This document shows positions 1 to 64,000 of a DNA stretch of 64,000 nt, one piece after another (the first letter of the stretch is position 1; every line of letters begins with the position of its first letter). The stretch spans positions 1 to 64,000 of the forward strand of contig DATMBC010000070.1 in NCBI GenBank assembly GCA_035559435.1, given 5' to 3'. The notes under the pieces are model-generated. The model saw only the letters and a list, made by a program, of their open reading frames with translations. It made no database searches and was not told the DNA's origin. The DNA is from a bacterium. Its GTDB lineage: Bacteria; Zixibacteria; MSB-5A5; WJJR01. Made by a program: the position numbers and the translations under genes.

Positions 1-735
1 GTAGTGGCAGCGGCCCGCCGCGCCGACAAAGACCTCGACCAGATGGCTGTTATGGGCGTCGGCGCCGTCGGCCGCGGATCCCTCGCCATATTCGTCGATC
101 AGCGTCACCGACGCCTGCGACTCGACGATGACCAGGAGACGTCCGGCACGGAATGTGCCGCCGATCGGCTGGGCGGTCATGACATGGATCGGGCGATCGA
201 CTTCGATTCCGCGCGGGATATAGACCAGGAGGCCGCCGGTCCAGGCGGCGTTGGCGTACGCTTCATACTTGCCAAACTCAGGGCCCAGCAGTCGCCCCAG
301 ATGCGGCTGAACCAGCTCAGGGCGGCTCAGAGCGGCTTCATGCAGATCCATCACAAGCGCGCCGCGCGCCGCCAACTTGTCATCGACTGCGGTCTTCCAG
401 ACCAGGCCGTCGCGAATATACACGGCCGCGGCCAGCGATTCGCGTTCCAGCGCCCGTTCGATGACCGCCGGGAAGGCGCGCTTGGTGCCGGCCGGCGGCG
501 GCACGGGTGCAAACCGGCCGTTGTTGTTCTCGAAGTCGGCCGGATCGGTATACCGCCACAAGTGCGTCACCCGATCGGGCCGCGGCATCTCGCGGTAGAG
601 GTCCAGGGCGCGGCGCCGCGCCTCCGAGAGCCACTCGGGCTCGCGGTACAGCTCGGCGATGCCGGACAGCACCGACTGCGGCGTAAAGGAAACGGTGGTC
701 TCGCTGGTCTGCATCGGAGTGCGTGTCGTGGTCAT
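1..735 (-). CDS. sufD: SufD, Fe-S cluster assembly scaffold subunit (partial, C-terminus off window)
   Basis: Reading leftward from an ATG at 733-735, an open frame of 245 codons runs off the window edge without a stop. It is SufD/SufB-like: an N-terminal helical part (TTTRTPMQTSE..., ELYREPEWLSEARRR) and then the start of the beta-helix core (AWTGGLLVYIPRGIEVDRPI, LVIVESQASVTLIDEY). SufD pairs with SufB in the SufBC2D complex that builds Fe-S clusters in the cytoplasm. The start overlaps the sufB stop by one base (TGATG), which indicates translational coupling inside the rrf2-sufC-sufB-sufD operon. SufB is complete and next door, so this second scaffold-family protein is most simply SufD. 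Confidence 0.95.
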   Translation of the reverse strand, partial: MTTTRTPMQTSETTVSFTPQSVLSGIAELYREPEWLSEARRRALDLYREMPRPDRVTHLWRYTDPADFENNNGRFAPVPPPAGTKRAFPAVIERALERESLAAAVYIRDGLVWKTAVDDKLAARGALVMDLHEAALSRPELVQPHLGRLLGPEFGKYEAYANAAWTGGLLVYIPRGIEVDRPIHVMTAQPIGGTFRAGRLLVIVESQASVTLIDEYGEGSAADGADAHNSHLVEVFVGAAGRCHY

Positions 736-2180
736 CAGCCAACCGATCCTTCCATCTCCAGTTCGATCAAACGGTTCATCTCGACGGCGTATTCCATCGG
801 CAGTTCCTTCACAAACGGCTCGAAGAAGCCGTTGACGATCAGCATGCGCGCCTCGTCCTCGGAGAGGCCGCGGCTCTGCAGGTAAAAGATCTGCTCCTCG
901 GCAATCTTCGAGACCCGTGCTTCGTGCTCGACGCGGACATCCTCGGCGGCAATTTCCATCGTCGGGTAGGTGTCGGAGCGCGAGTGCTCATCCAGCAGCA
1001 GCGCGTCGCACTCGACCGAGACCTTGCAGTTGGTCGCGTTCGGATAGGCCTTGACCAGCCCGCGGTAGGAGGCGCGTCCGCCGCCCTTGGAAATCGACTT
1101 GGAGGTGATGCGCGAGGTGGTGTTGGGCGCGGCATGAATGACTTTGGCGCCGGCGTCCTGATGCTGGCCGTCGCCGGCAAACGCGACCGAAAGAATCTCG
1201 GCCTTGGCCCGCTCGCCCATCAGGTACACACACGGAAACTTCATGGTCAGTTTGGAACCAAGGTTGGCGTCGACCCACTCAACGGTGGCGTCGGCGTAAG
1301 CCATGCCGCGCTTGGTCACCAGGTTGAAGACGTTGTTCGACCAGTTCTGGATCGTGGTGTAGCGAATGTACGACCCCTCGAGCGCGACCAGCTCCACCAC
1401 CGCCGAGTGCAGAGAGTCGGACGAGTAGGTCGGCGCGGTGCATCCTTCGATGTAGTGCACGCGCGAGCCCTTGTCGGCAATGATGAGCGTCCGCTCAAAC
1501 TGCCCCATGTTCTTGGCATTGATGCGGAAGTAGGCCTGCAACGGGATCTTCACATCGACTCCGGGCGGGACATAGATGAAGGAGCCGCCCGACCAGACCG
1601 CCGAGTTGAGCGCGGCGAATTTATTGTCGGCGAATGGAATGACGGTGCCGAAATACTGGCGCACCAGTTCGGGATGCTCGCGCAGTCCCGAATCCATGTC
1701 CAGAAAGATCACGCCGAGTTTGGTCAGATCCTCGCGCAGGGAGTGATAGACGACCTCCGATTCGTACTGCGCCGAGACGCCGCCGAGGAACTTCTGCTCC
1801 GCCTCGGGGATGCCGAGCCGGTCAAAGGTCCGCTTCACGTTGGCGGGCACATCGTCCCACGACCGCCCCGGCTTCTCGGCGGAACTCACATAGTAATGGA
1901 TGTCGTCGAACTGAATCGAGTTGAGCAGTTCGGTGTCGCCCCACTTCGGCATCGGCTTGGCGAGAAAGGCGTCGTAGGACGCGTGGCGGAACTCGCGCAT
2001 CCAGTCGGGCTCGTTTTTGAGGCGCGAGATCATCTCGACCACCTCATGGCTGATGCCCTTGGGAAATTTCTTGAAATACTCCTCGGGATCGGCAAACCCG
2101 TAGCGGGTCGCGTAGTCCTCGCGGAGGTTCAGTTCCGGCTTCGGTTCATCCCGGACCGGGATCCTTGACAGATCAGACAT
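735..2180 (-). CDS. sufB: SufB, Fe-S cluster assembly scaffold
   Basis: This 481-residue protein has the usual SufB length and opens with a typical SufB N-terminus ([20 protein letters not shown]). The core beta-helix repeats follow ([38 protein letters not shown]), and the conserved C-terminal end includes [13 protein letters not shown]. SufB accepts sulfur and assembles the nascent cluster with SufC and SufD. The start is ATG at 2178-2180 with AAGGAG upstream. sufC lies 111 bp upstream and sufD overlaps the stop. Long open frames on the opposite strand here are antisense shadows of this GC-rich gene. Confidence 0.98.
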
Positions 2181-2224
2181 GGCTTCTCCTTGGGTCCTTC
2201 ATTAGGCTTGCGCGACCAGCGGAG

Positions 2225-2256
2225 CGCGGCTCGCCAGGAGGCTCGCTCTCCCTGCC
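2225..2256. repeat. Short dispersed repeat between sufC and sufB
   Basis: The 111-bp gap between sufC and sufB contains GGCTCGCCAGGAGGCTCGC followed by TCTCC. A close relative of this string (GGCTCGGCGGGAGCCTCGC followed by CCTCC) lies near 25530. It could fold as RNA between the two genes: CTTGCGCGA near 2208 and TCGCGCAAG near 2265 are complementary. Whether it affects sufB expression cannot be told from sequence. Confidence 0.4.
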
Positions 2257-2291
2257 GCCGTGCTTCGCGCAAGTCGACATCGCCGAGCCGT

Positions 2292-3068
2292 TCAGGCCAC
2301 CGCCGCGCCGGCGCGGACTTCGTTTTCGATCCACTCGTACCCCTTCTCCTCGAGCATGTGCGCCAGTTCCGGGCCGCCGGAGCGCACGATCCGTCCCTCC
2401 ATAAAAACATGGACGTGGTGGGGCTTGACGTAATTGAGAATGCGCTGGTAATGCGTCACCAACAGCACGCCGACCTTGTCCCCGACCACGCGATTGATGC
2501 CCTGTGACACGACCTGGAGGGCGTCGATGTCGAGGCCGGAATCGGTCTCGTCGAGCAGCGCGACCTTCGGCTTGAGCATGGCCATCTGCAGGATCTCCAG
2601 GCGCTTCTTTTCGCCGCCGGAGAACCCGTCATTGACGTAGCGCGTGGCGAACGCAGGGTCGATCTCCAGTTTTTCGAACTCGGCCATAAGGTCCTTGCGG
2701 AAACTCTTCATCGCCGCTTCATCGCCGCCGGTGCGCGCCTTGACCGCGGCGCGCAGGAAGTTGGCAACGGTGACGCCGGGCACGGCGACCGGATACTGGA
2801 AGGCGAGGAACATCCCCTTGCGCGATTTCTCGTCGGCCTCGGCCTCCGTCACATCCTCGCCATTGACCCAGATGCGTCCCTGCGTGAGCGTGTAGGCCGG
2901 ATGGCCCATGAGAGCGTTGGCAAACGTGCTCTTGCCGGAGCCGTTGGGGCCCATCAGCGCGTGTATCTCGCCCGGCTGGATCGTCAGGGAGACACCCTTG
3001 ACGACTTCCTTTTCGCCGATGGCGACATGGACATTCTCACATCGAAAGGCGGGGTGCTGGTCGGACAT
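2292..3068 (-). CDS. sufC: SufC, Fe-S assembly ATPase
   Basis: A 258-residue ABC-type ATPase of normal SufC length. Walker A is GPNGSGKST, the signature motif is FSGGEKKRLEIL and Walker B is VALLDETDSGLD. The sequence around the Walker A site (IHALMGPNGSGKSTFANAL) and the tail after Walker B (VTHYQRILNYVKPHHVHVF) are SufC-specific. It is a soluble ATPase that drives SufBCD. It sits directly downstream of an Rrf2 regulator and upstream of sufB. Confidence 0.98.
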   Translation of the reverse strand: MSDQHPAFRCENVHVAIGEKEVVKGVSLTIQPGEIHALMGPNGSGKSTFANALMGHPAYTLTQGRIWVNGEDVTEAEADEKSRKGMFLAFQYPVAVPGVTVANFLRAAVKARTGGDEAAMKSFRKDLMAEFEKLEIDPAFATRYVNDGFSGGEKKRLEILQMAMLKPKVALLDETDSGLDIDALQVVSQGINRVVGDKVGVLLVTHYQRILNYVKPHHVHVFMEGRIVRSGGPELAHMLEEKGYEWIENEVRAGAAVA

Positions 3069-3117
3069 GATCTCTGCTTTCTCCTTCGTATGGTGGCATC
3101 AACAAATCATCAATTCA

Positions 3118-3636
3118 TTATTGGATCACGGGCAGCGGCTTGCCCTGCCCCGGCGTGGCAGGACCGAGGAGTTGCCCCACGGTCGCTTCGATATGACCGC
3201 GCAGATTGACCACCACCGGCCCCTGCTCGCCGACGAGGTCGGACAGCCGGATCCGATGCAGGACACCGGAGATGAGGCCGTCGAGCACACCCCAGAGCGA
3301 TTTGACCGAGCAGGCGGTGGAGTTGATACAGATCATCAGTTCGCCGGTGTGCTTGCCGCAGAAGTTGTCGTCGAACATCCGTCCGCCCAGCGCCTCGACC
3401 ACCTGACCGATGGTGATGTCTTCCGGACGGCCATTGAGCGCATAGCCGCCGGCGCGTCCGCGCACGCTCTGAACGAATCCGGCCTCACGCAGAAGCATCA
3501 TCAGCTTGCGGACATTGGCGACCGAGAGCCCCTCACCTTCGGCGATTTCGCTGATAGTGAGCGACTCGCCTTCCGGGCAACGTCCCAGCCGCAGGAGGCA
3601 TCGCAGGCCGTATTCTTCCAACGCGCTGATTTTCAT
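3118..3636 (-). CDS. Rrf2-family Fe-S-sensing transcriptional regulator of the suf operon
   Basis: The protein has 172 residues from ATG 3634-3636; an 80-residue upstream in-frame extension is non-coding-like and was excluded. The N-terminus is the Rrf2 winged helix (MKISALEEYGLRCLLRLGRC, ISEIAEGEGLSVANVRKLMM, VRGRAGGYAL). Three cysteines at residues 93, 103 and 109, followed by SLW, mark the Fe-S binding loop. IscR has its three cysteines at 92, 98 and 104, so the first gap here is longer. It is the first gene of the suf operon, so autoregulation in response to Fe-S status is likely (inference). IscR-, SufR- or NsrR-like subtypes cannot be separated by eye. Confidence 0.9.
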   Translation of the reverse strand: MKISALEEYGLRCLLRLGRCPEGESLTISEIAEGEGLSVANVRKLMMLLREAGFVQSVRGRAGGYALNGRPEDITIGQVVEALGGRMFDDNFCGKHTGELMICINSTACSVKSLWGVLDGLISGVLHRIRLSDLVGEQGPVVVNLRGHIEATVGQLLGPATPGQGKPLPVIQ

Positions 3637-3682
3637 CGTCTTAACTATCCTGACGTCCCACCATCTCCTCGGCGGGGCGTTA

Positions 3683-3712
3683 TGTATACGAAAAAGTAAA
3701 CATTTGGAGCAA
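3683..3712 (-). promoter_or_regulatory. Candidate sigma70 promoter of the rrf2-suf operon
   Basis: On the minus strand TTGCTC (3707-3712) and TATACA (3683-3688) are separated by 18 bp, about 47 bp upstream of the rrf2 start. The region is clearly AT-richer than its surroundings. Assignment rests on motif and position only. Confidence 0.45.
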
Positions 3713-3897
3713 GGAAAATGATCCCGATTTGACAGTGACGCATAAGTCAGTGCAAGACAGACAGTTAATTGCTTGGTCGATACGGCCTGGCTGGTCGGAA
3801 TACTCGCGGATTTGTGACCTCTAAGCACAATCGGGTGATGGAATACCGTGCGATGAGATTGTGATCGGCGTATCAAACGAGAAAGGCAGAAGTGATC

Positions 3898-4374
3898 ATG
3901 GCAATCAGCGTGAAACGTGTCTATGACCCGCCTGTCGCCGGCGACGGCTTGCGGGTTCTGGTGGACCGGCTTTGGCCGCGCGGTCTGTCAAAAGCCGCGG
4001 CGAGAATTGATCTGTGGGTTCGAGATCTGTCCCCTTCTCATGAGCTGCGGCAGTGGTATGCGCACGATCCGGAGAAGTGGACGGAGTTCAAGCGCCGCTA
4101 TTTCACAGAGCTGGCCGAACACGCCGAAGCGCTGGCCGAGCTCGCCGCCACGGCGCGACGACGCCAGGTCACACTGCTGTTCGGCTCGCGGGAACTGCGC
4201 CGCAACAACGCCTGCGCCCTGAAGGAAGCCCTGCAGGCATCGACAGGAAATTCGGCGCCGGCGCGTAGAGTCGTCCCTCGATCCGCCTCCCGCAGCGGAA
4301 CCAAAAAGAGAAGCGGGCCGGCCAAGAGGCCGACCCGCGATCCTCGACGCCGATCAACCGACTCGACGACCTGA
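3898..4374 (+). CDS. DUF488 family protein
   Basis: The protein has 158 residues from ATG 3898; a GTG two codons upstream is possible. The DUF488 hallmark is clear: VKRVYDPP, RVLVDRLWPRGLSK, DLWVRDLSPSHELRQWY, FKRRYFTEL, VTLLFGSRE, NNACALKEAL. The biochemical role of the family is not established. The family core ends near residue 120. The last ~37 residues are a basic, low-complexity tail whose DNA coincides with a hairpin that looks like a terminator for the opposite strand, so the tail is probably read-through rather than a functional domain. Confidence 0.85.
   Translation: MAISVKRVYDPPVAGDGLRVLVDRLWPRGLSKAAARIDLWVRDLSPSHELRQWYAHDPEKWTEFKRRYFTELAEHAEALAELAATARRRQVTLLFGSRELRRNNACALKEALQASTGNSAPARRVVPRSASRSGTKKRSGPAKRPTRDPRRRSTDSTT
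4303..4338 (-). terminator. Rho-independent terminator, minus strand
   Basis: GCGGGCCGGCC (4313-4323), loop AAGA and GGCCGACCCGC (4328-4338) form an 11-bp stem with one mismatch. On the minus strand the stem is followed by a T-rich tract (complement of 4303-4309). It would end transcription of the leftward barrel gene at 4529 and overlaps the 3' end of the convergent DUF488 gene. Confidence 0.6.
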
Positions 4375-4375
4375 C

Positions 4376-4528
4376 AGGTTGCTGAAAAAGTCAGGTCCGA
4401 CGCATGAAGCGGCCAATGTCATGCCGAGCGAAGCGACGCACCTGCTGATTTCACCTATGAACCGGAAAAAGCAGACCCTTCGCTCCGTCCGGGAGACAGA
4501 GCGAGACTCTGGGTTCTTCAGCAACGTG
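4376..4528. repeat. Non-coding inverted-repeat element (MITE/REP-like)
   Basis: A ~150-bp non-coding stretch is bounded by GTTGCTGAA (4378-4386) and its inverse TTCAGCAAC (4517-4525). Inside is an offset pair, GAGCGAAGCGAC near 4427 and TTCGCTCCGTCC near 4480. No open frame is conserved. The organisation suggests a dispersed miniature element between the convergent DUF488 and barrel genes; only one copy is visible here. Confidence 0.45.
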
Positions 4529-5056
4529 CTAATGGAAGAATGTCCACCCGGCGGTCACCTTGAAGTCGGGTGAATCGGCCAGGCCCAGCTTTGCCTCGAG
4601 GAAAAAGCGGTGGCCATTGCGCAGCCCCTTCTCGATGCCGCCCAGCAGATTCACGCCGAGTTCGGTGTCGGAGTCATCGGCGTGCGACGCGGCATCCGCC
4701 ATCATATTCCCCTTGAAGTCCTCGTGGGAATCGTAGTTGATGAAATTCACGCCCAGTCCCCCGCCGAGGTAGGGAGTCCAGACATCCCAGCGGGACTGGA
4801 AACGATAGGCGGCCTCGAGATTGATGGCGAAGATGGTCAGGTCATCGCCGATGCCGACTTCGAGGTTGGGTTGAAAGCGGATGTGCTCGGCGAAGTTGCC
4901 GAAGTCGACGTGCGCGCCGAAGTGAATCTGATCGGGATCGATGGTCACTCCGACCCGCGGCCCCCAGCCGCGCCAGCCGGTCTTCGTCATCGGATCGGCG
5001 TGCGCCATCGCGGGCATCAGCACCAGCAGCGCTGCAAGTATGGTCAGTTTTCGCAT
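4529..5056 (-). CDS. Small outer-membrane beta-barrel protein
   Basis: The protein has 175 residues from ATG 5054-5056, preceded by AAGGAGGG. A Sec signal peptide (MRKLTILAALLVLMPAMAHA) leads into alternating amphipathic strands rich in Gly and aromatics, ending in a terminal Phe-His strand (VTAGWTFFH). It is a clear paralog of the protein at 36669-37151: both share GWGPR[VF]G[VL]TIDPDQ, HFGAHVD and DSPD[FL]K. An 8-strand barrel is likely. No function can be assigned. Confidence 0.85.
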   Translation of the reverse strand: MRKLTILAALLVLMPAMAHADPMTKTGWRGWGPRVGVTIDPDQIHFGAHVDFGNFAEHIRFQPNLEVGIGDDLTIFAINLEAAYRFQSRWDVWTPYLGGGLGVNFINYDSHEDFKGNMMADAASHADDSDTELGVNLLGGIEKGLRNGHRFFLEAKLGLADSPDFKVTAGWTFFH

Positions 5057-5140
5057 GGGACCCTCCTTGGCGCCAACATACGGCCACAAAAAGGCAGCCG
5101 CCAGCGAAACCGGGCGGCTGCCTGATGTGCGCGTGACGGT

Positions 5141-5866
5141 TTACTTCGCCGACTTGAAGTGCCCGGCGACGACATCCCAGTTGACGACATTCCACCAGGC
5201 GGCAATGTAGTCGGGGCGGCGGTTCTGGTACTTCAGATAGTAGGCATGCTCCCAGACATCGAGCCCGAGAATCGGCGTGCCGGTCACATCGGCGACACCC
5301 TTCATCAGGGGCGAGTCTTGATTGGGCGTGGAGGTGATGACCAGCTTGCCGCCGGTAACGACCAGCCAGGCCCAGCCGGAGCCGAATCGTCCCAGACCGG
5401 CCGCGGCAAACTGCTCCTTGAACGTGGCGAATGAGCCGAAGGCGCCATTGATGGCCGAGGCGAGATCGCCGGCGGGTTCCTTGGCGCCGCCCGGCTTCAT
5501 CAGCTCCCAGAAGAACGAGTGATTGGCGTGGCCGCCGCCGTTGTTGCGGACCGCCATGCGCTTGGCTTCGGGCACCTTGGAGAGATCGGCGATCAACTGG
5601 TGTAGGGGCGTCTCCTCCAGGCCGGTGCCGGCCAGGGCGTTGTTGAGATTGTTGACGTAGGCCTGATGATGCTTGCCGTGATGGATTTCCATCGTCTGCG
5701 CGTCGATGTAGGGTTCGAGCGCATTAAAGGCATAGGGCAATTGCGGGAGAACGTGCGGCATTACCTTGACTCCTTCCTGTGTTTGGTCCTGGCCGAGAAG
5801 CGCTTTCGGCGCCAACATGGCGGCGACACCGAGGGCTCCAGCGCGGACGAAATCACGACGGTCCAT
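5141..5866 (-). CDS. Superoxide dismutase (Fe/Mn family), Tat-exported
   Basis: The protein has 241 residues from ATG 5864-5866 with AAGGAG upstream. The first ~27 residues form a twin-arginine signal (RRDFVRAG, then a hydrophobic stretch and ALLGQ). The SOD body follows: [16 protein letters not shown], metal ligand His62 in EIHHGKHH, the second His in ANHSFFW, and the Asp/His pair in [17 protein letters not shown]. It dismutates superoxide. The signal predicts export of a folded, metal-loaded enzyme to the periplasm or outside. Fe versus Mn specificity cannot be decided. Confidence 0.95.
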
Positions 5867-6141
5867 GAATATGCTCCTTGTCAATCTCTGCGACAGTCAG
5901 CAACGCCTTCCGCGATCCCGCCCGCGGTCGATGGCCTTTGCTAACGCCCCCTTGAACCACCGGGGCGGGAATGAGTTCCCGTCCACCCACAGTCATCCCT
6001 AATCTGTCATCGCTCGCAGTTCGCGGCAAGAGTGGGCGGCGGCGTGACGATGCGTGAATATGCGGTGCCTGGCTGGAAGATGTCAGCAATGTCATACATT
6101 GATTAAACCGCCTCCCCATCGTCTCCCAACTCCGGTTTGTT

Positions 6142-7257
6142 TTACACTTCCTGCAAAGTCTGCGAAAAGACCTCGGCGAAGTCGGCGCGCTGTGCGGGAG
6201 TGCCAACGGTGACCCGGACACAACGGTCAAGCGGCGCCTCGCCCGGCATGCGGATGAACACGCCACGCGCCAGCAGCGCTTGGAGCGCCGCGCGGGCGCG
6301 GGCATGGCTGCCCAGATCGAAACAGACGAAGTTCGTGGCCGAGGGGATGACGGGCACTCCGAGACACTCGGCGAGGTCTCCGTAGTCGCGCCGTCCTTCT
6401 TCCACCGCGCGGATGACGCCGTCCACAAACCCGGGGTCGTCGAGCGAGGCCACCGCCCCGGCCTGGGCGATGCGGCTGACTTCGAATTGGTTGCGGAAGC
6501 GGCCGATGGCGACGATCAACTCGACAGGACCAATCGCATAACCGATACGCGCGCCGGCCATGCCGTGGGCTTTTGAAAAAGTGCGCAGACGGATCAGGTT
6601 CGGACGCTCGGCCTGTGGCAGCGGCACAGCGTCCGCGGCCGCGAATTCGTGGTAGGCCTCATCGAGCAACAGCAGGCACTCCTCGGGCTGCAGTTCGATG
6701 AACTCGGCGATCTGCGCGCGATGATGCCAACTGCCCGACGGGTTGTCGGGGTTGGCCAGGTAGACCAGTCGGGCGCTTTCCTTTCGCGCGGCATCCAGCA
6801 GGGCCGGCAGATCGGCGCGGTCATCACGGTATGGCACTGCTACCAGTCGGCCACCGAAAGCGCGCACATGATAGGCGAAGGTCGGATAGGTGCCGCGCGT
6901 AGCCACCACCGTATCGCCGGGATCAACCAGCGCGCGCACCACATAGCCGAGCAGCCCATCAATGCCGTTGCCGATCAAGAGATGGTCGATGCCGATTCCC
7001 AGGTTCTTTGCCAGCGCGGCGCGCAGAGCATACGATTCAGGGTCGCCATACCAGCCAACCGCGGCGATGGCCTCCTGCATCGCCGTCCACGCGCGCGGCG
7101 AAATCCCGAAGGCGCTCTCGTTGGCGCCCAGCCGCAACCGCAAGGGAATCCCGTGGGCACGTTCCAGCGCCTCGGGCGCGACAAAGGGCGTGCTCGGCGG
7201 CAACGCGGCAATCAGGCGCGACAAGGGCGGCGCCAAGGCGATGGGTTGGTCGGACAT
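6142..7257 (-). CDS. Histidinol-phosphate aminotransferase-like PLP enzyme
   Basis: A 371-residue fold-type I aminotransferase of HisC length. It shows LRLGANESAFGISPRA, YGDPESYALR, IGNGIDGLLGY, YLANPDNPSGS, LLLDEAYHEFA and the PLP-lysine motif TFSKAHGMAGARIGY. The last motif is typical of the HisC branch, which transfers an amino group to imidazole acetol phosphate in histidine synthesis. No other his genes are nearby, so a related aromatic aminotransferase role remains possible. It is separated from the SOD gene by 275 bp in which I see no gene. Confidence 0.85.
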   Translation of the reverse strand: MSDQPIALAPPLSRLIAALPPSTPFVAPEALERAHGIPLRLRLGANESAFGISPRAWTAMQEAIAAVGWYGDPESYALRAALAKNLGIGIDHLLIGNGIDGLLGYVVRALVDPGDTVVATRGTYPTFAYHVRAFGGRLVAVPYRDDRADLPALLDAARKESARLVYLANPDNPSGSWHHRAQIAEFIELQPEECLLLLDEAYHEFAAADAVPLPQAERPNLIRLRTFSKAHGMAGARIGYAIGPVELIVAIGRFRNQFEVSRIAQAGAVASLDDPGFVDGVIRAVEEGRRDYGDLAECLGVPVIPSATNFVCFDLGSHARARAALQALLARGVFIRMPGEAPLDRCVRVTVGTPAQRADFAEVFSQTLQEV

Positions 7258-7378
7258 CGGCGCTCAAATACCACAGGGGTGACAAAAAGAAAAGGGATTT
7301 AACCCGCTTTGCTCCGATTCGATTGGGCCGCATGGCCTAAGAGGCACTGGCGCGGACAGGATCTTGCAGGCCGGTCGA

Positions 7379-7406
7379 TTGACAGTTCCACGAAAGTGAT
7401 TATATT
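7379..7406 (+). promoter_or_regulatory. Candidate sigma70 promoter for the protease genes
   Basis: TTGACA (7379-7384) and TATATT (7401-7406) are 16 bp apart in the 293-bp gap between the divergent aminotransferase and subtilase genes. This is the best promoter match in the gap and lies ~145 bp upstream of the first subtilase start. Confidence 0.6.
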
Positions 7407-7550
7407 ACAACAGAATGGGGGCTGTCACCCGGCCGCCGCCCATCCGCCAGGTACCTCAGACCGTTGACCCTTGAGGCATTGGACAACTGAATCGAATCAA
7501 CCGGACGTTCCGCTCTTTGTGTGCGTGAGATCGACATGCGAGGTGTAGAA

Positions 7551-9743
7551 GTGCGTTTGCTCCGATGTGCGGCCTGGTTCGCGGCGCTTGTCGTTTTCCT
7601 GATCACAACTGAAGCGGCCCGGGCCGCGCGGGATACACGCGGATACGCGCCGTTGCGTCGGGTCGCGCGTCCGGCCAAGGCCACGATCAGTCCGCTGGCT
7701 CCGCCCGGCGATGTGGTGGTGAAGTTCCGCGAAGGGCTGACCGTGCATTCCGGCCGGGCGCGTCTGGGTCACGCCAATGCCGCCCGTGTGGTCAACGCCT
7801 TCAACCGACGGGGGCTGCCGAGCCCGCTTCCCTCGGTCCCCGGCGATCCGGAGACCATGCGCGGCCGCCGGCTGACGGCGGAAGATCGGGTCCGCGCGTT
7901 GCTGCCCGACTTGTCACTGTATTTCCGGCTCCCGCTTGCGGACCCATTGTTGGCCACGGAGCTGATTGATGAGTTGAATTCGCTCGACGAAGTCGAGCTG
8001 GCCTACTTTGCGCCGCGTCCCGAAGTGGCGCGTCTGCGCGGCACGGACTCATCGGGGTTGCATCAATACGCGCCCGCGGCCACGACCCCGAACTTTGAAG
8101 CGGGCCAGTTGTATCTCGGCGCCGCGCCCGGCGGCGTCGACGCGCGGGCGGCATGGACACTGCCCGGCGGCACGGGCATCGGGACGCAGATCATCGACGT
8201 CGAGTACGGCTGGCAGCTGACGCATGAGGACCTGCCCGGCGGACCGTCGGCGGTGGTGATCGGATTCAATCCACAGAATGACACCCACCATGGCACGGCG
8301 GTGCTGGGCGAGATGGCCGCCGGCCGCAACGGCATCGGCATGACCGGCATCGCGTACGAGACCGACATCGGCATCTCGTCGGTGTGGACCATGTCGACGG
8401 CCAGCGCGATTGTGCTGGCGACCGATTCCTCCAATCCCGGCGACGCCATCCTGATCGAACTGCATGCCCCCGGCCCCCATTACAACTTCCAAGGCCGTGA
8501 CGACCAGGCCGGGTATGTCGCAATGGAGTACTGGCAGGACAATTTCGACGCCATGCTCTATGCCTGGGCCAACGGCGTGATTGTCTGCGAGGCGGCGGGG
8601 AATGGATCGGAGAATTTCGACGATCCCATGTATGACAGTCTCTTCCACCCGGCCTACCGGTATTCGCACGCGATCATCTGCGGCGCGGGCAACCCGCCGA
8701 ATTCCACCGACAATGACCGGTCACCGCTGACCTTTTCCAACTATGGCCAGCGGGTCGACCTGCAGGGGTACGGCATCCTCGTGTACACGCTCGGGTATGG
8801 CGATCTCTACAACGCGGGCGGGATCGACTACTACTACACCGCCGGATTCTCCGGGACGTCATCGGCCTCGCCGATCGTCACCGGCGCGGTGTTGTGTGTG
8901 TCCGGCGTGTTCCAGCAGATGCTCGGGATTGTGCCGGATGCCGACACGATCCGGAATCTGCTCATCAACACCGGTTCGCCGCAGCAATTCCCCCTTCTCA
9001 CGCGCCACATCGGGCCGCGACCGAATCTGCGGGCGGCGTTGGCGACACTGTTTGACCCGGTCGACTCCGTCTGGTACGGCGATGTGATGCTGCAGTCGGG
9101 GGAATCGGGGGCGATCCCGATCACGCTGTCCAACAGCCATCCGGTGCGGGACATCTATCTGCCATTCGTGTTGAGCGGTCCGGCGCCCATCGCCATCGAT
9201 TCGCTGACCCGTGGTCCGCGCACGGACTACTTCGAGTATCTGCAGATCGCCTACGACGCCCGTCCCTCGGGCATCGCGGGGTATACCCTACGGGCCGACA
9301 ACGGCGGCGGCTCTCCGCCTCTGGCCCCAGGGTCGGGCGTGGTTGCCTGGTTGTGGGTGCGTGCCGGTGACGGCCCGGGTAATCAGGCCGATGTCCTGGA
9401 CACCGCCTGGCTGGGAAGTTCGACCCGGCTGCGTCTGGTCAGCGTCTTCGACGACGGATACCCGGACTACTTCGCGCCCGGCACGGTCACCGCCGTGCCG
9501 GCCTGTGACTGCACCCTGCATGGCGATTTGAACGCGAACGGAGTGCTCGACATCACGGACGTAGTGGGGGTCGTCAATGTGGCGTTCCGTGCCGGAGCGC
9601 CGGCGGCCAGCGACCCCGGTTGTCCGCATGCGACTCGTGCCGATTATACATGTAATGGCCAGATCGACATCCTCGACGTGGTCCGGGCCGTGGACGTGGT
9701 TTTCCGCGGCGGCCCGCCGGTGTGCGATCCGTGCGCGCTCTAA
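7551..9743 (+). CDS. Secreted subtilisin-like (S8) serine protease with C-terminal dockerin-like repeats
   Basis: About 730 residues. I place the start at GTG 7551 because GAGG lies 7 nt upstream and the protein then opens with a clean signal peptide (MRLLRCAAWFAALVVFL...); ATG 7536 and GTG 7521 are in-frame alternatives. The catalytic triad is Asp216 (QIIDVEYGW), His247 (DTHHGTAVLGEMA) and Ser437 (FSGTSSASPIVTGA). The tail carries two dockerin type I-like calcium loops (GDLNANGVLDITDVVGVVN and CNGQIDILDVVRAVD) flanked by cysteines. A second such protease follows 59 bp downstream, probably co-transcribed. Confidence 0.92.
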   Translation: MRLLRCAAWFAALVVFLITTEAARAARDTRGYAPLRRVARPAKATISPLAPPGDVVVKFREGLTVHSGRARLGHANAARVVNAFNRRGLPSPLPSVPGDPETMRGRRLTAEDRVRALLPDLSLYFRLPLADPLLATELIDELNSLDEVELAYFAPRPEVARLRGTDSSGLHQYAPAATTPNFEAGQLYLGAAPGGVDARAAWTLPGGTGIGTQIIDVEYGWQLTHEDLPGGPSAVVIGFNPQNDTHHGTAVLGEMAAGRNGIGMTGIAYETDIGISSVWTMSTASAIVLATDSSNPGDAILIELHAPGPHYNFQGRDDQAGYVAMEYWQDNFDAMLYAWANGVIVCEAAGNGSENFDDPMYDSLFHPAYRYSHAIICGAGNPPNSTDNDRSPLTFSNYGQRVDLQGYGILVYTLGYGDLYNAGGIDYYYTAGFSGTSSASPIVTGAVLCVSGVFQQMLGIVPDADTIRNLLINTGSPQQFPLLTRHIGPRPNLRAALATLFDPVDSVWYGDVMLQSGESGAIPITLSNSHPVRDIYLPFVLSGPAPIAIDSLTRGPRTDYFEYLQIAYDARPSGIAGYTLRADNGGGSPPLAPGSGVVAWLWVRAGDGPGNQADVLDTAWLGSSTRLRLVSVFDDGYPDYFAPGTVTAVPACDCTLHGDLNANGVLDITDVVGVVNVAFRAGAPAASDPGCPHATRADYTCNGQIDILDVVRAVDVVFRGGPPVCDPCAL

Positions 9744-9802
9744 GAGTGCAAACCCCGTTGATCAACACTGATGGGGAACCCGATCAATAAAGGGCCGATT
9801 TG

Positions 9803-11734
9803 ATGACGAAGACTGTTGCCGCTGTGTTCACGTTATGGCTGCTGCTCGGATTGTCGCCGACAGCCCAGGCCGAGGTGGACCGTTCGCGAATTATTGTCCG
9901 CCTGGTCCCCAGCCTGAACGCGGATCAAACCATTACCAAAGGGCGCAGCGGCCGCGGCGATTTCGACCGCGCCGTCGCGGCGCTGAAAATCGAACGGGCC
10001 GAGCAGTTGATTTCTCCAGCCCGAACGACCGCTTCCCAGCGCTCGTTGGCGCGCCGCATGGGGCTGCATGACTTTGTGGCCGTCACCGTCCCCGCCGGGG
10101 CCGATCCCGATGCGATCCTGGCAGAGCTGAAGCGCTCGCCTGATGTTGAAGCCGCGGAATTTGACGCGGTGGTACGGGCGGTCGGGTCGGCGGTTGTCCC
10201 CAACGACACCTACTTCGCATCCGCCCAGTACGCGCTGCGCAATACGGGCACGCAACCGCCCTTTGATCCCGGCACCGCGGACGCCGACATTGACATGGAC
10301 GCGGCGTGGGAGTACACCACCGGCGATTCGAGCATCGTGCTGGCCATTATCGACACGGGGATCGATCCCTCGCATCCGGAGTTCCAGGGCCGGTTGTGGA
10401 TGAACCCCGGCGAGGAGTTTGACGAGGAGGACAACGACGGCAACGGCTTTGTCGACGACGGTTTCGGCTGGAATTTCATCAACGACAACAACGCCACCAA
10501 TGACGACAACGGCCACGGCACCCATGTCGCGGGCATTGCCGCGGGCACCGGCAACAACGGCATCGGCATCGCGGGCGTTAATTGGCACTGCCGGATCATG
10601 GCGGTGCGTGTGCTCGGCGCCGACGGCTCGGGGACGGCCTCCTCGGTGGCCAACGGCATCGTGTATGCCGCCGATGAGGGCGCGCAGGTGATCAGCATGT
10701 CGCTGGGACATCTCGGCGCGCCGGCGCTGGTGGAATCGACCGCGGTCGCTTACGCTGAATCCCTCGGCGTGATCGTGGTGGCGGCCATGGGCAACGATGA
10801 TGTCGGGGCCCAGCATTGGCCGGCGGCGTTCAACGGCGTCATCTCGGTCGGCGCCACCGACTCCGACGACCTACGCGCCGATCCCTTCTGCTACTCGCCG
10901 TCCTCCGGTTCCAACTATGGCGCCTGGATCGACGTGTGTGCCCCCGGGGACAATGTCTGGAGCACCTATCCGGTGGCCTGGGGTGGCTACGCCAACCTCT
11001 GCGGAACATCGATGGCCACACCGCATGTCTCCGGATTGATCTCGCTGATGCTGGGTCTGCGACCCGGCTGGCCCGCCGATTCCGTGCTGCACATTCTCAC
11101 GCGCACGGCCGACGACCAGGTGGGGCGTCCCGGCGAGGACACGCCCGGATTCGACATTTACCACGGCTGGGGACGGATCAACGCCGCGGCGGCGTTGCGT
11201 GTGCTGTCAGTGTCGTTTGCGCCTGTCATCGACGGGCCCGATTCGGTCTGGGTCACCGAAGGCGAGCCGCTGGCGTTCGGCCTGACCGCGTTCGATTCGA
11301 ATTTGACGGCGCTGTCCTTTGCCATCTCGCCCTTGGCCAATGCCGTGCTGACTGATCACGGCGATGGCACGGCGACCGTGGATTTTCTCCCAGACTACAC
11401 GCAGTCGGGCGAGTACCTGCTGAATTGCACGGTGACCGACGGCGCGCTCATCGATTCGTTGCCGATCGTGGTCACCGTGGCCAATGGTTGTCAATGCCCC
11501 TGCTCTGCCGATCCGGCCTGCAATGGCCTGACCGATGTCGTCGATGTGATCTCGGTCATCGGCGTGGCTTTCCGCGGAAACGATCCGATTCTGGACGTCG
11601 ATTGCTTCCCCAATCCGGGCGGACGGACCGACGTGAACTGCTCCGGGGCCAGTGACGTGGTCGATGTGGTGCGAATCATTGATGTGGCCTTCCGCGGGCA
11701 AGCGCCCACCTTCTGCAATCCCTGCGACCTGTGA
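9803..11734 (+). CDS. Secreted subtilisin-like (S8) serine protease with Ig-like and dockerin-like C-terminus
   Basis: 643 residues from ATG 9803. A signal peptide is followed by an inhibitor-like prodomain (RIIVRLVPSL ... VPAGADPDAILAELKRSPDVEAAE). The peptidase has Asp184 (AIIDTGIDPSHPEF), His238 (NGHGTHVAGIAAG) and Ser403 (GTSMATPHVSGL). A cadherin/Ig-like domain follows (GPDSVWVTEGEPLAF), then two dockerin-like loops (CNGLTDVVDVISVIG; CSGASDVVDVVRIID). It is a classical subtilase, closer to consensus than its upstream neighbour. It is followed by a strong terminator. Extracellular protein breakdown or processing is likely. Confidence 0.95.
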   Translation: MTKTVAAVFTLWLLLGLSPTAQAEVDRSRIIVRLVPSLNADQTITKGRSGRGDFDRAVAALKIERAEQLISPARTTASQRSLARRMGLHDFVAVTVPAGADPDAILAELKRSPDVEAAEFDAVVRAVGSAVVPNDTYFASAQYALRNTGTQPPFDPGTADADIDMDAAWEYTTGDSSIVLAIIDTGIDPSHPEFQGRLWMNPGEEFDEEDNDGNGFVDDGFGWNFINDNNATNDDNGHGTHVAGIAAGTGNNGIGIAGVNWHCRIMAVRVLGADGSGTASSVANGIVYAADEGAQVISMSLGHLGAPALVESTAVAYAESLGVIVVAAMGNDDVGAQHWPAAFNGVISVGATDSDDLRADPFCYSPSSGSNYGAWIDVCAPGDNVWSTYPVAWGGYANLCGTSMATPHVSGLISLMLGLRPGWPADSVLHILTRTADDQVGRPGEDTPGFDIYHGWGRINAAAALRVLSVSFAPVIDGPDSVWVTEGEPLAFGLTAFDSNLTALSFAISPLANAVLTDHGDGTATVDFLPDYTQSGEYLLNCTVTDGALIDSLPIVVTVANGCQCPCSADPACNGLTDVVDVISVIGVAFRGNDPILDVDCFPNPGGRTDVNCSGASDVVDVVRIIDVAFRGQAPTFCNPCDL

Positions 11735-11760
11735 CCCGCGCCCCGCGAGGCACGTTGGAA

Positions 11761-11791
11761 AGGCCGGGCGTGATGCCCGGCCTTTTGTCTT
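11761..11791 (+). terminator. Rho-independent terminator after the subtilase pair
   Basis: A 9-bp perfect stem, AGGCCGGGC / GCCCGGCCT, with loop GTGAT and the tail TTTGTCTT. It begins 27 bp after the stop of the second subtilase. Confidence 0.85.
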
Positions 11792-11925
11792 GATTCCCCC
11801 CGTGGCAGACAACTCTTTGAAACTCCCGCCGGAGTGCCGCGTAGGATTCTGGCGATGGCGCGCGCGCCGACGCGCGCCGTTCCGTTGCAATCAATGTGTG
11901 TTCCATCACGAATAGAGGAGTGCGT

Positions 11926-14900
11926 ATGTCCCAGTCTGGAGTGGCGCTGACGGCCGCCGCGGCGCTGGCCGCGCTGGCGTGGGCCGGCACCGGCCATGCC
12001 GACCCGGCCTTTGATGGCCTGCGGCAGGATCAACGGATCGCCGACTTTGCGGTGGTCAATGTCTACGACAACGGCGCCGGCGCGGCCATGGGAGCGCGTT
12101 TCCGGCACGTGCCGTCGGGTTTTGTGCTCGATGTGTTGCGCATTCAGACGGTGCCGCAGGCGTTCATGTGGGTCAATTCGCCGCCGCCCTCCGACCAGGG
12201 CGAGCCGCACACCTGCGAGCATCTGCTGCTCGGCAAGGGCACGCGGGGACGGTATGTCGCCTCGCTGGAGGACATGTCGTTGGGCAACTCGAGCGCCTTC
12301 ACCATGCAGATGGAGACCTGCTACCACTACCACACCGCGGCGGGCGCCGATGTCTTCTTCGAGCTGATGGAGAAGAAACTCGAAGCGATGCTCTATCCGA
12401 CCTTCAGCGACGAGGAAATTCGCCGCGAGGTCTGTCACATGGGGCTGAAGTTCAATCCCGAAGACAGCACCTATACGCTGGAGGAAAAGGGAACGGTCTA
12501 CAACGAGATGGTCTCGACCTACGAGCGCCCCTGGTCGCCGCTGTTCCGTGAGATGGGCATCCTGCAGTATGGACCGCGCCATCCGTTGTGCCTCGACGCC
12601 GGCGGGTATCCGGATTCGATCCGCACGATGACGCCGGATGACATGCGGCGGTTCATTTCCGCGACGCACCATCTCAACAACATGTGCATGATCGTGGCGA
12701 TTCCGGATGACATTTCGCTGGAGGATTGCCTGGCGCGCACCAGCGCGATCTTCGCCAGACTGGAGCCGAACGCGACGCCCGGCGAGGATCCCGCTTTCGG
12801 GCGCGAGCGGGTGCCGCCGCCGCAGCCGGCGCCGGCGGGATTGGTCACGCAGGTGGGGTTCCCGCATCAGAACCCGGCCGAGCCGGGTGTGCTGGTCTTT
12901 GGCTGGCAGCCAAACCGGTCGCTGGCCAACAATGACCTATACCTTCTCGAACTCCTCTGGGCCAATCTCGCCGGAGATGAGACCTCGGTCTTGTATCAGA
13001 AATTCATCGATTCGCAGAAGCGCGAGATGGACATCGGCGCCAGTTCGGTCTTCGCCTGGACCTCCAGCGACCCCGGTCAGCCGTTGTATGTCGGCTTCGA
13101 CAATGTGCGCCGCGACGCTCTGTCCGATTCGACGATCCTGCGGGTGCGCGACCTGGTCATGCGCGAAATCGCGCGGATCGCCTCCTGGCCCGACGGCTCG
13201 ACTGAGCTGGCGGCCTTCAACGAGCAGGCCAGGGCCCGTATCATCGAGCGCCGCCGCGAGATTCGTCGATTCCTCAACTCGCCGCCGCAGTTCGGCTACC
13301 GCGGCACCGGTTCGCGCTGGATGGAGCATCTGCGCCGTCTGCAGAGGGAGCCGGGATTCCGCAAATCCCTGGCGCTGGACGAAGAGGTGAACTACGCCGA
13401 GGCGGCGTTAAGCTCCGGGGCCAACCCATGGCGGGCATTGATCGCAACCGCGCGCATCGACGCGCCGCTCCCCTACGCGGTGGCGGCGGTCCCCGATCCG
13501 GCGTTGCTGGAGAAGACCGAAGCGGAACGAAAAGCGCGGGTGGCGGCCTACATCGCCGAGCTGAAACGGCAGTACAACGTCGCCAGCGACGCCGAGGCGA
13601 TCGAGAAATTCCGCGCCGACTACGACGCGCAGACCGCGCTCATCGAGGCGGCGGCGGCAACCATCCCGATGCCGAAGTTCATCGACAACCCGCCGATGAC
13701 GCTGGACGATCAGTTGCGGTATGCGGTGGACCGTCTCCCCGGCGGCGGACCGCTGGTCAATTCGACCTTTGACAACATGACGGGCGCCACCGTGGGGCTC
13801 GCCTTTAACATGAATGTGGTCCCCGAGGAGCTGCTGCTTTACACCGCGGCGCTGCCGACGCTTTTGACCGATGTCGGTATCGTGCGCGACGGCCGTCCGA
13901 TTCCCTACGACCAGGTGCGCGACCAGATTCGCCGCGACATCCTTGAACTGTATGCCTACTACTCGACCAACGCCCGGACCGAGCGCACCGAACTGGTCGT
14001 GCGCGGCGCCGGCAGCGATCTGGCGGAATCGGAGCGTGCCATCGGCTGGATCGGCGAGGTGATCTTCTCCGCCGATTGGCGGGTGGAGAACCTTCCGCGT
14101 CTGCGCGACGCGATCGATCTGGCGTTGGCCAACACGCGCAACACCATGCGCAACGCCGAGGAAGCCTGGGTCGACGATCCCGCCAACGCCTACTGGCGGC
14201 AAACCAATCCGCTCTATCTGCACACCGGTTCCTTCCTGACGCAGACCCATGCGTTGCACCGCCTGCGCTGGCGCCTGAAGGATCCCGGACCGGAGACATC
14301 GCTGCGGCTCTTCGCCGAATTCATGGATGGGCTGGCCGACTATGGCCGGACCGCGTCGCGGGACGATCTGACGGTGCTGGTCGGCGTGCTTTCGCCGGAG
14401 GGAAAAGCCGAGGGGACGTTGTCGGCGCGCGGCAAGAAGACGGCGCAGACGCTGACCAACCTGCCGGAACCGGCGCGCACGCTGGCCTACGAGGCGGTCA
14501 AGGACCTGCGCTTGTCACTGTCCGACATTCCCGATGCAACGTTGGGCACGGACTGGGACTACCTGTGCCGACAGATGGTCGCCGATTTGACAGTGCCGCC
14601 GGCGCAGGCGCTTGATGAATTGCGCCGCGTGATGTCGCTGGTGCTGGCCGGCGACAATGTCCGCGCCTTCACCATCGGCTCGTCCGCCAATCAGAAGGCG
14701 CTGGGGATGCGATTGGAGGAGATCACGCGCCGGCTTTCCCCGACGCCGTCGCGCCGTCAAGCATACGACAACCGCCCGCGCGTCGTGCAGCGGCTCCAGG
14801 AACGAACGCCCGGTATGGGGCGCCCGGTGTACGTTGGCTTGGTCAACGAGAACACCCGCGCGGGTGTGCACATCAACACCGCGCCCTGCGCCAGTTACGC

Positions 14901-15519
14901 CGACCATGACCGCGATCGTCTGCTCGATTTCCTTTCGGCGCGGCTCTACGGCGGCGGCGGCGCCCACAGCATGTTCATGAAGACTTGGGGCGCGGGGCTG
15001 GCCTATTCGAACGGCCTGCGCTCCAACGAGGCAACCGGACGCATCATCTATTACGCCGAGCGCTGCCCCGATCTGGCGCAGACGATGCAGTTTGTCGTCG
15101 ATCAGCTGAAGAACGCGCCATACGACACGTCGCTGGCCGAGTATGCGATCGCGCAGGCGTTCGGATCGTACCGCTCCGGCTCACGCTACGAGACGCGCGG
15201 CGAGGCGATGGCGGCCGACCTGGCCGACGGCGTTACCCCCGATGCGGTGCGTTCCTTCCGGCAGGGCATCCTGTCGCTGCGCGATTCGCGCGATCTCTAT
15301 GGTGAGTTGCACGACCGCATGCCGTATGTGTATGGCGCAATCCTGCCGGGATATGGCGTCTCCGAGGACGAAGTGCCCGGCTCCATCCCCTTTGTCATCG
15401 GACCGGAGAAGCAGTTCGAATCGTATGAGAAGTACCTGAAATCGGTGGAGGGGGAGACTGTGCGGCTGTACCGTCTCTACCCGCGCGATTTCTGGATCGT
15501 GGCGCCGGTGGCCAACTGA
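11926..15519 (+). CDS. M16 family (insulinase/presequence-protease-like) zinc metallopeptidase
   Basis: 1197 residues from ATG 11926, preceded by AGAGGAG. It has a signal peptide (VALTAAAALAALAWAGTGHA). The inverted zinc motif H-x-x-E-H is present as HTCEH (His95, Glu98, His99), with a downstream acidic motif EEKGTVYNEM matching the third zinc ligand of M16 enzymes. Length above 1000 and the single-chain layout fit the M16C (PreP/Cym1-like) subgroup. The C-terminal half (SARLYGGGGAHSMFMKTWG, GLAYSNGLR) corresponds to the non-catalytic M16 half. A periplasmic or secreted oligopeptidase is likely. Confidence 0.85.
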   Translation: MSQSGVALTAAAALAALAWAGTGHADPAFDGLRQDQRIADFAVVNVYDNGAGAAMGARFRHVPSGFVLDVLRIQTVPQAFMWVNSPPPSDQGEPHTCEHLLLGKGTRGRYVASLEDMSLGNSSAFTMQMETCYHYHTAAGADVFFELMEKKLEAMLYPTFSDEEIRREVCHMGLKFNPEDSTYTLEEKGTVYNEMVSTYERPWSPLFREMGILQYGPRHPLCLDAGGYPDSIRTMTPDDMRRFISATHHLNNMCMIVAIPDDISLEDCLARTSAIFARLEPNATPGEDPAFGRERVPPPQPAPAGLVTQVGFPHQNPAEPGVLVFGWQPNRSLANNDLYLLELLWANLAGDETSVLYQKFIDSQKREMDIGASSVFAWTSSDPGQPLYVGFDNVRRDALSDSTILRVRDLVMREIARIASWPDGSTELAAFNEQARARIIERRREIRRFLNSPPQFGYRGTGSRWMEHLRRLQREPGFRKSLALDEEVNYAEAALSSGANPWRALIATARIDAPLPYAVAAVPDPALLEKTEAERKARVAAYIAELKRQYNVASDAEAIEKFRADYDAQTALIEAAAATIPMPKFIDNPPMTLDDQLRYAVDRLPGGGPLVNSTFDNMTGATVGLAFNMNVVPEELLLYTAALPTLLTDVGIVRDGRPIPYDQVRDQIRRDILELYAYYSTNARTERTELVVRGAGSDLAESERAIGWIGEVIFSADWRVENLPRLRDAIDLALANTRNTMRNAEEAWVDDPANAYWRQTNPLYLHTGSFLTQTHALHRLRWRLKDPGPETSLRLFAEFMDGLADYGRTASRDDLTVLVGVLSPEGKAEGTLSARGKKTAQTLTNLPEPARTLAYEAVKDLRLSLSDIPDATLGTDWDYLCRQMVADLTVPPAQALDELRRVMSLVLAGDNVRAFTIGSSANQKALGMRLEEITRRLSPTPSRRQAYDNRPRVVQRLQERTPGMGRPVYVGLVNENTRAGVHINTAPCASYADHDRDRLLDFLSARLYGGGGAHSMFMKTWGAGLAYSNGLRSNEATGRIIYYAERCPDLAQTMQFVVDQLKNAPYDTSLAEYAIAQAFGSYRSGSRYETRGEAMAADLADGVTPDAVRSFRQGILSLRDSRDLYGELHDRMPYVYGAILPGYGVSEDEVPGSIPFVIGPEKQFESYEKYLKSVEGETVRLYRLYPRDFWIVAPVAN

Positions 15520-15529
15520 GAGGGATGCC

Positions 15530-15916
15530 TTGATCGAGCGGGTCGCACTGGTGGGTCTGGGTGGGATGGTGGGCGCCATCCTGCGCTATGGCGCGGGCGG
15601 ATTGGTCCACCGTCTCTTCGAGGGCCGATTCCCCCTCGGCACGCTGTTGATCAATACGGCCGGGTGCCTGGGCATCGGATTTCTGTCGACTTTGGCCGAT
15701 GATCGTGGCGTCCTGTCGGCATCGGCCCGACTGTTTGTCTTCATCGGGGTGCTGGGTGGGTTCACCACCTTTTCCTCGTTTGGCTACGAAACACTCACCC
15801 TGTGGCGCGATGGACTGGCCGGCCGTGCCCTGCTCAATATCGGCGCCAATGTCGTCTGCGGACTGGGCGCGGTTTGGATCGGCCACATCATGGCACGACT
15901 GTTGCCGGGAGGCTGA
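15530..15916 (+). CDS. crcB: CrcB/Fluc fluoride channel
   Basis: 128 residues with four membrane segments. It starts at TTG 15530 with GAGAGGG upstream, 11 bp after the M16 stop. Family motifs are GGMVGAILRYG, GTLLINTAGCLGIGF and GVLGGFTTFSSFGYETL. The dual-topology Fluc channels export fluoride. The next gene is DUF190, a frequent crcB partner. I found no recognisable fluoride riboswitch in the short gap upstream. Confidence 0.95.
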   Translation: MIERVALVGLGGMVGAILRYGAGGLVHRLFEGRFPLGTLLINTAGCLGIGFLSTLADDRGVLSASARLFVFIGVLGGFTTFSSFGYETLTLWRDGLAGRALLNIGANVVCGLGAVWIGHIMARLLPGG

Positions 15917-15917
15917 G

Positions 15918-16274
15918 ATGCACATCCCCGAAGATGGCTGTCTGCTGCGGATTTTCATCGGCGAGAGCGACCGTTGGGAGGGCGTGCCGCTCTATGAAGC
16001 CATCGTGCGCGCGGCGAAGGCCCAGGGGCTGGCCGGCGCGACGGTTTTGAGGGGGATCATGGGCTTCGGCGCCAGCAGCCGCATCCATTCCGCCGGCATC
16101 CTGCGCCTCTCCGAGGATCTCCCGATCGTCGTCGAGATCGTTGACTCGCGCGCCAGGATCGATCCGTTTGTCGCGGCCATCGACCCCATGGTCAGCGAGG
16201 GCATGATCACGATTGAGAAGGCCCATGTGCTGCGCTACCTCCACCGCGTCCCCGAAAAAGGTGAATCGAGATAA
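15918..16274 (+). CDS. DUF190 domain protein (PII-like fold)
   Basis: 118 residues from ATG 15918, one base after the crcB stop and with GGGAGG upstream, so translationally linked. DUF190 signatures are LRIFIGESDRWEGVPLYEAIV, GLAGATVLRGIMGFGASSRIH and DLPIVVEIVD. Structures of the family resemble PII signalling proteins. Adjacency to crcB suggests a regulatory partner of the fluoride channel (inference from context). Confidence 0.9.
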   Translation: MHIPEDGCLLRIFIGESDRWEGVPLYEAIVRAAKAQGLAGATVLRGIMGFGASSRIHSAGILRLSEDLPIVVEIVDSRARIDPFVAAIDPMVSEGMITIEKAHVLRYLHRVPEKGESR

Positions 16275-16356
16275 AAAACTCCCGTTTGCCTGACCGCCCA
16301 GATTCGCTATTGTGGCGACGAAGAGTGTGTCGCGATTACAATCTCAGGAGGGTTGC

Positions 16357-17673
16357 ATGGGACGATATGGGAACGCACGTCAGTTGGCGTTGGTCGCCAT
16401 CGCGGCGCTGGCTGTGGGTTGGGCCGGAGGTTGCAGCGATGATGGCGATGACGGACCGCGCAACGAACTGGCGCGGTATGACGCGGAAGTGGTGACCGCC
16501 TGGTTTGATTTGTTTCTCGACATCACCGCCGACGAACGACTGAATCCGCCGATCGCCTCGCGCGCGTTCGCCTACCAGGGCATCACGCTGTATGAAGCGA
16601 TCGTGCCCGGCTTGGGCACGCATCAATCCCTGGTCGGCCAACTGAATGGCTTGACCGCGGTGCCCAAGGCGCAGAGCGCGGCCTACCATTGGCCAACGGT
16701 GGCCAACGCCGCGATGGCCGACATCGCCCGGCGCTTGTACGTCGACGCCTCGGCGGAGAACAAGCAGTTGATCGACGATCTCGAGGACAGTTTCGCCGAC
16801 CAGTTTCGAGTCGAAGCGGGTGAGGCCACCTTCGAGCGCTCGGTGACGCGCGGCCAGACGGTGGCGGTGGCCATCTACGATTGGGCCTTTACCGACGGCT
16901 ACTTCCAGTATCACAACTGCGCCTACACGCCGCCGCAGGGCACCGGGCTCTGGGTGCCGACACCCCCCGCGTTTGCACCGGCGCTGGAGCCGTGCTGGGG
17001 GCAACTGCGCAATTACGCGCTGGAATTGCCCACGGTGTGCGCGCCCGAGCCGCCTCCGCCCTACGACGAGAACCCGGCGTCGCCGTTCTACGTGGAAATG
17101 GCGGAGGTCTTCAACACCACAACCCATCTGACCGAGGAACAGGAAGTGATTGCCCACTTCTGGGCCGACGGCGCCGGGACGATCACGCCGCCCGGGCACT
17201 GGTTCTCCATCCTCAATCAGCTGACCACCGACAACGAATGGGGCCTGGATATCGCCTGCGAGGCCTACGCCAAACTGGGCATCGCGGTCGGCGAATCGTT
17301 CCTCTCCTGCTGGCGCGCCAAGTTCACGCACAATCTCCTGCGGCCGATCACCTGCATCCGCATCGTCTTCGACGCCGGCTGGAACCCGCCGATTACCACC
17401 CCGCCTTTCCCCGAGTACACCTCGGGGCATTCGGTGCAGTCGGGCGCGGCGGCGCAGGTGCTGACCGATTTGTTTGGCCACATGCCGTTTGAGGACCGCA
17501 CCTATGAAGGTACGATGGCCAATCGCCAGTTCAATGACTTTTTCGACGCGGCCGATGAGGCCGCGATCTCACGGCTCTATGGCGGCATTCACTTCCGGTC
17601 CGCCATCGAGGACGGCCTGCAGCAGGGGATCTGCATCGGCCAGAAGATCAGCGCATTGGACTTCCTGCGGTAA
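16357..17673 (+). CDS. Vanadium-dependent haloperoxidase-like PAP2-superfamily lipoprotein
   Basis: 438 residues from ATG 16357 (AGGAGGG upstream). The N-terminus ends in GWAGGCSDDGDD, a plausible though loose lipobox, giving a lipoprotein. The C-terminal half shows the PAP2/VHPO active-site pattern: CWRAKFTHNLLRPITCIR (Lys and Arg motif), PEYTSGHSVQSGA (SGH motif) and SRLYGGIHFRSAIEDG (Arg...His motif). Known relatives oxidise halides with bound vanadate or act as acid phosphatases. Substrate cannot be told. A bidirectional-looking terminator follows. Confidence 0.8.
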   Translation: MGRYGNARQLALVAIAALAVGWAGGCSDDGDDGPRNELARYDAEVVTAWFDLFLDITADERLNPPIASRAFAYQGITLYEAIVPGLGTHQSLVGQLNGLTAVPKAQSAAYHWPTVANAAMADIARRLYVDASAENKQLIDDLEDSFADQFRVEAGEATFERSVTRGQTVAVAIYDWAFTDGYFQYHNCAYTPPQGTGLWVPTPPAFAPALEPCWGQLRNYALELPTVCAPEPPPPYDENPASPFYVEMAEVFNTTTHLTEEQEVIAHFWADGAGTITPPGHWFSILNQLTTDNEWGLDIACEAYAKLGIAVGESFLSCWRAKFTHNLLRPITCIRIVFDAGWNPPITTPPFPEYTSGHSVQSGAAAQVLTDLFGHMPFEDRTYEGTMANRQFNDFFDAADEAAISRLYGGIHFRSAIEDGLQQGICIGQKISALDFLR

Positions 17674-17697
17674 TCTGCTCCAACAGCTGATGGGGAA

Positions 17698-17727
17698 AGG
17701 CCCCCGCCATCGCGGGGGCTTTTCTTT
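17698..17727. terminator. Rho-independent terminator between convergent genes
   Basis: GCCCCCGC (17700-17707), loop CATC and GCGGGGGC (17712-17719), then TTTTCTTT. The A-run GGGAAAGG on the other side lets it also serve the leftward operon ending at 17731. Confidence 0.8.
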
Positions 17728-17730
17728 CGG

Positions 17731-18822
17731 CTAATCCCGCTCCAGCACGGTCACACAGAAGCGGTTCCCATCTGGGAGCATAGCGGTATCGGCGGCGCTG
17801 CGAACCAGCAGGCGCACGGCGTCGGACGGAAGCTGGTCGAGCGAAAGGTCGCCGGCGGTGCGCCATTCGCGCTCCGCCGGCCAGATGTCGCTTTTCTTGC
17901 CGCGGCGATGTGCGAGTGGCTTCGCATCATCCGGCAGCGCGCGCCACTGCCGCTCATCGACGTACTGGACAGCGCGCGCCCCGGCGGCCATGAGGGCATC
18001 GCGTCGGATGGCGATCCCATAGGGCTCGAACGACCAGCGCGACCATCGGGGGCGCCAACGCACGAGAGACAGCGATTCGGGCGGCGGCAGCGCCGTGAAG
18101 GCAACGACCGTCGCGCGCGCGCCGATCCGCCACGCGGAACCCCGGATACGCCCTTCCCTGACGATGCGCGCCAGCGTGCGGATCGCGCTGCGGCAGTACT
18201 CCCCGGTCGAATTCACCAGATCGGCGTAGTAATCAGCGTCGGACTCGCCGGGCCAGGGACCATGGCAGGCGCGGGTCCAGTGGATGAGCCAGTCGCCGGA
18301 CCAGGTTTGCAACTCCGGATTCAGCCGGGAGGAATCGAGACGCACGCGCTCATGGTGAGACCGGAGGTTGTACGGCACACGAAATTGCGGATCGATTTCG
18401 CGGTCAGTGGCGCCGGCAAGCAACTGCGCCAAAGTGCCATCGTGCCGAACCGACACCGGCACAATCCGGTCCGCCTGCGCGACAATCGCGCGATCTCGCG
18501 CATTCCACCAGGATTTCGCCGAGCGCGAACTCTCCGCCGGAACCTCGACGAACTCGACCGTCGACGAATCCAATGCAAAGCGTCGGAGAATCCCCGTCCG
18601 TTCCTCTCCGCGCATTGTCGTGGGGACGAGCAGCCGCAGCGGCGCGCGCAGATGCCCGCCGAGCCATGTCACCAGTTCCCAGGTGTTCAGCCCGACGCTC
18701 GAAACAACGACCCCACCCTGGGAGGCGGTGTGCTGCACCGCGCGGCAGGTTTGCCGCACCCAGGGATCGTCGCCGACCGGAGTCTTCGACTGCCGCGAGT
18801 TGAGAATCGCGACGCGGGTCAT
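17731..18822 (-). CDS. Unrecognised protein, last gene of the metal-transport operon; possible SLOG-like N-terminus
   Basis: 363 residues. Its ATG overlaps the stop of the upstream outer-membrane gene by 4 bp (ATGA), so it is translated from the same mRNA. I do not recognise the family with certainty. The N-terminal ~90 residues look like a Rossmann-type nucleotide-binding fold (RVAILNSRQSKTP, then GGVVVSSVGLNTWELVTWLG, then LRLLVPTT). The C-terminal ~100 residues (EPYGIAIRRDALMAAGARAVQYVD, then EREWRTAGDL) resemble the end of AbiGi/DUF2971-type proteins seen in phage-defence contexts. No signal peptide or membrane segment is apparent. Function is not assigned. Confidence 0.55.
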   Translation of the reverse strand: MTRVAILNSRQSKTPVGDDPWVRQTCRAVQHTASQGGVVVSSVGLNTWELVTWLGGHLRAPLRLLVPTTMRGEERTGILRRFALDSSTVEFVEVPAESSRSAKSWWNARDRAIVAQADRIVPVSVRHDGTLAQLLAGATDREIDPQFRVPYNLRSHHERVRLDSSRLNPELQTWSGDWLIHWTRACHGPWPGESDADYYADLVNSTGEYCRSAIRTLARIVREGRIRGSAWRIGARATVVAFTALPPPESLSLVRWRPRWSRWSFEPYGIAIRRDALMAAGARAVQYVDERQWRALPDDAKPLAHRRGKKSDIWPAEREWRTAGDLSLDQLPSDAVRLLVRSAADTAMLPDGNRFCVTVLERD

Positions 18823-19676
18823 CGCGCGTGTAATCGATAGTTGTTCGCGTGTTCAAATGACAAGTACAAGAAGAGCCCAACATCACGGCCCTCGTCAGAC
18901 CAGCGAATAGGCAGACCGAGTCCCGGAACGATCTGCCCCGCGGCGGTGTTGATCGCCGCCCTAGTGCCGGGGCAGACTACCGTCTCGGATGCGTGTGCGG
19001 CGCGTCCATGGCGGTTGACGTAACCGGTCCACGCGCGCACAGCCTCGAACATCACATTCACCTGGGGATGGATCAACAGCGCCAGACTCGCTCCGAGGTT
19101 GTAATCGATCAGATCCCGCGTCCCGGGGACATATCCGCCCGCGCCCCCACTTCTCACTTCGCGGCACGGGGTATAGGTCGCGCCGGCATTGACGTGCGCC
19201 ACAAGGGGACGCAATTGATCGATACTGACCGGCAGATTTGACTGGAACGACCAATTGCCCACGCTGCTGCGTTCGTCGGAGAGCGGCACGATCAACGACA
19301 CTCGAGGCGCAATGGCAACCCCTCCTGCTCCATCATCCAGTTGGAGCCGGTAACTCAGCAACAGGTCGGCGGGCCGGAGATTATCCTGCGCGCCGGACGA
19401 CGCAAAGACGAGCGTCCAGCTGCCTTGATGGCGTTGCGTGTGCAGCGGGAATTCCCCCGTCAGTGCCATACTCCAGGTCGACCGTGGGGCCGGGAAATGG
19501 GCAGCGGCAAGTACATGCTGTGCCACGCCGGGCTCCTGATTGTAAGCCTCCTCGATGAAAAACGAATTGTCGGCGATGATCCCGATGGCCGTCGGCTCTG
19601 ACGACGGCACTGCCTGTGCTTCGGCTCCGCCGCCGCTCAGCATGGCAGCGATGATCAACGTTTTAATTCGTCGCAT
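18819..19676 (-). CDS. Predicted outer-membrane beta-barrel protein in the metal-ABC operon
   Basis: 285 residues with a signal peptide (MRRIKTLIIAAMLSGGGAEA) and alternating beta strands throughout (LLSYRLQLDDGAGGVAIAPRVSLIVPL, GLFLYLSFEHANNYRLHAR). The pattern recalls the phenol-degradation-type outer-membrane 'transporter' family. It starts 10 bp after the end of the second permease and overlaps the following gene. Its place in the operon suggests an outer-membrane entry route for the metal, or a metal-responsive envelope protein (inference). Confidence 0.6.
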   Translation of the reverse strand: MRRIKTLIIAAMLSGGGAEAQAVPSSEPTAIGIIADNSFFIEEAYNQEPGVAQHVLAAAHFPAPRSTWSMALTGEFPLHTQRHQGSWTLVFASSGAQDNLRPADLLLSYRLQLDDGAGGVAIAPRVSLIVPLSDERSSVGNWSFQSNLPVSIDQLRPLVAHVNAGATYTPCREVRSGGAGGYVPGTRDLIDYNLGASLALLIHPQVNVMFEAVRAWTGYVNRHGRAAHASETVVCPGTRAAINTAAGQIVPGLGLPIRWSDEGRDVGLFLYLSFEHANNYRLHAR

Positions 19677-19685
19677 GCTTGCCTC

Positions 19686-20775
<1,090 letters not shown>

Positions 20776-20795
<20 letters not shown>

Positions 20796-21927
20796 CCGCC
20801 ACCTCCCGGCCGCGCTCACGCAGCACCTGTTCGGCCCGGACATAACCCGCGGCGGTCAGATGCCACCGTCCCGCGGGATCGCGCGCGACCAGACCAGCGG
20901 CACGCAGCGCGCGCAGCGCGCGCCGAGTCCCGGCCGGCTCGACGCTCATCGACCGCACGACTCCGACATCGTGCGCGTGGACGGCATCGGGATGCTGTCG
21001 CGCCAATGTGTACAGATCAAGCAACGTCGCCTGTTCCTGAAATCGTCGGTCGCGGCGGCGTTGGGCGATGCGGGTCCACAGCAGGCCGCGGCGCGGCGCA
21101 CACAACAGCGAGACCGCCACCAGCACGCCGACACAAAGCACGATGGCCGGACCGGTCGGCACTCGCAGGGCGAGACTGGAGGCCGTCGCCCCCCCGACCC
21201 CGGCCAGCGCGCCAAAAAGCCCCGACAACAGGATCATGACCCCGAATCGGTCGGTCCACTGCCGCGCCGCCACCGCCGGCGCCACCACCATCGCGCTCAT
21301 CAACACCACGCCCACCATCTGCAGTCCGAGCACGATCCCAATTACCAGCACTGTGGTCAGCGCCACATCGATCGCGGTCACACGGAACCCCTGTACCTGA
21401 GCGTAGTCGGGATCGAAGGCCAGCAGTTTGAATTCTTTCCACAATAGCAACACCACCGCCAGGGCCGCCGCGCCGAACAGCGCCATAACACGCACATCCT
21501 CGGCCAGTACGGCCGAGGCCTGACCGAAGAGGAATTTGTCGAGCCCGGCTTGACGCGCATCGGGACGTTTCTGGATCAGCGAGAGCAGCACCAATCCCAG
21601 CCCGAAGAAAACCGACAACGTCAGGCCCAGAGCGGTGTCATACTTGACCCGCGTCGTCCGCACGATGCCAATGATCACCAGCGTCGCGGCCCACCCCGCC
21701 AACGCCGCGCCGATCAGCAGCACCATGGGCGCCTTCGAGCCCGTGAGCAGAAATGCCAGCGCGATGCCGGGCAGCGCGGTGTGCGAGACCGCATCGCCCA
21801 ACAGACTCTGGCGACGCAGGACCGCCAATGCGCCCAGCGCGCCGGCGGTCGCACCGAGAATCAGCGCGCCCAGCGCGACAGTGCGCAGGGTGTAATCACC
21901 CAACCAGGACGACGACCACCACTCCAT
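20776..21927 (-). CDS. Metal ABC transporter permease with C-terminal winged-helix-like tail (first of pair)
   Basis: 383 residues from ATG 21925-21927, two bases after the ATPase stop; a longer open frame upstream overlaps the ATPase and was rejected. ABC-3 permease features are LRRQSLLGDAVSHTALPGIAL, FDPDYAQVQGF and MVGVVLMSAMVVAPAVAAR. The ~100 C-terminal residues after the last helix are soluble and read as a DtxR-type winged helix (LLDLYTLARQHPDAVHAHDV, TRRALRALRAAGLVARD, GRWHLTAAGYVRAEQVLRE). It forms the channel with the next permease for Mn, Zn or Fe uptake. Confidence 0.9.
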
Positions 21928-21929
21928 GG

Positions 21930-22718
21930 CTATCGTGTCACGGTTCGCGGCGCCGGCGCTGTTTCCGGCCCCGACAAGATTGCCGCGCCGGTGGTCAATG
22001 CCGCCTTGCCGCCATAGGCGGCGCGCAGGTTGACATCGGTGAAGGCCTCGGCCATCGGCCCGGAGGCGATTCGTCGAACATTGAGAAGTGTGACCCAATC
22101 AAAGTACTCCGGACAGGTCTGCAGATCATGATGCACGACCAGAACGGTCTTACCGCGCTCACGCAGCGCGCGCAGTAAGTCGACAATGGCCCGCTCGGTG
22201 GTGGCGTCAACGCCCTGGAACGGCTCATCCATGAGATAGATGTCCGCATCCTGCACCAAGGCGCGCGCAATGAAGACACGTTGCCGCTGCCCGCCGGACA
22301 ACTGGCTGATCTGACGGTGGCGGAAGGCGGCCATGCCGACCTGCTCCAACGCCGCCAGCGCCCATTCGCGCTCGCGCGCGCCCGGACGACGCAGCCAGCC
22401 CAAGGCGCCGTAGCGCCCCATCATCACCACATCGAGCACATCGGTGGGAAAGTCCCAATCGACGCTGCCGTGCTGCGGCACATACCCCAGACGACGGCGC
22501 ACCCGCGCCAGCGGTTGTCCCAAGACAAGGATCCGTCCTGCCGCGGGCTTCACCACGCCGAGGATCGCCTTGATCAGGGTGGTCTTTCCCGCCCCGTTGG
22601 GGCCGACAATCGCCATCAGCACGCCGCCGGGCACAGCCAGATCGATGTCCCAGAGGACGGGTTTGTCGCGGTAAGCGACAGTGAGATCGTTGACCTCGAT
22701 GGCCAGCGGTGCCTTCAT
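21930..22718 (-). CDS. Metal ABC transporter ATP-binding protein (TroB/ZnuC/MntB type)
   Basis: 262 residues. Walker A is [11 protein letters not shown], the Q-loop region is [28 protein letters not shown] (typical of Mn/Zn transport ATPases), the signature is [15 protein letters not shown] and Walker B is [12 protein letters not shown]. The start overlaps the stop of the substrate-binding protein (ATGA). It powers uptake through the two permeases downstream. Confidence 0.95.
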
Positions 22719-23698
22719 GATGCCTCTCCGGCCGCGGAGTCGCCGCCGCGCGCAAGCGCTGCGACGATTGTCATGATGTTGTAACGCACCATCCCGAGGT
22801 ATGTGCCTTCGGGTGTGCCGGGGCTGCCCATGGCATCGGAGTAAAGCTGGCCGCCGATGGCGACCTCGAAACCGCCCGCCCGGACCGCCGCCTGCACGGC
22901 CTCGATGCTGCGGGTCGGCACCGACGATTCGACGAAGATCGCCGGAATGCGCCGCTCGGCGATGAACTGCGCCAGCGTCTGCACATCGGCGGTCCCCGCT
23001 TCGGTGACCGTCGATACTCCCTGCAACCCGCGGACGTCGAAACCATACGCGCGCCCAAAGTAGTGGAAGGCATCGTGCGCGGTGATCAGGACACGTTGTG
23101 CCGCGGGCAGACGCGCCGCCTGGGCGAGCACAAACTCATGAAGGGCCGCCAGCGAATCGCGGTACCGCGCCGCATTGGCGTCGTAGACTGCCGCGTGGGC
23201 CGAATCGAGCGCGATGTACGCGGCACGGACTGTCTCCAGCGCCTCCATCCACATTCTGACATCGAACCAGACATGCGGATCGTAGTTGCCGGCAAACTCG
23301 GGCGGCGCGGCCAGCCGGCTGCGGTCAATCCCGTCGGTCACCGCCACTGTAGGCACACGCGCGGCCATGCGCTCAAAGACGTCGGCCATCGCCCCTTCCA
23401 GGTGCAGGCCATTGTAGAAGATGATGTCTGCGCCGGCCAGGCGCTGGACATCTCCTTCGCTGGCCTTGTAGAGATGCGGGTCGACACCGGGGCCCATTAG
23501 CGCGTCGACCCGGACCCGCTCCCCCCCCACCTGCGCCGCGAGATCGGCGATCATCCCGGTGGTGGCCAGCACGCGAATCGGACGCGCGGCCAGGTTGCGA
23601 CCACGATCGACTCTTGGCTCGCCGCAGCCAATCGAATGCGACAGCACCAAGACAGACGCGACCATCAGGAGCGGAGATTTCAATTTCCATGCCTTCAC
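22715..23698 (-). CDS. Metal ABC transporter substrate-binding lipoprotein (TroA/ZnuA family)
   Basis: 327 residues with a lipoprotein signal ending in SHSIGC. Cluster A-I family motifs and metal ligands are visible: [43 protein letters not shown] and [10 protein letters not shown], giving His/His/His-or-Glu/Asp ligands. There is no long His-rich loop of the kind many ZnuA proteins carry. With an MntR-like repressor at the head of the operon this favours manganese, but zinc or iron cannot be excluded. Confidence 0.93.
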
Positions 23699-23715
23699 GG
23701 GTTTTTCCCTTCATT

Positions 23716-24198
23716 CTACCCACGCCAGCCGGCGGTCCGTCCGGCGGGCAGATGCTCGAAATCGGCGATCGATGTCGATGCGGTGCGCGCAAAGCGGACC
23801 ATCGGCTCGCGCTGCGCCGGTGTGAGGTCTTGGACATACTCGAGAAACTCGTGCAGCCGCTGCGCCGCCAGAGGCGAGAGGCCATGCTCGATCTGGCAGG
23901 CGTCGCGTTCGGCGTCATCGGGTGACATGCCGAGGATGTCGACTAGGAAGCTGACGGTGTCGGCGTGGCGGTGGGTCAGATTCTCGGCGGTGCGCCGTCC
24001 GAGGTCAGATAGCCGCACCAGTCCACGCGCGCGGTGTTCGATGAACCCCGCTTCAGCCATACGACGCACGGTGCGGGTCACGGTCGGCAGACGGCACCCG
24101 AGTCGTTCCGCGATATCGGTGGTGCGCACGCCGGCATTGTCGAGGGAGAGGCGGTAGATGACCTCGAGATAATCCTGTTGGATCGGCGTAATGGGCAT
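23716..24198 (-). CDS. DtxR/MntR-family metal-dependent repressor
   Basis: 160 residues. The N-terminal winged helix (QQDYLEVIYRLSLDNAGVRTTDIAERLGCRLPTVTRTVRRM ... HRARGLVRLSDLGRR) is followed by the dimerisation and metal-binding half (HADTVSFLVDILGMSPDDAERDACQIEHGLSP) with the Cys-x-x-Glu-His core. There is no SH3 domain, as in MntR. It is the first gene of the operon. Two palindromes immediately upstream overlap its ribosome-binding site, so metal-dependent autorepression of the whole uptake operon is likely. Confidence 0.93.
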   Translation of the reverse strand: MPITPIQQDYLEVIYRLSLDNAGVRTTDIAERLGCRLPTVTRTVRRMAEAGFIEHRARGLVRLSDLGRRTAENLTHRHADTVSFLVDILGMSPDDAERDACQIEHGLSPLAAQRLHEFLEYVQDLTPAQREPMVRFARTASTSIADFEHLPAGRTAGWRG

Positions 24199-24201
24199 TA
24201 A

Positions 24202-24229
24202 TTACCTCACAGTAATTACCTGAGGGTAA
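24202..24229. promoter_or_regulatory. Tandem palindromic operator upstream of the DtxR/MntR gene
   Basis: Two abutting inverted repeats share the half-sites TTACC/GGTAA: TTACC-TCAC-AGTAA (24202-24215) and TTACC-TGAG-GGTAA (24216-24229). They lie between the start codon and an AT-rich -10-like TATTAT on the minus strand and include the GAGGTAA ribosome-binding site. Two sites exactly 14 bp apart suggest cooperative repressor binding. Confidence 0.7.
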
Positions 24230-24325
24230 ATAATACACCAAAAGACGAGCCGTGGTTGCTGTTTTTTGTATTTCATATAAGATCATATAGGACTTATACT
24301 TAAGTCACGACTTTGAGGAAAGGCA

Positions 24326-24796
24326 ATGAGCAATCCCGACTCTTTCATGTCCCTTCTCGAAATTCATCACCATCTGGATGAGACTCTGATCGATCACCAG
24401 ATCGCGCTGATGGAGTCGCGCTTGGAGGAGGCGTTGCCGCTTTGGCATGCGTTTGCCGGGGGACTGCTGGCGCATGCGGAGGATGAGGAACGGGAGATGC
24501 TGCCCGTCTATGCGGAACGTGTGCCGATCCCGCAAGGCGGCACGGTTGAGCTATTCCTGGCCGAGCACAACAAGATGCGCCTGTTTCTGCGCGAGATCGG
24601 CGACAAACTCGCCGCGCTCGAATCGGCCGCGCCCGACCGCCGCGCGATCCTGCACATCCTGGAACGTCAGTACGAACTCAAGCGCCTCATGGAGCACCAC
24701 GACATGCGCGAGCGCAACTTCCTCTACCCGCTACTGGATCAGCACACCACGGCCGAAGAGCGGCAAAGCATCCTGGCGGCCTGCCGCTGCAAGTAG
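24326..24796 (+). CDS. Hemerythrin-like HHE domain protein
   Basis: 156 residues from ATG 24326, with GAGGAAAGG upstream, divergent from the metal-uptake operon. The four-helix bundle ligand pattern is present: EIHHHLDETL, LLAHAEDEEREMLP, LAEHNKMR and MEHHDMRERNFLYPLLDQH. Such proteins bind a di-iron site and sense or bind O2, NO or oxidants, or store iron. An AT-rich promoter region with TATACT (24295-24300) precedes it. Shared regulation with the neighbouring metal operon is possible through the intervening operator. Confidence 0.88.
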   Translation: MSNPDSFMSLLEIHHHLDETLIDHQIALMESRLEEALPLWHAFAGGLLAHAEDEEREMLPVYAERVPIPQGGTVELFLAEHNKMRLFLREIGDKLAALESAAPDRRAILHILERQYELKRLMEHHDMRERNFLYPLLDQHTTAEERQSILAACRCK

Positions 24797-24817
24797 GCCC
24801 TATTGGTCCAGTAGAAC

Positions 24818-25404
24818 CTATTCTTGCTTTTTTCTTTTTTCGCTGCGCATGCGGTAGAGCCGCTCGGTAAAGCCACCTTCATTGACAAAGGCCGCTTCGA
24901 GTTGCCGGAGTTGGCAGTCGAGGAGGAAGTTGGCCTGATGGATGAGACATATCAGCGTATTGGCGGCCACTTTATGCGGCCGCTCTTCGACATAGGTCCT
25001 ATAGGTCAAATCGGACCGATTCTCGGCGTAGGCCAGCTTGCAGATTTGCTGAGCGGTCGGGTGATCCTTGGGCCATCGTGGCAAGTCGCGCTGCCTGAGA
25101 AAGTCCCGGTAGTCGAGCAACAACTCTTCGAGACTGGCCCTTGCCACTCCGATGAGCTTAAGCTCCATCTTCTTTGATGTCCCGGAGGTCTGGCTGCCTA
25201 TTCAATGTCATTGCGAGGACCGAAGGGACGAAGCAATCTCGCTCTTTGCCGTCCGCTGCGCGCCGTCTGCACCATCTGATCATGCAGGCGCGAGCGTTTG
25301 TCGATGAAGCGCTCACAGAACCGGACCGTGGCATCATAGACCGCTTCGACCTGCTGAAACGACTTCAGGTTTCTGTAGCCGCCATGGGATGGAATCCGCG
25401 CCAT
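24818..25404 (-). pseudogene. Four-helix-bundle (23S rRNA IVS/S23-type) protein, disrupted by a short repeat
   Basis: Two adjoining frames together make one S23/bAvd-like four-helix protein. The N-terminal half (25404 to 25246) reads YRNLKSFQQVEAVYDAT ... LHDQMVQTARSGRQ. The C-terminal half (from 25198 down to the stop at 24818) reads GSQTSGTSKKMELKL and then ASLEELLLDYRDFLRQR. Between them, where the family normally has N-I-A-E, lie 47 bp that belong to a dispersed palindromic repeat and shift the frame. The C-terminal half still has an internal Met, but the complete bundle cannot be made. Confidence 0.85.
25199..25245 (-). repeat. Dispersed palindromic repeat inserted in the four-helix gene
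   Basis: The plus-strand core reads CATTGCGAGGACCG followed by AAGGGACGAAGCAATCTCG, with ATTGC/GCAAT ends able to pair. It replaces about 12 bp of the ancestral coding sequence (net +35 bp). A degenerate relative (GGATTGCTTCGCGCGAC ... TTCGCGATGACGG) lies near 41557-41602. Confidence 0.7.
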
Positions 25405-25524
25405 GGGATTGGTCTCATAGGTCCAATTGGACCTTCTGGTCTTATGTTTTTCCGAGGCGCGGTCGTGCCAATCATCTTTCGGAGCGGGATTAGTGCTTCT
25501 CAGCTGTCGCCCCGAGATGCAGAG

Positions 25525-25560
25525 CAGGCTCGGCGGGAGCCTCGCCCTCCACGAGAACGG
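25525..25560. repeat. Short dispersed repeat
   Basis: GGCTCGGCGGGAGCCTCGC followed by CCTCC, related to the string between sufC and sufB at 2225. It lies in the ~170-bp non-coding stretch upstream of the four-helix pseudogene, which also holds the palindrome AGGTCCAATTGGACCT near 25420. Confidence 0.4.
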
Positions 25561-25575
25561 GATCTGTGAGTGCTG

Positions 25576-26304
25576 TTACTTCTTCAGCCCCAGGTACAGA
25601 AATACCCACGGGCGTAGCATCGACCACCAGCCGGAAATCGCGGGAATCTTGCTGTAGTTCTTCTTCGAGGCGGGGTAGGTCATGGCGACCGGGGCCTCGG
25701 TGACGCGGTAGCCGAGCTTGATGGCGTAGTAATGGATGTAGTATTCCATCTCGTACTTGTCCAGCCACGGCTGGTCGATATCCAGTTCGAGACGTTGCAC
25801 GATCTCAAGCCGGTAGGCGCGGAAGCCGCAGGTGACATCGCTGGAGTGAAAGCCGGTCATGACGCCGATCAGCCAGGAGACCACCGGAATGGCGAGCCGG
25901 CGAAACAGCGGCAGGTTTTCATGACGCCCCCCGGCCAGATAACGCGAGCCCTGCACGTAATCGAACTTCCCCGACAGGATCGGCCCGACCAGCGATGGGA
26001 TGTCGGCGGGATGCATCTTGCCGTTGCCGGCCATCGGCACGAAGATTTCATAGCCGTGCTCAAAGGCGTAGCGGAAGGCGGTGCGGAAGGCGGCGCCGAT
26101 GCCGCGGTTGGTTTCGTGGCGCAGGTAGGCGAACGGAAATCTCGCCACAATTTCCCCGGCGCCGTCGGTGGAGCCGTCATCGACCACCAGCACATCGTAG
26201 TCGCGTTCGGCGGGGAAACGCGCCAGCGTATCGGCCAGCTTCGCGCCCTCGTTGTAGACGAAGACGCAGGCGAGGATCTTCGGACGGGCGGTCGGCGTGG
26301 TCAT
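25576..26304 (-). CDS. Family 2 glycosyltransferase (dolichyl/polyprenyl-phosphate mannosyltransferase-like)
   Basis: 242 residues of GT-A fold: ACVFVYNEGAKLADTL, the nucleotide-binding DVLVVDDGSTDGAG, RHETNRGIGAAFRTAF, then FDYVQGSRYLAGGRHENLPLFRR and VTCGFRAYRLE. This is the DPM1-type layout without the C-terminal membrane anchor. Where DPM1 relatives usually show a D-x-D-like segment there is MAGNGKMHPAD, an unusual variant. It lies 72 bp downstream of a DUF2723 protein-mannosyltransferase-like gene, so it may supply that enzyme's lipid-linked sugar donor (inference). Confidence 0.85.
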   Translation of the reverse strand: MTTPTARPKILACVFVYNEGAKLADTLARFPAERDYDVLVVDDGSTDGAGEIVARFPFAYLRHETNRGIGAAFRTAFRYAFEHGYEIFVPMAGNGKMHPADIPSLVGPILSGKFDYVQGSRYLAGGRHENLPLFRRLAIPVVSWLIGVMTGFHSSDVTCGFRAYRLEIVQRLELDIDQPWLDKYEMEYYIHYYAIKLGYRVTEAPVAMTYPASKKNYSKIPAISGWWSMLRPWVFLYLGLKK

Positions 26305-26376
26305 CGGATCGTCACACAGCGGCCCGGCTCACGGGTGTGAGACCGGGCCGCGTCAGGATCTCGGTGTCGGTCTCCC

Positions 26377-28920
26377 CTACGGTCGCATCGCGGCCACCTG
26401 GCGGGCGCGCTGATCGTTGGGGTAATAGGTCAAATACTTGCGCGCGGCGCGCGCGGCCTCGGCCGCCTTGCCCCGCCGTTGCAACAGACTCACATACTCG
26501 CCGTACATAACGTTGTCGTTCGGGTTGATCCAGAAGGCCTTGGCCAGGCATTCCTCCGCCAAGTCCAAATTCTCGTCCAGCTCCGCCATCTGCCCCTTGA
26601 AATACCAGTAGAGCCGGTTGTCGGGCATCTCCTCGACATAGCGGCTGACGATGGCCAGGCCGTCCTTGATGAACTGCCGCGCGGTGACGCTGTCGCCCTT
26701 GAGGCCATAAAAGGTGGCCAGTTGCTCATGCGCGCGGGAATAGAACGGGAAGTGCTGCTGCGCCTTGCGCAGCCAGAACTCCCAGCGGGCGGTGTCCCCC
26801 TCGCGGCGCCAGTATTCGCCGAGGGCGAACATGCGCTCGGGGAAGGCCACCCCCAGCCCGACGGCGTTGTCGTCGAGGCCGATGGTCGGGTCGTCGTAGG
26901 AGCGGTACTGGTAGACATTGGCCATCAGACTGTCCATCACCGGCCAGTCGAACTCCATACGCACGTCATCGCGTGTGACTTCAAAGACCTGTCCGACGAT
27001 GCGGGTGTGATTCTCCAGCCCGAGGCGGGATTTGTCCGCCGGATTGGAGGAGAAGTACACCGGGCGCCGCCAAGCGTTGTTCATGATGATATGCTCGACC
27101 ATCATCATGGCGACAGACACCGCCCGGTCGCCGTCGCGCGTGAAGAACAGGAAGTGCCGATTGCCGGAGACAGGGTCCTTGTAGGGTTCCTTTGGCCGCC
27201 TGACGCCCAGCGAGGGATCGAAGACGGTCCAGAGGATCTGGTCGTCGTCGAACGTGACCAGCGGCGGGTACTCCTTCGGGCTCCACATGTGCTTCAACTG
27301 GTAGATGTACCAGTCGGTCTGCACCAGCGAGAGATTGACGATGGTGATGTCCTTGCGAACCTTGTAGACCTCCTGCAGGCACCACAGCGGGAAGGTGTCG
27401 TTGTCGCCCGATGTGAAGAGAATGGCGTTGGGCTTGCACGACTGCAGGAGATTCCAGGCGTAGTCGTAGGGGGTGTAGTTGCGCGAACGGTCGGCGTCGG
27501 TCCAGTTGGCCGCCATGGCGCGCAAGGGCAACACGGCGGCGATCACAGCCACGGCCATGGCCATGCGGATGCCATTGGCGCCGCGTTTGGCCAGCTGCGC
27601 GGCGATCGCGCCGAAGCCGAGCCCCATCATCATCCCGAAGACGATGTACCCGGGGGTAAAGAAGTAGTCGCGGTGGCGCACTTCCATGTAGGCGTCGGGT
27701 TGCAATCGCTGGTACTGGGTGCCGTCGGCGAAGTTCATGTACAGGATGAGGCCGACCGATCCGACCAGGAAGAGCAACACCAGCATCGACGCCCACGCCG
27801 GCGAGCGCCGCCAGAGCCACCAGGCGCCATAAAAGCCCAGCGCAATCACGCCCAGCATTGCCCAGCCGCCGAACCCGTACTGGTTTTTCCAGTAGCGGTA
27901 GAAGCCCATGTGCGGATGGTCGCCGAACTGGTTGGCCCAGGTGCCGCGGCGGTCGAACATGCGCGCGACCATCGAGGTCTGGCCGTACTGCTTGCGCTCC
28001 AGAAATCCCCGGAAGGCCTGGAAGGTCTCAGGATTGTTCTCATCGATCCAGGGATCCTGCGCCGAACGGATGGGCAGGTAGAGTTGGCTGGTGTAGCCGA
28101 CCCATCCGGCGACCATGAGCGCGGCGATCAGCCCCCATCGGGCGCCGGTGCCGCGGGTGCTGATGGCCATGACCACACTGAGCGCCGCCCAGAGACCGGC
28201 GGCGATGAGGAACATCATCAGATCAACCGCCACGAGGAACAGCACGATGCCCGAGACCCAGAACCGCCAATCGCGCCGCAGACGTCCATCGACGAAAACA
28301 ATGAACAGGAAGATCACCGGCATCGCCAGGTAGGTGGTCATGTGGATGCCCAGCGACAGCAGGGCGAAGTACGAGATCGCCACCAGGAAGCGGTCATCAT
28401 GCGGTTCGCCGCGGCGGTCGGCCCAGACCATGGCCAGCCAGACCAGGATCATGATCAGCAACATTGAGGCGCCATAGACTTCGGCCTCGACCGCGTTGTT
28501 CCAGTGGGTGGTGGAAAACGCCATGAACAGGGCACCGGAGACACCGCAGCCGAGGGCAACCACCGCCTGCCATTTCTCCATCACCATGCCGGGCAGCGCG
28601 CCCAGGCCCTGGCGGATCATCCGCACGATGATCAGGAAGGCGAAGGCGGCGGCAAAGGCCTCGGTGATCACCGACATGTAATTGACACGCACGGCGATGT
28701 CGGAAGAAATCGGCAACAGACTGAAGACCCGTCCCAACACCACGAACAGGGGCGTGCCGGGCGGATGCGGCACGCCGAGGATGTAAGAGCAGGCAATGAA
28801 CTCGCCGCAGTCCCAGTAGGACAAAGTCGGCGCCACCGTCATCGAATACACGATCAGCGTGAAGAGCGTGATGACCCCAAACAGGACATACTGCGCGCGT
28901 TTGAACCGGGCTTCATCCAT
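26377..28920 (-). CDS. DUF2723/TMEM260-type membrane protein with C-terminal TPR region
   Basis: 847 residues. The N-terminus is the DUF2723 signature (VAPTLSYWDCGEFIACSYIL, then GVPHPPGTPLFVVLGRVF). About a dozen membrane helices reach to residue ~480. A soluble part (ILFTSGDNDTFPLWCLQEVYKVRKD, typical of FCB members) and TPR-like helices (HEQLATFYGLKGDS, AEECLAKAFWINPNDNVMYGEY) follow. The human relative TMEM260 is a protein O-mannosyltransferase, so a lipid-sugar-dependent glycosyltransferase is the best guess. A 9-bp GC hairpin without a U-tract (26319-26351) separates it from the downstream GT2 gene. A very long antisense ORF here is a shadow. Confidence 0.88.
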   Translation of the reverse strand: MDEARFKRAQYVLFGVITLFTLIVYSMTVAPTLSYWDCGEFIACSYILGVPHPPGTPLFVVLGRVFSLLPISSDIAVRVNYMSVITEAFAAAFAFLIIVRMIRQGLGALPGMVMEKWQAVVALGCGVSGALFMAFSTTHWNNAVEAEVYGASMLLIMILVWLAMVWADRRGEPHDDRFLVAISYFALLSLGIHMTTYLAMPVIFLFIVFVDGRLRRDWRFWVSGIVLFLVAVDLMMFLIAAGLWAALSVVMAISTRGTGARWGLIAALMVAGWVGYTSQLYLPIRSAQDPWIDENNPETFQAFRGFLERKQYGQTSMVARMFDRRGTWANQFGDHPHMGFYRYWKNQYGFGGWAMLGVIALGFYGAWWLWRRSPAWASMLVLLFLVGSVGLILYMNFADGTQYQRLQPDAYMEVRHRDYFFTPGYIVFGMMMGLGFGAIAAQLAKRGANGIRMAMAVAVIAAVLPLRAMAANWTDADRSRNYTPYDYAWNLLQSCKPNAILFTSGDNDTFPLWCLQEVYKVRKDITIVNLSLVQTDWYIYQLKHMWSPKEYPPLVTFDDDQILWTVFDPSLGVRRPKEPYKDPVSGNRHFLFFTRDGDRAVSVAMMMVEHIIMNNAWRRPVYFSSNPADKSRLGLENHTRIVGQVFEVTRDDVRMEFDWPVMDSLMANVYQYRSYDDPTIGLDDNAVGLGVAFPERMFALGEYWRREGDTARWEFWLRKAQQHFPFYSRAHEQLATFYGLKGDSVTARQFIKDGLAIVSRYVEEMPDNRLYWYFKGQMAELDENLDLAEECLAKAFWINPNDNVMYGEYVSLLQRRGKAAEAARAARKYLTYYPNDQRARQVAAMRP

Positions 28921-29161
28921 TGCAGGTCCTCAGTCGGACGGGGTTGGGGTCTCGGGAGGGAGCGGGTCGGCGACTTGTCGCTATCTCATCGTTTCCGCGT
29001 TTTACCGTCTGACCCCTTCGCCGTTTCCCCGTGGTTAAGTCCATACCGCGAAATGCCGATAACTCAAAGGCGGTTAAGGTAATGCCCGAAGTGGACCGCG
29101 ACAACCCAAAAGGGACGGTCCGTTGGGCACAATCAGGCAACGATCCATCGGGGAGGCCGTC

Positions 29162-29437
29162 ATGTTCGGCTGGTGCGCACTGCTGTTCTCTCTCGGAATC
29201 CTGGCATTTCTCGACAGCCTGTTCAATTACGGCGAGATTTTCCGCCAGGTGAACTCGGTCTTATTCATGCTGGTCTCGCTCGGCCTGCTGGTGCGGACGA
29301 CGACCAAGATGCGCCTGCGGACCTTCGAGCAGCAGGCGGCGCGGATCCTGGCCCTGGAGGAGGAAGTCTTCGCCCTGCGCCAGAAAACCGATACCGGCAG
29401 GAACCGTAAAGACATCCCGGTCCGCACCACGGTCTGA
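29162..29437 (+). CDS. Small two-helix membrane protein with cytoplasmic coiled coil
   Basis: 91 residues from ATG 29162 with GGGAGG upstream (a GTG 39 bp upstream is possible). Two hydrophobic helices (MFGWCALLFSLGILAFL; SVLFMLVSLGLLV) are followed by a charged heptad-like helix (FEQQAARILALEEEVFALRQK). I do not recognise a family. It is followed by a strong terminator and is probably monocistronic. The 240-bp gap upstream shows no gene. Confidence 0.6.
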   Translation: MFGWCALLFSLGILAFLDSLFNYGEIFRQVNSVLFMLVSLGLLVRTTTKMRLRTFEQQAARILALEEEVFALRQKTDTGRNRKDIPVRTTV

Positions 29438-29460
29438 TCGCACCCGGACAGAAGTTCGCG

Positions 29461-29494
29461 GCGGCCGTCCCGACCGGACGGCCGCTTTGCTTTT
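29461..29494 (+). terminator. Rho-independent terminator
   Basis: A 10-bp perfect stem, GCGGCCGTCC / GGACGGCCGC, with loop CGACC and tail TTTGCTTTT, 24 bp after the small membrane protein gene. Confidence 0.85.
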
Positions 29495-29541
29495 GGCGCC
29501 GGCGCGTCGTACCATCGTCCGGGGCAGGAAAGGGAATTGAA

Positions 29542-30753
29542 ATGAGCCGGTATCTTGTGTTCATCGTCGCTGTCGTCTTGATCACGGCCGGGCGGGCGGG
29601 CGCGCAGTCCGAACTGCCGCTCAGCGTCATGGTGCGCGAGGTGGCTTCGCCGGCCGGGATCGGCACGGGCGAACCGAATTTGACGCGCGGGCTGGATGGA
29701 TTCCTCTATATGAGTTGGATTCAGAAGAACCCCGACACCACGCACACGCTCTTTGTCGCCAAGTTCGACAGCGCCGGCTTCGAGCCGGCGCGTCCGGTGG
29801 CCACTGGCCGGGGCTGGTTTGTCAACTGGGCCGATTTCCCGGCGCTGGCGGTCGGACCCGGTGGACGGATGCTGGCCAGTTGGCTGCAGAAGAATGGCGG
29901 GGACACTTACGCCTACGGTGTCCGGCTCGCCTTCTCCTCCGACGGCGGCCGCCGCTGGTCGCCGCCCTTCATCCCCCACGAGGACAAGACCGAGACCGAG
30001 CATGGATTTGTCTCGATCGTGGCGCATCCGGATGGCGGGTTTGACGCCATCTGGCTCGACGGGCGCGAGATGGTCAAGCCCGATGGGCCGATGACACTGC
30101 GCGCGGCCCATATCGACGGCGACGGCAAGCTCGAAAGCGAGGCGTTGCTCGACGGACGTGTCTGCGACTGCTGTCAGACGGCGCTGGCGCGTGGCGCAAA
30201 TGGCGCGCTGGTGGCGGCCTACCGTGATCGCAGCGATGCCGAGATCCGCGACATCGGATCGGTGCGCCGTCAGGGAGGACGCTGGTCGGAACCGATGAGC
30301 GTGCATGCCGACAACTGGAAGATCGCTGGCTGTCCGGTCAACGGACCGGCGCTGGACGCTTTGGACCAAACGGTGGTCGCGGCCTGGTTCACGATGGGCG
30401 CCAATGACTCCGCCCGTGTCTATGCGGCGTTTTCACGGGACGGCGGCGGATCGTTTGCCGCGCCGCTGCGTCTGGATCAAGGCAAGCCGTTGGGACGTGT
30501 GGATGTCGCGCTTCTGGACAAGGACCGCGCCGCTGTTCTTTGGTTGCAGCCGACCGGCGGGCAGACCAAAATCATGATGCGGGTGGTGACCGCCGACGGG
30601 CAGTTGCGGATGCCGACGACGGTAGCCGAGACCTCGGCCGACCGCGAGAGCGGGTTTCCGCGAATGGCGTACGATGGGTCACGGCTGATCGTGGCGTGGA
30701 CCGACCCAGCCGCCGGACCGCGGGTGCGGACGATGGAATTGCGATTAGAGTGA
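29542..30753 (+). CDS. Secreted sialidase-like beta-propeller protein with CxCC motif
   Basis: 403 residues from ATG 29542 (GGAAAGGG upstream), with a signal peptide (YLVFIVAVVLITAGRAGAQ). Repeated blades contain Asp-box-like pieces (AFSSDGGRRWSPP, AFSRDGGGSFAAP), the hallmark of BNR/sialidase propellers. A conserved-looking cysteine cluster, GRVCDCCQTA, sits mid-protein, with another Cys in KIAGCPVNGPA. Arg-rich sialidase active-site spacing is not evident, so glycosidase activity is not claimed. The Cys cluster could bind a metal. Confidence 0.65.
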   Translation: MSRYLVFIVAVVLITAGRAGAQSELPLSVMVREVASPAGIGTGEPNLTRGLDGFLYMSWIQKNPDTTHTLFVAKFDSAGFEPARPVATGRGWFVNWADFPALAVGPGGRMLASWLQKNGGDTYAYGVRLAFSSDGGRRWSPPFIPHEDKTETEHGFVSIVAHPDGGFDAIWLDGREMVKPDGPMTLRAAHIDGDGKLESEALLDGRVCDCCQTALARGANGALVAAYRDRSDAEIRDIGSVRRQGGRWSEPMSVHADNWKIAGCPVNGPALDALDQTVVAAWFTMGANDSARVYAAFSRDGGGSFAAPLRLDQGKPLGRVDVALLDKDRAAVLWLQPTGGQTKIMMRVVTADGQLRMPTTVAETSADRESGFPRMAYDGSRLIVAWTDPAAGPRVRTMELRLE

Positions 30754-30778
30754 AACGTCGGCGCGCCGGTCGCCGGGC

Positions 30779-32704
30779 TCAGGGCACCGGCAGGTTCTGC
30801 AGACGGCGCCGCGCTTCCTCCACGACCGGCGATGACTTGAAGTCAGTCAGGATAACCTGGTAGGCGACGCGCGCCTCGGTGGCGTTCCCCAGCGAGTCGG
30901 CGTAGACCTCGCCGATGCGCGCCCAGGCCCGCGGGACCATGAAACTCCCGGGAAATCGGGCAATCAGCGCGCGGTAGGAATCGATGGCGCGCTCGAAGGC
31001 GGCGGCGGACTCATAGACTTCGCCGGTGGAGTACTGGGCGACATCGGCCAGGCGGTTGGCGGAATCGGCGGCCAGCTGGCCGAAAGCGGCCAACGCCGAA
31101 TCGCGCATCTCGCGGCGCAAAAACAGCAGCCCGGCGGCGAAACGGTTCAGCGACCAGTTCATCTCATCGCGGCCATCGGTGATGAGCGTGGTGTACTTGA
31201 TGGCGTCGTTGACAAACAGCCCGCGCGGGAACTGCTTCATGAATTCCTTCATCTTGGTGGCGCAGCCGTCGTAGTCGCCCCGCAGAAAAAGCAATTCCGC
31301 CTGACGGAAGGCGATCTCCTCGCGCAGGGCCGGGGCGGGCGAGTTTCCCGCCTGCACAAACGCCGACTCGGCCCGGGCCAGGTCGCCGTGGTAGATTGCC
31401 AGCTCGCCGAGCCGCAGCCAGGCCGAGGTGCGTTCCAGCGAGCGTTCCGGCTGGCTGATGATCGCATTGAAGTAGGCGGCCGCCGAGTCCTTGTCGGGAG
31501 TGTAGCGGCGATAGACTTCGGCGATCTCGTAGTAGATGCGCAGCCGCTCCTGCATCACCGGGAACTGCGCCGCCAGCTTCTTGAGCATATCGACGGCGAC
31601 GTCGGCGTTGCCGAGCGCCAATTCGGCGCGCGCCAGCGCCAGGTGCACGCGGAACAGGTCGGCGTGCGCCGGGTAGTCCTTGATGAACGCCAGCGCCTCG
31701 GTGCGCGCGATCGGGTACTTGCGGGTCTCGATGGCGCGTTCGATGCCGAACAGGCGGTGCTGGCCGGGCTGCTCGGAGAGGGCATCGGCGCGCCGGTACT
31801 CGGCGAAGGCCGAATCGATGCGTCCCGACTCCAGCAGCAGATCGCCATAGAGCCGGTGGGCGTATTCGTGCTTCGGATACGACTTGATGATGCGTTGCAG
31901 CGCCTCGGTGATCTGGGTGCCCGCCTCGGGGACTTTGATCAGGTTGGTGATGTATTTCTGGACGCTGCGCTGCGACTCGGGACGGGCGTTAAGCCAGCGG
32001 AAGTACTCCTCGACCGCGCCGGCGTATTCGCGGCGCGCCTCGAAAATGCGGGCCATGTCCTCGGCGAAGACGGTGGAATCGTGGAGCACCTGCCGGGCGC
32101 GGCGGTAGACTTCCAGCCCCTCGTTGGTGCGCGAGGCGCGCAGGTAGGTCTGCGCCGCGAGGTGGTGCCGCTCACGGTCCTGCGGGTCCGCGGCGAGCAT
32201 CCGTTCGATGACCGCGCGGCCGGAATCGTTGAGATTGTCGGCAAAAAAGGCCTCGGCCAGATCGGCCTGGGCGATCGGGTCCTGCGGATTGACCTCGATC
32301 TGCTGGCGGATGATTGCGCGCATGCCGCGATAGTCCTTCAGCGATCGGTAGGCGCGCTTGAGCGCCTGGGCGATGGCCTCATCGGGACGGGTGGACAGTT
32401 CCTTGCGCCAGATCGGCAACAGGAAGTCGATCACATCCTGGTAGCGTCCCTGGCTGGAGAGCCGGTCGGCCTCCAGCAGTTCCTGACGGATACCGTTGCG
32501 TCCCACCCACTCAATCGACCCCGGCGGAAACTCGGCGGGATTGAGAGAATCGGTTGACGGCATCTGGATGACCGGCTGGGCGCGGCGGGCGGTATCGGGG
32601 ATGATTTCAACGGCCTGAGCCGCGGCCCGCGTCGCGGGCAACAGCGCCGCCAACAGAAGGGCCAGACCTGTGAAGTGCGCCATGCGTGAAGTGGATTTTG
32701 TCAT
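30779..32704 (-). CDS. Secreted/periplasmic TPR-repeat protein
   Basis: 641 residues from ATG 32702-32704, with a signal peptide (HFTGLALLLAALLPATRAAAQ). The remainder is almost entirely TPR-like helical pairs (ADLAEAFFADNLNDSG, LAAQTYLRASRTNEGLEVY, YAHRLYGDLLLESGRIDSAFAEYRRAD, ARAELALGNADVAVDMLKKL, AIDSYRALIARFPGSFMVPRAW). It probably scaffolds protein contacts in the envelope. It converges on the propeller gene with a 25-bp gap. Confidence 0.8.
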   Translation of the reverse strand: MTKSTSRMAHFTGLALLLAALLPATRAAAQAVEIIPDTARRAQPVIQMPSTDSLNPAEFPPGSIEWVGRNGIRQELLEADRLSSQGRYQDVIDFLLPIWRKELSTRPDEAIAQALKRAYRSLKDYRGMRAIIRQQIEVNPQDPIAQADLAEAFFADNLNDSGRAVIERMLAADPQDRERHHLAAQTYLRASRTNEGLEVYRRARQVLHDSTVFAEDMARIFEARREYAGAVEEYFRWLNARPESQRSVQKYITNLIKVPEAGTQITEALQRIIKSYPKHEYAHRLYGDLLLESGRIDSAFAEYRRADALSEQPGQHRLFGIERAIETRKYPIARTEALAFIKDYPAHADLFRVHLALARAELALGNADVAVDMLKKLAAQFPVMQERLRIYYEIAEVYRRYTPDKDSAAAYFNAIISQPERSLERTSAWLRLGELAIYHGDLARAESAFVQAGNSPAPALREEIAFRQAELLFLRGDYDGCATKMKEFMKQFPRGLFVNDAIKYTTLITDGRDEMNWSLNRFAAGLLFLRREMRDSALAAFGQLAADSANRLADVAQYSTGEVYESAAAFERAIDSYRALIARFPGSFMVPRAWARIGEVYADSLGNATEARVAYQVILTDFKSSPVVEEARRRLQNLPVP

Positions 32705-32860
32705 ATCAGGTTCATCGTCTGCTGGGCCGCCGGGCTCCATCGGTTATGTGCCAGTTATAACCGTTGTGGTATAGACGGTTCCGCCGGCGGGCCGGTTCCC
32801 AAGATAACAGGAACATTCACGCTTCCGGAAGGGTCCATGCGATAACCGCTCGTGGGGGAT

Positions 32861-32889
32861 TTGACCGGAGCGTTCTGCGCCGATATATT
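32861..32889 (+). promoter_or_regulatory. Candidate sigma70 promoter for ompH
   Basis: TTGACC (32861-32866), a 17-bp spacer and TATATT (32884-32889), 75 bp upstream of the OmpH start in the 260-bp gap between divergent genes. Confidence 0.65.
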
Positions 32890-32964
32890 GGATAAACCGT
32901 TACCGGGCAGACAGGTATAGACACTGTCGGCGACGCGATCACCCCGTTGCCAGAGGGACAGAGG

Positions 32965-33492
32965 ATGAAAAAGACGATTTTCACCGCGACTATGATGCTC
33001 GCGGCCATGACGTTGTGGCCGGGATCGGTGTCGGCGCAGACCAAGATCGGGACGGTGGATGTGCAAAAGGTCCGCAAGGACAACCCGGCGTTCAAGTCGG
33101 CGCTGCAGGAGATCGACGACATGGTCGCCGAGTTCGAGCGCCGGCGCGACCAGCGCCAGGCGGAATTGCAGGAATTGGCGGGCGAACTGCAATCGGCGCA
33201 GGACCGCAATCTCGCCGCCTCCGTCGACCGGTTGCGCGCCGAACTGCAGACCAAGAGCACGGAGTTTCAGCAGTTCATGGAGGAGAGTTTTGGCGAGGAA
33301 GGCATCATCGAGACCAAGTCGGCGGAACTGCTCGAACCGATCTACGCCAATCTGGCCGAGGCGGCCAAGACCGTCGCCAAGGCCCGGAGCCTTGATCTGA
33401 TTCTCGATCTGGAACAAGTCAATCCACTCTTTGTCAGCGACGCGCTCGATGTCACCGATGCCGTGTTGGCCGAACTGGCCAAACTGAGGTAA
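32965..33492 (+). CDS. OmpH/Skp-family periplasmic chaperone
   Basis: 175 residues from ATG 32965 (CAGAGG upstream). Signal peptide (KKTIFTATMMLAAMTLWPGSVSA), then the OmpH pattern: a short beta start (TKIGTVDVQKVRKDNPAF), a long charged coiled coil (EFERRRDQRQAELQELAGEL) and a helical/beta end (LDLILDLEQVNPLF, DVTDAVLAEL). Skp proteins hold unfolded outer-membrane proteins in the periplasm, which fits the many barrel proteins in this window. Its stop overlaps the next start. Confidence 0.85.
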   Translation: MKKTIFTATMMLAAMTLWPGSVSAQTKIGTVDVQKVRKDNPAFKSALQEIDDMVAEFERRRDQRQAELQELAGELQSAQDRNLAASVDRLRAELQTKSTEFQQFMEESFGEEGIIETKSAELLEPIYANLAEAAKTVAKARSLDLILDLEQVNPLFVSDALDVTDAVLAELAKLR

Positions 33493-34826
33493 TGATGCCG
33501 ACCACACAGACCGCCGCACGTTTGCCGCTGGAGCAAAAACTGCACGACCGCACCGCCAAGGTGGCGGTGATCGGACTGGGATATGTCGGTCTGCCGCTGG
33601 CGGTCGAAGTTGCCAAGTCCGGGCTGGACGTCATCGGCTACGAGATTTCCGAGAAGAAGGTCGCCAACGTCAACGCCGGGCACTCCGACATTGACGACAT
33701 CGAGGATACGACGCTCGCGCCGCTGGTCAAGGCGGGCAAGATCAAGGCGACGCTCGATGCGGCGGCGTTGGCGGCCGCCGACTGCGTGGCCATCTGTGTC
33801 CCCACCCCGCTGTCAAAGACCAAGGACCCCGATGTCTCGTTTATCGTGACCGCGGTCGAGACGGTCAAGCCGCACCTGCACCGCGACATGCTGATTGTGC
33901 TGGAGTCGACCACCTACCCGGGAACCACCGAAGAGTTGATTCGCCCCAAGCTGGAAGAGACCGGACTCAAGTGCGGCATCGACTTCTACCTCGCTTTCTC
34001 GCCGGAGCGGGTCGATCCCGGCAATCCGAAATACGGCACGAGGAACACGCCGCGCATCGTGGGCGGCACGACCGCGCAGTGCACGCGGGTGGCCGAGGCC
34101 TTTTACTCGATCTTTCTGGACCATGTCGTGCCGGTCTCCTCGACGCAGGCGGCCGAGACGGTCAAGTTGCTGGAAAACACCTTCCGCTCGGTCAACATCG
34201 GGTTGGTCAACGAAGTGGCGCAGATGTGCGACCGGCTGAACCTCGATGTCTGGGAGATCATCGACGCGGCGGCGACCAAGCCGTTTGGCTTCATGCCCTT
34301 CTACCCCGGCCCCGGGCTGGGGGGGCATTGCATCCCGATCGATCCGCACTACTGGTCGTGGAAGCTCAAATCGCTGAACTACTACGCCCGGTTCATCGAG
34401 CTGGCCGGCGACATCAACTCACACATGCCGGAGTATGTGGTTGACCGGATCGCCCGCGCCCTGAATGAGGAAGGCAAGGCGCTGAAGGGATCGGAGATCC
34501 TCGTGCTGGGTGTCGCCTACAAACGCGATATCAGCGACGTGCGCGAAAGTCCGTCGTTGGATGTGATCCGTCTGTTGCATGTGCGCGGCGCGAAGGTCGC
34601 CTATGCCGACCCGCATGTGGCCAAGGTGAAGATGGAGGACGGCTCCTTCATGCACGCCATCGAGCCGACCGACGCGGCGCTGGCCAAGGCCGACTGCGTC
34701 GCCATCCTCACCGACCATTCCGCCTTCGACTACGCCCGCATCTGCGCCAAGGCGCGGATGGTCTTCGACTCACGCAACGCGACGAAGAATGTGCCGAAGG
34801 GCGTTGGAAAGATCTGGAAGTTGTAG
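33492..34826 (+). CDS. UDP-N-acetylglucosamine/UDP-sugar 6-dehydrogenase (WbpA/TviB type)
   Basis: 444 residues, starting at the ATG overlapping the ompH stop (TAATG). NAD-binding motif VAVIGLGYVGLPLAVEVA, middle motif SFIVTAVETVKPHLHRDMLI then ESTTYPGTTEEL, substrate pocket FAFSPERVDPGN-like LAFSPERVDPGNPKYG, catalytic Cys in GPGLGGHCIPIDPHYWSWK, and the C-terminal VLGVAYKRDISDVRESPSLD. These enzymes oxidise UDP-HexNAc to the uronic acid for surface polysaccharide. The GHCIPIDP-x-YW form points to the WbpA/UDP-GlcNAc branch rather than UDP-glucose dehydrogenase. Confidence 0.9.
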   Translation: MMPTTQTAARLPLEQKLHDRTAKVAVIGLGYVGLPLAVEVAKSGLDVIGYEISEKKVANVNAGHSDIDDIEDTTLAPLVKAGKIKATLDAAALAAADCVAICVPTPLSKTKDPDVSFIVTAVETVKPHLHRDMLIVLESTTYPGTTEELIRPKLEETGLKCGIDFYLAFSPERVDPGNPKYGTRNTPRIVGGTTAQCTRVAEAFYSIFLDHVVPVSSTQAAETVKLLENTFRSVNIGLVNEVAQMCDRLNLDVWEIIDAAATKPFGFMPFYPGPGLGGHCIPIDPHYWSWKLKSLNYYARFIELAGDINSHMPEYVVDRIARALNEEGKALKGSEILVLGVAYKRDISDVRESPSLDVIRLLHVRGAKVAYADPHVAKVKMEDGSFMHAIEPTDAALAKADCVAILTDHSAFDYARICAKARMVFDSRNATKNVPKGVGKIWKL

Positions 34827-34834
34827 GAGCACGC

Positions 34835-35920
34835 ATGGAGATACAGCATTGCCAGCTCGAATTCTATGACAGCACGTCCGCCTGTATCTTCTGTTCCACT
34901 CCACTAACTCCTGAGAACTCCTCGCGGGACCATGTCTTTCCAGAGGTTATTGGCGGCAGGTTGACCGTTCGCATGACCTGCAGAACCTGCAATTCTGCAT
35001 TTGGGATTTCCTTCGACAGCGATCTCAGAAAGAATGGATATGTCCACGCAGCAATACAAGCACTTGGATTATCAGATGCCTCACGCCATCTCATAGGGCA
35101 AAGAATGAGTTGGGAGTCAGAACAGGGTCACTCGGGAAGACTCGGAGTTCCACGGGGCTATACTAAACCTGTCATAATTCCTTCGCTACAGCCAGACGGC
35201 TCGGTAATCGCAGATGAAGAATTCTTCATAAAAGAAAAGTCGAAGGAATTACGGGGAAGAGGATGGTCTGAGGAGCACATCAGAACTGCTTTTGTCGAAA
35301 AGGTCAGAACTGCACCCATTGGGATCGCTATACCATTGATGGAGCCAGACGGAAACGTGATAGAATCGATCGTCCGTCACAGTTCGCGACTTACGTTATA
35401 CTACGACGACATGAACGCCCCTATCCGGTTCGCTTTGATTTCGAAAATCGCTCTCGAGCTTTATCTGGCATTTGGATTTGGCTTCGTATCCAGATTCGAT
35501 ACTCGCGAGTTGATCGATGCAATTCGTATGAATGACCCAACGCCCTTCTGCATTGTCACACCAGCCATAGACAGAGAGAAGTCGGTTTATGACCTGCACT
35601 ACTGCCCGTTTCACTACGCAGCCTTCGCCGTGTTGCAACAAACTGCAGTGGCTTCCATCGGTCTGTTTGGAGTGCTAAACTACGCGATCGCATTGGGAAA
35701 GACATTAGATTCCGTGAATGGTGACTGGAACTCCGAGTTCTGGGCGTTCCCCGTTGCATCAACGGATTCGTCCGCTGAGATTACCAGACTAAGACTTCCC
35801 CCGTCGCTCCTTGCGATTGAAATCGCAAGAATGGAAGAAGTGGCAGGAATGTACCGAAACGGATATCGTAATTCGCAAACGGCAGCCCTTACTTCAGGTA
35901 CACAATCAGCCCCGCGCTGA
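34835..35920 (+). CDS. HNH-endonuclease-like protein, AT-richer foreign gene
   Basis: 361 residues. The N-terminus has an HNH/treble-clef zinc motif: CIFC, then SRDHVFPEVIGGRL, then CRTCNSAFG, so two CxxC knuckles around the DH. The remaining ~270 residues (YYDDMNAPIRFALISKIALELYLAFG, DLHYCPFHYAAFAVLQQTA) are not recognised. Base and codon use is clearly AT-richer than flanking genes, which suggests recent transfer. The last ~10 codons lie in DNA antisense to the next gene's 3' end, so the native C-terminus may have been lost at the insertion junction near 35886. Confidence 0.8.
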   Translation: MEIQHCQLEFYDSTSACIFCSTPLTPENSSRDHVFPEVIGGRLTVRMTCRTCNSAFGISFDSDLRKNGYVHAAIQALGLSDASRHLIGQRMSWESEQGHSGRLGVPRGYTKPVIIPSLQPDGSVIADEEFFIKEKSKELRGRGWSEEHIRTAFVEKVRTAPIGIAIPLMEPDGNVIESIVRHSSRLTLYYDDMNAPIRFALISKIALELYLAFGFGFVSRFDTRELIDAIRMNDPTPFCIVTPAIDREKSVYDLHYCPFHYAAFAVLQQTAVASIGLFGVLNYAIALGKTLDSVNGDWNSEFWAFPVASTDSSAEITRLRLPPSLLAIEIARMEEVAGMYRNGYRNSQTAALTSGTQSAPR

Positions 35921-36419
35921 TCGCATACCCGTCCGCATCGAACTTCCCCACCGCCTCCGGGAGATCGTCGAAGTTGTAATCAATGAACTGGTAGCGAATG
36001 TCGGCGGTGAACTTAAGCAGCGGGACAATCGGCGCCTCGATCCCGCCGCCTAAGTGGAAGCCCAGCTGCGTGTCGGTGGATTCGTCGCTGTCCGTCTCCA
36101 GCGTGGTCCGATAGAGCCCGACGCCGGCCAGCCCGTAGGCGACCGGAATCGGATAGAGCATCAGACTGGCGGTGATCGGCGTTGCGCGCAGATGGGAGCC
36201 ATCGTTGAGTTCCTCGTCGCGGAAGTCGATGGCCCCCTCGATGCCCAGGACCATGGCCTGGCGCAGGCGCACCATGACACCGAACATGTCGGAGTTGTCC
36301 TCGATGCCGTTGTTGTGGACATAGCTGTAGCGGGCGCCGATGCCGACACCGCCCTGCGCCGGCGACGCGGCAGCCAGACAGACCGCCGACATCGCAATCA
36401 GAATCCATCCACGTTTCAT
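35889..36419 (-). CDS. Outer-membrane beta-barrel protein (paralog of 38225-38773)
   Basis: 176 residues with a signal peptide (WILIAMSAVCLAAASPAQG) and an OmpA/OmpW-like barrel: GVGIGARYSYVHNN, MFGVMVRLRQAMVLGIEGAIDFRDEE, PITASLMLYPIPVAYGLAGVGLY, DTQLGFHLGGGIE, DIRYQFIDYNFDD and terminal LIVYLK. It aligns along its whole length with the protein at 38225 (shared SLM[LV]YPIPVAY, DTQLG[FY]HLG, GL[IL][VI]YLK). The 3' end overlaps the convergent HNH ORF by 32 bp. Confidence 0.85.
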   Translation of the reverse strand: MKRGWILIAMSAVCLAAASPAQGGVGIGARYSYVHNNGIEDNSDMFGVMVRLRQAMVLGIEGAIDFRDEELNDGSHLRATPITASLMLYPIPVAYGLAGVGLYRTTLETDSDESTDTQLGFHLGGGIEAPIVPLLKFTADIRYQFIDYNFDDLPEAVGKFDADGYAISAGLIVYLK

Positions 36420-36440
36420 CGCGCCTCACTTCGCGGGTTC

Positions 36441-36461
36441 TCCCCTCCCTATGGGAGAGGG
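36441..36461. repeat. CCCTCTCC/GGGAGAGGG-type palindromic repeat
   Basis: TCCCCTCCCTATGGGAGAGG in the 250-bp gap between two barrel genes; a degenerate relative (CCTCTCCCAGAGGGCGGGGA) lies at about 36531. The same family occurs at 46256-46405. No gene is visible in the gap. Confidence 0.5.
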
Positions 36462-36668
36462 CGGGTGCGGCTGAAGCGCACGATCATCAGCCGGCCCTCG
36501 ATCCAGCACGCTCGCGGCAATTCGGATCGTCCTCTCCCAGAGGGCGGGGAGTCCCGCCCATGTCAGGTCCCGGGGCGAAGGCGCCGTGCCGCGGATCCGT
36601 GGCCTGGCATGTCACGTCTCCCGTGCGATGACCCTCCTTCGCCCAGGACCGCCCCCCAATCGGGGCGA

Positions 36669-37151
36669 TTAATGGCGGAAGGTCCAACCGACCGTCCATT
36701 TCAGATCGGGCGAATCGGTCAGGCCGAAGCGCACCTCGGTGAGGAACCGTCCTCCCGACGACAAGTTGCGCTCGATACCGCCGACCAGATTCAAGCCGGC
36801 GTCCAGGTCGGAATCGTCGCGGCCAAACCGGTCGTTGTCCCAATCCACCATATTGGCGCCGGGCCCGCCGCCCAGATAGGGCCGCCACGCGCCGGGATTG
36901 GTGCTGAACAGGTAGAGAAAATCGAAGTTGAACGCCGCCACGGTCAGGTTGTCGCCGATGCCCAGTTCGAAGTTCGGCTGAAAACGCAGGGCGTCGGCCA
37001 GGTAACCGGCGTCGACATGCGCGCCGAAGTGCACCTGATCGGGATCGATCGTCAACCCGAAGCGCGGGCCCCAGCCGGCGGCGTCAGCCGGCGTCGCGAT
37101 TGCCACCCCGGCCACAACCGCCGCCAACATCAGGTAGATCCATCTTCGCAT
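36669..37151 (-). CDS. Outer-membrane beta-barrel protein (paralog of 4529-5056)
   Basis: 160 residues from ATG 37149-37151, with GGGAGG upstream. Signal peptide (RRWIYLMLAAVVAGVAIATPADA), then a barrel sharing GWGPR[FV]GLTIDPDQ, VHFGAHVD, LRFQPNFELGIGDNLTV, PYLGGGPG, NLVGGIERNL and the last strand KWTVGWTFRH with the protein at 4529. The two copies lie 32 kb apart. Function unknown. Confidence 0.85.
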   Translation of the reverse strand: MRRWIYLMLAAVVAGVAIATPADAAGWGPRFGLTIDPDQVHFGAHVDAGYLADALRFQPNFELGIGDNLTVAAFNFDFLYLFSTNPGAWRPYLGGGPGANMVDWDNDRFGRDDSDLDAGLNLVGGIERNLSSGGRFLTEVRFGLTDSPDLKWTVGWTFRH

Positions 37152-37276
37152 AAAGCCTCCCTTCGCTAATGTCCGTGCCATCCACGCCCGGCCTCCCGAT
37201 GGCCGATTCACCGTCCGTCACCTGCGGCCGTGCGTCGGTCAGCGGGAGAGCACGGGGCCGTGGATGATGCCTCAAC

Positions 37277-38107
37277 TCAGAGCGTAACTTGAATCGACGT
37301 CGCGGTGACCACCCCGGTCTCCAGATCAATGGTTCCGACGATGTCGACCGTCGAGCCGGTCAGCAACGACGCCAGCGGGATGGCCAGCCCGCCGACGGCC
37401 AGGATTTCGGTTTCGGAATCGGTCAGCACCGTGATCGTCGTATCCGATTCGGCCCCGGAGGTGGTCACGGTGACGATCCCGGTGCCGAGATCGACCGACG
37501 AGATCACCGCGCCATCGATGATGATCTGCGCGTCGCCGTCCGTGTCGCCGTCGACGAAGATCTGCGGCCGCAGGATGTAGCGGCCGTTGCCGGTCTGGTT
37601 GATCTGGATCGAATTGTCGAGGTCCAGATCGAGACTGATAACGGTCACCTCGTTGCCGACGACGATCAAGTTTCCCTGGGTGTTGATGTCCACATGGCCA
37701 TTGGCGACCAGATGAATATCCTCACCGGCAAAGACGCTGTCATCGTCGCGCACGAATTCCGGATCGGAGACCTGGAAGCGGATTTTCGAGTACGACCCCG
37801 CCGCCACCTCGGCGGCCGCGAGGACCTGCGCGACCGAATCCAGCGCGAGGAAATCCATCCGCACTGCGTTGTCGAGCACGACCTCGCCGCCGGCGGCGCT
37901 GTCGGCGTCGGCGCCGATCATTGTCACCGACTCGACCGTGAGCCAGACCTCCTTGAAGTCATCCACCGGCGCATCGTGCATCAACAGCACCATCTTCCCC
38001 TGCGCGCCGTTGTTGCCGACCCCGTTGTCGTCGTCGCCGCACCCGGCCGCGGCGAAGGCCGCGATCAGGAGCACAACAACGCTCCACTGCCAACGATTGT
38101 TGATCAT
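37277..38107 (-). CDS. DUF4382-type lipoprotein
   Basis: 276 residues from ATG 38105-38107 (AAGGAG upstream). Lipoprotein signal VVLLIAAFAAAGC. The DUF4382 core is recognisable: KMVLLMHDAPVDDFKEVWLTV, then ALDSVAQVLAAAEVAAGSYSKIRFQV, then IDLD-like VISLDLDLDNSIQINQTGNGRYILRPQI. A C-terminal beta module (GAVISSVDLGTGIVTVTT ... VDIVGTIDLETGVVTATSIQV) resembles DUF5666-type repeats. It is a surface or periplasmic beta-rich protein of unknown role, in a cluster with three small barrels. Confidence 0.8.
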   Translation of the reverse strand: MINNRWQWSVVVLLIAAFAAAGCGDDDNGVGNNGAQGKMVLLMHDAPVDDFKEVWLTVESVTMIGADADSAAGGEVVLDNAVRMDFLALDSVAQVLAAAEVAAGSYSKIRFQVSDPEFVRDDDSVFAGEDIHLVANGHVDINTQGNLIVVGNEVTVISLDLDLDNSIQINQTGNGRYILRPQIFVDGDTDGDAQIIIDGAVISSVDLGTGIVTVTTSGAESDTTITVLTDSETEILAVGGLAIPLASLLTGSTVDIVGTIDLETGVVTATSIQVTL

Positions 38108-38224
38108 GCAATCACTCCTTCCCCCGCGATTGCCCAATGTCCACACACCCCGTGCCGGCGGTCCCGGATTCGCCGGGGGCGCGCCGGCGATGCGTCGGCG
38201 CGCCCGGATGACACGTCGTAAGCC

Positions 38225-38773
38225 CTATTTGAGGTAAATGAGAAGACCGCCGTTGAGCGAGAACGCGTCGGCATCGACGTTGCCAATGCTCGACGGGATG
38301 TCATCGAATTCGTAGTCCACAAAGTGGTAACGGAAGTCGCCGGTCAGCGCCAGGCTGGGCGCCACCGGCAGCTCGAGGCCGGCGCCCAGATGGTAGCCCA
38401 GTTGCGTGTCGGTCTGGTCCTCAAAGAGCGACTCATCGGCAAAGTCCAGCGTCGAGTTGTACCAGCCCAGCCCCGCCATCGCATAAGCGACCGGAATCGG
38501 GTAGACCATGAGACTGGCGGTCACCGGCCAGGTCTTCAACTCGACATCGCCCCCCATGTCCTCGTTGCGGTAATCCACCGCGCCTTCGACGCCGATGTAG
38601 CGTCCGCGCAGACGGGCCATGACACCGAGCATCCCGGATTCCTCATCGGTCTCCTGGTTGCGCACCCAACTGTAGTGGGCGCCCAGGCCCAATCCGCCGG
38701 GTTGCGCCGCCGCCACATCGACCAGCAGGAGCGCGAGCAGTCCCGCCAACATGACGTATTTGGTACGTGGCAT
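38225..38773 (-). CDS. Outer-membrane beta-barrel protein (paralog of 35889-36419)
   Basis: 182 residues from ATG 38771-38773 (AAAGGAGG upstream); the longer upstream frame lacks a signal and was rejected. Signal peptide YVMLAGLLALLLVDVAAAQ. Barrel strands match its paralog: GLGAHYSWVRN, MLGVMARLRGRYIGVEGAVDYRNED, PVTASLMVYPIPVAYAMAGLGWY, DTQLGYHLGAGLE, DFRYHFVDYEFDDI, LLIYLK. Confidence 0.85.
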   Translation of the reverse strand: MPRTKYVMLAGLLALLLVDVAAAQPGGLGLGAHYSWVRNQETDEESGMLGVMARLRGRYIGVEGAVDYRNEDMGGDVELKTWPVTASLMVYPIPVAYAMAGLGWYNSTLDFADESLFEDQTDTQLGYHLGAGLELPVAPSLALTGDFRYHFVDYEFDDIPSSIGNVDADAFSLNGGLLIYLK

Positions 38774-39024
38774 CGTCGTCCTCCTTTCGAATGCGTGTCT
38801 GATCACAACGGAAGCGTGGCGCCAAACTTGACTACTGGTACACCGCCGCCGCCCCACGGTTCGCCCCAAACCCAAACAACGTTCATGCCAAAACGGCCCA
38901 AGACGCAATCCGGACTGGAAAAGACTTGAATGTCATTGGGATAAACGCGTTGATCTGCTTTTGCACAAGCGCAGCGGAGTCATGGAAAAATAGGGACGGG
39001 TGGACCGATTGGGCCAATCGGGAC

Positions 39025-39057
39025 AATAAAAAGAGCCGGCGCGGTCGCGCCGGCTCT
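39025..39057 (-). terminator. Rho-independent terminator of the M20 peptidase gene
   Basis: A 12-bp GC stem, AGAGCCGGCGCG (39032-39043) / CGCGCCGGCTCT (39046-39057), followed on the minus strand by TTTTTATT. It lies 22 bp after the stop at 39079. No gene is seen in the 250 bp between this site and the barrel gene start. Confidence 0.85.
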
Positions 39058-39078
39058 GTGTGATTCGTGCATGTGGCC

Positions 39079-40443
39079 TTACGCGGTCAGTTCAGAAAGC
39101 AGATAGGCCGCGGTCTTGATGCCGCGCTGGTAATCTTCCAGCGAGAACTTCTCGTTCGGTGAATGCAGCGCATCATCGGGCAGACCATAGCCGACCAGAA
39201 GCGCCGAGACACCGAGGACATTCTTGAAGGTCTCGACCACCGGGATCGATCCACCGGCGCGCATGAGCACGGTCTTGGCGGCAAAGGCCTTTTCCATCGC
39301 GCCGCGCACCTTGGCCAGCGCGGGCGAGTCGGTCGGCACGACCACCGGACGGGCCATGCCGTAGTTTTCGCAGCGCACGGTCACACCGGGAGGCGCGATC
39401 GACTTGATATAGGCCTCGAAGGCGGCGCGAATCTTGGCCGGATCCTGATTGGGAACCAGGCGCATCGAAATCTTGGCGGAGGCCTCGGCGCCGATCACCG
39501 TCTTGGCGCCCACACCCTGGTAGCCGGCCTTGAGGCCGTTGACGTCGCAGGTCGGGCGCGCCCAGAGCCGCTCCAAGACGGTAAATCCCTTCTCGCCCGA
39601 CAGCGCGTTGACGTCGAGGTGTTTCATGTACTCGGCCTCATTGAACGGCAGACGGGCAAACTCGGCGCGCTCGGCGGCGGTCAGCTCGACCACATCATCA
39701 TAGAAGCCGGGAATGGCGACCCTGCCGGTCTCTGGGTCGTGCAGTTTGGCGATCATCCCGGCCAGGGCGTTGGCGGGGTTGGTCACCGCGCCGCCATACT
39801 CGCCCGAATGCAGGTCCATCTTCGGCCCGCGCACAAACACTTCCATGTAGCAGATGCCGCGCAGACCGTAGCAGATCGCCGGGTACCCCTTGGCGAACTG
39901 CGCGGTGTCGGAGACGACGATCTGGTCGCACTTGAGCAGCGCGGCGTTTTCCTTGATGAAGGTCTCGAGATTGTGCGAGGTGACTTCCTCTTCCCCTTCG
40001 ATCAGGAATTTGATGTTGACCGGCGCGGAGCCGTTGGCCTGCAGCCAGGCCTCGACACCCAGCACATTGGCGAGAAACTGACCCTTGTCGTCGGCCGCGC
40101 CGCGGGCGTAGACGTTGCCGTCGCGCACGGTCGGCTCGAAGGGCGGCGTCTTCCACTGGTCGAGCGGATCGGGCGGCTGGACATCGTAGTGGCCATAGAA
40201 AAGGACGGTCGGCTTGCCGGGCGCCTTCATCCATTCGCCATAGACGATCGGGTGGCCGGGGATCTCATAGAGGCGGGCGGTCATGCCCATCGATTCGAGT
40301 TTCTTTTTGGTCCACTCGGCGGCCTTGCGGCAATCCTCCTTGTGTTCCGGGTCGGCCGAGACCGACGGAATCCGCAGGAGGGCGAACAGCTCGTCCTGAT
40401 AACGCTTCTGGTTCTTGTCAATGTGGGCAATGACCTTTTCCAT
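39079..40443 (-). CDS. M20 family metallopeptidase (dipeptidase, CNDP/DapE-like)
   Basis: 454 residues from ATG 40441-40443 (GGAGAG upstream). M20 zinc-site motifs: LFYGHYDVQPPDPLDQW (His/Asp), ARGAADDKGQ (bridging Asp), LIEGEEEVTS (Glu-Glu) and the C-terminal DALHSPNEKF (His). The dimerisation insert and the GGSIPVV loop are present. The pattern matches the CNDP-like cytosolic dipeptidase subgroup. No signal peptide, so it is likely cytoplasmic peptide recycling. Confidence 0.92.
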   Translation of the reverse strand: MEKVIAHIDKNQKRYQDELFALLRIPSVSADPEHKEDCRKAAEWTKKKLESMGMTARLYEIPGHPIVYGEWMKAPGKPTVLFYGHYDVQPPDPLDQWKTPPFEPTVRDGNVYARGAADDKGQFLANVLGVEAWLQANGSAPVNIKFLIEGEEEVTSHNLETFIKENAALLKCDQIVVSDTAQFAKGYPAICYGLRGICYMEVFVRGPKMDLHSGEYGGAVTNPANALAGMIAKLHDPETGRVAIPGFYDDVVELTAAERAEFARLPFNEAEYMKHLDVNALSGEKGFTVLERLWARPTCDVNGLKAGYQGVGAKTVIGAEASAKISMRLVPNQDPAKIRAAFEAYIKSIAPPGVTVRCENYGMARPVVVPTDSPALAKVRGAMEKAFAAKTVLMRAGGSIPVVETFKNVLGVSALLVGYGLPDDALHSPNEKFSLEDYQRGIKTAAYLLSELTA

Positions 40444-40544
40444 CGGGATCTCTCCTATCGCGTGACACGGTGAATGCGAATCGAATTGTGCGCGCCGGCC
40501 GCGGCGCGGTGCGGCTGCCACAGAAGGGCGGGCCCGGAAGCGCC

Positions 40545-41414
40545 CTATCCCCGCTCGGTCAGCACGACGCCAACGATAACCAAGATTCCCCCCACGATCA
40601 ACCGGGGCCCGATGGTTTCACCAAGCAGGATGTAGGACATGATCGCGGTGAAGATCGGCTGGAGGTTGTTAAAAACTGACACTTTTGTCGCCTCCAGACG
40701 TCCCAGGGCCCAGAACCAGATGGAGTAGCAGACAACGGACGTGCCAATCGCGATGTAGGCCAGCGATCCCCAGCCGCGAATGCTGATGGTTTCCGGATCA
40801 AATCGGGTAAAGGTGACAAAACCGATCGGGGCAAAGAGCACGGTGCCAATGATGATGGCAATCGCGGTCAAGTGGATGGCGCCATACTTGTTGACCAGCG
40901 TCTTGCCCAGCACGGTGTAAAGCGCCCAGGCGATCACCGCCAAGAGGATGAGCAGGTCGCCAAACAACGCCTTGAAGGACCACTCCATGCCGGCGTGCAC
41001 GATCACGGTGGCCACACCGACGAAGGTGATCGGCACCCCCAGCTTTTTCAGTGTCGTCGCCTTCTCCCCGATCAGGGGGATGGCAAAGAGGAAGACCAGC
41101 ACCGGCGTGGCGCCATAGAGCAGCGCGGCATGGGTGGGAGTGGTGAACTTCAGGCCGTAGAGGAAGAACGCCTGATTGGCGACCACGGCGAGAAAGCCGA
41201 GGAGGACAAGCATCTTCCAGTCGGCGCGGTCGATGGGGCGGCGTCCGGGCCAGAGGCGATGGATCAGGTAGAGACCGGCCGACGCGATGACAAAGCGCAG
41301 AAAAGCGAGTGTTAACGGTGGGAATTCGACCAGCGCCCACTTGGCGGCCAGAAAGGTGCCGGAGGCCAGGACCTGCTCGACAATCAGAATGAAGTAAACC
41401 CAGCCCAGCGTCAT
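40545..41414 (-). CDS. EamA/DMT-family transporter
   Basis: 289 residues, ten predicted membrane helices arranged as two EamA repeats (LASGTFLAAKWALVEFPPLTLAFLRFVIA; AVIAWALYTVLGKTLVNKYGAI, then FNNLQPIFTAIMSYILLGETIGPRLIVGGILVIVGVVL). Drug/metabolite exporter superfamily in the inner membrane. Substrate unknown. The gene is separated from the M20 peptidase by 101 bp. Confidence 0.9.
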   Translation of the reverse strand: MTLGWVYFILIVEQVLASGTFLAAKWALVEFPPLTLAFLRFVIASAGLYLIHRLWPGRRPIDRADWKMLVLLGFLAVVANQAFFLYGLKFTTPTHAALLYGATPVLVFLFAIPLIGEKATTLKKLGVPITFVGVATVIVHAGMEWSFKALFGDLLILLAVIAWALYTVLGKTLVNKYGAIHLTAIAIIIGTVLFAPIGFVTFTRFDPETISIRGWGSLAYIAIGTSVVCYSIWFWALGRLEATKVSVFNNLQPIFTAIMSYILLGETIGPRLIVGGILVIVGVVLTERG

Positions 41415-41551
41415 GTCAGCCCCGGCGAATGCGAGTATATCGGCGCAAAGTAGCGGTGACGCAACGAGTTTGTCGATCGTTGATGGATAAGTAACGAGAT
41501 GCCGTCACAGTCTTGACATGGTAGACTCACGAGTCGGGTTGGTGGGAGATT

Positions 41552-41662
41552 CTGCGGATTGCTTCGCGCGACAGACGCTTCTTCGCGATGACGGTGAGGT
41601 GGCCTCCCATCGCTGGGCCGTCAGTGCGAAGCGCCCCGATTCGCCGAAGGCGAATCGGGGCG
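41552..41662. repeat. Dispersed repeat and a 14-bp perfect hairpin
   Basis: The 280-bp gap between EamA and the SDR gene holds no gene. At 41557-41602 a degenerate copy of the repeat that breaks the four-helix gene is visible. At 41632-41645 and 41649-41662, CGCCCCGATTCGCC and GGCGAATCGGGGCG form a perfect 14-bp hairpin with a 3-nt loop. It lacks a U-tract but lies just downstream of the SDR stop and may end that transcript. Confidence 0.5.
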
Positions 41663-41696
41663 TTGAAGCAATCCCTGTTTCCGCGGCGATGCCTGC

Positions 41697-42482
<786 letters not shown>

Positions 42483-42609
42483 TGAAACGCTCCCAGGAGG
42501 CGCCTACAACTGCTTTTCAGTAACCATCTGCCGGACAATCACTTCCAGAACAACGGACGCTGCGGCAGGTTGTGACAGTCATAAATGGGACGCTTGTGAA
42601 AGATTTTCC

Positions 42610-42637
42610 TTGCAATTGGATTTTGGGGGTGTATCTA
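42610..42637 (+). promoter_or_regulatory. Candidate promoter in the 465-bp gap before the lipoprotein gene
   Basis: TTGCAA (42610-42615) and TATCTA (42632-42637) with a 16-bp spacer. The rest of the gap (42483-42947) shows a T7 tract followed by GGGGG near 42790 and small ORFs with no coding character; I see no gene. The 5' leader would be about 300 nt. Confidence 0.35.
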
Positions 42638-42947
42638 AGGCCGTCCATAAGGCGTTCTTCTCGCCCGTTGGCGGTGCTGGATGGCTCGCGACGGCAGAAG
42701 AGACGCCGAAACGATGAACGGCTAAGCACCTTACCGCCCCTAACTCCCAGGTTTGGCCCAGGCTCGCTGCACGGCGGGTCTCTTTTTTTGGGGGAGGAAG
42801 GCACGGAAAACGACCGGGAGATGGTAAAAGGAGCAATCCTGATTGCGGTCGACAGCGAGGAATCCAGGAAGTAAGTAGGAAGTAACAAAGAGAGAGAGTA
42901 AACCGAAGGGGGGCCCGTTGCGACGGAGCCCTGATGGAGGAGGAAAT

Positions 42948-43550
42948 ATGAAGAAGACGTTCCGCATGCTCTTGGTGCTGCCGATTCTGGTGGCCCTGAT
43001 CGCTGGCTGTTCGAAGCCGCCGGAGATGGAGATGGCGGCCGCGGACCAGGCGATGCAGGCGGCCCAGGCGACGCAGGCTTCGAAGTATGCGCCGGCGGAC
43101 TGGCAGATGGCCAATGACACCCTGCAGGCCGCCAAGGCAGAGAAAGCGGCGCAGGACGGCCGGTTCGCCCTGTTCCGCTCGTATGGCAAGTCCAAGGCCA
43201 TGTTCGAGAAGGCCACCGCCCTCATGAACACCGCGGCGACCAACGCCAAGGCCGAGATGGAGAGGGTCCGCAAGGAGACCGAGGAAATGCTCAACATGGT
43301 CCGCACCGAGCTGGATTCGACCGCGGCTATGGTGGCCAACGCCCCGGTCGGCAAGGACACCAAGGCTGAGATCGAGCTCATGAAGCAGGATCTGACCGCG
43401 TTGCAGCAGATGCTCTCCGAGGCGCAGGCCGATTGGAGCCGCAACAACTTTGACGGCGCCAAGAGCAAGGCAACGACCATCCGCGACCGCATGAACACGA
43501 TGAAGACCACGCTGGAAGCGGCGATGGCCAAGCGCGGCAAGAAGCGCTAA
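42948..43550 (+). CDS. DUF4398-like coiled-coil lipoprotein
   Basis: 200 residues from ATG 42948 with a strong GGAGGAGG site. Lipoprotein signal VLPILVALIAGC. The rest is Ala/Lys/Glu-rich helix with no aromatic core (QAMQAAQATQASKYAPADWQMANDTLQAAKAE, then KATALMNTAATNAKAEMERV), typical of DUF4398 and Lpp-like envelope lipoproteins. It precedes two L,D-transpeptidase genes, so it may be a peptidoglycan-tethered or envelope-spacing lipoprotein (inference). Confidence 0.75.
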   Translation: MKKTFRMLLVLPILVALIAGCSKPPEMEMAAADQAMQAAQATQASKYAPADWQMANDTLQAAKAEKAAQDGRFALFRSYGKSKAMFEKATALMNTAATNAKAEMERVRKETEEMLNMVRTELDSTAAMVANAPVGKDTKAEIELMKQDLTALQQMLSEAQADWSRNNFDGAKSKATTIRDRMNTMKTTLEAAMAKRGKKR

Positions 43551-43591
43551 CGTATTATAGGGAGCATTGTTACGCTCCCGGCAAACAACGA

Positions 43592-43631
43592 CGACGGCCG
43601 TCCGTCAGTACATGCTGATGGGACGGCCGTC
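43592..43631 (+). terminator. Stable hairpin between lipoprotein and L,D-transpeptidase genes
   Basis: GACGGCCGTCC (43592-43602) and GGACGGCCGTC (43621-43631) are perfect 11-bp inverses with an 18-nt loop. There is no U-tract, so it may be a transcript-stabilising or attenuating structure rather than a full terminator. Confidence 0.4.
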
Positions 43632-43723
43632 CACTGTTGAACTCGGCCGGTCCGGCGCTGTTGAATGATGGACGTATGGTGCGGTACGATTCCGTTGGCA
43701 AACACATGAAGGCGAGGAGGGGG

Positions 43724-44797
43724 ATGGTGCGGCGCGGGGGGCTTTCCGCCATCCTGGCAATCATTCTGGTCATCGGGACGGCCGGTTGCGACAATCCGCC
43801 GACCCAGCTGTCGCAGGTGGCCTGGCAGGCCCTGCAGGACAGCGAGCGTCAAGGCGCCGCCCAAAGCGCCCCGGAGGTCTGGGCGCAGGCGCAGGCGCAG
43901 TACGATTCCGCTTGGTTGATCATCGAAACACAAAACCGCCTCTGGTTTTTCGAACGCGATTTTGAGCCGGCCGAATCGTTGCTGATCCGGTCCGGACGGA
44001 GCGCGCGTGAAGCGATCAAGGCGGGCATCGTCAATCGCGAACAGCAGCGCGTGGAAATCGAGCGGGCCATCGACTCGCTGGGCAAGACAATCTCCGCCCA
44101 CAAGGCGGGGATCAATGGCCACATCGCGCGCATCCCGCTGCGCAAGGCCATGACCGAGGCCGAGCTGCAACTGGCGACCCTGCGCGAGACCTACGAAAGC
44201 GGCGAGATCGACCGGGCGATCGAGTTCATCCCCGTCGCCCAGGCCTCGTTGCGCGATTTCGAGGAGCGTCTCGACCACGACTGGGTGGACCCGGCCGAAT
44301 TGCCCAATTGGAACAAGATGGTGCGGGAAACGGTACGATGGTCAAAGGAGAATGGAGCCACGGCGCTGGTGGTGGTTAAGATGGACCGGCGCGCCTACCT
44401 GCTGAAGGGCGGCCGGATCGTCGATGAGTTCCCTGTCGAGTTCGGCTACCGCGCCTGGGCCCAGAAGATGCGTTCGGGCGACGGCGCCACACCGGAAGGC
44501 GTTTACCATGTCACCAAGTGGCGCGACCGCGACACCAAGTATTACAAGGCGCTCAACATCAACTACCCGAACGAGCAGGACAAGAAACGCTTTGCCCTCA
44601 ACAAGAAAGCGGGCAAGATTCCCCGCAACGCCCATATCGGGGGACTGATCGAAATCCACGGCGAGGGCGGCAAGGGCGAGGATTGGACCGAAGGTTGCGT
44701 GGCGCTGTCGAACAAGGACATGGACCGTCTGATGACGAAGATGTCCGTGGGTGACCGCGTGACGATTGTGCGCGAGGTGACAGGATGGCCCGATTGA
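43724..44797 (+). CDS. L,D-transpeptidase (YkuD) lipoprotein with helical N-terminal region
   Basis: 357 residues from ATG 43724, chosen for the GGAGG just upstream and a clean lipoprotein signal (AILAIILVIGTAGC). Residues ~30-200 are helical and DUF4398-like (QDSERQGAAQSAPEVWAQAQAQYDSA, IEIERAIDSLGKT). The YkuD domain follows (ALVVVKMDRRAYLLKGGRIVDEF) with catalytic IEIHGEGGKGEDWTEGCVALSN, that is H-x-G...S/T-E-G-C. The enzyme forms 3-3 peptidoglycan crosslinks or attaches lipoproteins. Confidence 0.88.
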   Translation: MVRRGGLSAILAIILVIGTAGCDNPPTQLSQVAWQALQDSERQGAAQSAPEVWAQAQAQYDSAWLIIETQNRLWFFERDFEPAESLLIRSGRSAREAIKAGIVNREQQRVEIERAIDSLGKTISAHKAGINGHIARIPLRKAMTEAELQLATLRETYESGEIDRAIEFIPVAQASLRDFEERLDHDWVDPAELPNWNKMVRETVRWSKENGATALVVVKMDRRAYLLKGGRIVDEFPVEFGYRAWAQKMRSGDGATPEGVYHVTKWRDRDTKYYKALNINYPNEQDKKRFALNKKAGKIPRNAHIGGLIEIHGEGGKGEDWTEGCVALSNKDMDRLMTKMSVGDRVTIVREVTGWPD

Positions 44798-45474
44798 ACT
44801 GGAAGAAACTGCTTCTGTGGCTGGTGCCGCCGCTGGTGCTGGCGTCCGGGATCGCCTACTCGGCCATCACCTCGCCGCCGGCCTACTCCTGGAAGGAACC
44901 GCCGATTCCGGACAACTCCCTGGCGATCCAGGCGCAGCGGAAATTGAATCCGCCGCCCGAGGATGAGCCGGTGGACAAGTCGGGCAAGCTGACCAAGAAG
45001 GGCAAAAAGCGCAAACAGCACGCCGCCGATTTCAAGGGCGGGTACATTGTCATCGACACGCACACCAACCGGATCTACTGGCGGACGCAGGACTCGATCC
45101 TCTACGAGGCGCTCTGCTCGACCGGGACCGGTTCGGAGCTGGTCGACACCGTGGGTGGACGGGTCTGGCGCTTCCACACGCCGCGCGGGATTTTTGCGGT
45201 CGAGTCACGGGCGACCGAACCCTGGTGGCGCAAGCCCGATTGGGCCTTCATCGAAGAGGGCGAGCCGATTCCGGATGATCCCAGCGAGCGGCTCGATCCG
45301 GAAGTGATGGGTGATTACGCCATCGGTTTCGGCGACGGGTTTTTCATCCATGGCACGCTGTATGAACGGTTGATCGGCGTGGCCGCGACACATGGCTGTG
45401 TGCGGCTGGCCGCCACCGACTTGGATTACTTCTACCGCAAGGTAAAGATGGGCACACCGGTGGTGATACTTTGA
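44785..45474 (+). CDS. L,D-transpeptidase (YkuD), membrane-anchored
   Basis: 229 residues, overlapping the upstream gene by 13 bp. An N-terminal membrane anchor (LLLWLVPPLVLASGIAYSAI) is followed by a Pro/Lys-rich linker and a YkuD domain (GGYIVIDTHTNRIYWRTQDS) with catalytic FFIHGTLYERLIGVAATHGCVRL. The H-x-x...T-H-G-C-V-R form is canonical. It works in the periplasm on peptidoglycan stem peptides. The downstream gene overlaps its stop, so three proteins come from one mRNA. Confidence 0.9.
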   Translation: MARLNWKKLLLWLVPPLVLASGIAYSAITSPPAYSWKEPPIPDNSLAIQAQRKLNPPPEDEPVDKSGKLTKKGKKRKQHAADFKGGYIVIDTHTNRIYWRTQDSILYEALCSTGTGSELVDTVGGRVWRFHTPRGIFAVESRATEPWWRKPDWAFIEEGEPIPDDPSERLDPEVMGDYAIGFGDGFFIHGTLYERLIGVAATHGCVRLAATDLDYFYRKVKMGTPVVIL

Positions 45475-46109
45475 TGCGGCGGCGTTCATACCGCGGATGG
45501 AGCGCACGGCTGGCGCTGGGGTTCGCTCTGGCGATCCTGGCAACGGCGGGCGCACGCGCGCAGAACCCCACCGACTCGGTGATGATGGCCACGCTGCAGC
45601 GGTTCAAGGCCGACACCATCTACCATGTGCGCATCGACACGCGCGATTCGACCATCCATATCCACCTCGGGCAATACCCGATGCTGAAATGCCGGTTCAC
45701 CGTCCTCGACGAGGGCGATGTCCGCGACTACCGCGAGGCCTGGCGGGCGAAACGCGATCGCGGATGGCAAAGCGTGATTGCGCGCAAGGTCTGGTCGGGA
45801 AGGCCGGCCGTCTCCGACACGGTGGTCGAGGTGGTGGCGCGGGTCTCGAAAGTCAATCCCGACCTGATCAGCCGCGTCATGCCGCGCCGGTTTGTCGTGG
45901 ACTTGACCGACGAATTCGTCATCCGGATAATGACGGTCGAAGGCGCCGGCGAAGAGCGCAGTTTCGGCGAGAAGTGGAAATCCTTCCAGCAGAATTGGAT
46001 CCCCTTCAAACGGCAGCCCCACTTGGATCTGGTGGTCACCGAAAAGGACGCGCAGACACTCTATTACGCGCTGGAACCGGGCACGCCGGTGGTCTTAATC
46101 GACGAGTAG
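45474..46109 (+). CDS. Secreted protein of unknown function in the L,D-transpeptidase operon
   Basis: 211 residues from ATG 45474, which overlaps the upstream stop (TGATG). Signal peptide ARLALGFALAILATAGARAQ. The mature part is beta-rich (DTIYHVRIDTRDSTIHIHLGQYPMLKCRFTVLDEGDV; LDLVVTEKDAQTLYYALEPGTPVVLI). The last ~25 residues resemble the end of a YkuD domain (GTPVVLI), but no catalytic Cys motif is present, so it could be a degenerate or accessory L,D-transpeptidase-like protein. Confidence 0.65.
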   Translation: MRRRSYRGWSARLALGFALAILATAGARAQNPTDSVMMATLQRFKADTIYHVRIDTRDSTIHIHLGQYPMLKCRFTVLDEGDVRDYREAWRAKRDRGWQSVIARKVWSGRPAVSDTVVEVVARVSKVNPDLISRVMPRRFVVDLTDEFVIRIMTVEGAGEERSFGEKWKSFQQNWIPFKRQPHLDLVVTEKDAQTLYYALEPGTPVVLIDE

Positions 46110-46138
46110 TCGATCGCTTGCGCGCAACAGAGTTTCGC

Positions 46139-46173
46139 ATCGGCCAGGGCGACGCCCTGGCCGATTTGCTTTT
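46139..46173 (+). terminator. Rho-independent terminator of the L,D-transpeptidase operon
   Basis: A 12-bp perfect stem, ATCGGCCAGGGC / GCCCTGGCCGAT, with loop GAC and tail TTGCTTTT, 30 bp after the last stop. Confidence 0.88.
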
Positions 46174-46255
46174 CTGTCGACTCGTGGCATCCGGATGGCG
46201 CCAGTTGGTCGGTCGCCTGACAGACGATGGAGGCGTGGGGCAGGTGGAAACCTTG

Positions 46256-46405
46256 GCCCCTCACCCTGACCCTCTCCTCTTTCAGGGGAGAGGGGACAAA
46301 GACAATTGCATCGGAGCATGCTCGAATATCCGAGGCACGACGGTGCATTCATGCGAGAAAACCCCCTCTCCCCCGCAGGGGGAGAGGGCCCGGGGAGAGG
46401 GACTT
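46256..46405. repeat. CCCTCTCC-type palindromic repeat cluster
   Basis: Two palindromes, CCCTCTCCTCTTTCAGGGGA (followed by GAGGGG) near 46269 and CCCTCTCCCCCGCAGGGGG (followed by AGAGGG) near 46363, plus a third half-site, in the 300-bp gap before lipB. The same family appears at 36441. No coding sequence is seen. Confidence 0.6.
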
Positions 46406-46409
46406 CGAC

Positions 46410-47051
46410 TCAGTGGGTGATCTCTTCAGCAAATCGCGACTGAACTTCCGGCAACGGGACGCTTCGCCCGGTCAGTTGCTCCATCGAAGTCATGACTTCC
46501 GGAGACAGACCGCAGGGATGGATGGCGCCAAAGTAACGCAGGTCGGTGGTGACATTGAGCGCGATGCCGTGGTAGGAGATCCATTGGCGCACCGCCACGC
46601 CGATCGAGGCGATCTTGCGTCCGCGGACCCAGACGCCGGTGTGGGTGGGGTGATGTTCGCCGGCCAGTCCCCATGGGGCGATTGTGCGGATGATCACGTC
46701 CTCCAGCCAGCGGAGGAATTTGTGCATGTCGCCGGTGCGGGCGCGGATATCGAGGATCGGGTAGGCCACCAATTGGCCAGGACCATGATAGGTCACGCCG
46801 CCGCCGCGCTCGACCGGCACCAATTCGACCGGGGATTTGGCATCCACGGGCGTGACGGGCAGCAGTTCGGCCAGATTGGAGCCGCGTCCATAGGTGTAGA
46901 CATGCGGATGCTCGACAAGGAAGACCGTGTCGCCGATGGCACCGGCGATCCGCTGGGATAGCGCCTGCAATTGCCGACGGTGCGCCTCGCGGTAGGCGAG
47001 GTGCCCCCAGTCGACAATGGTCAGGTCGATCTTGGCGTTGGTACTGGTCAT
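46410..47051 (-). CDS. lipB: LipB, octanoyl-ACP:protein octanoyltransferase
   Basis: 213 residues from ATG 47049-47051. Family motifs: LVEHPHVYTYGRGS, VPVERGGGVTYHGPGQLVAYPILD, then GVWVRGRKIASIGVAV with catalytic Lys146 and GAIHPCGL with catalytic Cys180. It transfers octanoate from ACP to lipoyl domains, the first step of lipoate attachment. It lies next to the E2 gene, whose lipoyl lysine is a direct substrate. Confidence 0.97.
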   Translation of the reverse strand: MTSTNAKIDLTIVDWGHLAYREAHRRQLQALSQRIAGAIGDTVFLVEHPHVYTYGRGSNLAELLPVTPVDAKSPVELVPVERGGGVTYHGPGQLVAYPILDIRARTGDMHKFLRWLEDVIIRTIAPWGLAGEHHPTHTGVWVRGRKIASIGVAVRQWISYHGIALNVTTDLRYFGAIHPCGLSPEVMTSMEQLTGRSVPLPEVQSRFAEEITH

Positions 47052-47173
47052 GAGCGCCGGTCGCAATCTGTCGGCAGCGGCGTCTGGCCGGGAGGCCCAT
47101 CCTCCCAGGCAACTTGATCCGACCGGGCCCGGATTGATGGCCCCGGTTTTGTTCCGCGCACCCGGACCGGGTG

Positions 47174-48478
47174 TCAGATCGTCATCATCAATTCGTACGG
47201 GTTCTCCAGCCGGCGGCAGACATTGCGCAAGAACTTGACCGCGGTGTGGCCGTCGATGAGACGATGGTCGAACGACAGGGTCAGATACATCATGTCGCGG
47301 ATGACGATCTGATCCTCGCGCACAACCGGGCGTTTCTGGATCAGATGCATGCCGAGAATAGCCAACTCCGGCTGATTGATGACCGGCGTGGAGGCCAACG
47401 CGCCATACATGCCGGCATTGGTGAGCGTGAAAGTCGACCCCACCACCTCATCGGGCTTCAATTGGTTCCGGCGGGCGCGGTCGGCCAGATCGGCTGCCTC
47501 GCGCGCCAGGTGGAGAATCGATTTCTGGTCGGCGAACTTGATCACCGGCACAATCAAGCCCTCGTCGCGGGCGACGGCGATCCCCATGTGGTAGAACTTC
47601 TTGAAGACAATCGTGTCGCCTTCGATGGACGCGTTGACCGAGGGGAACTCCCGCAACGCCGCCACCACCGCCTTAATGAAAAACGGAAGGTAGGTGACAT
47701 TGACGCCGGCCATCTGCGCCCATTCCGCTTTGTGCGCGTTGCGCACGCGGACCAATTCGGTCAGATCGACCTCGTCCATGCTCATCACATGCGGCGAAAT
47801 CTGCTTGGACTTCACCATGTGGTCGGCAATGAGCTTGCGCACACCCGCCAGGGGAATCCGCTCGGTGGGTTCGGCGCCGCGCACGACCGGAATGGTCAAG
47901 GGTGAAGGAGTCGCGGCGGGGGCAACGGCGGGCATGGCGGCGGCCACCGCCGGACGCGGCGGTTGTGACTGGCGGGTGCGGACATAGTTGAGAACATCTT
48001 CCTTAGTGACCCGTCCGCCGCCGCCGGTGCCGGGGATCTCGTCGAGTGTAAGATTGTGCTCACGCAGCAGACGACGCACCACCGGCGAGGAGCGCTTGGT
48101 CTCGTCACCGGCCTCGGCCGGGCGGGTGATGGTCACCGTGGGCGGCGCCATGGGGGAAGCTTGCGGTGTGGAGACGGCCGTCGCCTGAACCGCCGCGGGC
48201 GCGGCCGACTTGGCCGCCACGTCACCGGACAACGACTCTCCCGCGCCCAGGATGATGCCGATCTCGGTGCCGATTCCGACCACCGTTCCTTCGGGCACGA
48301 GGATCTTGCCCAGTGTGCCGGAACTGATGGCGGGAATCTCGACATTGACCTTGTCGGTCATAATCTCGACCACAGTCTCGTCCTTTTGGACCGGGTCGCC
48401 CTCGGCCTTGAGCCAGCGGCCCACGGTTCCTTCGACGACGCTTTCACCCATCTGCGGCACAACAATCGAAACTGGCAT
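47174..48478 (-). CDS. 2-oxoacid dehydrogenase E2 (dihydrolipoamide acyltransferase)
   Basis: 434 residues. An N-terminal lipoyl domain (PQMGESVVEGTVGRWLKAEGD, with the lipoyl Lys in TDKVNVEIP), a linker, a peripheral-subunit-binding domain (SPVVRRLLREHNLTLDEIPG, then RVTKEDVLNYV), an Ala/Pro linker, and the catalytic core ending in SFDHRLIDGHTAVKFL. One lipoyl domain plus the core sequence is closer to the branched-chain/acetoin type than to E. coli AceF. It forms the multimeric centre of the complex with the E1 genes upstream. Confidence 0.93.
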   Translation of the reverse strand: MPVSIVVPQMGESVVEGTVGRWLKAEGDPVQKDETVVEIMTDKVNVEIPAISSGTLGKILVPEGTVVGIGTEIGIILGAGESLSGDVAAKSAAPAAVQATAVSTPQASPMAPPTVTITRPAEAGDETKRSSPVVRRLLREHNLTLDEIPGTGGGGRVTKEDVLNYVRTRQSQPPRPAVAAAMPAVAPAATPSPLTIPVVRGAEPTERIPLAGVRKLIADHMVKSKQISPHVMSMDEVDLTELVRVRNAHKAEWAQMAGVNVTYLPFFIKAVVAALREFPSVNASIEGDTIVFKKFYHMGIAVARDEGLIVPVIKFADQKSILHLAREAADLADRARRNQLKPDEVVGSTFTLTNAGMYGALASTPVINQPELAILGMHLIQKRPVVREDQIVIRDMMYLTLSFDHRLIDGHTAVKFLRNVCRRLENPYELMMTI

Positions 48479-48499
48479 GGGAGTCTCCTCTAATGAATG

Positions 48500-49483
48500 C
48501 TAATACGCGGCCAGGGCGCGGGCCTTGGCTGCAATCTTGTCGGCATCGGGCATGTACTCTTTTTCCATCACCGGCGCAAACGGCATCGGCGGCACATCGG
48601 GGCCGGTCAACCGCCACACCGGAGCGTCGAGGTCATCGAACGCCTCTTCCATGATCGTGGCCACAATTTCGCCGCCCACGCCGCCGGTCCTGGGGGATTC
48701 ATGCACCACGAGCGCCTTCCCTGTCTTGCGCACCGACTCGAGGACCCTGTCGCGGTCCCAAGGCAGGAGGGTGCGCAGATCGACAACTTCGATGTCGATG
48801 CCCTCCTTCGCCAGGGTCTCCGCCGCCTCGAGCGCGCGGTGCACCATGAGTTGATAGGCGATGATGGTCAGCCGCGACCCGGGGCGCTTGATGTCGGCGC
48901 GTCCAAGCGGCACGGTGTAGTCGCCATCGGGGATCTGGCCCTTGATCCAGCGGTAGAGCCGTTTGTGCTCGAGGAAGATGACCGGATCATCGCCGCGAAT
49001 GGCGGACTTGAGCATCCCCTTGGCGTCATAGGGCGTTGATGGCGCCAGCACCACCAGCCCGGGGGTGCCGAAAAACCAGTTCTCATTGGTCTGCGAATGA
49101 TAGAGACCACCGCCGATTTCACCGCCGCAGCAGACGCGCAAGACCATCGGGCAGGTCCAGGCGCCGCCGGAGCGGTAGCGCAAACGCGCCATCTGTTGGA
49201 CGATTGGATCAAAGCCGCAGGAGGCGAAGTCGGAGAATTGCAGTTCGGGAATGGGCCGCATGCCCACCGCCGCCGCGCCCACCGCTGCCCCGACAATCAG
49301 TTCCTCGGCGATCGGCGTGTCGATGACCCGCAGCGGTCCGAACTCGTCCAGAAGACCCTTGGTGGCCTTGAAGACGCCGCCGTAGAGGGCAACATCCTCG
49401 CCCAGCACAAAGACGCGTTCGTCGCGGCGCATTTCCTCGGCCAGCGCCTCGGTGATCGATTCGATGAAGGTGACTACGCGCAT
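48500..49483 (-). CDS. 2-oxoacid dehydrogenase E1 component, beta subunit
   Basis: 327 residues of normal length. Conserved features: SITEALAEEMRRDERVFVLGEDV, YGGVFKATKGL, DTPIAEELIVGAAVGAA, MRPIPELQFSDFA, then DLRTLLPWDRDRVLESVRKTGKALVVHES. It pairs with the alpha subunit in thiamine-diphosphate-dependent decarboxylation of pyruvate or branched-chain 2-oxoacids. It lies 6 bp after the alpha-subunit stop and 21 bp before the E2 start. Confidence 0.95.
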   Translation of the reverse strand: MRVVTFIESITEALAEEMRRDERVFVLGEDVALYGGVFKATKGLLDEFGPLRVIDTPIAEELIVGAAVGAAAVGMRPIPELQFSDFASCGFDPIVQQMARLRYRSGGAWTCPMVLRVCCGGEIGGGLYHSQTNENWFFGTPGLVVLAPSTPYDAKGMLKSAIRGDDPVIFLEHKRLYRWIKGQIPDGDYTVPLGRADIKRPGSRLTIIAYQLMVHRALEAAETLAKEGIDIEVVDLRTLLPWDRDRVLESVRKTGKALVVHESPRTGGVGGEIVATIMEEAFDDLDAPVWRLTGPDVPPMPFAPVMEKEYMPDADKIAAKARALAAY

Positions 49484-49489
49484 GGCCGT

Positions 49490-50521
49490 CTATCCGGGGA
49501 AGTTGGTCCGGGGTGAAAAGGAGTAGACATCATCGTAGGCCTCCTCGGCGCGCGGATGCGGCGCGGCCTCGGCCTCGGCGATGGCGGCCTCGAGTTCGGC
49601 TTCGATCTCCTGCTGGATGCGCAGCCGCTCTTTGGATCCCATGATGCCATTCGCCTCCAGGTAGCGCTCGTAGAGGGCGACCGGATCGCGGCGTTTCCAC
49701 TCTTCGACTTCCTTCGCGTCGCGGTAGTTGGCCGGATCGATCTCCGAGTGGCCATACCAGCGATAAGTCTGGCATTCGATCAGGGTCGGTCCGCCGCCGG
49801 AACGCGCCTTGTCGATGGCCGCCTTGACGGTGGTGTAGACCAACAGCAGATCGTTGCCGTCGATGGTCACGCCGGGGAAGCCATAGGCCTTGGCGCGATC
49901 GGAGTAGCGCTCCAAGCGGCTTTGCAGGCTAGCCGGGACCGACTCGGCCCAGAGGTTGTTCATGCAGACAAAGACGATCGGCAAGTCATGGACGCCGGCG
50001 AAGTTCAACGCTTCGTGGAAGGCGCCGCGCGATGTGCCCCCTTCGCCGATATAGGCCATCACCACCCGCGGCTCACGACGGATCTTAAACGCCAGCGCCA
50101 TGCCGGCGCCGACGGGGAGCTGCCCGGCCATCGTCGAGGCGGGCGTATAGAGCCCATGCTCGGTGGAACCATAGTGACAGGGATGCGACTTGCCCTTGTC
50201 GGAGGAATTGGCGCGCGCAAAGATCTGCTTGAGGAAATGCACCAGGGGGATGCCCTTGGTGACATAGGCGCCCAACTCGCGATGCGAGGGAGCAATGATG
50301 TCCTCGGGGCGCAATCCATAGGCCGAGCCGACCCCCGCGGCTTCCTGGCCCACGGCGGAGAAGTAGGTGCCGGGGAACCGTCCCTGTTTGAACAGCCGCC
50401 GGCAGCGCTCGTCAAAAATCCGCGTCTTGATCAGGAAGTAGTAGAGCCGTTTCTGGTCCTCGACCGGGATTGCGGCGGGGGCGGCGGACAGTTTTTCTCT
50501 GGTAATCGCGTTGGTGTTCAT
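49490..50521 (-). CDS. 2-oxoacid dehydrogenase E1 component, alpha subunit
   Basis: 343 residues. Shows RIFDERCRRLFKQGRFPG, EHGLYTPASTMAGQLPVGAGMALAFK and the thiamine-diphosphate site VVMAYIGEGGTSRGAFHEALNFAGVHDLP then FVCMNN. The usual GDG-x(n)-N-N thiamine motif appears here as GEG, an Asp-to-Glu change at the Mg-binding position. The rest of the site is well kept. YRWYGHSEIDPANYRD is typical of the branched-chain/pyruvate E1alpha. First gene of the E1alpha-E1beta-E2-lipB group. Confidence 0.92.
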   Translation of the reverse strand: MNTNAITREKLSAAPAAIPVEDQKRLYYFLIKTRIFDERCRRLFKQGRFPGTYFSAVGQEAAGVGSAYGLRPEDIIAPSHRELGAYVTKGIPLVHFLKQIFARANSSDKGKSHPCHYGSTEHGLYTPASTMAGQLPVGAGMALAFKIRREPRVVMAYIGEGGTSRGAFHEALNFAGVHDLPIVFVCMNNLWAESVPASLQSRLERYSDRAKAYGFPGVTIDGNDLLLVYTTVKAAIDKARSGGGPTLIECQTYRWYGHSEIDPANYRDAKEVEEWKRRDPVALYERYLEANGIMGSKERLRIQQEIEAELEAAIAEAEAAPHPRAEEAYDDVYSFSPRTNFPG

Positions 50522-50734
50522 GACAAAAAAGAGGGGGACGCGGCCACGGAATTCGCTCCAAGTCTCAGATTTTAGGGGACTTACGCGATAAAGTCAAGGG
50601 CATCCGCCCAGTGCCAAGCCGGACCGGCCCCATGTCCCAAAAACAGAAATTGCGCGAAATGAGCCCGATTTGCGATTTCGTGCTTGCGGAGAATGCCGCC
50701 GATTAATTGGTATGCGCCGAGGACGGAGGTCAGG

Positions 50735-51259
50735 ATGGCACACGACATTGAACGACTCAAACGTGAGATCGAAGAACTGGAAAAGCAGATCGCCTCGCAT
50801 CCCTTCGAGGGGCTTTTCGATCGCAAGCGCGCCGATCAGTTGCAGGACAAACTGAAGAAGAAACGCAAGGAATTGGCCCATCTGCAAAGCGGCGAAGTGG
50901 ACCTCGAGGAACACGAGCACGGTGAGGATCACCCCGATGTGCACGAGTTCATCGGCAGCATCGAGGAGACCCCGGATCTGGGGCCGGATTTCCCGCTGGG
51001 GATCGATGCCGATGAGCCGCAGCCACGTCCCAAGGCTCCGACGCCGCCGGTCGGGGCGGTTCCTCTGGCTGAAAAGACAGTCGCCAGGGTTTCGCCGGCG
51101 GCCAAGCCGGTTGCCAAGAAGACGGCCAAAGCAGTGAAGAAGACCGCGACCAAAGCCAAACCAAAGGCCAAACCGCAACCCAAGCCCAAACCCAAGCCGA
51201 AGCCAGCCGCCAAGAAGAAGGCTGCTGCCAAACCGGCAAAGAAGAAGAGCAAACGCTGA
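50735..51259 (+). CDS. Coiled-coil protein with lysine/alanine/proline-rich histone-H1-like tail
   Basis: 174 residues from ATG 50735 (GGAGGTCAGG upstream). Residues 1-55 form a charged coiled coil (IERLKREIEELEKQIASHP, DKLKKKRKELAHLQSGE). An acidic stretch follows, then ~65 residues of Lys/Ala/Pro repeats (KKTAKAVKKTATKAKPKA, KPKPKPKPAAKKKAAAKP). Such tails bind DNA or RNA and resemble bacterial H1-like proteins. A nucleoid or RNA-binding role is an inference. A weak GC hairpin at 51314-51336 follows before the tRNA. Confidence 0.75.
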   Translation: MAHDIERLKREIEELEKQIASHPFEGLFDRKRADQLQDKLKKKRKELAHLQSGEVDLEEHEHGEDHPDVHEFIGSIEETPDLGPDFPLGIDADEPQPRPKAPTPPVGAVPLAEKTVARVSPAAKPVAKKTAKAVKKTATKAKPKAKPQPKPKPKPKPAAKKKAAAKPAKKKSKR

Positions 51260-51347
51260 GAGCCGTCCGGGCGGGGTTGACTCCCGCCGCTGGAATTCCT
51301 ATTTTCATGCACAGGGGCCGTCAGTATGGCGGCCCCTTTCTGCCCAC

Positions 51348-51421
<74 letters not shown>

Positions 51422-51589
51422 ACCCGTGGAATCGCACAACCAATGACAGCGCCTTGACTCGCTTGACTTCTGGCGATGCTTTTGGCGTGTGAAGCCTTCA
51501 TCCACCAGCCGACTGCGCTGAGTCGGATTGTGTCGAGTGGCCGTCTCTGCCTGGCCGGGGCCGCAGCCCCGAAGTCGTATCATGCGACC

Positions 51590-51627
51590 ACACACAAACG
51601 GGGCGGCCCACTTCGGCCGCCCCGTAT
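51590..51627 (-). terminator. Hairpin terminator of the octaheme cytochrome gene
   Basis: ACGGGGCGGCC (51598-51608) pairs with GGCCGCCCCGT (51615-51625 region). On the minus strand the stem is followed by TTTGTGTGTG. It lies ~25 bp past the cytochrome stop. The 170 bp between it and the tRNA hold no visible gene. Confidence 0.6.
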
Positions 51628-51649
51628 CCGTTCCGGTGGCTTTGTGGCC

Positions 51650-52879
51650 TCAGTGCGCCGCGCGCATCTCGGCCGCCTTCTCACGGATTTCGCTCAAATC
51701 GCGCACCATCGCGCTCCAGCCGTACCAGAGCGCGTAGTCGGGGTTGGCATGAAAGGTCCCCTGGAACGTGCGCATGCGGTGTTCGAGGTACATGTCAAAG
51801 AGAATCTGCTCGACCACCGTCGGCGCATCGTGGAAAGTGAGCAAATCGGGGAAGGCATGCTGGTAGGTCGGCGGCTTTGGGAGCGTGCCTTCCTGGTAGA
51901 GCGACGCCACAATGCGAATCGCCTCCGCCATCAGACTGTCGGCGGCGCGAATCATCGCGTCGCCCTTCTCCAACTCGGCCCGAGCGAAATTCTCCGAGTG
52001 GCACTCGCCGCAAGTGGCCAGCATCTTGTCGCGCTCGCGCTGCCAATCTTCCTGCGTCAGCCGTGCCAGGTCGACGGCCTTGACGGCGTCGAGCCGGGCG
52101 GTCGGCTGTCCCTGCGGATCAAGCACACCCAGCGCCTGCAGAATGGTGACGCGGTTGGCAGCCCACGCCGAATCTTCGGGCAATGGCAGGCGCACGGCCA
52201 GAAACCCCCAGGCGGTCCGCACCTCGTGATTCCCCTCCTGCATGTGGCAGGTCTGGCACGTGGGCGCGGCGGCGCTGTCCGGCAGGGTGCCGTTCTGCTT
52301 GAGCAGATAGCGGACGCCGTGCTTCGAGGTGGAATACATCTCCCACTGCGGGTGGTCGAAGCCCATGTGGCACGTCTGGCAGGCCTGCGGCTGCTGCGCT
52401 TCCTTGACCGAGAAAACATGCCGGGTGTGACAGGCGTCGCAGGAGGCCATGCCGAAGCCGGAGCCATCACCTTTGGCGATCTCGATATCGGCCTCGTTCT
52501 TCAGGCCGATCTTATGGCAACCACCGCATCCCTTCATGCCCTCCATCAGCGCCATCGGTTGCCAGTGCGCGGTCGGCATCGCCTTCATGGAGGTCCAGGC
52601 ATGCGCGTGCTTCCCCTTTGAGAACTGATCCACCTGCGTCTCGTGGCAAGGGCGGCATGTCTCCGGGTTGGGCAGCTTCACGTTGCCGACATCGGTCATT
52701 GTCACATGCCCCTCGCCGTGGCAGACGGCGCAATCGACGTCGTTTTGGCTGTGACGGCTCAGTTCCCAATCGCTGACAACCTGCGGCGTGATGCGACGGT
52801 GGCATTCCACGCAGGTTTCCGCGTGGGCGGTCAGCGCGGCAAGCGCAGCGAACGTGATGGAAGCAAAGAGTGATCTCAT
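51650..52879 (-). CDS. Octaheme cytochrome c of the hydroxylamine-oxidoreductase-like family
   Basis: 409 residues with a signal peptide (SLFASITFAALAALTAHA) and exactly eight CxxCH haem motifs: CVECH, CAVCH, CRPCH, CGGCH, CDACH, CQTCH, CQTCH, CGECH. The spacing and the segment CQTCHMGFDHPQWEMYSTSKHG match the HAO-like octahaem family rather than NrfA. The C-terminal helical domain is present (ILFDMYLEHRMRTFQGTFHANPDYALWYGWSAM). Relatives oxidise hydroxylamine or hydrazine, or reduce nitrite. Direction depends on a cross-linking Tyr near the C-terminus; the WYGW tyrosine is a candidate but unproven. It stands alone with no electron-partner gene adjacent. Confidence 0.85.
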   Translation of the reverse strand: MRSLFASITFAALAALTAHAETCVECHRRITPQVVSDWELSRHSQNDVDCAVCHGEGHVTMTDVGNVKLPNPETCRPCHETQVDQFSKGKHAHAWTSMKAMPTAHWQPMALMEGMKGCGGCHKIGLKNEADIEIAKGDGSGFGMASCDACHTRHVFSVKEAQQPQACQTCHMGFDHPQWEMYSTSKHGVRYLLKQNGTLPDSAAAPTCQTCHMQEGNHEVRTAWGFLAVRLPLPEDSAWAANRVTILQALGVLDPQGQPTARLDAVKAVDLARLTQEDWQRERDKMLATCGECHSENFARAELEKGDAMIRAADSLMAEAIRIVASLYQEGTLPKPPTYQHAFPDLLTFHDAPTVVEQILFDMYLEHRMRTFQGTFHANPDYALWYGWSAMVRDLSEIREKAAEMRAAH

Positions 52880-53038
52880 ACGCCCCTCCGTGTTAAGCGG
52901 CTGCGAATAACAAAGTGGCCGGGCCGTCGGACGTCAACCAGTATGGGATGATTTTCGGAATGTATTGACAGATACAAACAGAGCGGACTGAAAGAGTAAT
53001 AGAATCCGGTGATTGCGAGTTTCGCTGGGGCGCTTGCC

Positions 53039-56000
53039 TCAGGCCTCCACCGGCCGGCGGGGGAACTCGGTCGGCGCCGGCTGAGGTTCCGAGTGGACCT
53101 CGCGCTTCGAGGCGGCGATGTAAGTGTAGAGCGCCGGAATCACATAGAGCGTCAACCCCAGCGAGAAGATCAGCCCGCCGATGATGACGATGCCCATCGG
53201 GGAACGGCTCTTTGAGGCCGCGCCGATCGCCAGCGCGATGGGGATAGCGCCGAAGACGGTGGCCAGACTGGTCATCAGGATCGGACGGAACCGCTGGCTG
53301 GCGGCGTCGATCACCGCTTCCTTGATCGCGAGTCCCTGCTCGCGCCGCTGGTTGGCGAACTCGACAATCAGGATGCCGTTTTTCGTGACGATGCCCACCA
53401 GCGCGATGATGCCGATCTGGCTGAAGATGTTGAGCGTCTGCCCGAAGAGCCACAGCGAGAGCATCGCTCCACACAAGGCCAGCGGCACGGTGAACATGAT
53501 CGTGAGCGGATCGCGGAAGCTCTCGAACTGCGCCGCCAGGATCAGGTAGACCAACACCAGCGCCAGCGCGAAGGCAAAAAGCAGGGTGTTGGAACTTTCG
53601 GCGTATTCCTTCGATGTGCCGGCCAGGCTGGTCGAAAAGCTTTCGTCCAAGACCTCGTCGGCAATGCGATCCATTTCGTCGATGGCGTCACCGAGCGTGA
53701 ATCCCTCGGCCGGGGCCGCCGACACGGTCGCCGAGACATAGCGGTTATAGCGGTACAACTGAGGGGGCGTACTGCGGTAGGACATCGTGACGACGTTGTC
53801 GAGTTGGATCAATTCGCCGGCGTTGTTGCGCACATAAATGGAGCTGAGATCGAGCGGCTCATCGCGGTTGACGCGGTTGGCCTGGGCAATGACCTGGTAC
53901 TGCTTGCCGTTCATGATGAAAAAGCCGTAGCGCTGGCCGCTGAAATAGAGTTGCAGGGTTTCGGCGACGTCGCGCACCGTGATGCCCATGGCGCGGGCCC
54001 GATCGCGGTCGATCTCGATGGTCAGCTCGGGCTTGTTGAATTTGAGATCGAGGTCGACGGTCTGGAACGCGTCGCTTTGCTCGGCGCGGTCCATGAACGT
54101 CGGCAGCGCCGCCTTGAGCCGTTCGAAGTCCGGGGCCTGGATGACAAACTGCACCGGCAGCCCGCGTCCACGTCCGCCGCCGATCGTCTGCTCCTGCGTG
54201 ACGAACGTGCGCGCGAAGCTGTACTCGCGCAGCCGGGCCGATAGCGCGCCGGCGATCTGCTGCTGCGAACGTTCGCGTTCATCGGGGGGAACCAGATCGA
54301 TGCGCACGAATCCGGAGTTCACCGAGGCGGTCGCTCCGAATCCGGGCGCGGTGACGCACACGATCACCCGGCGTTCGGGCATGGTGTCGACCATTTCGAT
54401 CAGCCGCCCCATGTACTCGGCCATGGCCTCGTAGGCGGTGCCCTCCGGCGCGGTGGCGTTGATGACGAGCCGGCTTTTGTCTTCCAACGGGGCGAGCTCC
54501 GAGGGAAGGACCAGACTGACGCCGATAATGAGCGCCATCGAGACGACCATGATCACCGGCGCGAGCCAGCGCCGTTCGACGAAGGCGCGCAACGTGCGCC
54601 GGTAGCCCTCGCTGATGCGGACGAACAGGCGCTCGCTCCACTCGAAGACCCTGTTCTCATGGGTCGACTTGCGCAGGAGGCGCGCGCTCATCATTGCCGT
54701 CAGCGTGAGCGAGACAAACGCCGAAATGAGCACGGCGCCGGCCACCACCACGCCGAACTCGCGGAACAGTCGGCCGGTCAGCCCCTGCAGAAAAATGATC
54801 GGCAGGAAGACCGCGGCCAGCGTCACCGTCGTCGAAATGATGGCGAAGTAGATTTCCTTGGATCCTTCGAATCCCGCCTGCATCGGCGGCACACCCCGCT
54901 CAATTTTGCTGTAGATGTTTTCCAGCACCACGATGGCGTCGTCGACCACGATCCCGGTGGACAGCACGATCCCCAGAAGCGTCAGGATGTTGAGTGAGAA
55001 GCCGGCGACGTACATGATGAAGAAGGTGCCAATCAGCGAGATCGGGATCGCCAGCATCGGGATCACGGTGGTGCGCCAGTGGCGCAGGAAGGCGAAGATG
55101 ACCAGCACCACCAGCAGGAACGCCAGCAGGATGGTCTCCAGCACCTCGGTGATCGCCTTGCGGATGTTGACCGTGGTGTCCAGCGCGATCTGGTAGCGCA
55201 GGTCCTCGGGCATGTCCTTTTTGATCTGCTCGACGCGACGGTAGAACTCATCGGCGATGGCGACATGGTTCGAGCCGGGCTGGGGGGTGATGGCCACCGC
55301 CACCATCGGGACGCCGCCGTTGCCGCGCAGGAGCGTGCGCTCGTTCTCCGGCGCCAGCACCGCCTCGCCGACATCGCGCAAGCGCACCACCGAGCCGGCG
55401 GTCTCCTTGATGATCAGATCGTTGAACTCTTCCGGCGTGCTCAGCCGCCCGAAGGTGCGGATGGAAAGCTCGGTGCCGTATCCTTCGATCCGCCCCGACG
55501 GCAGCTCGACATTTTCGCGATTGAGCGCGGTGCGGACATCCAGGGGGGTCAGGTTGTGCGCCGCCAGACGCGCCGGGTCGATGAGCAGCTTCATCGCGTA
55601 CTTCTTCTCGCCCCAGATGCGGATTTCGCTCACACCCGGAATGGTCTGCAGCCGCTCCTTGAAGATGTCGTTGGCGAAGGCGGACAGCTCCAGTAGCGAG
55701 CGCCGGTCGCTCTGGATGGTCATCGAGACGATGTTGGAGGCGTCGGCGTCGGCCTTCGCGATGACCGGCGCATCGACATCCGGCGGCAGATTGCGGATGG
55801 CGCGCGAGACGCGGTCACGGACATCGTTGGCCGCCGCTTCCATGTCGACACCCAGCTCGAATTCGACGGTGATGTTGCTGCGGCCGTCGCTGGACGTCGA
55901 GGTGAGCGAACGGATCCCGGCGATGCCGTTGATCGATTCCTCCAACGGCTCGGTGATCTGCGACTCGATGACGTCGGCGTTCGCCCCGGTGTAATTGGTC

Positions 56001-56143
56001 GTGACCGTGACCACCGGCGGATCGACGCTGGGGTACTCGCGCACGCCGAGGAAGAAGTAGCCGATCCCGCCGAAGAGCACGATCACGATCGACATGACGA
56101 TCGCCAACACCGGACGGCGGATGCTGATGGCAGACAGGTTCAT
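53039..56143 (-). CDS. RND multidrug efflux pump inner-membrane subunit (AcrB/HAE1 family)
   Basis: 1034 residues with the full RND layout: MNLSAISIRRPVLAIVMSIVIVLFG at the first helix, PSVDPPVVTVTTNYTGANADVIE, the porter domains, helices 2-6 with VDDAIVVLENIYSKIERG carrying the proton-relay aspartates, and the duplicated second half (VLVYLILAAQFESFRDPLTIMFTVPLALCGAM, ALVGIVTKNGILIVEFANQ). Exports drugs or other amphiphiles by proton antiport with an adaptor and an outer-membrane channel. The adaptor gene lies 6 bp upstream; no TolC-like gene is visible. Confidence 0.96.
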   Translation of the reverse strand: MNLSAISIRRPVLAIVMSIVIVLFGGIGYFFLGVREYPSVDPPVVTVTTNYTGANADVIESQITEPLEESINGIAGIRSLTSTSSDGRSNITVEFELGVDMEAAANDVRDRVSRAIRNLPPDVDAPVIAKADADASNIVSMTIQSDRRSLLELSAFANDIFKERLQTIPGVSEIRIWGEKKYAMKLLIDPARLAAHNLTPLDVRTALNRENVELPSGRIEGYGTELSIRTFGRLSTPEEFNDLIIKETAGSVVRLRDVGEAVLAPENERTLLRGNGGVPMVAVAITPQPGSNHVAIADEFYRRVEQIKKDMPEDLRYQIALDTTVNIRKAITEVLETILLAFLLVVLVIFAFLRHWRTTVIPMLAIPISLIGTFFIMYVAGFSLNILTLLGIVLSTGIVVDDAIVVLENIYSKIERGVPPMQAGFEGSKEIYFAIISTTVTLAAVFLPIIFLQGLTGRLFREFGVVVAGAVLISAFVSLTLTAMMSARLLRKSTHENRVFEWSERLFVRISEGYRRTLRAFVERRWLAPVIMVVSMALIIGVSLVLPSELAPLEDKSRLVINATAPEGTAYEAMAEYMGRLIEMVDTMPERRVIVCVTAPGFGATASVNSGFVRIDLVPPDERERSQQQIAGALSARLREYSFARTFVTQEQTIGGGRGRGLPVQFVIQAPDFERLKAALPTFMDRAEQSDAFQTVDLDLKFNKPELTIEIDRDRARAMGITVRDVAETLQLYFSGQRYGFFIMNGKQYQVIAQANRVNRDEPLDLSSIYVRNNAGELIQLDNVVTMSYRSTPPQLYRYNRYVSATVSAAPAEGFTLGDAIDEMDRIADEVLDESFSTSLAGTSKEYAESSNTLLFAFALALVLVYLILAAQFESFRDPLTIMFTVPLALCGAMLSLWLFGQTLNIFSQIGIIALVGIVTKNGILIVEFANQRREQGLAIKEAVIDAASQRFRPILMTSLATVFGAIPIALAIGAASKSRSPMGIVIIGGLIFSLGLTLYVIPALYTYIAASKREVHSEPQPAPTEFPRRPVEA

Positions 56144-56149
56144 CGGCGG

Positions 56150-57214
56150 CTAGCTGGCCTGGCGTTGGCGGATGGCGACTTTGCGTCCTTCGGACAGTTG
56201 CAGAAGACCGGTGACGATCAAGGTGTCGTTGGGGGAGAGCCCCTGGGTGATCTGGATGCTGCGATCGGTGCGGATGCCGGTCTGGACCGGGACCGACCGC
56301 GCGGCGCCGTTCTCGCAGACATACACCTTGGCCCCGGCCAGCTCGGGAATGACCGCGCCGGTCGGGATGACGATGGCGTCGGGAATCTGCTCCAAGGTGA
56401 TATCGATGCGGGCAAACGAGCCGGGGATCAGTTGGCCGTCAGGATTGGGGATACGGGCGCGGGCCTTGATCGTGCGCGTGCCCGGATCGATCTTCGATTC
56501 GACCGCGTAGATCACGCCGCGATGTTCGGTGTCCGACTCCCCCACGCGCACGCTGATTTCGAGGCCGTCGCGCAGTTTGTGCACGTACTTTTCCGGCACG
56601 GAGAATTCGACCTTCATCGGGTCGATGTCCTGCATCGTCGCCGCCAGCATGTTGGGCGAGACATAGCCGCCCTCGCTGACATGGCGCAGACCGATGACGC
56701 CGTCGAAGGGCGCGCGGATCTCGGTCTTGGCGATCTGCGACTCGATCACCGCCTTGTCGGCCTGGACGATGCGCAGTGCGTTGAGACTCTTGTCGTAGTC
56801 TTCCTGGCTGATCGCCTTGGATTCGAAGAGGGCGCGTTTACGGGCCTCGTCGCTGGCGGCCAGTTTTTCCTCGGATTCCTTGCGCTGCAACTGGGCCTTG
56901 TAGTCGCTGTCGTTGATTTTCAGCAGCAGGGCGCCTTTGGCGACACGGCCCCCTTCCTGGAAATGTACGCCGATGATGCGTCCGGCGATTTCGGGTCGGA
57001 GTTCGACTTCCTCATTGGCCAAAAGCGTGCCGGTGGTGTTGATGGTGTGGGCCAACGGCTCGGGCTGGAGCACCATAACTTCAACGGGGACCGCCGTTCC
57101 GGCGCCGCCCCCCGCGCCGGTCTGCTTCGAAGCGCCTTCGCCGCAACCGCCGCCAGCAAAGGCCAGCAGCGAGGCAAGAATGAGACCTGAGTAAGATGCA
57201 ACGCGAAGCTTCAT
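56150..57214 (-). CDS. RND efflux periplasmic adaptor (membrane fusion) lipoprotein
   Basis: 354 residues from ATG 57212-57214; a much longer open frame upstream has no coding character. Lipoprotein signal SLLAFAGGGC. Hallmark adaptor pieces: biotinyl-lipoyl half motifs (LRPEIAGRIIGVHFQEGGRVAKGALLLKIND ... EIRAPFDGVIGLRHVSEGGYVSP), an alpha-hairpin (RKESEEKLAASDEARKRALFESKAISQEDYDKS) and a C-terminal beta barrel (NPDGQLIPGSFARIDITLE). Links the RND pump to an outer-membrane channel. Confidence 0.95.
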   Translation of the reverse strand: MKLRVASYSGLILASLLAFAGGGCGEGASKQTGAGGGAGTAVPVEVMVLQPEPLAHTINTTGTLLANEEVELRPEIAGRIIGVHFQEGGRVAKGALLLKINDSDYKAQLQRKESEEKLAASDEARKRALFESKAISQEDYDKSLNALRIVQADKAVIESQIAKTEIRAPFDGVIGLRHVSEGGYVSPNMLAATMQDIDPMKVEFSVPEKYVHKLRDGLEISVRVGESDTEHRGVIYAVESKIDPGTRTIKARARIPNPDGQLIPGSFARIDITLEQIPDAIVIPTGAVIPELAGAKVYVCENGAARSVPVQTGIRTDRSIQITQGLSPNDTLIVTGLLQLSEGRKVAIRQRQAS

Positions 57215-57527
57215 AAGACTATCCCGGTTTAACCTGAGCCCCTCCCGCCAAGTTCCTGCCAAATATGGGATTATTGGCGGCGGGATGCCATTGGGATTGG
57301 GGGGAGAATCTGGCTGAAGCGCCAGAGCTCGGCCGGTGGGGAGTCGAGAATCGGAACGGGGGTTGTGAGGGAGCGCGTCATCGCGGTCAGAGACCGTGAA
57401 TGAGCCCGAGCGACGGGGAGGGGCGGCCACCCACAAAGGGTGTCTGCGATATGTTTCACTCAGTGTACATGGCGAGGGTGACGGATGAGTCACCACAAAC
57501 TACCACGGCCACCTCACGAGATGGTTA
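57215..57527. other. Non-coding gap upstream of the efflux operon
   Basis: About 310 bp. Open frames here are short or lack coding character. It should carry the efflux promoter, but I could not pick a convincing -35/-10 pair. Base composition falls towards the right, marking the edge of the accessory region. Confidence 0.4.
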
Positions 57528-57956
57528 CTAATGCGCCCTGTTCAGTGGCGGCATTTCAAGGTGGGCATCAAAGTACAAATCAAGCAGGCGCTTCTCCGCC
57601 TCTCTTGGATCGTCACTCCTTATGAAGTTCACGGTGATCGGACCAAATGTCTTCATGATGTGCTCATACCTCTCCCAGTTTCCAGCGCCACTCTCCACTT
57701 CAGCAAATCGCGCGTGGCGTTGTTGTAGACTCTGGGTCGTGTTGCCAATGTAGACGACGTCGCTGCTATCCCTTAGGCGAGGAATAGGATTCCTTGTTAC
57801 CCAGACGTAGACGACGCTGATCGCATCTTTTGCCTCAGTACATGAAAAAAGGTCATGAAACCCTCTCGCAAAATCGCTCGGGGTACTTGCGTCGAGCTGC
57901 CCGGGGAGTTTGAAAGATGTGGCGCCGAAACTGCTGAATAGCTCTGCTGCGTTCAT
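57528..57956 (-). CDS. GIY-YIG nuclease-domain protein
   Basis: 142 residues from ATG 57954-57956 (TTAGGAGGCG upstream). The catalytic module starts mid-protein: VVYVWVTRN then SDVVYIGNTTQSLQQRHARF, that is the two-strand GIY-YIG core (here VYV/YIG) followed by an Arg-bearing helix, then EKRLLDLYFDAHLEMPPLN with the metal-ligand Glu. About 45 residues precede it. AT-richer than the core genome. It could be a stand-alone nuclease or part of a lost mobile element. Confidence 0.7.
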   Translation of the reverse strand: MNAAELFSSFGATSFKLPGQLDASTPSDFARGFHDLFSCTEAKDAISVVYVWVTRNPIPRLRDSSDVVYIGNTTQSLQQRHARFAEVESGAGNWERYEHIMKTFGPITVNFIRSDDPREAEKRLLDLYFDAHLEMPPLNRAH

Positions 57957-58146
57957 GATCGCCTCCTAACAAATTGCTCTCACTATCATTGAAGAGCATT
58001 AGTTGCATGCCATCGGCCGCTGCGGCTCGAAAGTGAGCGTTCACAACCGGACTTTAGTCAATATGGGTTCCTTCGCCTCGATGTCAACCTCAGTGAAGAG
58101 AGCGGCAAAACGGAATCGGTCTGCCACGTGAGATGTTCAGCATCCG

Positions 58147-58781
58147 CCCGGGTGCCCCACAGCTTTGTCCGCCTCTGGCGGACTTGCTGTGGGTGACTCA
58201 CACTGACTACTTTAAATCGTGACCCGTTTGCGCCACTATGACGACTTGGGCACAGCCCGCTTCGTCACCTTCAGTTGTTTCATGAGGCGTCCCTATCTTC
58301 TCAAAGAGCGAGCAATGCCCATCCTCGCCGCGGAGATCGACCGTGCGCGGATGACACTCCGTTTCCGGCTCCTGGCTTTTGTCTTTATGCCGGAGCACGT
58401 GCATCTCGTTCTCTGGCCTCCGGAAGGCATGAAACTGGGACTGGTAATCGGCGGGATCAAGGCGCGATCGGCGCGGCGGTTCTTTGCGGGAACCGGGATT
58501 GGACCACGCGGAGGGACTCGTGTGTTCTGACAGAGGCGATGCCACGACCACAACTGCCGTATTCCCGAGACGACGCGTGAAAAGATCAACTACTGTCACA
58601 ACAACCCGGTCCGTCGTGAGCTGGTCGCTGATCCGGGACAGTGGAGATGGTCCAGTTATAATGCGTATCGGGGGGCGACAGACGTCCCGTTGACAGTGGC
58701 CCCGATGCCGCTTTGATTGCGCGGATGAGAGTTACCCACAGCAAGTCCGCCAGAGGCGGACAAAGCTGTGGGGCACCCGGC
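58147..58781 (+). mobile_element. RAYT/REP element copy 1 (635 bp, inactive gene)
   Basis: Bounded by 47-bp perfect inverted repeats at 58148-58194 and 58734-58780. Each repeat is itself a REP hairpin: CCCCACAGC ... GTCCGCCTCTGGCGGAC ... GCTGTGGGG-like. No target-site duplication is visible. It lies at the exact break point of a truncated tyrosine recombinase. Same length and order as copy 2 at 59467, with roughly two dozen differences seen by eye. Confidence 0.9.
58219..58716 (+). pseudogene. REP-associated tyrosine transposase (TnpA_REP), nonsense-disrupted
   Basis: The same 166-codon frame as the intact copy at 59539, but the Trp codon after TRVF is TGA (58528-58530), truncating the protein to 103 residues before the catalytic Tyr. 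The HUH motif PEHVHLVLWP is retained upstream of the stop, and the remainder past it (YCHNNPVRREL) is otherwise intact. The nonsense is a single G-to-A change relative to copy 2. Confidence 0.9.
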
Positions 58782-58879
58782 GTCCAGACCACCATGCGCT
58801 CCTCGTGGGTCGAGCACGCATTGGCCAGACGGTTGGCCTCATCTTGGGTCAGCGGCTCGCGTTTGTACTGGTACGTCAT
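58782..58879 (-). pseudogene. Tyrosine recombinase (phage integrase) N-terminal fragment
   Basis: From ATG 58877-58879 the frame reads MTYQYKREPLTQDEANRL then ANACSTHEERMVVWT, the characteristic N-terminal start of the catalytic domain of small XerC/D-like recombinases. It stops abruptly at the outer edge of RAYT element 1 (58781); the R-H-R-Y catalytic portion is absent on the far side. The fragment marks earlier mobile DNA at this site. Confidence 0.75.
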
Positions 58880-59002
58880 GTCGTAAATTGTATCAATTAC
58901 GACAGAATGACGCAAGCCACAAATAGAGGTGCATTGAACGACAACTACTTGCGGAACCGCCGAGGAGATGATGTCGCAGTTTGAAGAGCAAGGCGACAAA
59001 CT

Positions 59003-59443
59003 TCAGGGGATGACGATTCGCATGGCGAGCCAAATCATGACGCCCAATGTCAGATAGAAGGGCCAGATGGAGAAGGAAAGGAGCGATTCACCAAAAGTCT
59101 TCGCGAGTGACCCCTTCGGTGTCACGGCGTAGAGATCCGACTCGGCCACTTGCCCTTCGTGCAGTTTTTCGATGAACGCGTTGTATGACGCCCGGAAACA
59201 CCGTTCGAGCGCAAGGTAGTACGTGTCCAGCGCCAGGAAGAGGAATGTCGGAACCCCGGCAATGAGTGCGTAGTTCGGATTACCTTTGTCTGCGACGATG
59301 ACAAGGATTCCCGCAACAACCGTAATGCACTATGCTTTGCAGGATGCACTGTTGGATGCCATTCGCTGGATGACAGACTGGGTAATCCCTAAGTGGGCCT
59401 GCACGGCCGGGGACTCCTCACCGTAAACTCGTTTGTTGTCCAT
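59003..59443 (-). pseudogene. Small three-helix membrane protein, one in-frame TAG
   Basis: A 146-residue frame from ATG 59441-59443 (AGGGG upstream) to TGA at 59003-59005, interrupted only by TAG at codon 38 (59330-59332). It reads MDNKRVYGEESPAVQAHLG, then QRMASNSASCKA, the stop, CITVVAGILVIVADKGNPNYALIAG and VPTFLFLALDTYYLALERCFRASYNAF, and ends with a third helix. Trp is the expected residue at the stop (TGG to TAG). Family members are small integral-membrane proteins found in accessory regions. Function is not assigned. Confidence 0.7.
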
Positions 59444-59466
59444 GAGAGCACCCCTACGATTTGTTG

Positions 59467-60101
59467 CCCGGGTGCCCCACAGCTTTGTCCGCCTCTGGCG
59501 GACTTGCTGTGGGTGACTCACACTGACTACATTAAATTGTGACCCGTTTGCGCCATTATGACGACTTGGGCACAGCCCGCTTCGTCACCTTCAGTTGTTT
59601 CATGAGGCGTCCCTATCTTCTCAAAGATCGAGCAATGCCCATCCTCGCCGACGAGATCGACCGTGCAGGGATGATTTTCAGGTACCGGCTCCTGGCTTAT
59701 GTCTTTATGCCTGAGCACGTGCATCTCGTTCTCTGGCCTCTGGAAGGCATGCAGCTGGGACTGGTAATCGGCGGGATCAAGGCGCGATCGGCGCGGCGGT
59801 TCTTTGCGGGAACCGGGATTGGACCGCGCGGAGGGACTCGTGTGTTCTGGCAGAGGCGATGCCACGACCACAACTGCCGTACTCCCGAGACGACGCGTGA
59901 AAAGATCAACTACTGTCACAACAACCCGGTCCGTCGTGAGCTGGTCGCTGATCCGGGACAGTGGAGATGGTCGAGTTATAATGCGTATCGGGGGGCGACA
60001 GACGTCCCGTTGACAGTGGACCCAATTCCACTCTGATTGCGCGAATGAGACTTACCCACAGCAAGTCCGCCAGAGGCGGACAAAGCTGTGGGGCACCCGG
60101 C
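59467..60101 (+). mobile_element. RAYT/REP element copy 2 (635 bp, intact gene)
   Basis: 47-bp perfect inverted repeats at 59468-59514 and 60054-60100, identical to those of copy 1, flank one transposase gene. The repeats fold individually as REP hairpins. Exactly 1320 bp separate corresponding points of the two copies. No target duplication is visible, as expected for HUH single-strand transposition. Confidence 0.9.
59539..60036 (+). CDS. REP-associated tyrosine transposase (TnpA_REP, RAYT)
   Basis: 165 residues from GTG 59539. Y1-transposase family with HUH motif PEHVHLVLWPLEG and catalytic Tyr region REKINYCHNNPVRRELV. The C-terminal DPGQWRWSSYNAYRG is typical of the REP-associated branch. 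RAYTs cut and join single-stranded REP hairpins. The gene is cradled between two inverted REPs and is intact, unlike the neighbouring copy. Confidence 0.92.
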   Translation: MTRLRHYDDLGTARFVTFSCFMRRPYLLKDRAMPILADEIDRAGMIFRYRLLAYVFMPEHVHLVLWPLEGMQLGLVIGGIKARSARRFFAGTGIGPRGGTRVFWQRRCHDHNCRTPETTREKINYCHNNPVRRELVADPGQWRWSSYNAYRGATDVPLTVDPIPL

Positions 60102-60134
60102 GGGTCCGCAGTGACGGGGGACGCGGCGCAGCCG

Positions 60135-60156
60135 CAATCCCACTTGACAAACCGGA
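60135..60156 (+). promoter_or_regulatory. TTGACA-containing module, first copy
   Basis: A 22-bp string containing CCCACTTGACAAACCGG (60135-60156) is repeated exactly at 60885-60906. Here the -35 hexamer is TTGACA (60144-60149), but no good -10 sits at standard spacing. It lies ~50 bp upstream of the redoxin start. Confidence 0.45.
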
Positions 60157-60206
60157 GTCCGTTACTCTGCTTTATCCCACCGCGGCAATGGATGACGGAG
60201 CGCGAT

Positions 60207-60752
60207 ATGAGCGGAGTGGGACAACCGGCGCCGAAACTGGAATTGGCCACGGATGATGGCCAGCATGTCTCGCTTTCGGACATGCGTGGCAGGCCCGTCC
60301 TGGTCTCGTTCCTGAGCCATGCGGCGTGACCATTCTGCCGGACTCACCTGGTCCAGGTGATTGAACGCAAAGCGGAAATCGACAGTCTCGGGGCGGCGGT
60401 GGTGCTGGTGGCCTACGACCGGCCCAGTCTGCTTCAGGCCAAGATGTTGCACCACCTGACCCTCCCCTATCCCCTGCTTTTGGACGCGGAGAAGAAGGCG
60501 TATGCGGCCTGGGGGCTGGGGCGGACCGGTCTGGGGGGAGCGATGTTGTCGCCTTCGCTGAATTGGCGCTACCTCAAGCTGCTTTTGCGCGGCGAGCGAT
60601 TCCTCGGTTTGGCGCCGGATATGTTTCAACTCGGCGGCGACTTTGTTGTCGACCGGCAAGGGTACCTCCGGTTCGCTCACCGAATGCGCAACAACGGCGA
60701 CCGTGCCGATGTGGCGATACTCATGGATCAACTGCGCGATGCAGGCAAGTGA
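60207..60752 (+). CDS. Probable selenocysteine-containing redoxin (AhpC/TSA-like), in-frame UGA read as Sec
   Basis: An ATG at 60207 (CGGAG upstream) opens a 181-residue frame with one internal UGA at codon 41 (60327-60329). Before it: a redoxin start, GQPAPKLELATDDGQHVSLSD then RGRPVLVSFLSHAA. After it, in the same frame: PFCRTHLVQVIERKAEIDS then LGAAVVLVAYD and a normal redoxin end (FVVDRQGYLRFAHRM). The UGA therefore sits exactly where a thioredoxin-fold CxxC would begin, giving U-P-F-C (Sec41, Cys44). A SECIS-like hairpin lies just downstream. A nonsense pseudogene is the alternative, but the hairpin and placement argue for Sec. No sel genes are in the window. Confidence 0.8.
60344..60360 (+). 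promoter_or_regulatory. Bacterial SECIS-like hairpin
   Basis: TCACCTG (60344-60350), loop GTC and CAGGTGA (60354-60360) form a perfect 7-bp stem with a G-initial 3-nt loop. 21 nt separate the UGA from the loop. Bacterial SECIS elements lie within the coding region about 16-37 nt after the UGA with a small apical loop beginning G or GU, so the fit is good. Confidence 0.75.
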
Positions 60753-60893
60753 AACACAACGCATCGCGCACCATGATCGGATGGCCGATGGACAATGGGG
60801 CCAGAACGCTGCGAAGTTGCGGGCCATCGGGATTGGCCGCATTGGCGATAGCGCCGCGTTCCCCTCGCGCCGCTGGCGCTGCCCCAATCCCAC

Positions 60894-60921
60894 TTGACAA
60901 ACCGGACCGTTTTGCTATCTT
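60894..60921 (+). promoter_or_regulatory. Candidate sigma70 promoter of the carbonic anhydrase leader
   Basis: TTGACA (60894-60899), a 16-bp spacer and TATCTT (60916-60921). The -35 half lies in the 22-bp module that also precedes the redoxin gene. Confidence 0.6.
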
Positions 60922-60929
60922 TTGCCCAG

Positions 60930-61127
60930 TGCGCGCAAGCGCACGGTCGTCGCATGTCACCCGCCGTCTACCATCGTCGAGTCTCCGTCTTCGGATCCGC
61001 CGGTTGTTGTTGTTGTCCGGTGCGCGGTTGTTCCGTGCGGAGGAGTGATGGTGTGTCCCGGCTGACCTGACGCACCCCGGCAACGTCAATTCCCGACGGG
61101 CCCTTCCGCATGGAAGGGCCCGTTTTA
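60930..61127 (+). ncRNA. Candidate leader RNA or small RNA ending in an intrinsic terminator
   Basis: Between the promoter at 60894 and the carbonic anhydrase gene lie about 200 nt with no ORF of note. A 5' hairpin (GTGCGCGCAAGCGCAC near 60929) and a strong terminator hairpin at 61096-61123 followed by TTTTACGTTT are present. The layout suggests either an attenuated leader or a stand-alone sRNA. I could not match it to SRP, 6S, tmRNA, tRNA-Sec or a known riboswitch. Confidence 0.35.
61096..61127 (+). terminator. Rho-independent terminator upstream of the carbonic anhydrase gene
   Basis: A 12-bp perfect stem, ACGGGCCCTTCC / GGAAGGGCCCGT, with loop GCAT and tail TTTACGTTT, 30 bp before the carbonic anhydrase start and on its own strand. 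Confidence 0.8.
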
Positions 61128-61157
61128 CGTTTCACCCATACTCCCCACGGAGGAGTC

Positions 61158-61742
61158 ATGAGCACCATCGTACAGGAAGTGGTGGCGGCCAACCGGGCCT
61201 ACCAAGAGACATTCGGCAGCAAGCGCGATCTGCCCATGCCGCCGGCGCGGCGGTTTGCGGTTCTGACCTGCATGGACGCGCGTCTCGATCCGGCCAAGTT
61301 CGCCGGGCTGGCGGAGGGGGATGCCCATGTCATCCGCAACGCCGGCGGACGTGCCAGCGACGACGCCATCCGTTCGCTGGTCATCTCCTACAAACTGCTG
61401 GGCACACGGGAGTGGTTTGTGATCCATCACTCCGACTGCGGGATGGAGACCTTCACCGACGATGTCATCGCCGACCTGCTGGCCCGGAGCCTGGAGACGG
61501 CGACGATCAATGGCGGCGGCTGGGTCGACACCGGCAAGGGGCCGGGAGCGCCTGATGGACGATTCATCAAGTGGCTGACGATCCGCAACCAGCGCGAGAG
61601 TGTGGTGGAGGATGTCGCGCGTATTCGGCGCCACCCGTTGGTGCCGCCGACGATCGCGATCCACGGCTACATCTACGATGTCCGCAGCGGCGCGCTCGTC
61701 GAGGTCGAGGAAGCCACGCCGATCGGCCGGCCAACCAGGTAG
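61158..61742 (+). CDS. Beta-carbonic anhydrase
   Basis: 194 residues from ATG 61158 with ACGGAGGAG upstream. Zinc-site motifs: [11 protein letters not shown] (Cys38, with the Asp40/Arg42 dyad) and VIHHSDCGM (His91, Cys94). [20 protein letters not shown] is typical of the small clade of beta-CAs (as in mycobacterial Rv1284-like enzymes). Interconverts CO2 and bicarbonate in the cytoplasm. It follows an intrinsic terminator and may be attenuated. Confidence 0.95.
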
Positions 61743-61933
61743 CGGCTCGACGGAAGCGCTGCAGCGCGCAAGCGTGCGCGTAGCGGTCGGGTGTGGTATG
61801 GCGCAACGATTAGCCGGGGTATCGCGGATGCTCGCGACACTCGGTCAGCAGCAATCGTTGACGAAGATGCAAATCGGAGCAGAGTTTGTGACGCTTCCTT
61901 CGGCTCCGTTCGGGACAAACGGCGTCACCGCGG

Positions 61934-62062
61934 TCAGCGACCTTCAGCGATCTCGAGCGACGCGCGCGGCGGCCACGCACTCTCCAGTGGGTGCTCCAAC
62001 TGGTCCGTATAGCCAACGTAGCGACGCCCCGAGGCGTCACGGATGACGTAAACCGTGAACAT
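61934..62062 (-). pseudogene. Truncated GIY-YIG ORF, second copy
   Basis: From ATG 62060-62062 the frame begins exactly like the ORF at 62375 (MFTVYVIRDASGRRYVG), then decays after ~20 residues (YTDQLEHPLESAWPPRA) and stops at 61934. It lies 313 bp downstream, in its own reading direction, of the matching start of the longer copy. A CCGAACGG/CCGTTCGGG-type dispersed hairpin (near 61895) adjoins it. The ~190 bp between it and the carbonic anhydrase gene show no gene. Confidence 0.75.
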
Positions 62063-62082
62063 GCAGGTCGATGTCCTGGAAT

Positions 62083-62136
62083 TGGTAGCGGGGGCAGGAT
62101 TTGAATCTGCGATCCGCCGCGGCGGATTATGAGCCC
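62083..62136 (-). pseudogene. tRNA-Met (initiator) 3'-half remnant
   Basis: Minus-strand GGGCTCATAA, then a divergent arm containing the palindrome TCCGCCGCGGCGGA, then TTCAAATCCTGCCCCCGCT and ACCA. It matches the 3' half of the intact tRNA at 62395 (anticodon loop, T-arm with one change, acceptor, CCA) with the variable region rewritten. The GIY-YIG ORF at 62127 ends inside it, taking its TAA stop from the anticodon loop. Confidence 0.75.
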
Positions 62137-62375
62137 AACAAACCCAGGGTGCGATCAAGAAACTGCCGACCGACTCCTGTTTTCAGCCATTGTTCGCGGG
62201 TCATCGCCTGTTCTCGAGTTGGGTATTCCTCCGTGTAAACGACGCGCCAGTTGAACCCACGCTTCGTCCAGAAGCTCTCGCCGGAGTTGTGCTGCTCGAG
62301 TCGGTGCGCCAAGTCTTCCGTCTGGCCAACGTAGCGACGCCCCGAGGCGTCACGGATGACGTAAACCGTGAACAT
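62127..62375 (-). CDS. Small GIY-YIG nuclease-domain protein next to tRNA-fMet
   Basis: 82 residues from ATG 62373-62375, beginning 19 bp after the CCA of the intact initiator tRNA. It is an almost bare GIY-YIG domain: MFTVYVIRDASGRRYVGQTEDLAHRLEQHNSG (VYV and YVG core, Arg in the helix), FNWRVVYTEEYPTREQAMTREQWLK (the metal Glu in the E-Q helix). Small UPF0213-like members are common, function unclear. Its last codons run into the tRNA remnant. Confidence 0.85.
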   Translation of the reverse strand: MFTVYVIRDASGRRYVGQTEDLAHRLEQHNSGESFWTKRGFNWRVVYTEEYPTREQAMTREQWLKTGVGRQFLDRTLGLLGS

Positions 62376-62394
62376 GCAGGCGATGTCCTGGAAT

Positions 62395-62471
<77 letters not shown>

Positions 62472-62555
62472 GCCAACGATCAAGAAACCACGCCAGTGCG
62501 CCGAAGTCAAGCGCCACTCGGTGCCGAATTTTACTGGAATCAGAATGAGGCGGGC

Positions 62556-62602
62556 GAGCCCGACGAGCGACTCCACCGTGGCGGACTCCACCCCGCGGCC
62601 AA
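62556..62602 (-). pseudogene. tRNA-Met (initiator) 5'-half remnant
   Basis: Minus-strand GGCCGCGGGGTGGAG and, after a 15-bp foreign stretch containing CGCCACGGTGG, CGCTCGTCGGGCTCG. These match the acceptor/D-arm and anticodon-arm 5' sides of the intact tRNA 85 bp away. The other half of such a tRNA is found at 62083-62136. Confidence 0.65.
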
Positions 62603-62689
62603 GACGAAGGAACGACATGCCCGAGGCAAAGTTAAACAGGCATCCCAAAGCGCTGGAAGATTGATCGCGATTGAATTTGTTTACTTGGC

Positions 62690-63241
62690 ATGACACGTGA
62701 CGAGGCCTGGGCCCTGTTGGGCGAGCACACGCAGAACCCCTCCCTCATCAAGCACATGCTGGCGGTCGAGGCGGCGATGCGCGCCTACGCCCGCAAGTTC
62801 GGCGAAGACGAGGAGACCTGGGGAATCATCGGATTGTTGCACGATTTCGATTACGAGAAATACCCAACCCGCGACGATCACCCCTTCCGCGGCGCCGAGA
62901 TTCTGCGGGCGCGGGGTGTGGCCGAGGATTGGATCACCACCATCCTCTCCCACGCCGATTACACCGGCGTGCCGCGCACCAGCCGGCGCGACAAGACGCT
63001 TTTTGCCGTCGATGAACTCTGTGGCTTCCTCACCGCCTGCGCCTATGTGCGTCCCGATCGTAAGATTGCCACGGTCGAGGTTGAGTCGGTGCGCAAGAAG
63101 CTGAAGCAGAAATCGTTTGCCGCGCAGGTCTCGCGCGAGGACATCATCCGCGGCGCCGAGGAGCTGGGTGTGCCGCTGGATGAGCACATCGCCTTCGTGC
63201 GCGACGCGATGGCGCAGATTGCCGGTGCGCTCGGGCTCTGA
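62690..63241 (+). CDS. HD-domain protein (predicted metal-dependent phosphohydrolase)
   Basis: 183 residues from ATG 62690. HD-fold ligands in order: His22 (LIKHMLAVE), His51-Asp52 (GLLHDFDYEKYPT), His64 (RDDHPFRGAEILR), His88 and Asp90 (ILSHADYTG). The pattern matches the HDIG-type phosphohydrolases common next to metabolic genes. Substrate unknown. No strong ribosome-binding site is visible upstream. Confidence 0.88.
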   Translation: MTRDEAWALLGEHTQNPSLIKHMLAVEAAMRAYARKFGEDEETWGIIGLLHDFDYEKYPTRDDHPFRGAEILRARGVAEDWITTILSHADYTGVPRTSRRDKTLFAVDELCGFLTACAYVRPDRKIATVEVESVRKKLKQKSFAAQVSREDIIRGAEELGVPLDEHIAFVRDAMAQIAGALGL

Positions 63242-63245
63242 TGCC

Positions 63246-64000
63246 ATGGCCGGGACGATCTCATTCGACTTTCGCCATGTCCCCAAAGGGGTGCACTTTG
63301 CCACCGCCAGCGACCGCTATGCCTCCTGGGTGGGGCAGATCTACTCGGCCGATCAGGGGTACAAGATCACCAAGTCGCGCAAACAGATCAAAGGCGAGGC
63401 ATTCGTCGAAGAGAAGCTGCCAGTCCGGTCGGTGAGCGAGTATTTCGCGCATTACGGCGCGCTGGAAATTGACTTTACCTTCTACGACTTCCTGCTGGAC
63501 CGTGAGGGGAACCCCAGCCGCAATTGGGCGCCGCTGGCGGAGTATGCGAAATACATCCCTGACGACGGCATGGTTGTCTTGAAAGTCCCCGAGGGAATTT
63601 GCGCCACCACGCGATGGAACTTCGCCGGCGGCAAACGCACCGCCATGGCCAACGACACCTATCTCGATCCCGACGCGTTTACGAAACGGTTCTATCGCCC
63701 AGCCACAGAAATCCTCGGCAACCGGATCGCCGCGTTCTCATTTGAGAAGGCCTACCAGCGCAAGGATTCCTGCCCGCCGCCGGAGAAGAACATCGAGTCC
63801 CTGCGGGAGTTTTTCGAGGCCATCCCGCGCGATCCCCGTTACCACATCGAGGAGCGCACCGACCGCCTGAAGACGGAAGACTACTTCGTCTTCCTGCACG
63901 AATACGGCATCGGCAATGTCTTTTCGCACTGGACCTGGCTGCCCGATTTGAAGCGCCAGTGGGAGCAGGCCGGCGGGTTCACCGGCTCGTCGGTGATCAT
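63246..64000 (+). CDS. DUF72 (YecE-like) protein, partial
   Basis: From ATG 63246, 5 bp after the HD gene, 251 codons run to the window end without a stop. DUF72 TIM-barrel features: ASWVGQIYSADQGYK, SVSEYFAHYGALEIDFTFYDFL, DDGMVVLKVPEGICATTRW, LGNRIAAFSFEKAYQRK. Biochemical role not established for the family. The tight spacing indicates an operon with the HD-domain gene. Confidence 0.85.
   Translation, partial: MAGTISFDFRHVPKGVHFATASDRYASWVGQIYSADQGYKITKSRKQIKGEAFVEEKLPVRSVSEYFAHYGALEIDFTFYDFLLDREGNPSRNWAPLAEYAKYIPDDGMVVLKVPEGICATTRWNFAGGKRTAMANDTYLDPDAFTKRFYRPATEILGNRIAAFSFEKAYQRKDSCPPPEKNIESLREFFEAIPRDPRYHIEERTDRLKTEDYFVFLHEYGIGNVFSHWTWLPDLKRQWEQAGGFTGSSVI

Follow-up and report, generated by a model that had tools for sequence, protein, structure and literature searches.

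Peroxiredoxin-like (Prx-like) selenoproteins with a U-x-x-C site have been described from the Sargasso Sea (PMC1088965), 'Prx-like 1' is among the common selenoprotein families in the GOS set (PMC2398784), and a 2026 review lists PF00578 U-x-x-C/U-x-x-U and PF08534 U-x-x-C families (PMC13188914). For the hairpin that directs selenocysteine (Sec) insertion in bacteria, the published bSECIS model gives a loop of 3-9 nt, a stem of 4-16 bp, a spacing of 16-37 nt and an MFE <= -7.5 kcal/mol, with a G in the first two loop positions and then G/U (PMC13188914); the spacing is given in PMC10778597 too. Here we describe a redoxin gene that resembles these families, located in a window of 64,000 nucleotides, by which we mean the whole stretch of DNA that was analysed. 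The features of the redoxin locus are as follows.

60125..60156, plus strand: 32-nt upstream element with TTGACA, possible promoter -35 region (94% identical to 60875-60906)
60197..60200, plus strand: Shine-Dalgarno-like GGAG, 6 nt before the ATG (read from the sequence)
60207..60752, plus strand: predicted selenoprotein gene, Prx-like/redoxin, 181 residues, with Sec at position 41 by UGA readthrough (frame, Pfam, NCBIfam, AlphaFold2)
60327..60329, plus strand: in-frame UGA, codon 41, first position of U-P-F-C (TGA in the close ortholog, L027; Cys or TGA in distant homologs)
60336..60338, plus strand: TGC encoding Cys44, the predicted active-site partner of Sec41 (invariant in a 12-sequence alignment)
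60344..60360, plus strand: candidate bSECIS hairpin, 7-bp stem TCACCTG/CAGGTGA, loop GTC (geometry, folding, counterpart in L027)

The initial annotation had reported a single redoxin frame that is open on both sides of one UGA, at codon 41, and this is what the sequence contains: the frame begins with the ATG at 60207-60209, stays open for 140 codons beyond the UGA and ends with the TGA at 60750-60752, and its active-site motif reads H-A-A-U-P-F-C. It had also expected gene callers to split the gene, which is indeed how the standard ORF list gives it, as 60045..60329 and 60357..60752. In a promoter scan, the full sigma-70 consensus was not matched at 60125-60156 upstream of the redoxin. The TTGACA-containing 32-nt element occurs in two places (60125-60156 and 60875-60906), preceding the redoxin gene and a beta-carbonic anhydrase gene, respectively, which hints that the two genes are regulated together or that a promoter was duplicated. 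For the carbonic anhydrase gene, a sigma-70-like promoter lies at 60894-60921, followed at 61095-61124 by a strong hairpin resembling a terminator, located before the gene start or overlapping it; the upstream region 60894-61155, for which no Rfam match was found, is a possible attenuator leader. On the other side, directly upstream of the redoxin, there are two similar REP/RAYT-like cassettes (58146-58780 and 59466-60100) carrying IS200-like (Y1_Tnp) transposase genes, one truncated (58219-58530) and one intact (59539-60036). Each cassette is bounded by 55-nt inverted repeats, with about 105 bp between the end of the last repeat and the start of the redoxin.

For comparison with known protein families, the redoxin was scored against Pfam and NCBIfam with Cys substituted for Sec41. 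It matched AhpC-TSA (3.6e-21), Redoxin (4.6e-15) and AhpC-TSA_2 (9.2e-13) in Pfam, and its 75.8 bits for PF00578 (AhpC-TSA), versus a gathering score of 26, together with U-P-F-C mark it as a protein of the U-x-x-C Prx-like type. It has the same Pfam domains as the Prx-like U-x-x-C proteins listed as 'Prx-like 1' (thiol:disulfide oxidoreductase, PF00578) and 'Redoxin family protein' (PF08534). As in the described Prx-like U-x-x-C selenoproteins, Sec would be the first residue of U-x-x-C, the candidate bSECIS lies directly downstream, and there are many Cys homologs (PMC1088965, PMC2398784, PMC13188914). We regard it as sound to place the redoxin among the already known U-x-x-C Prx-like selenoproteins, with a mechanism that is not new; a description of the S-H-A-A-U-P-F-C clade was not found in the literature. 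The best NCBIfam match, over the full length, was NF040769 SelL_rel_redox, with 118.5 bits (E 2.4e-34) against a cut-off of 120, and the ortholog L027 scored 111.6 bits for this family. In the members of NF040769 that were aligned, the site is Cys or TGA, but they are 25-31% identical to the redoxin, and because its score lies below the 120-bit cut-off, by 1.5 bits, we did not file it under NF040769 and consider it a close outlier. SelL and SELENOU/PRXL2 have a U-x-x-C/U-x-x-U site. The redoxin is like SelL and the SELENOU/PRXL2 proteins of aquatic eukaryotes in its Prx-like fold, its AhpC-TSA_2 match and its fold match to PGFS (9usa), whereas it differs from them in being bacterial, in having a candidate in-frame bSECIS instead of a eukaryotic SECIS in the 3' UTR, and in its low identity to them. 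With Bcp/PrxQ and Sec-peroxiredoxin (T-x-x-C/T-x-x-U) it has the fold in common; unlike Bcp/PrxQ, however, it carries U-P-F-C in place of T-x-x-C/T-x-x-U, with Sec41 at the position of their Thr and Cys44 at that of their Cys.

The AlphaFold2 model of the protein (pLDDT 88, pTM 0.86) has a thioredoxin/peroxiredoxin fold, in which residue 41 stands immediately before helix 1 (residues 42-53). The N-terminus of that helix is the usual location of the reactive residue. The top Foldseek match was Sulfolobus Bcp4 (3hjp), and the nearest solved structures were Bcp/AhpC-type peroxiredoxins, ResA/DsbE-like thiol-disulfide oxidoreductases and the human prostamide/PGF synthase (9usa). If UGA60327 is decoded as Sec by SelB with Sec-tRNA(Sec), via the hairpin at 60344-60360, the product would be a peroxiredoxin-like thiol/selenol oxidoreductase of 181 residues. 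As to its catalytic cycle and substrate, we infer that Sec41, the putative nucleophile at the N-terminus of helix 1, would most likely attack a peroxide or a disulfide, that Cys44 would then resolve Sec41 to give a selenenylsulfide, and that this would be reduced by thioredoxin or a low-molecular thiol. Since Sec41 is aligned with Thr and Cys44 with the peroxidatic Cys, the protein could act as a peroxidase as well as a thiol:disulfide oxidoreductase.

U-P-F-C had been interpreted in the initial annotation as a C-x-x-C site with UGA in place of its first Cys, with the suggestion that residue 41 be compared across homologs. This comparison bore the interpretation out, since the alignments contain Cys or TGA at the site. 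Columns 41 (Sec/Cys) and 44 (Cys) do not vary across the 12 aligned sequences; nine homologs (L028-L031, L137-L140 and L148) have Cys at position 41, and TGA is found there in the ortholog (L027/L136) and in a distant, SelL-related sequence (L150). In L141, L152, L033, L039 and L025, too, a TGA is found either at this position or beside it. These genes and L150 are redoxin-like, come from relatives and from the phylum of the ortholog, and show motifs such as W-U-P-Y-C and F-L-R-H-F-G-U-M-F-C, among others. SelL-related members occur in both Cys and TGA forms.

A search of genome contigs with the protein gave a single close ortholog, L027, which is 65% identical and belongs to an SZUA-440 MAG (G133, labelled Gemmatimonadetes). 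L027 has a TGA at exactly the same codon as the redoxin of the window, inside the motif S-H-A-A-U-P-F-C-R, and although synonymous change between the two genes is heavy, the protein sequence is conserved before and after the UGA. Outside the hairpin stretch the same codon was kept at 28 of 100 conserved residues, and downstream of the UGA 62% of third positions differ, compared with 27% of first and 17% of second positions; because dS between the two genes is saturated, a dN/dS ratio is not quoted. Change that falls mostly on third positions while the protein is conserved is the mark of a sequence that is translated and under selection beyond the UGA, which argues strongly against a chance mutation or a sequencing error, and given the TGA and the conserved frame in L027, the UGA together with its frame is beyond chance. 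A nonsense mutation, a pseudogene or a sequencing or assembly error, the true or ancestral codon being TGC or TGT (Cys), could be suspected because Cys is common at the site in nearer homologs and a change of one base gives TGA. We consider such an origin extremely unlikely, since, besides the selection on the sequence after the TGA, the same codon is TGA, followed by the same hairpin, in an independent MAG whose protein is 65% identical, so that this alternative is in the main refuted by L027. In SZUA-440 the redoxin gene is directly upstream of katG (catalase/peroxidase, 1248 bits; L027 813-2984), a position that would favour a role in peroxide defence. The redoxin was absent from both same-genus genomes of the window's organism (G002 and G003), searches of its own phylum (133 genomes) and of the ortholog's phylum (395 genomes) brought up no further close ortholog, and the only homologs in a plasmid collection, at 33%, were from Thermus, with no match at the DNA level. 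Among the genomes searched, the S-H-A-A-U-P-F-C form was found in two only. The gene is thus sporadic and sparsely distributed, and it may reasonably be guessed to have moved horizontally between lineages that decode Sec.

Downstream of the UGA, the arms TCACCTG (60344-60350) and CAGGTGA (60354-60360) enclose the loop GTC (60351-60353), forming a perfect 7-bp stem that starts 14 nt after the UGA, with its GUC loop 21 nt away, exactly as the initial annotation had claimed. Its further claim, that the hairpin lies inside the known bacterial SECIS range, also holds, as the loop GUC, the 7-bp stem, the distance of 21 nt and the energy of -9.1 kcal/mol fall within all four published constraints. 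The same applies to the hairpin of L027 (TCACCT/AGGTGA, 6 bp, loop GGTCG, that is GGUCG in the RNA, 20 nt from its TGA, -9.4). A Watson-Crick stem of such length with SECIS geometry arose in 0.3% of synonymous recodings of the window redoxin (p = 0.003), and a comparable stem with SECIS geometry is present at 1.2% of coding positions in the genes of the window. The 6-bp version in L027 was not significant alone (p = 0.12, synonymous recoding), and the folding-energy z-scores of the hairpin, about -1, are not exceptional. When a longer stretch of the window sequence was folded, a competing hairpin was slightly more stable, and the pair probability of the SECIS stem was 0.63-0.67, compared with 0.98-1.0 in L027. 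Codons in the hairpin stretch were unchanged at 6 of 10 residues versus 28 of 100 elsewhere, which is the expected direction, with small numbers, and another stretch, around codons 120-140, shows a codon conservation similar to that of the hairpin stretch. The hairpin alone is only moderately beyond chance, and the evidence that it provides is moderate.

An open frame alone cannot show which residue is inserted, and the sel genes missing from the assembly, as described below, would also be compatible with the UGA being read as another amino acid by codon reassignment or by a suppressor. This is exceedingly improbable, however, as TGA ends 17 of the 37 long non-overlapping frames in the window, the UGA is found precisely at the Cys position of a redox motif together with a SECIS-like hairpin, and the catalytic site of selD has a UGA too. 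A codon-usage scan for further UGA genes in the window found none, with thresholds that missed the known redoxin gene too.

We then consider the machinery by which the UGA would be decoded as Sec. The genome of the window (G000) is 3.0 Mb in 106 contigs and is rated 100% complete. The initial annotation had proposed to search it for the sel genes and had counted an absence of selB and selC as evidence against the Sec reading. The search gave a mixed result, the negative part of which speaks against the Sec reading: selD was found, with a TGA inside its own frame at the GG-U-AGKVGP site, but selA, a selB above the family cut-off and a tRNA-Sec (selC) were not found in the G000 assembly. The selB candidates were all below the family cut-off, one of them resembling IF-2 when read through, and were rejected, as were the eight best tRNA-Sec candidates, which proved to be tRNAs for Leu, Ser, Cys, Arg and Gly. 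Of the 133 genomes in the phylum, 117 have a selA that scores above cut-off. Four relatives, of which two belong to the same genus (G002 and G003) and two to the same family, have selC, selA and selB next to one another, with tRNA-Sec scores of 66-71 bits. The gene order in G003 is lon, tldD, M1 peptidase, M28 peptidase, corA, bshC, bshA, selC, selA, selB, amidohydrolase, nfeD, glnA, where the names other than those of the sel genes were recognised by eye from the sequence. On the minus strand of contig C8 of G000, lon, tldD and the M1 peptidase gene stand in the order of G003, and the contig ends 531 bp past the M1 peptidase gene, just at the point at which the missing genes would be expected; bshC, bshA, selC, selA, selB and the amidohydrolase are jointly missing from the assembly. 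Because the place that the cluster has in relatives falls off the end of C8, an assembly gap is likelier than a real absence. The likeliest explanation for the missing selC-selA-selB, judged from this gene order, would be an assembly gap, and the cell would make tRNA-Sec, SelA and SelB from genes that probably lie in it.

The nfeD and glnA genes of G000 are inside contig C65, with different genes upstream, so that a rearrangement has also occurred in this genome. A recent deletion might have removed selC-selA-selB together with bshC, bshA and the amidohydrolase, leaving the redoxin as a relic whose UGA is a stop codon ending a 40-residue fragment; the rearranged position of nfeD, which is near the cluster in relatives and here sits beside other genes, and the lack of selA, selB and selC in an assembly rated 100% complete would fit such an event. 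We hold it to be very unlikely, as both UGA genes that were found, the redoxin and selD, have frames that stay intact beyond the UGA, the surroundings of nfeD showed no remnants of sel or bsh genes, and the lon-tldD-M1 peptidase block runs off C8 where the missing genes would follow. It is improbable that the genome is truly without selA, selB and selC, whether by a loss of the Sec trait that preceded the decay of its genes or with Sec decoded by unrecognised machinery. In this family (L085, L086, L087, L088 and L089), selC-selA-selB lie within apparent bacillithiol synthesis genes, bshC and bshA, and in two genomes an LmbE-like gene is at the cluster too, all recognised by eye; this setting amid bacillithiol-like genes suggests a linked thiol and selenium biology.

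Returning to the reading of the UGA as Sec, the genome of the ortholog, G133, has selA (522 bits), selB (310 bits over almost the full length) and a selD with TGA, on three separate contigs (L132, L133 and L135), and these genes are independent support for it. A tRNA-Sec was not detected in the SZUA-440 MAG, perhaps because a contig is missing or because its tRNA-Sec is unusual; a 54-bit match there was rejected as a tRNA-Leu. In summary, we conclude with high confidence that the redoxin is a selenoprotein in which UGA60327 is read as Sec via SelB and the hairpin at 60344-60360. The computed support comprises the open frame, the UGA conserved in the TGA ortholog, the Sec/Cys exchange at the site, a hairpin compatible with the bSECIS constraints, the predicted fold, and selA, selB and selD in G133, and the Sec reading put forward in the initial annotation is supported by them.

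These results also show that a MAG rated 100% complete can miss a whole selC-selA-selB cluster yet keep selenoprotein genes, so that failure to find the Sec machinery in a MAG says little against the presence of selenoproteins. The redoxin adds a clear, conserved selenoprotein, which standard annotation would split, to a phylum in which most genomes carry selA.
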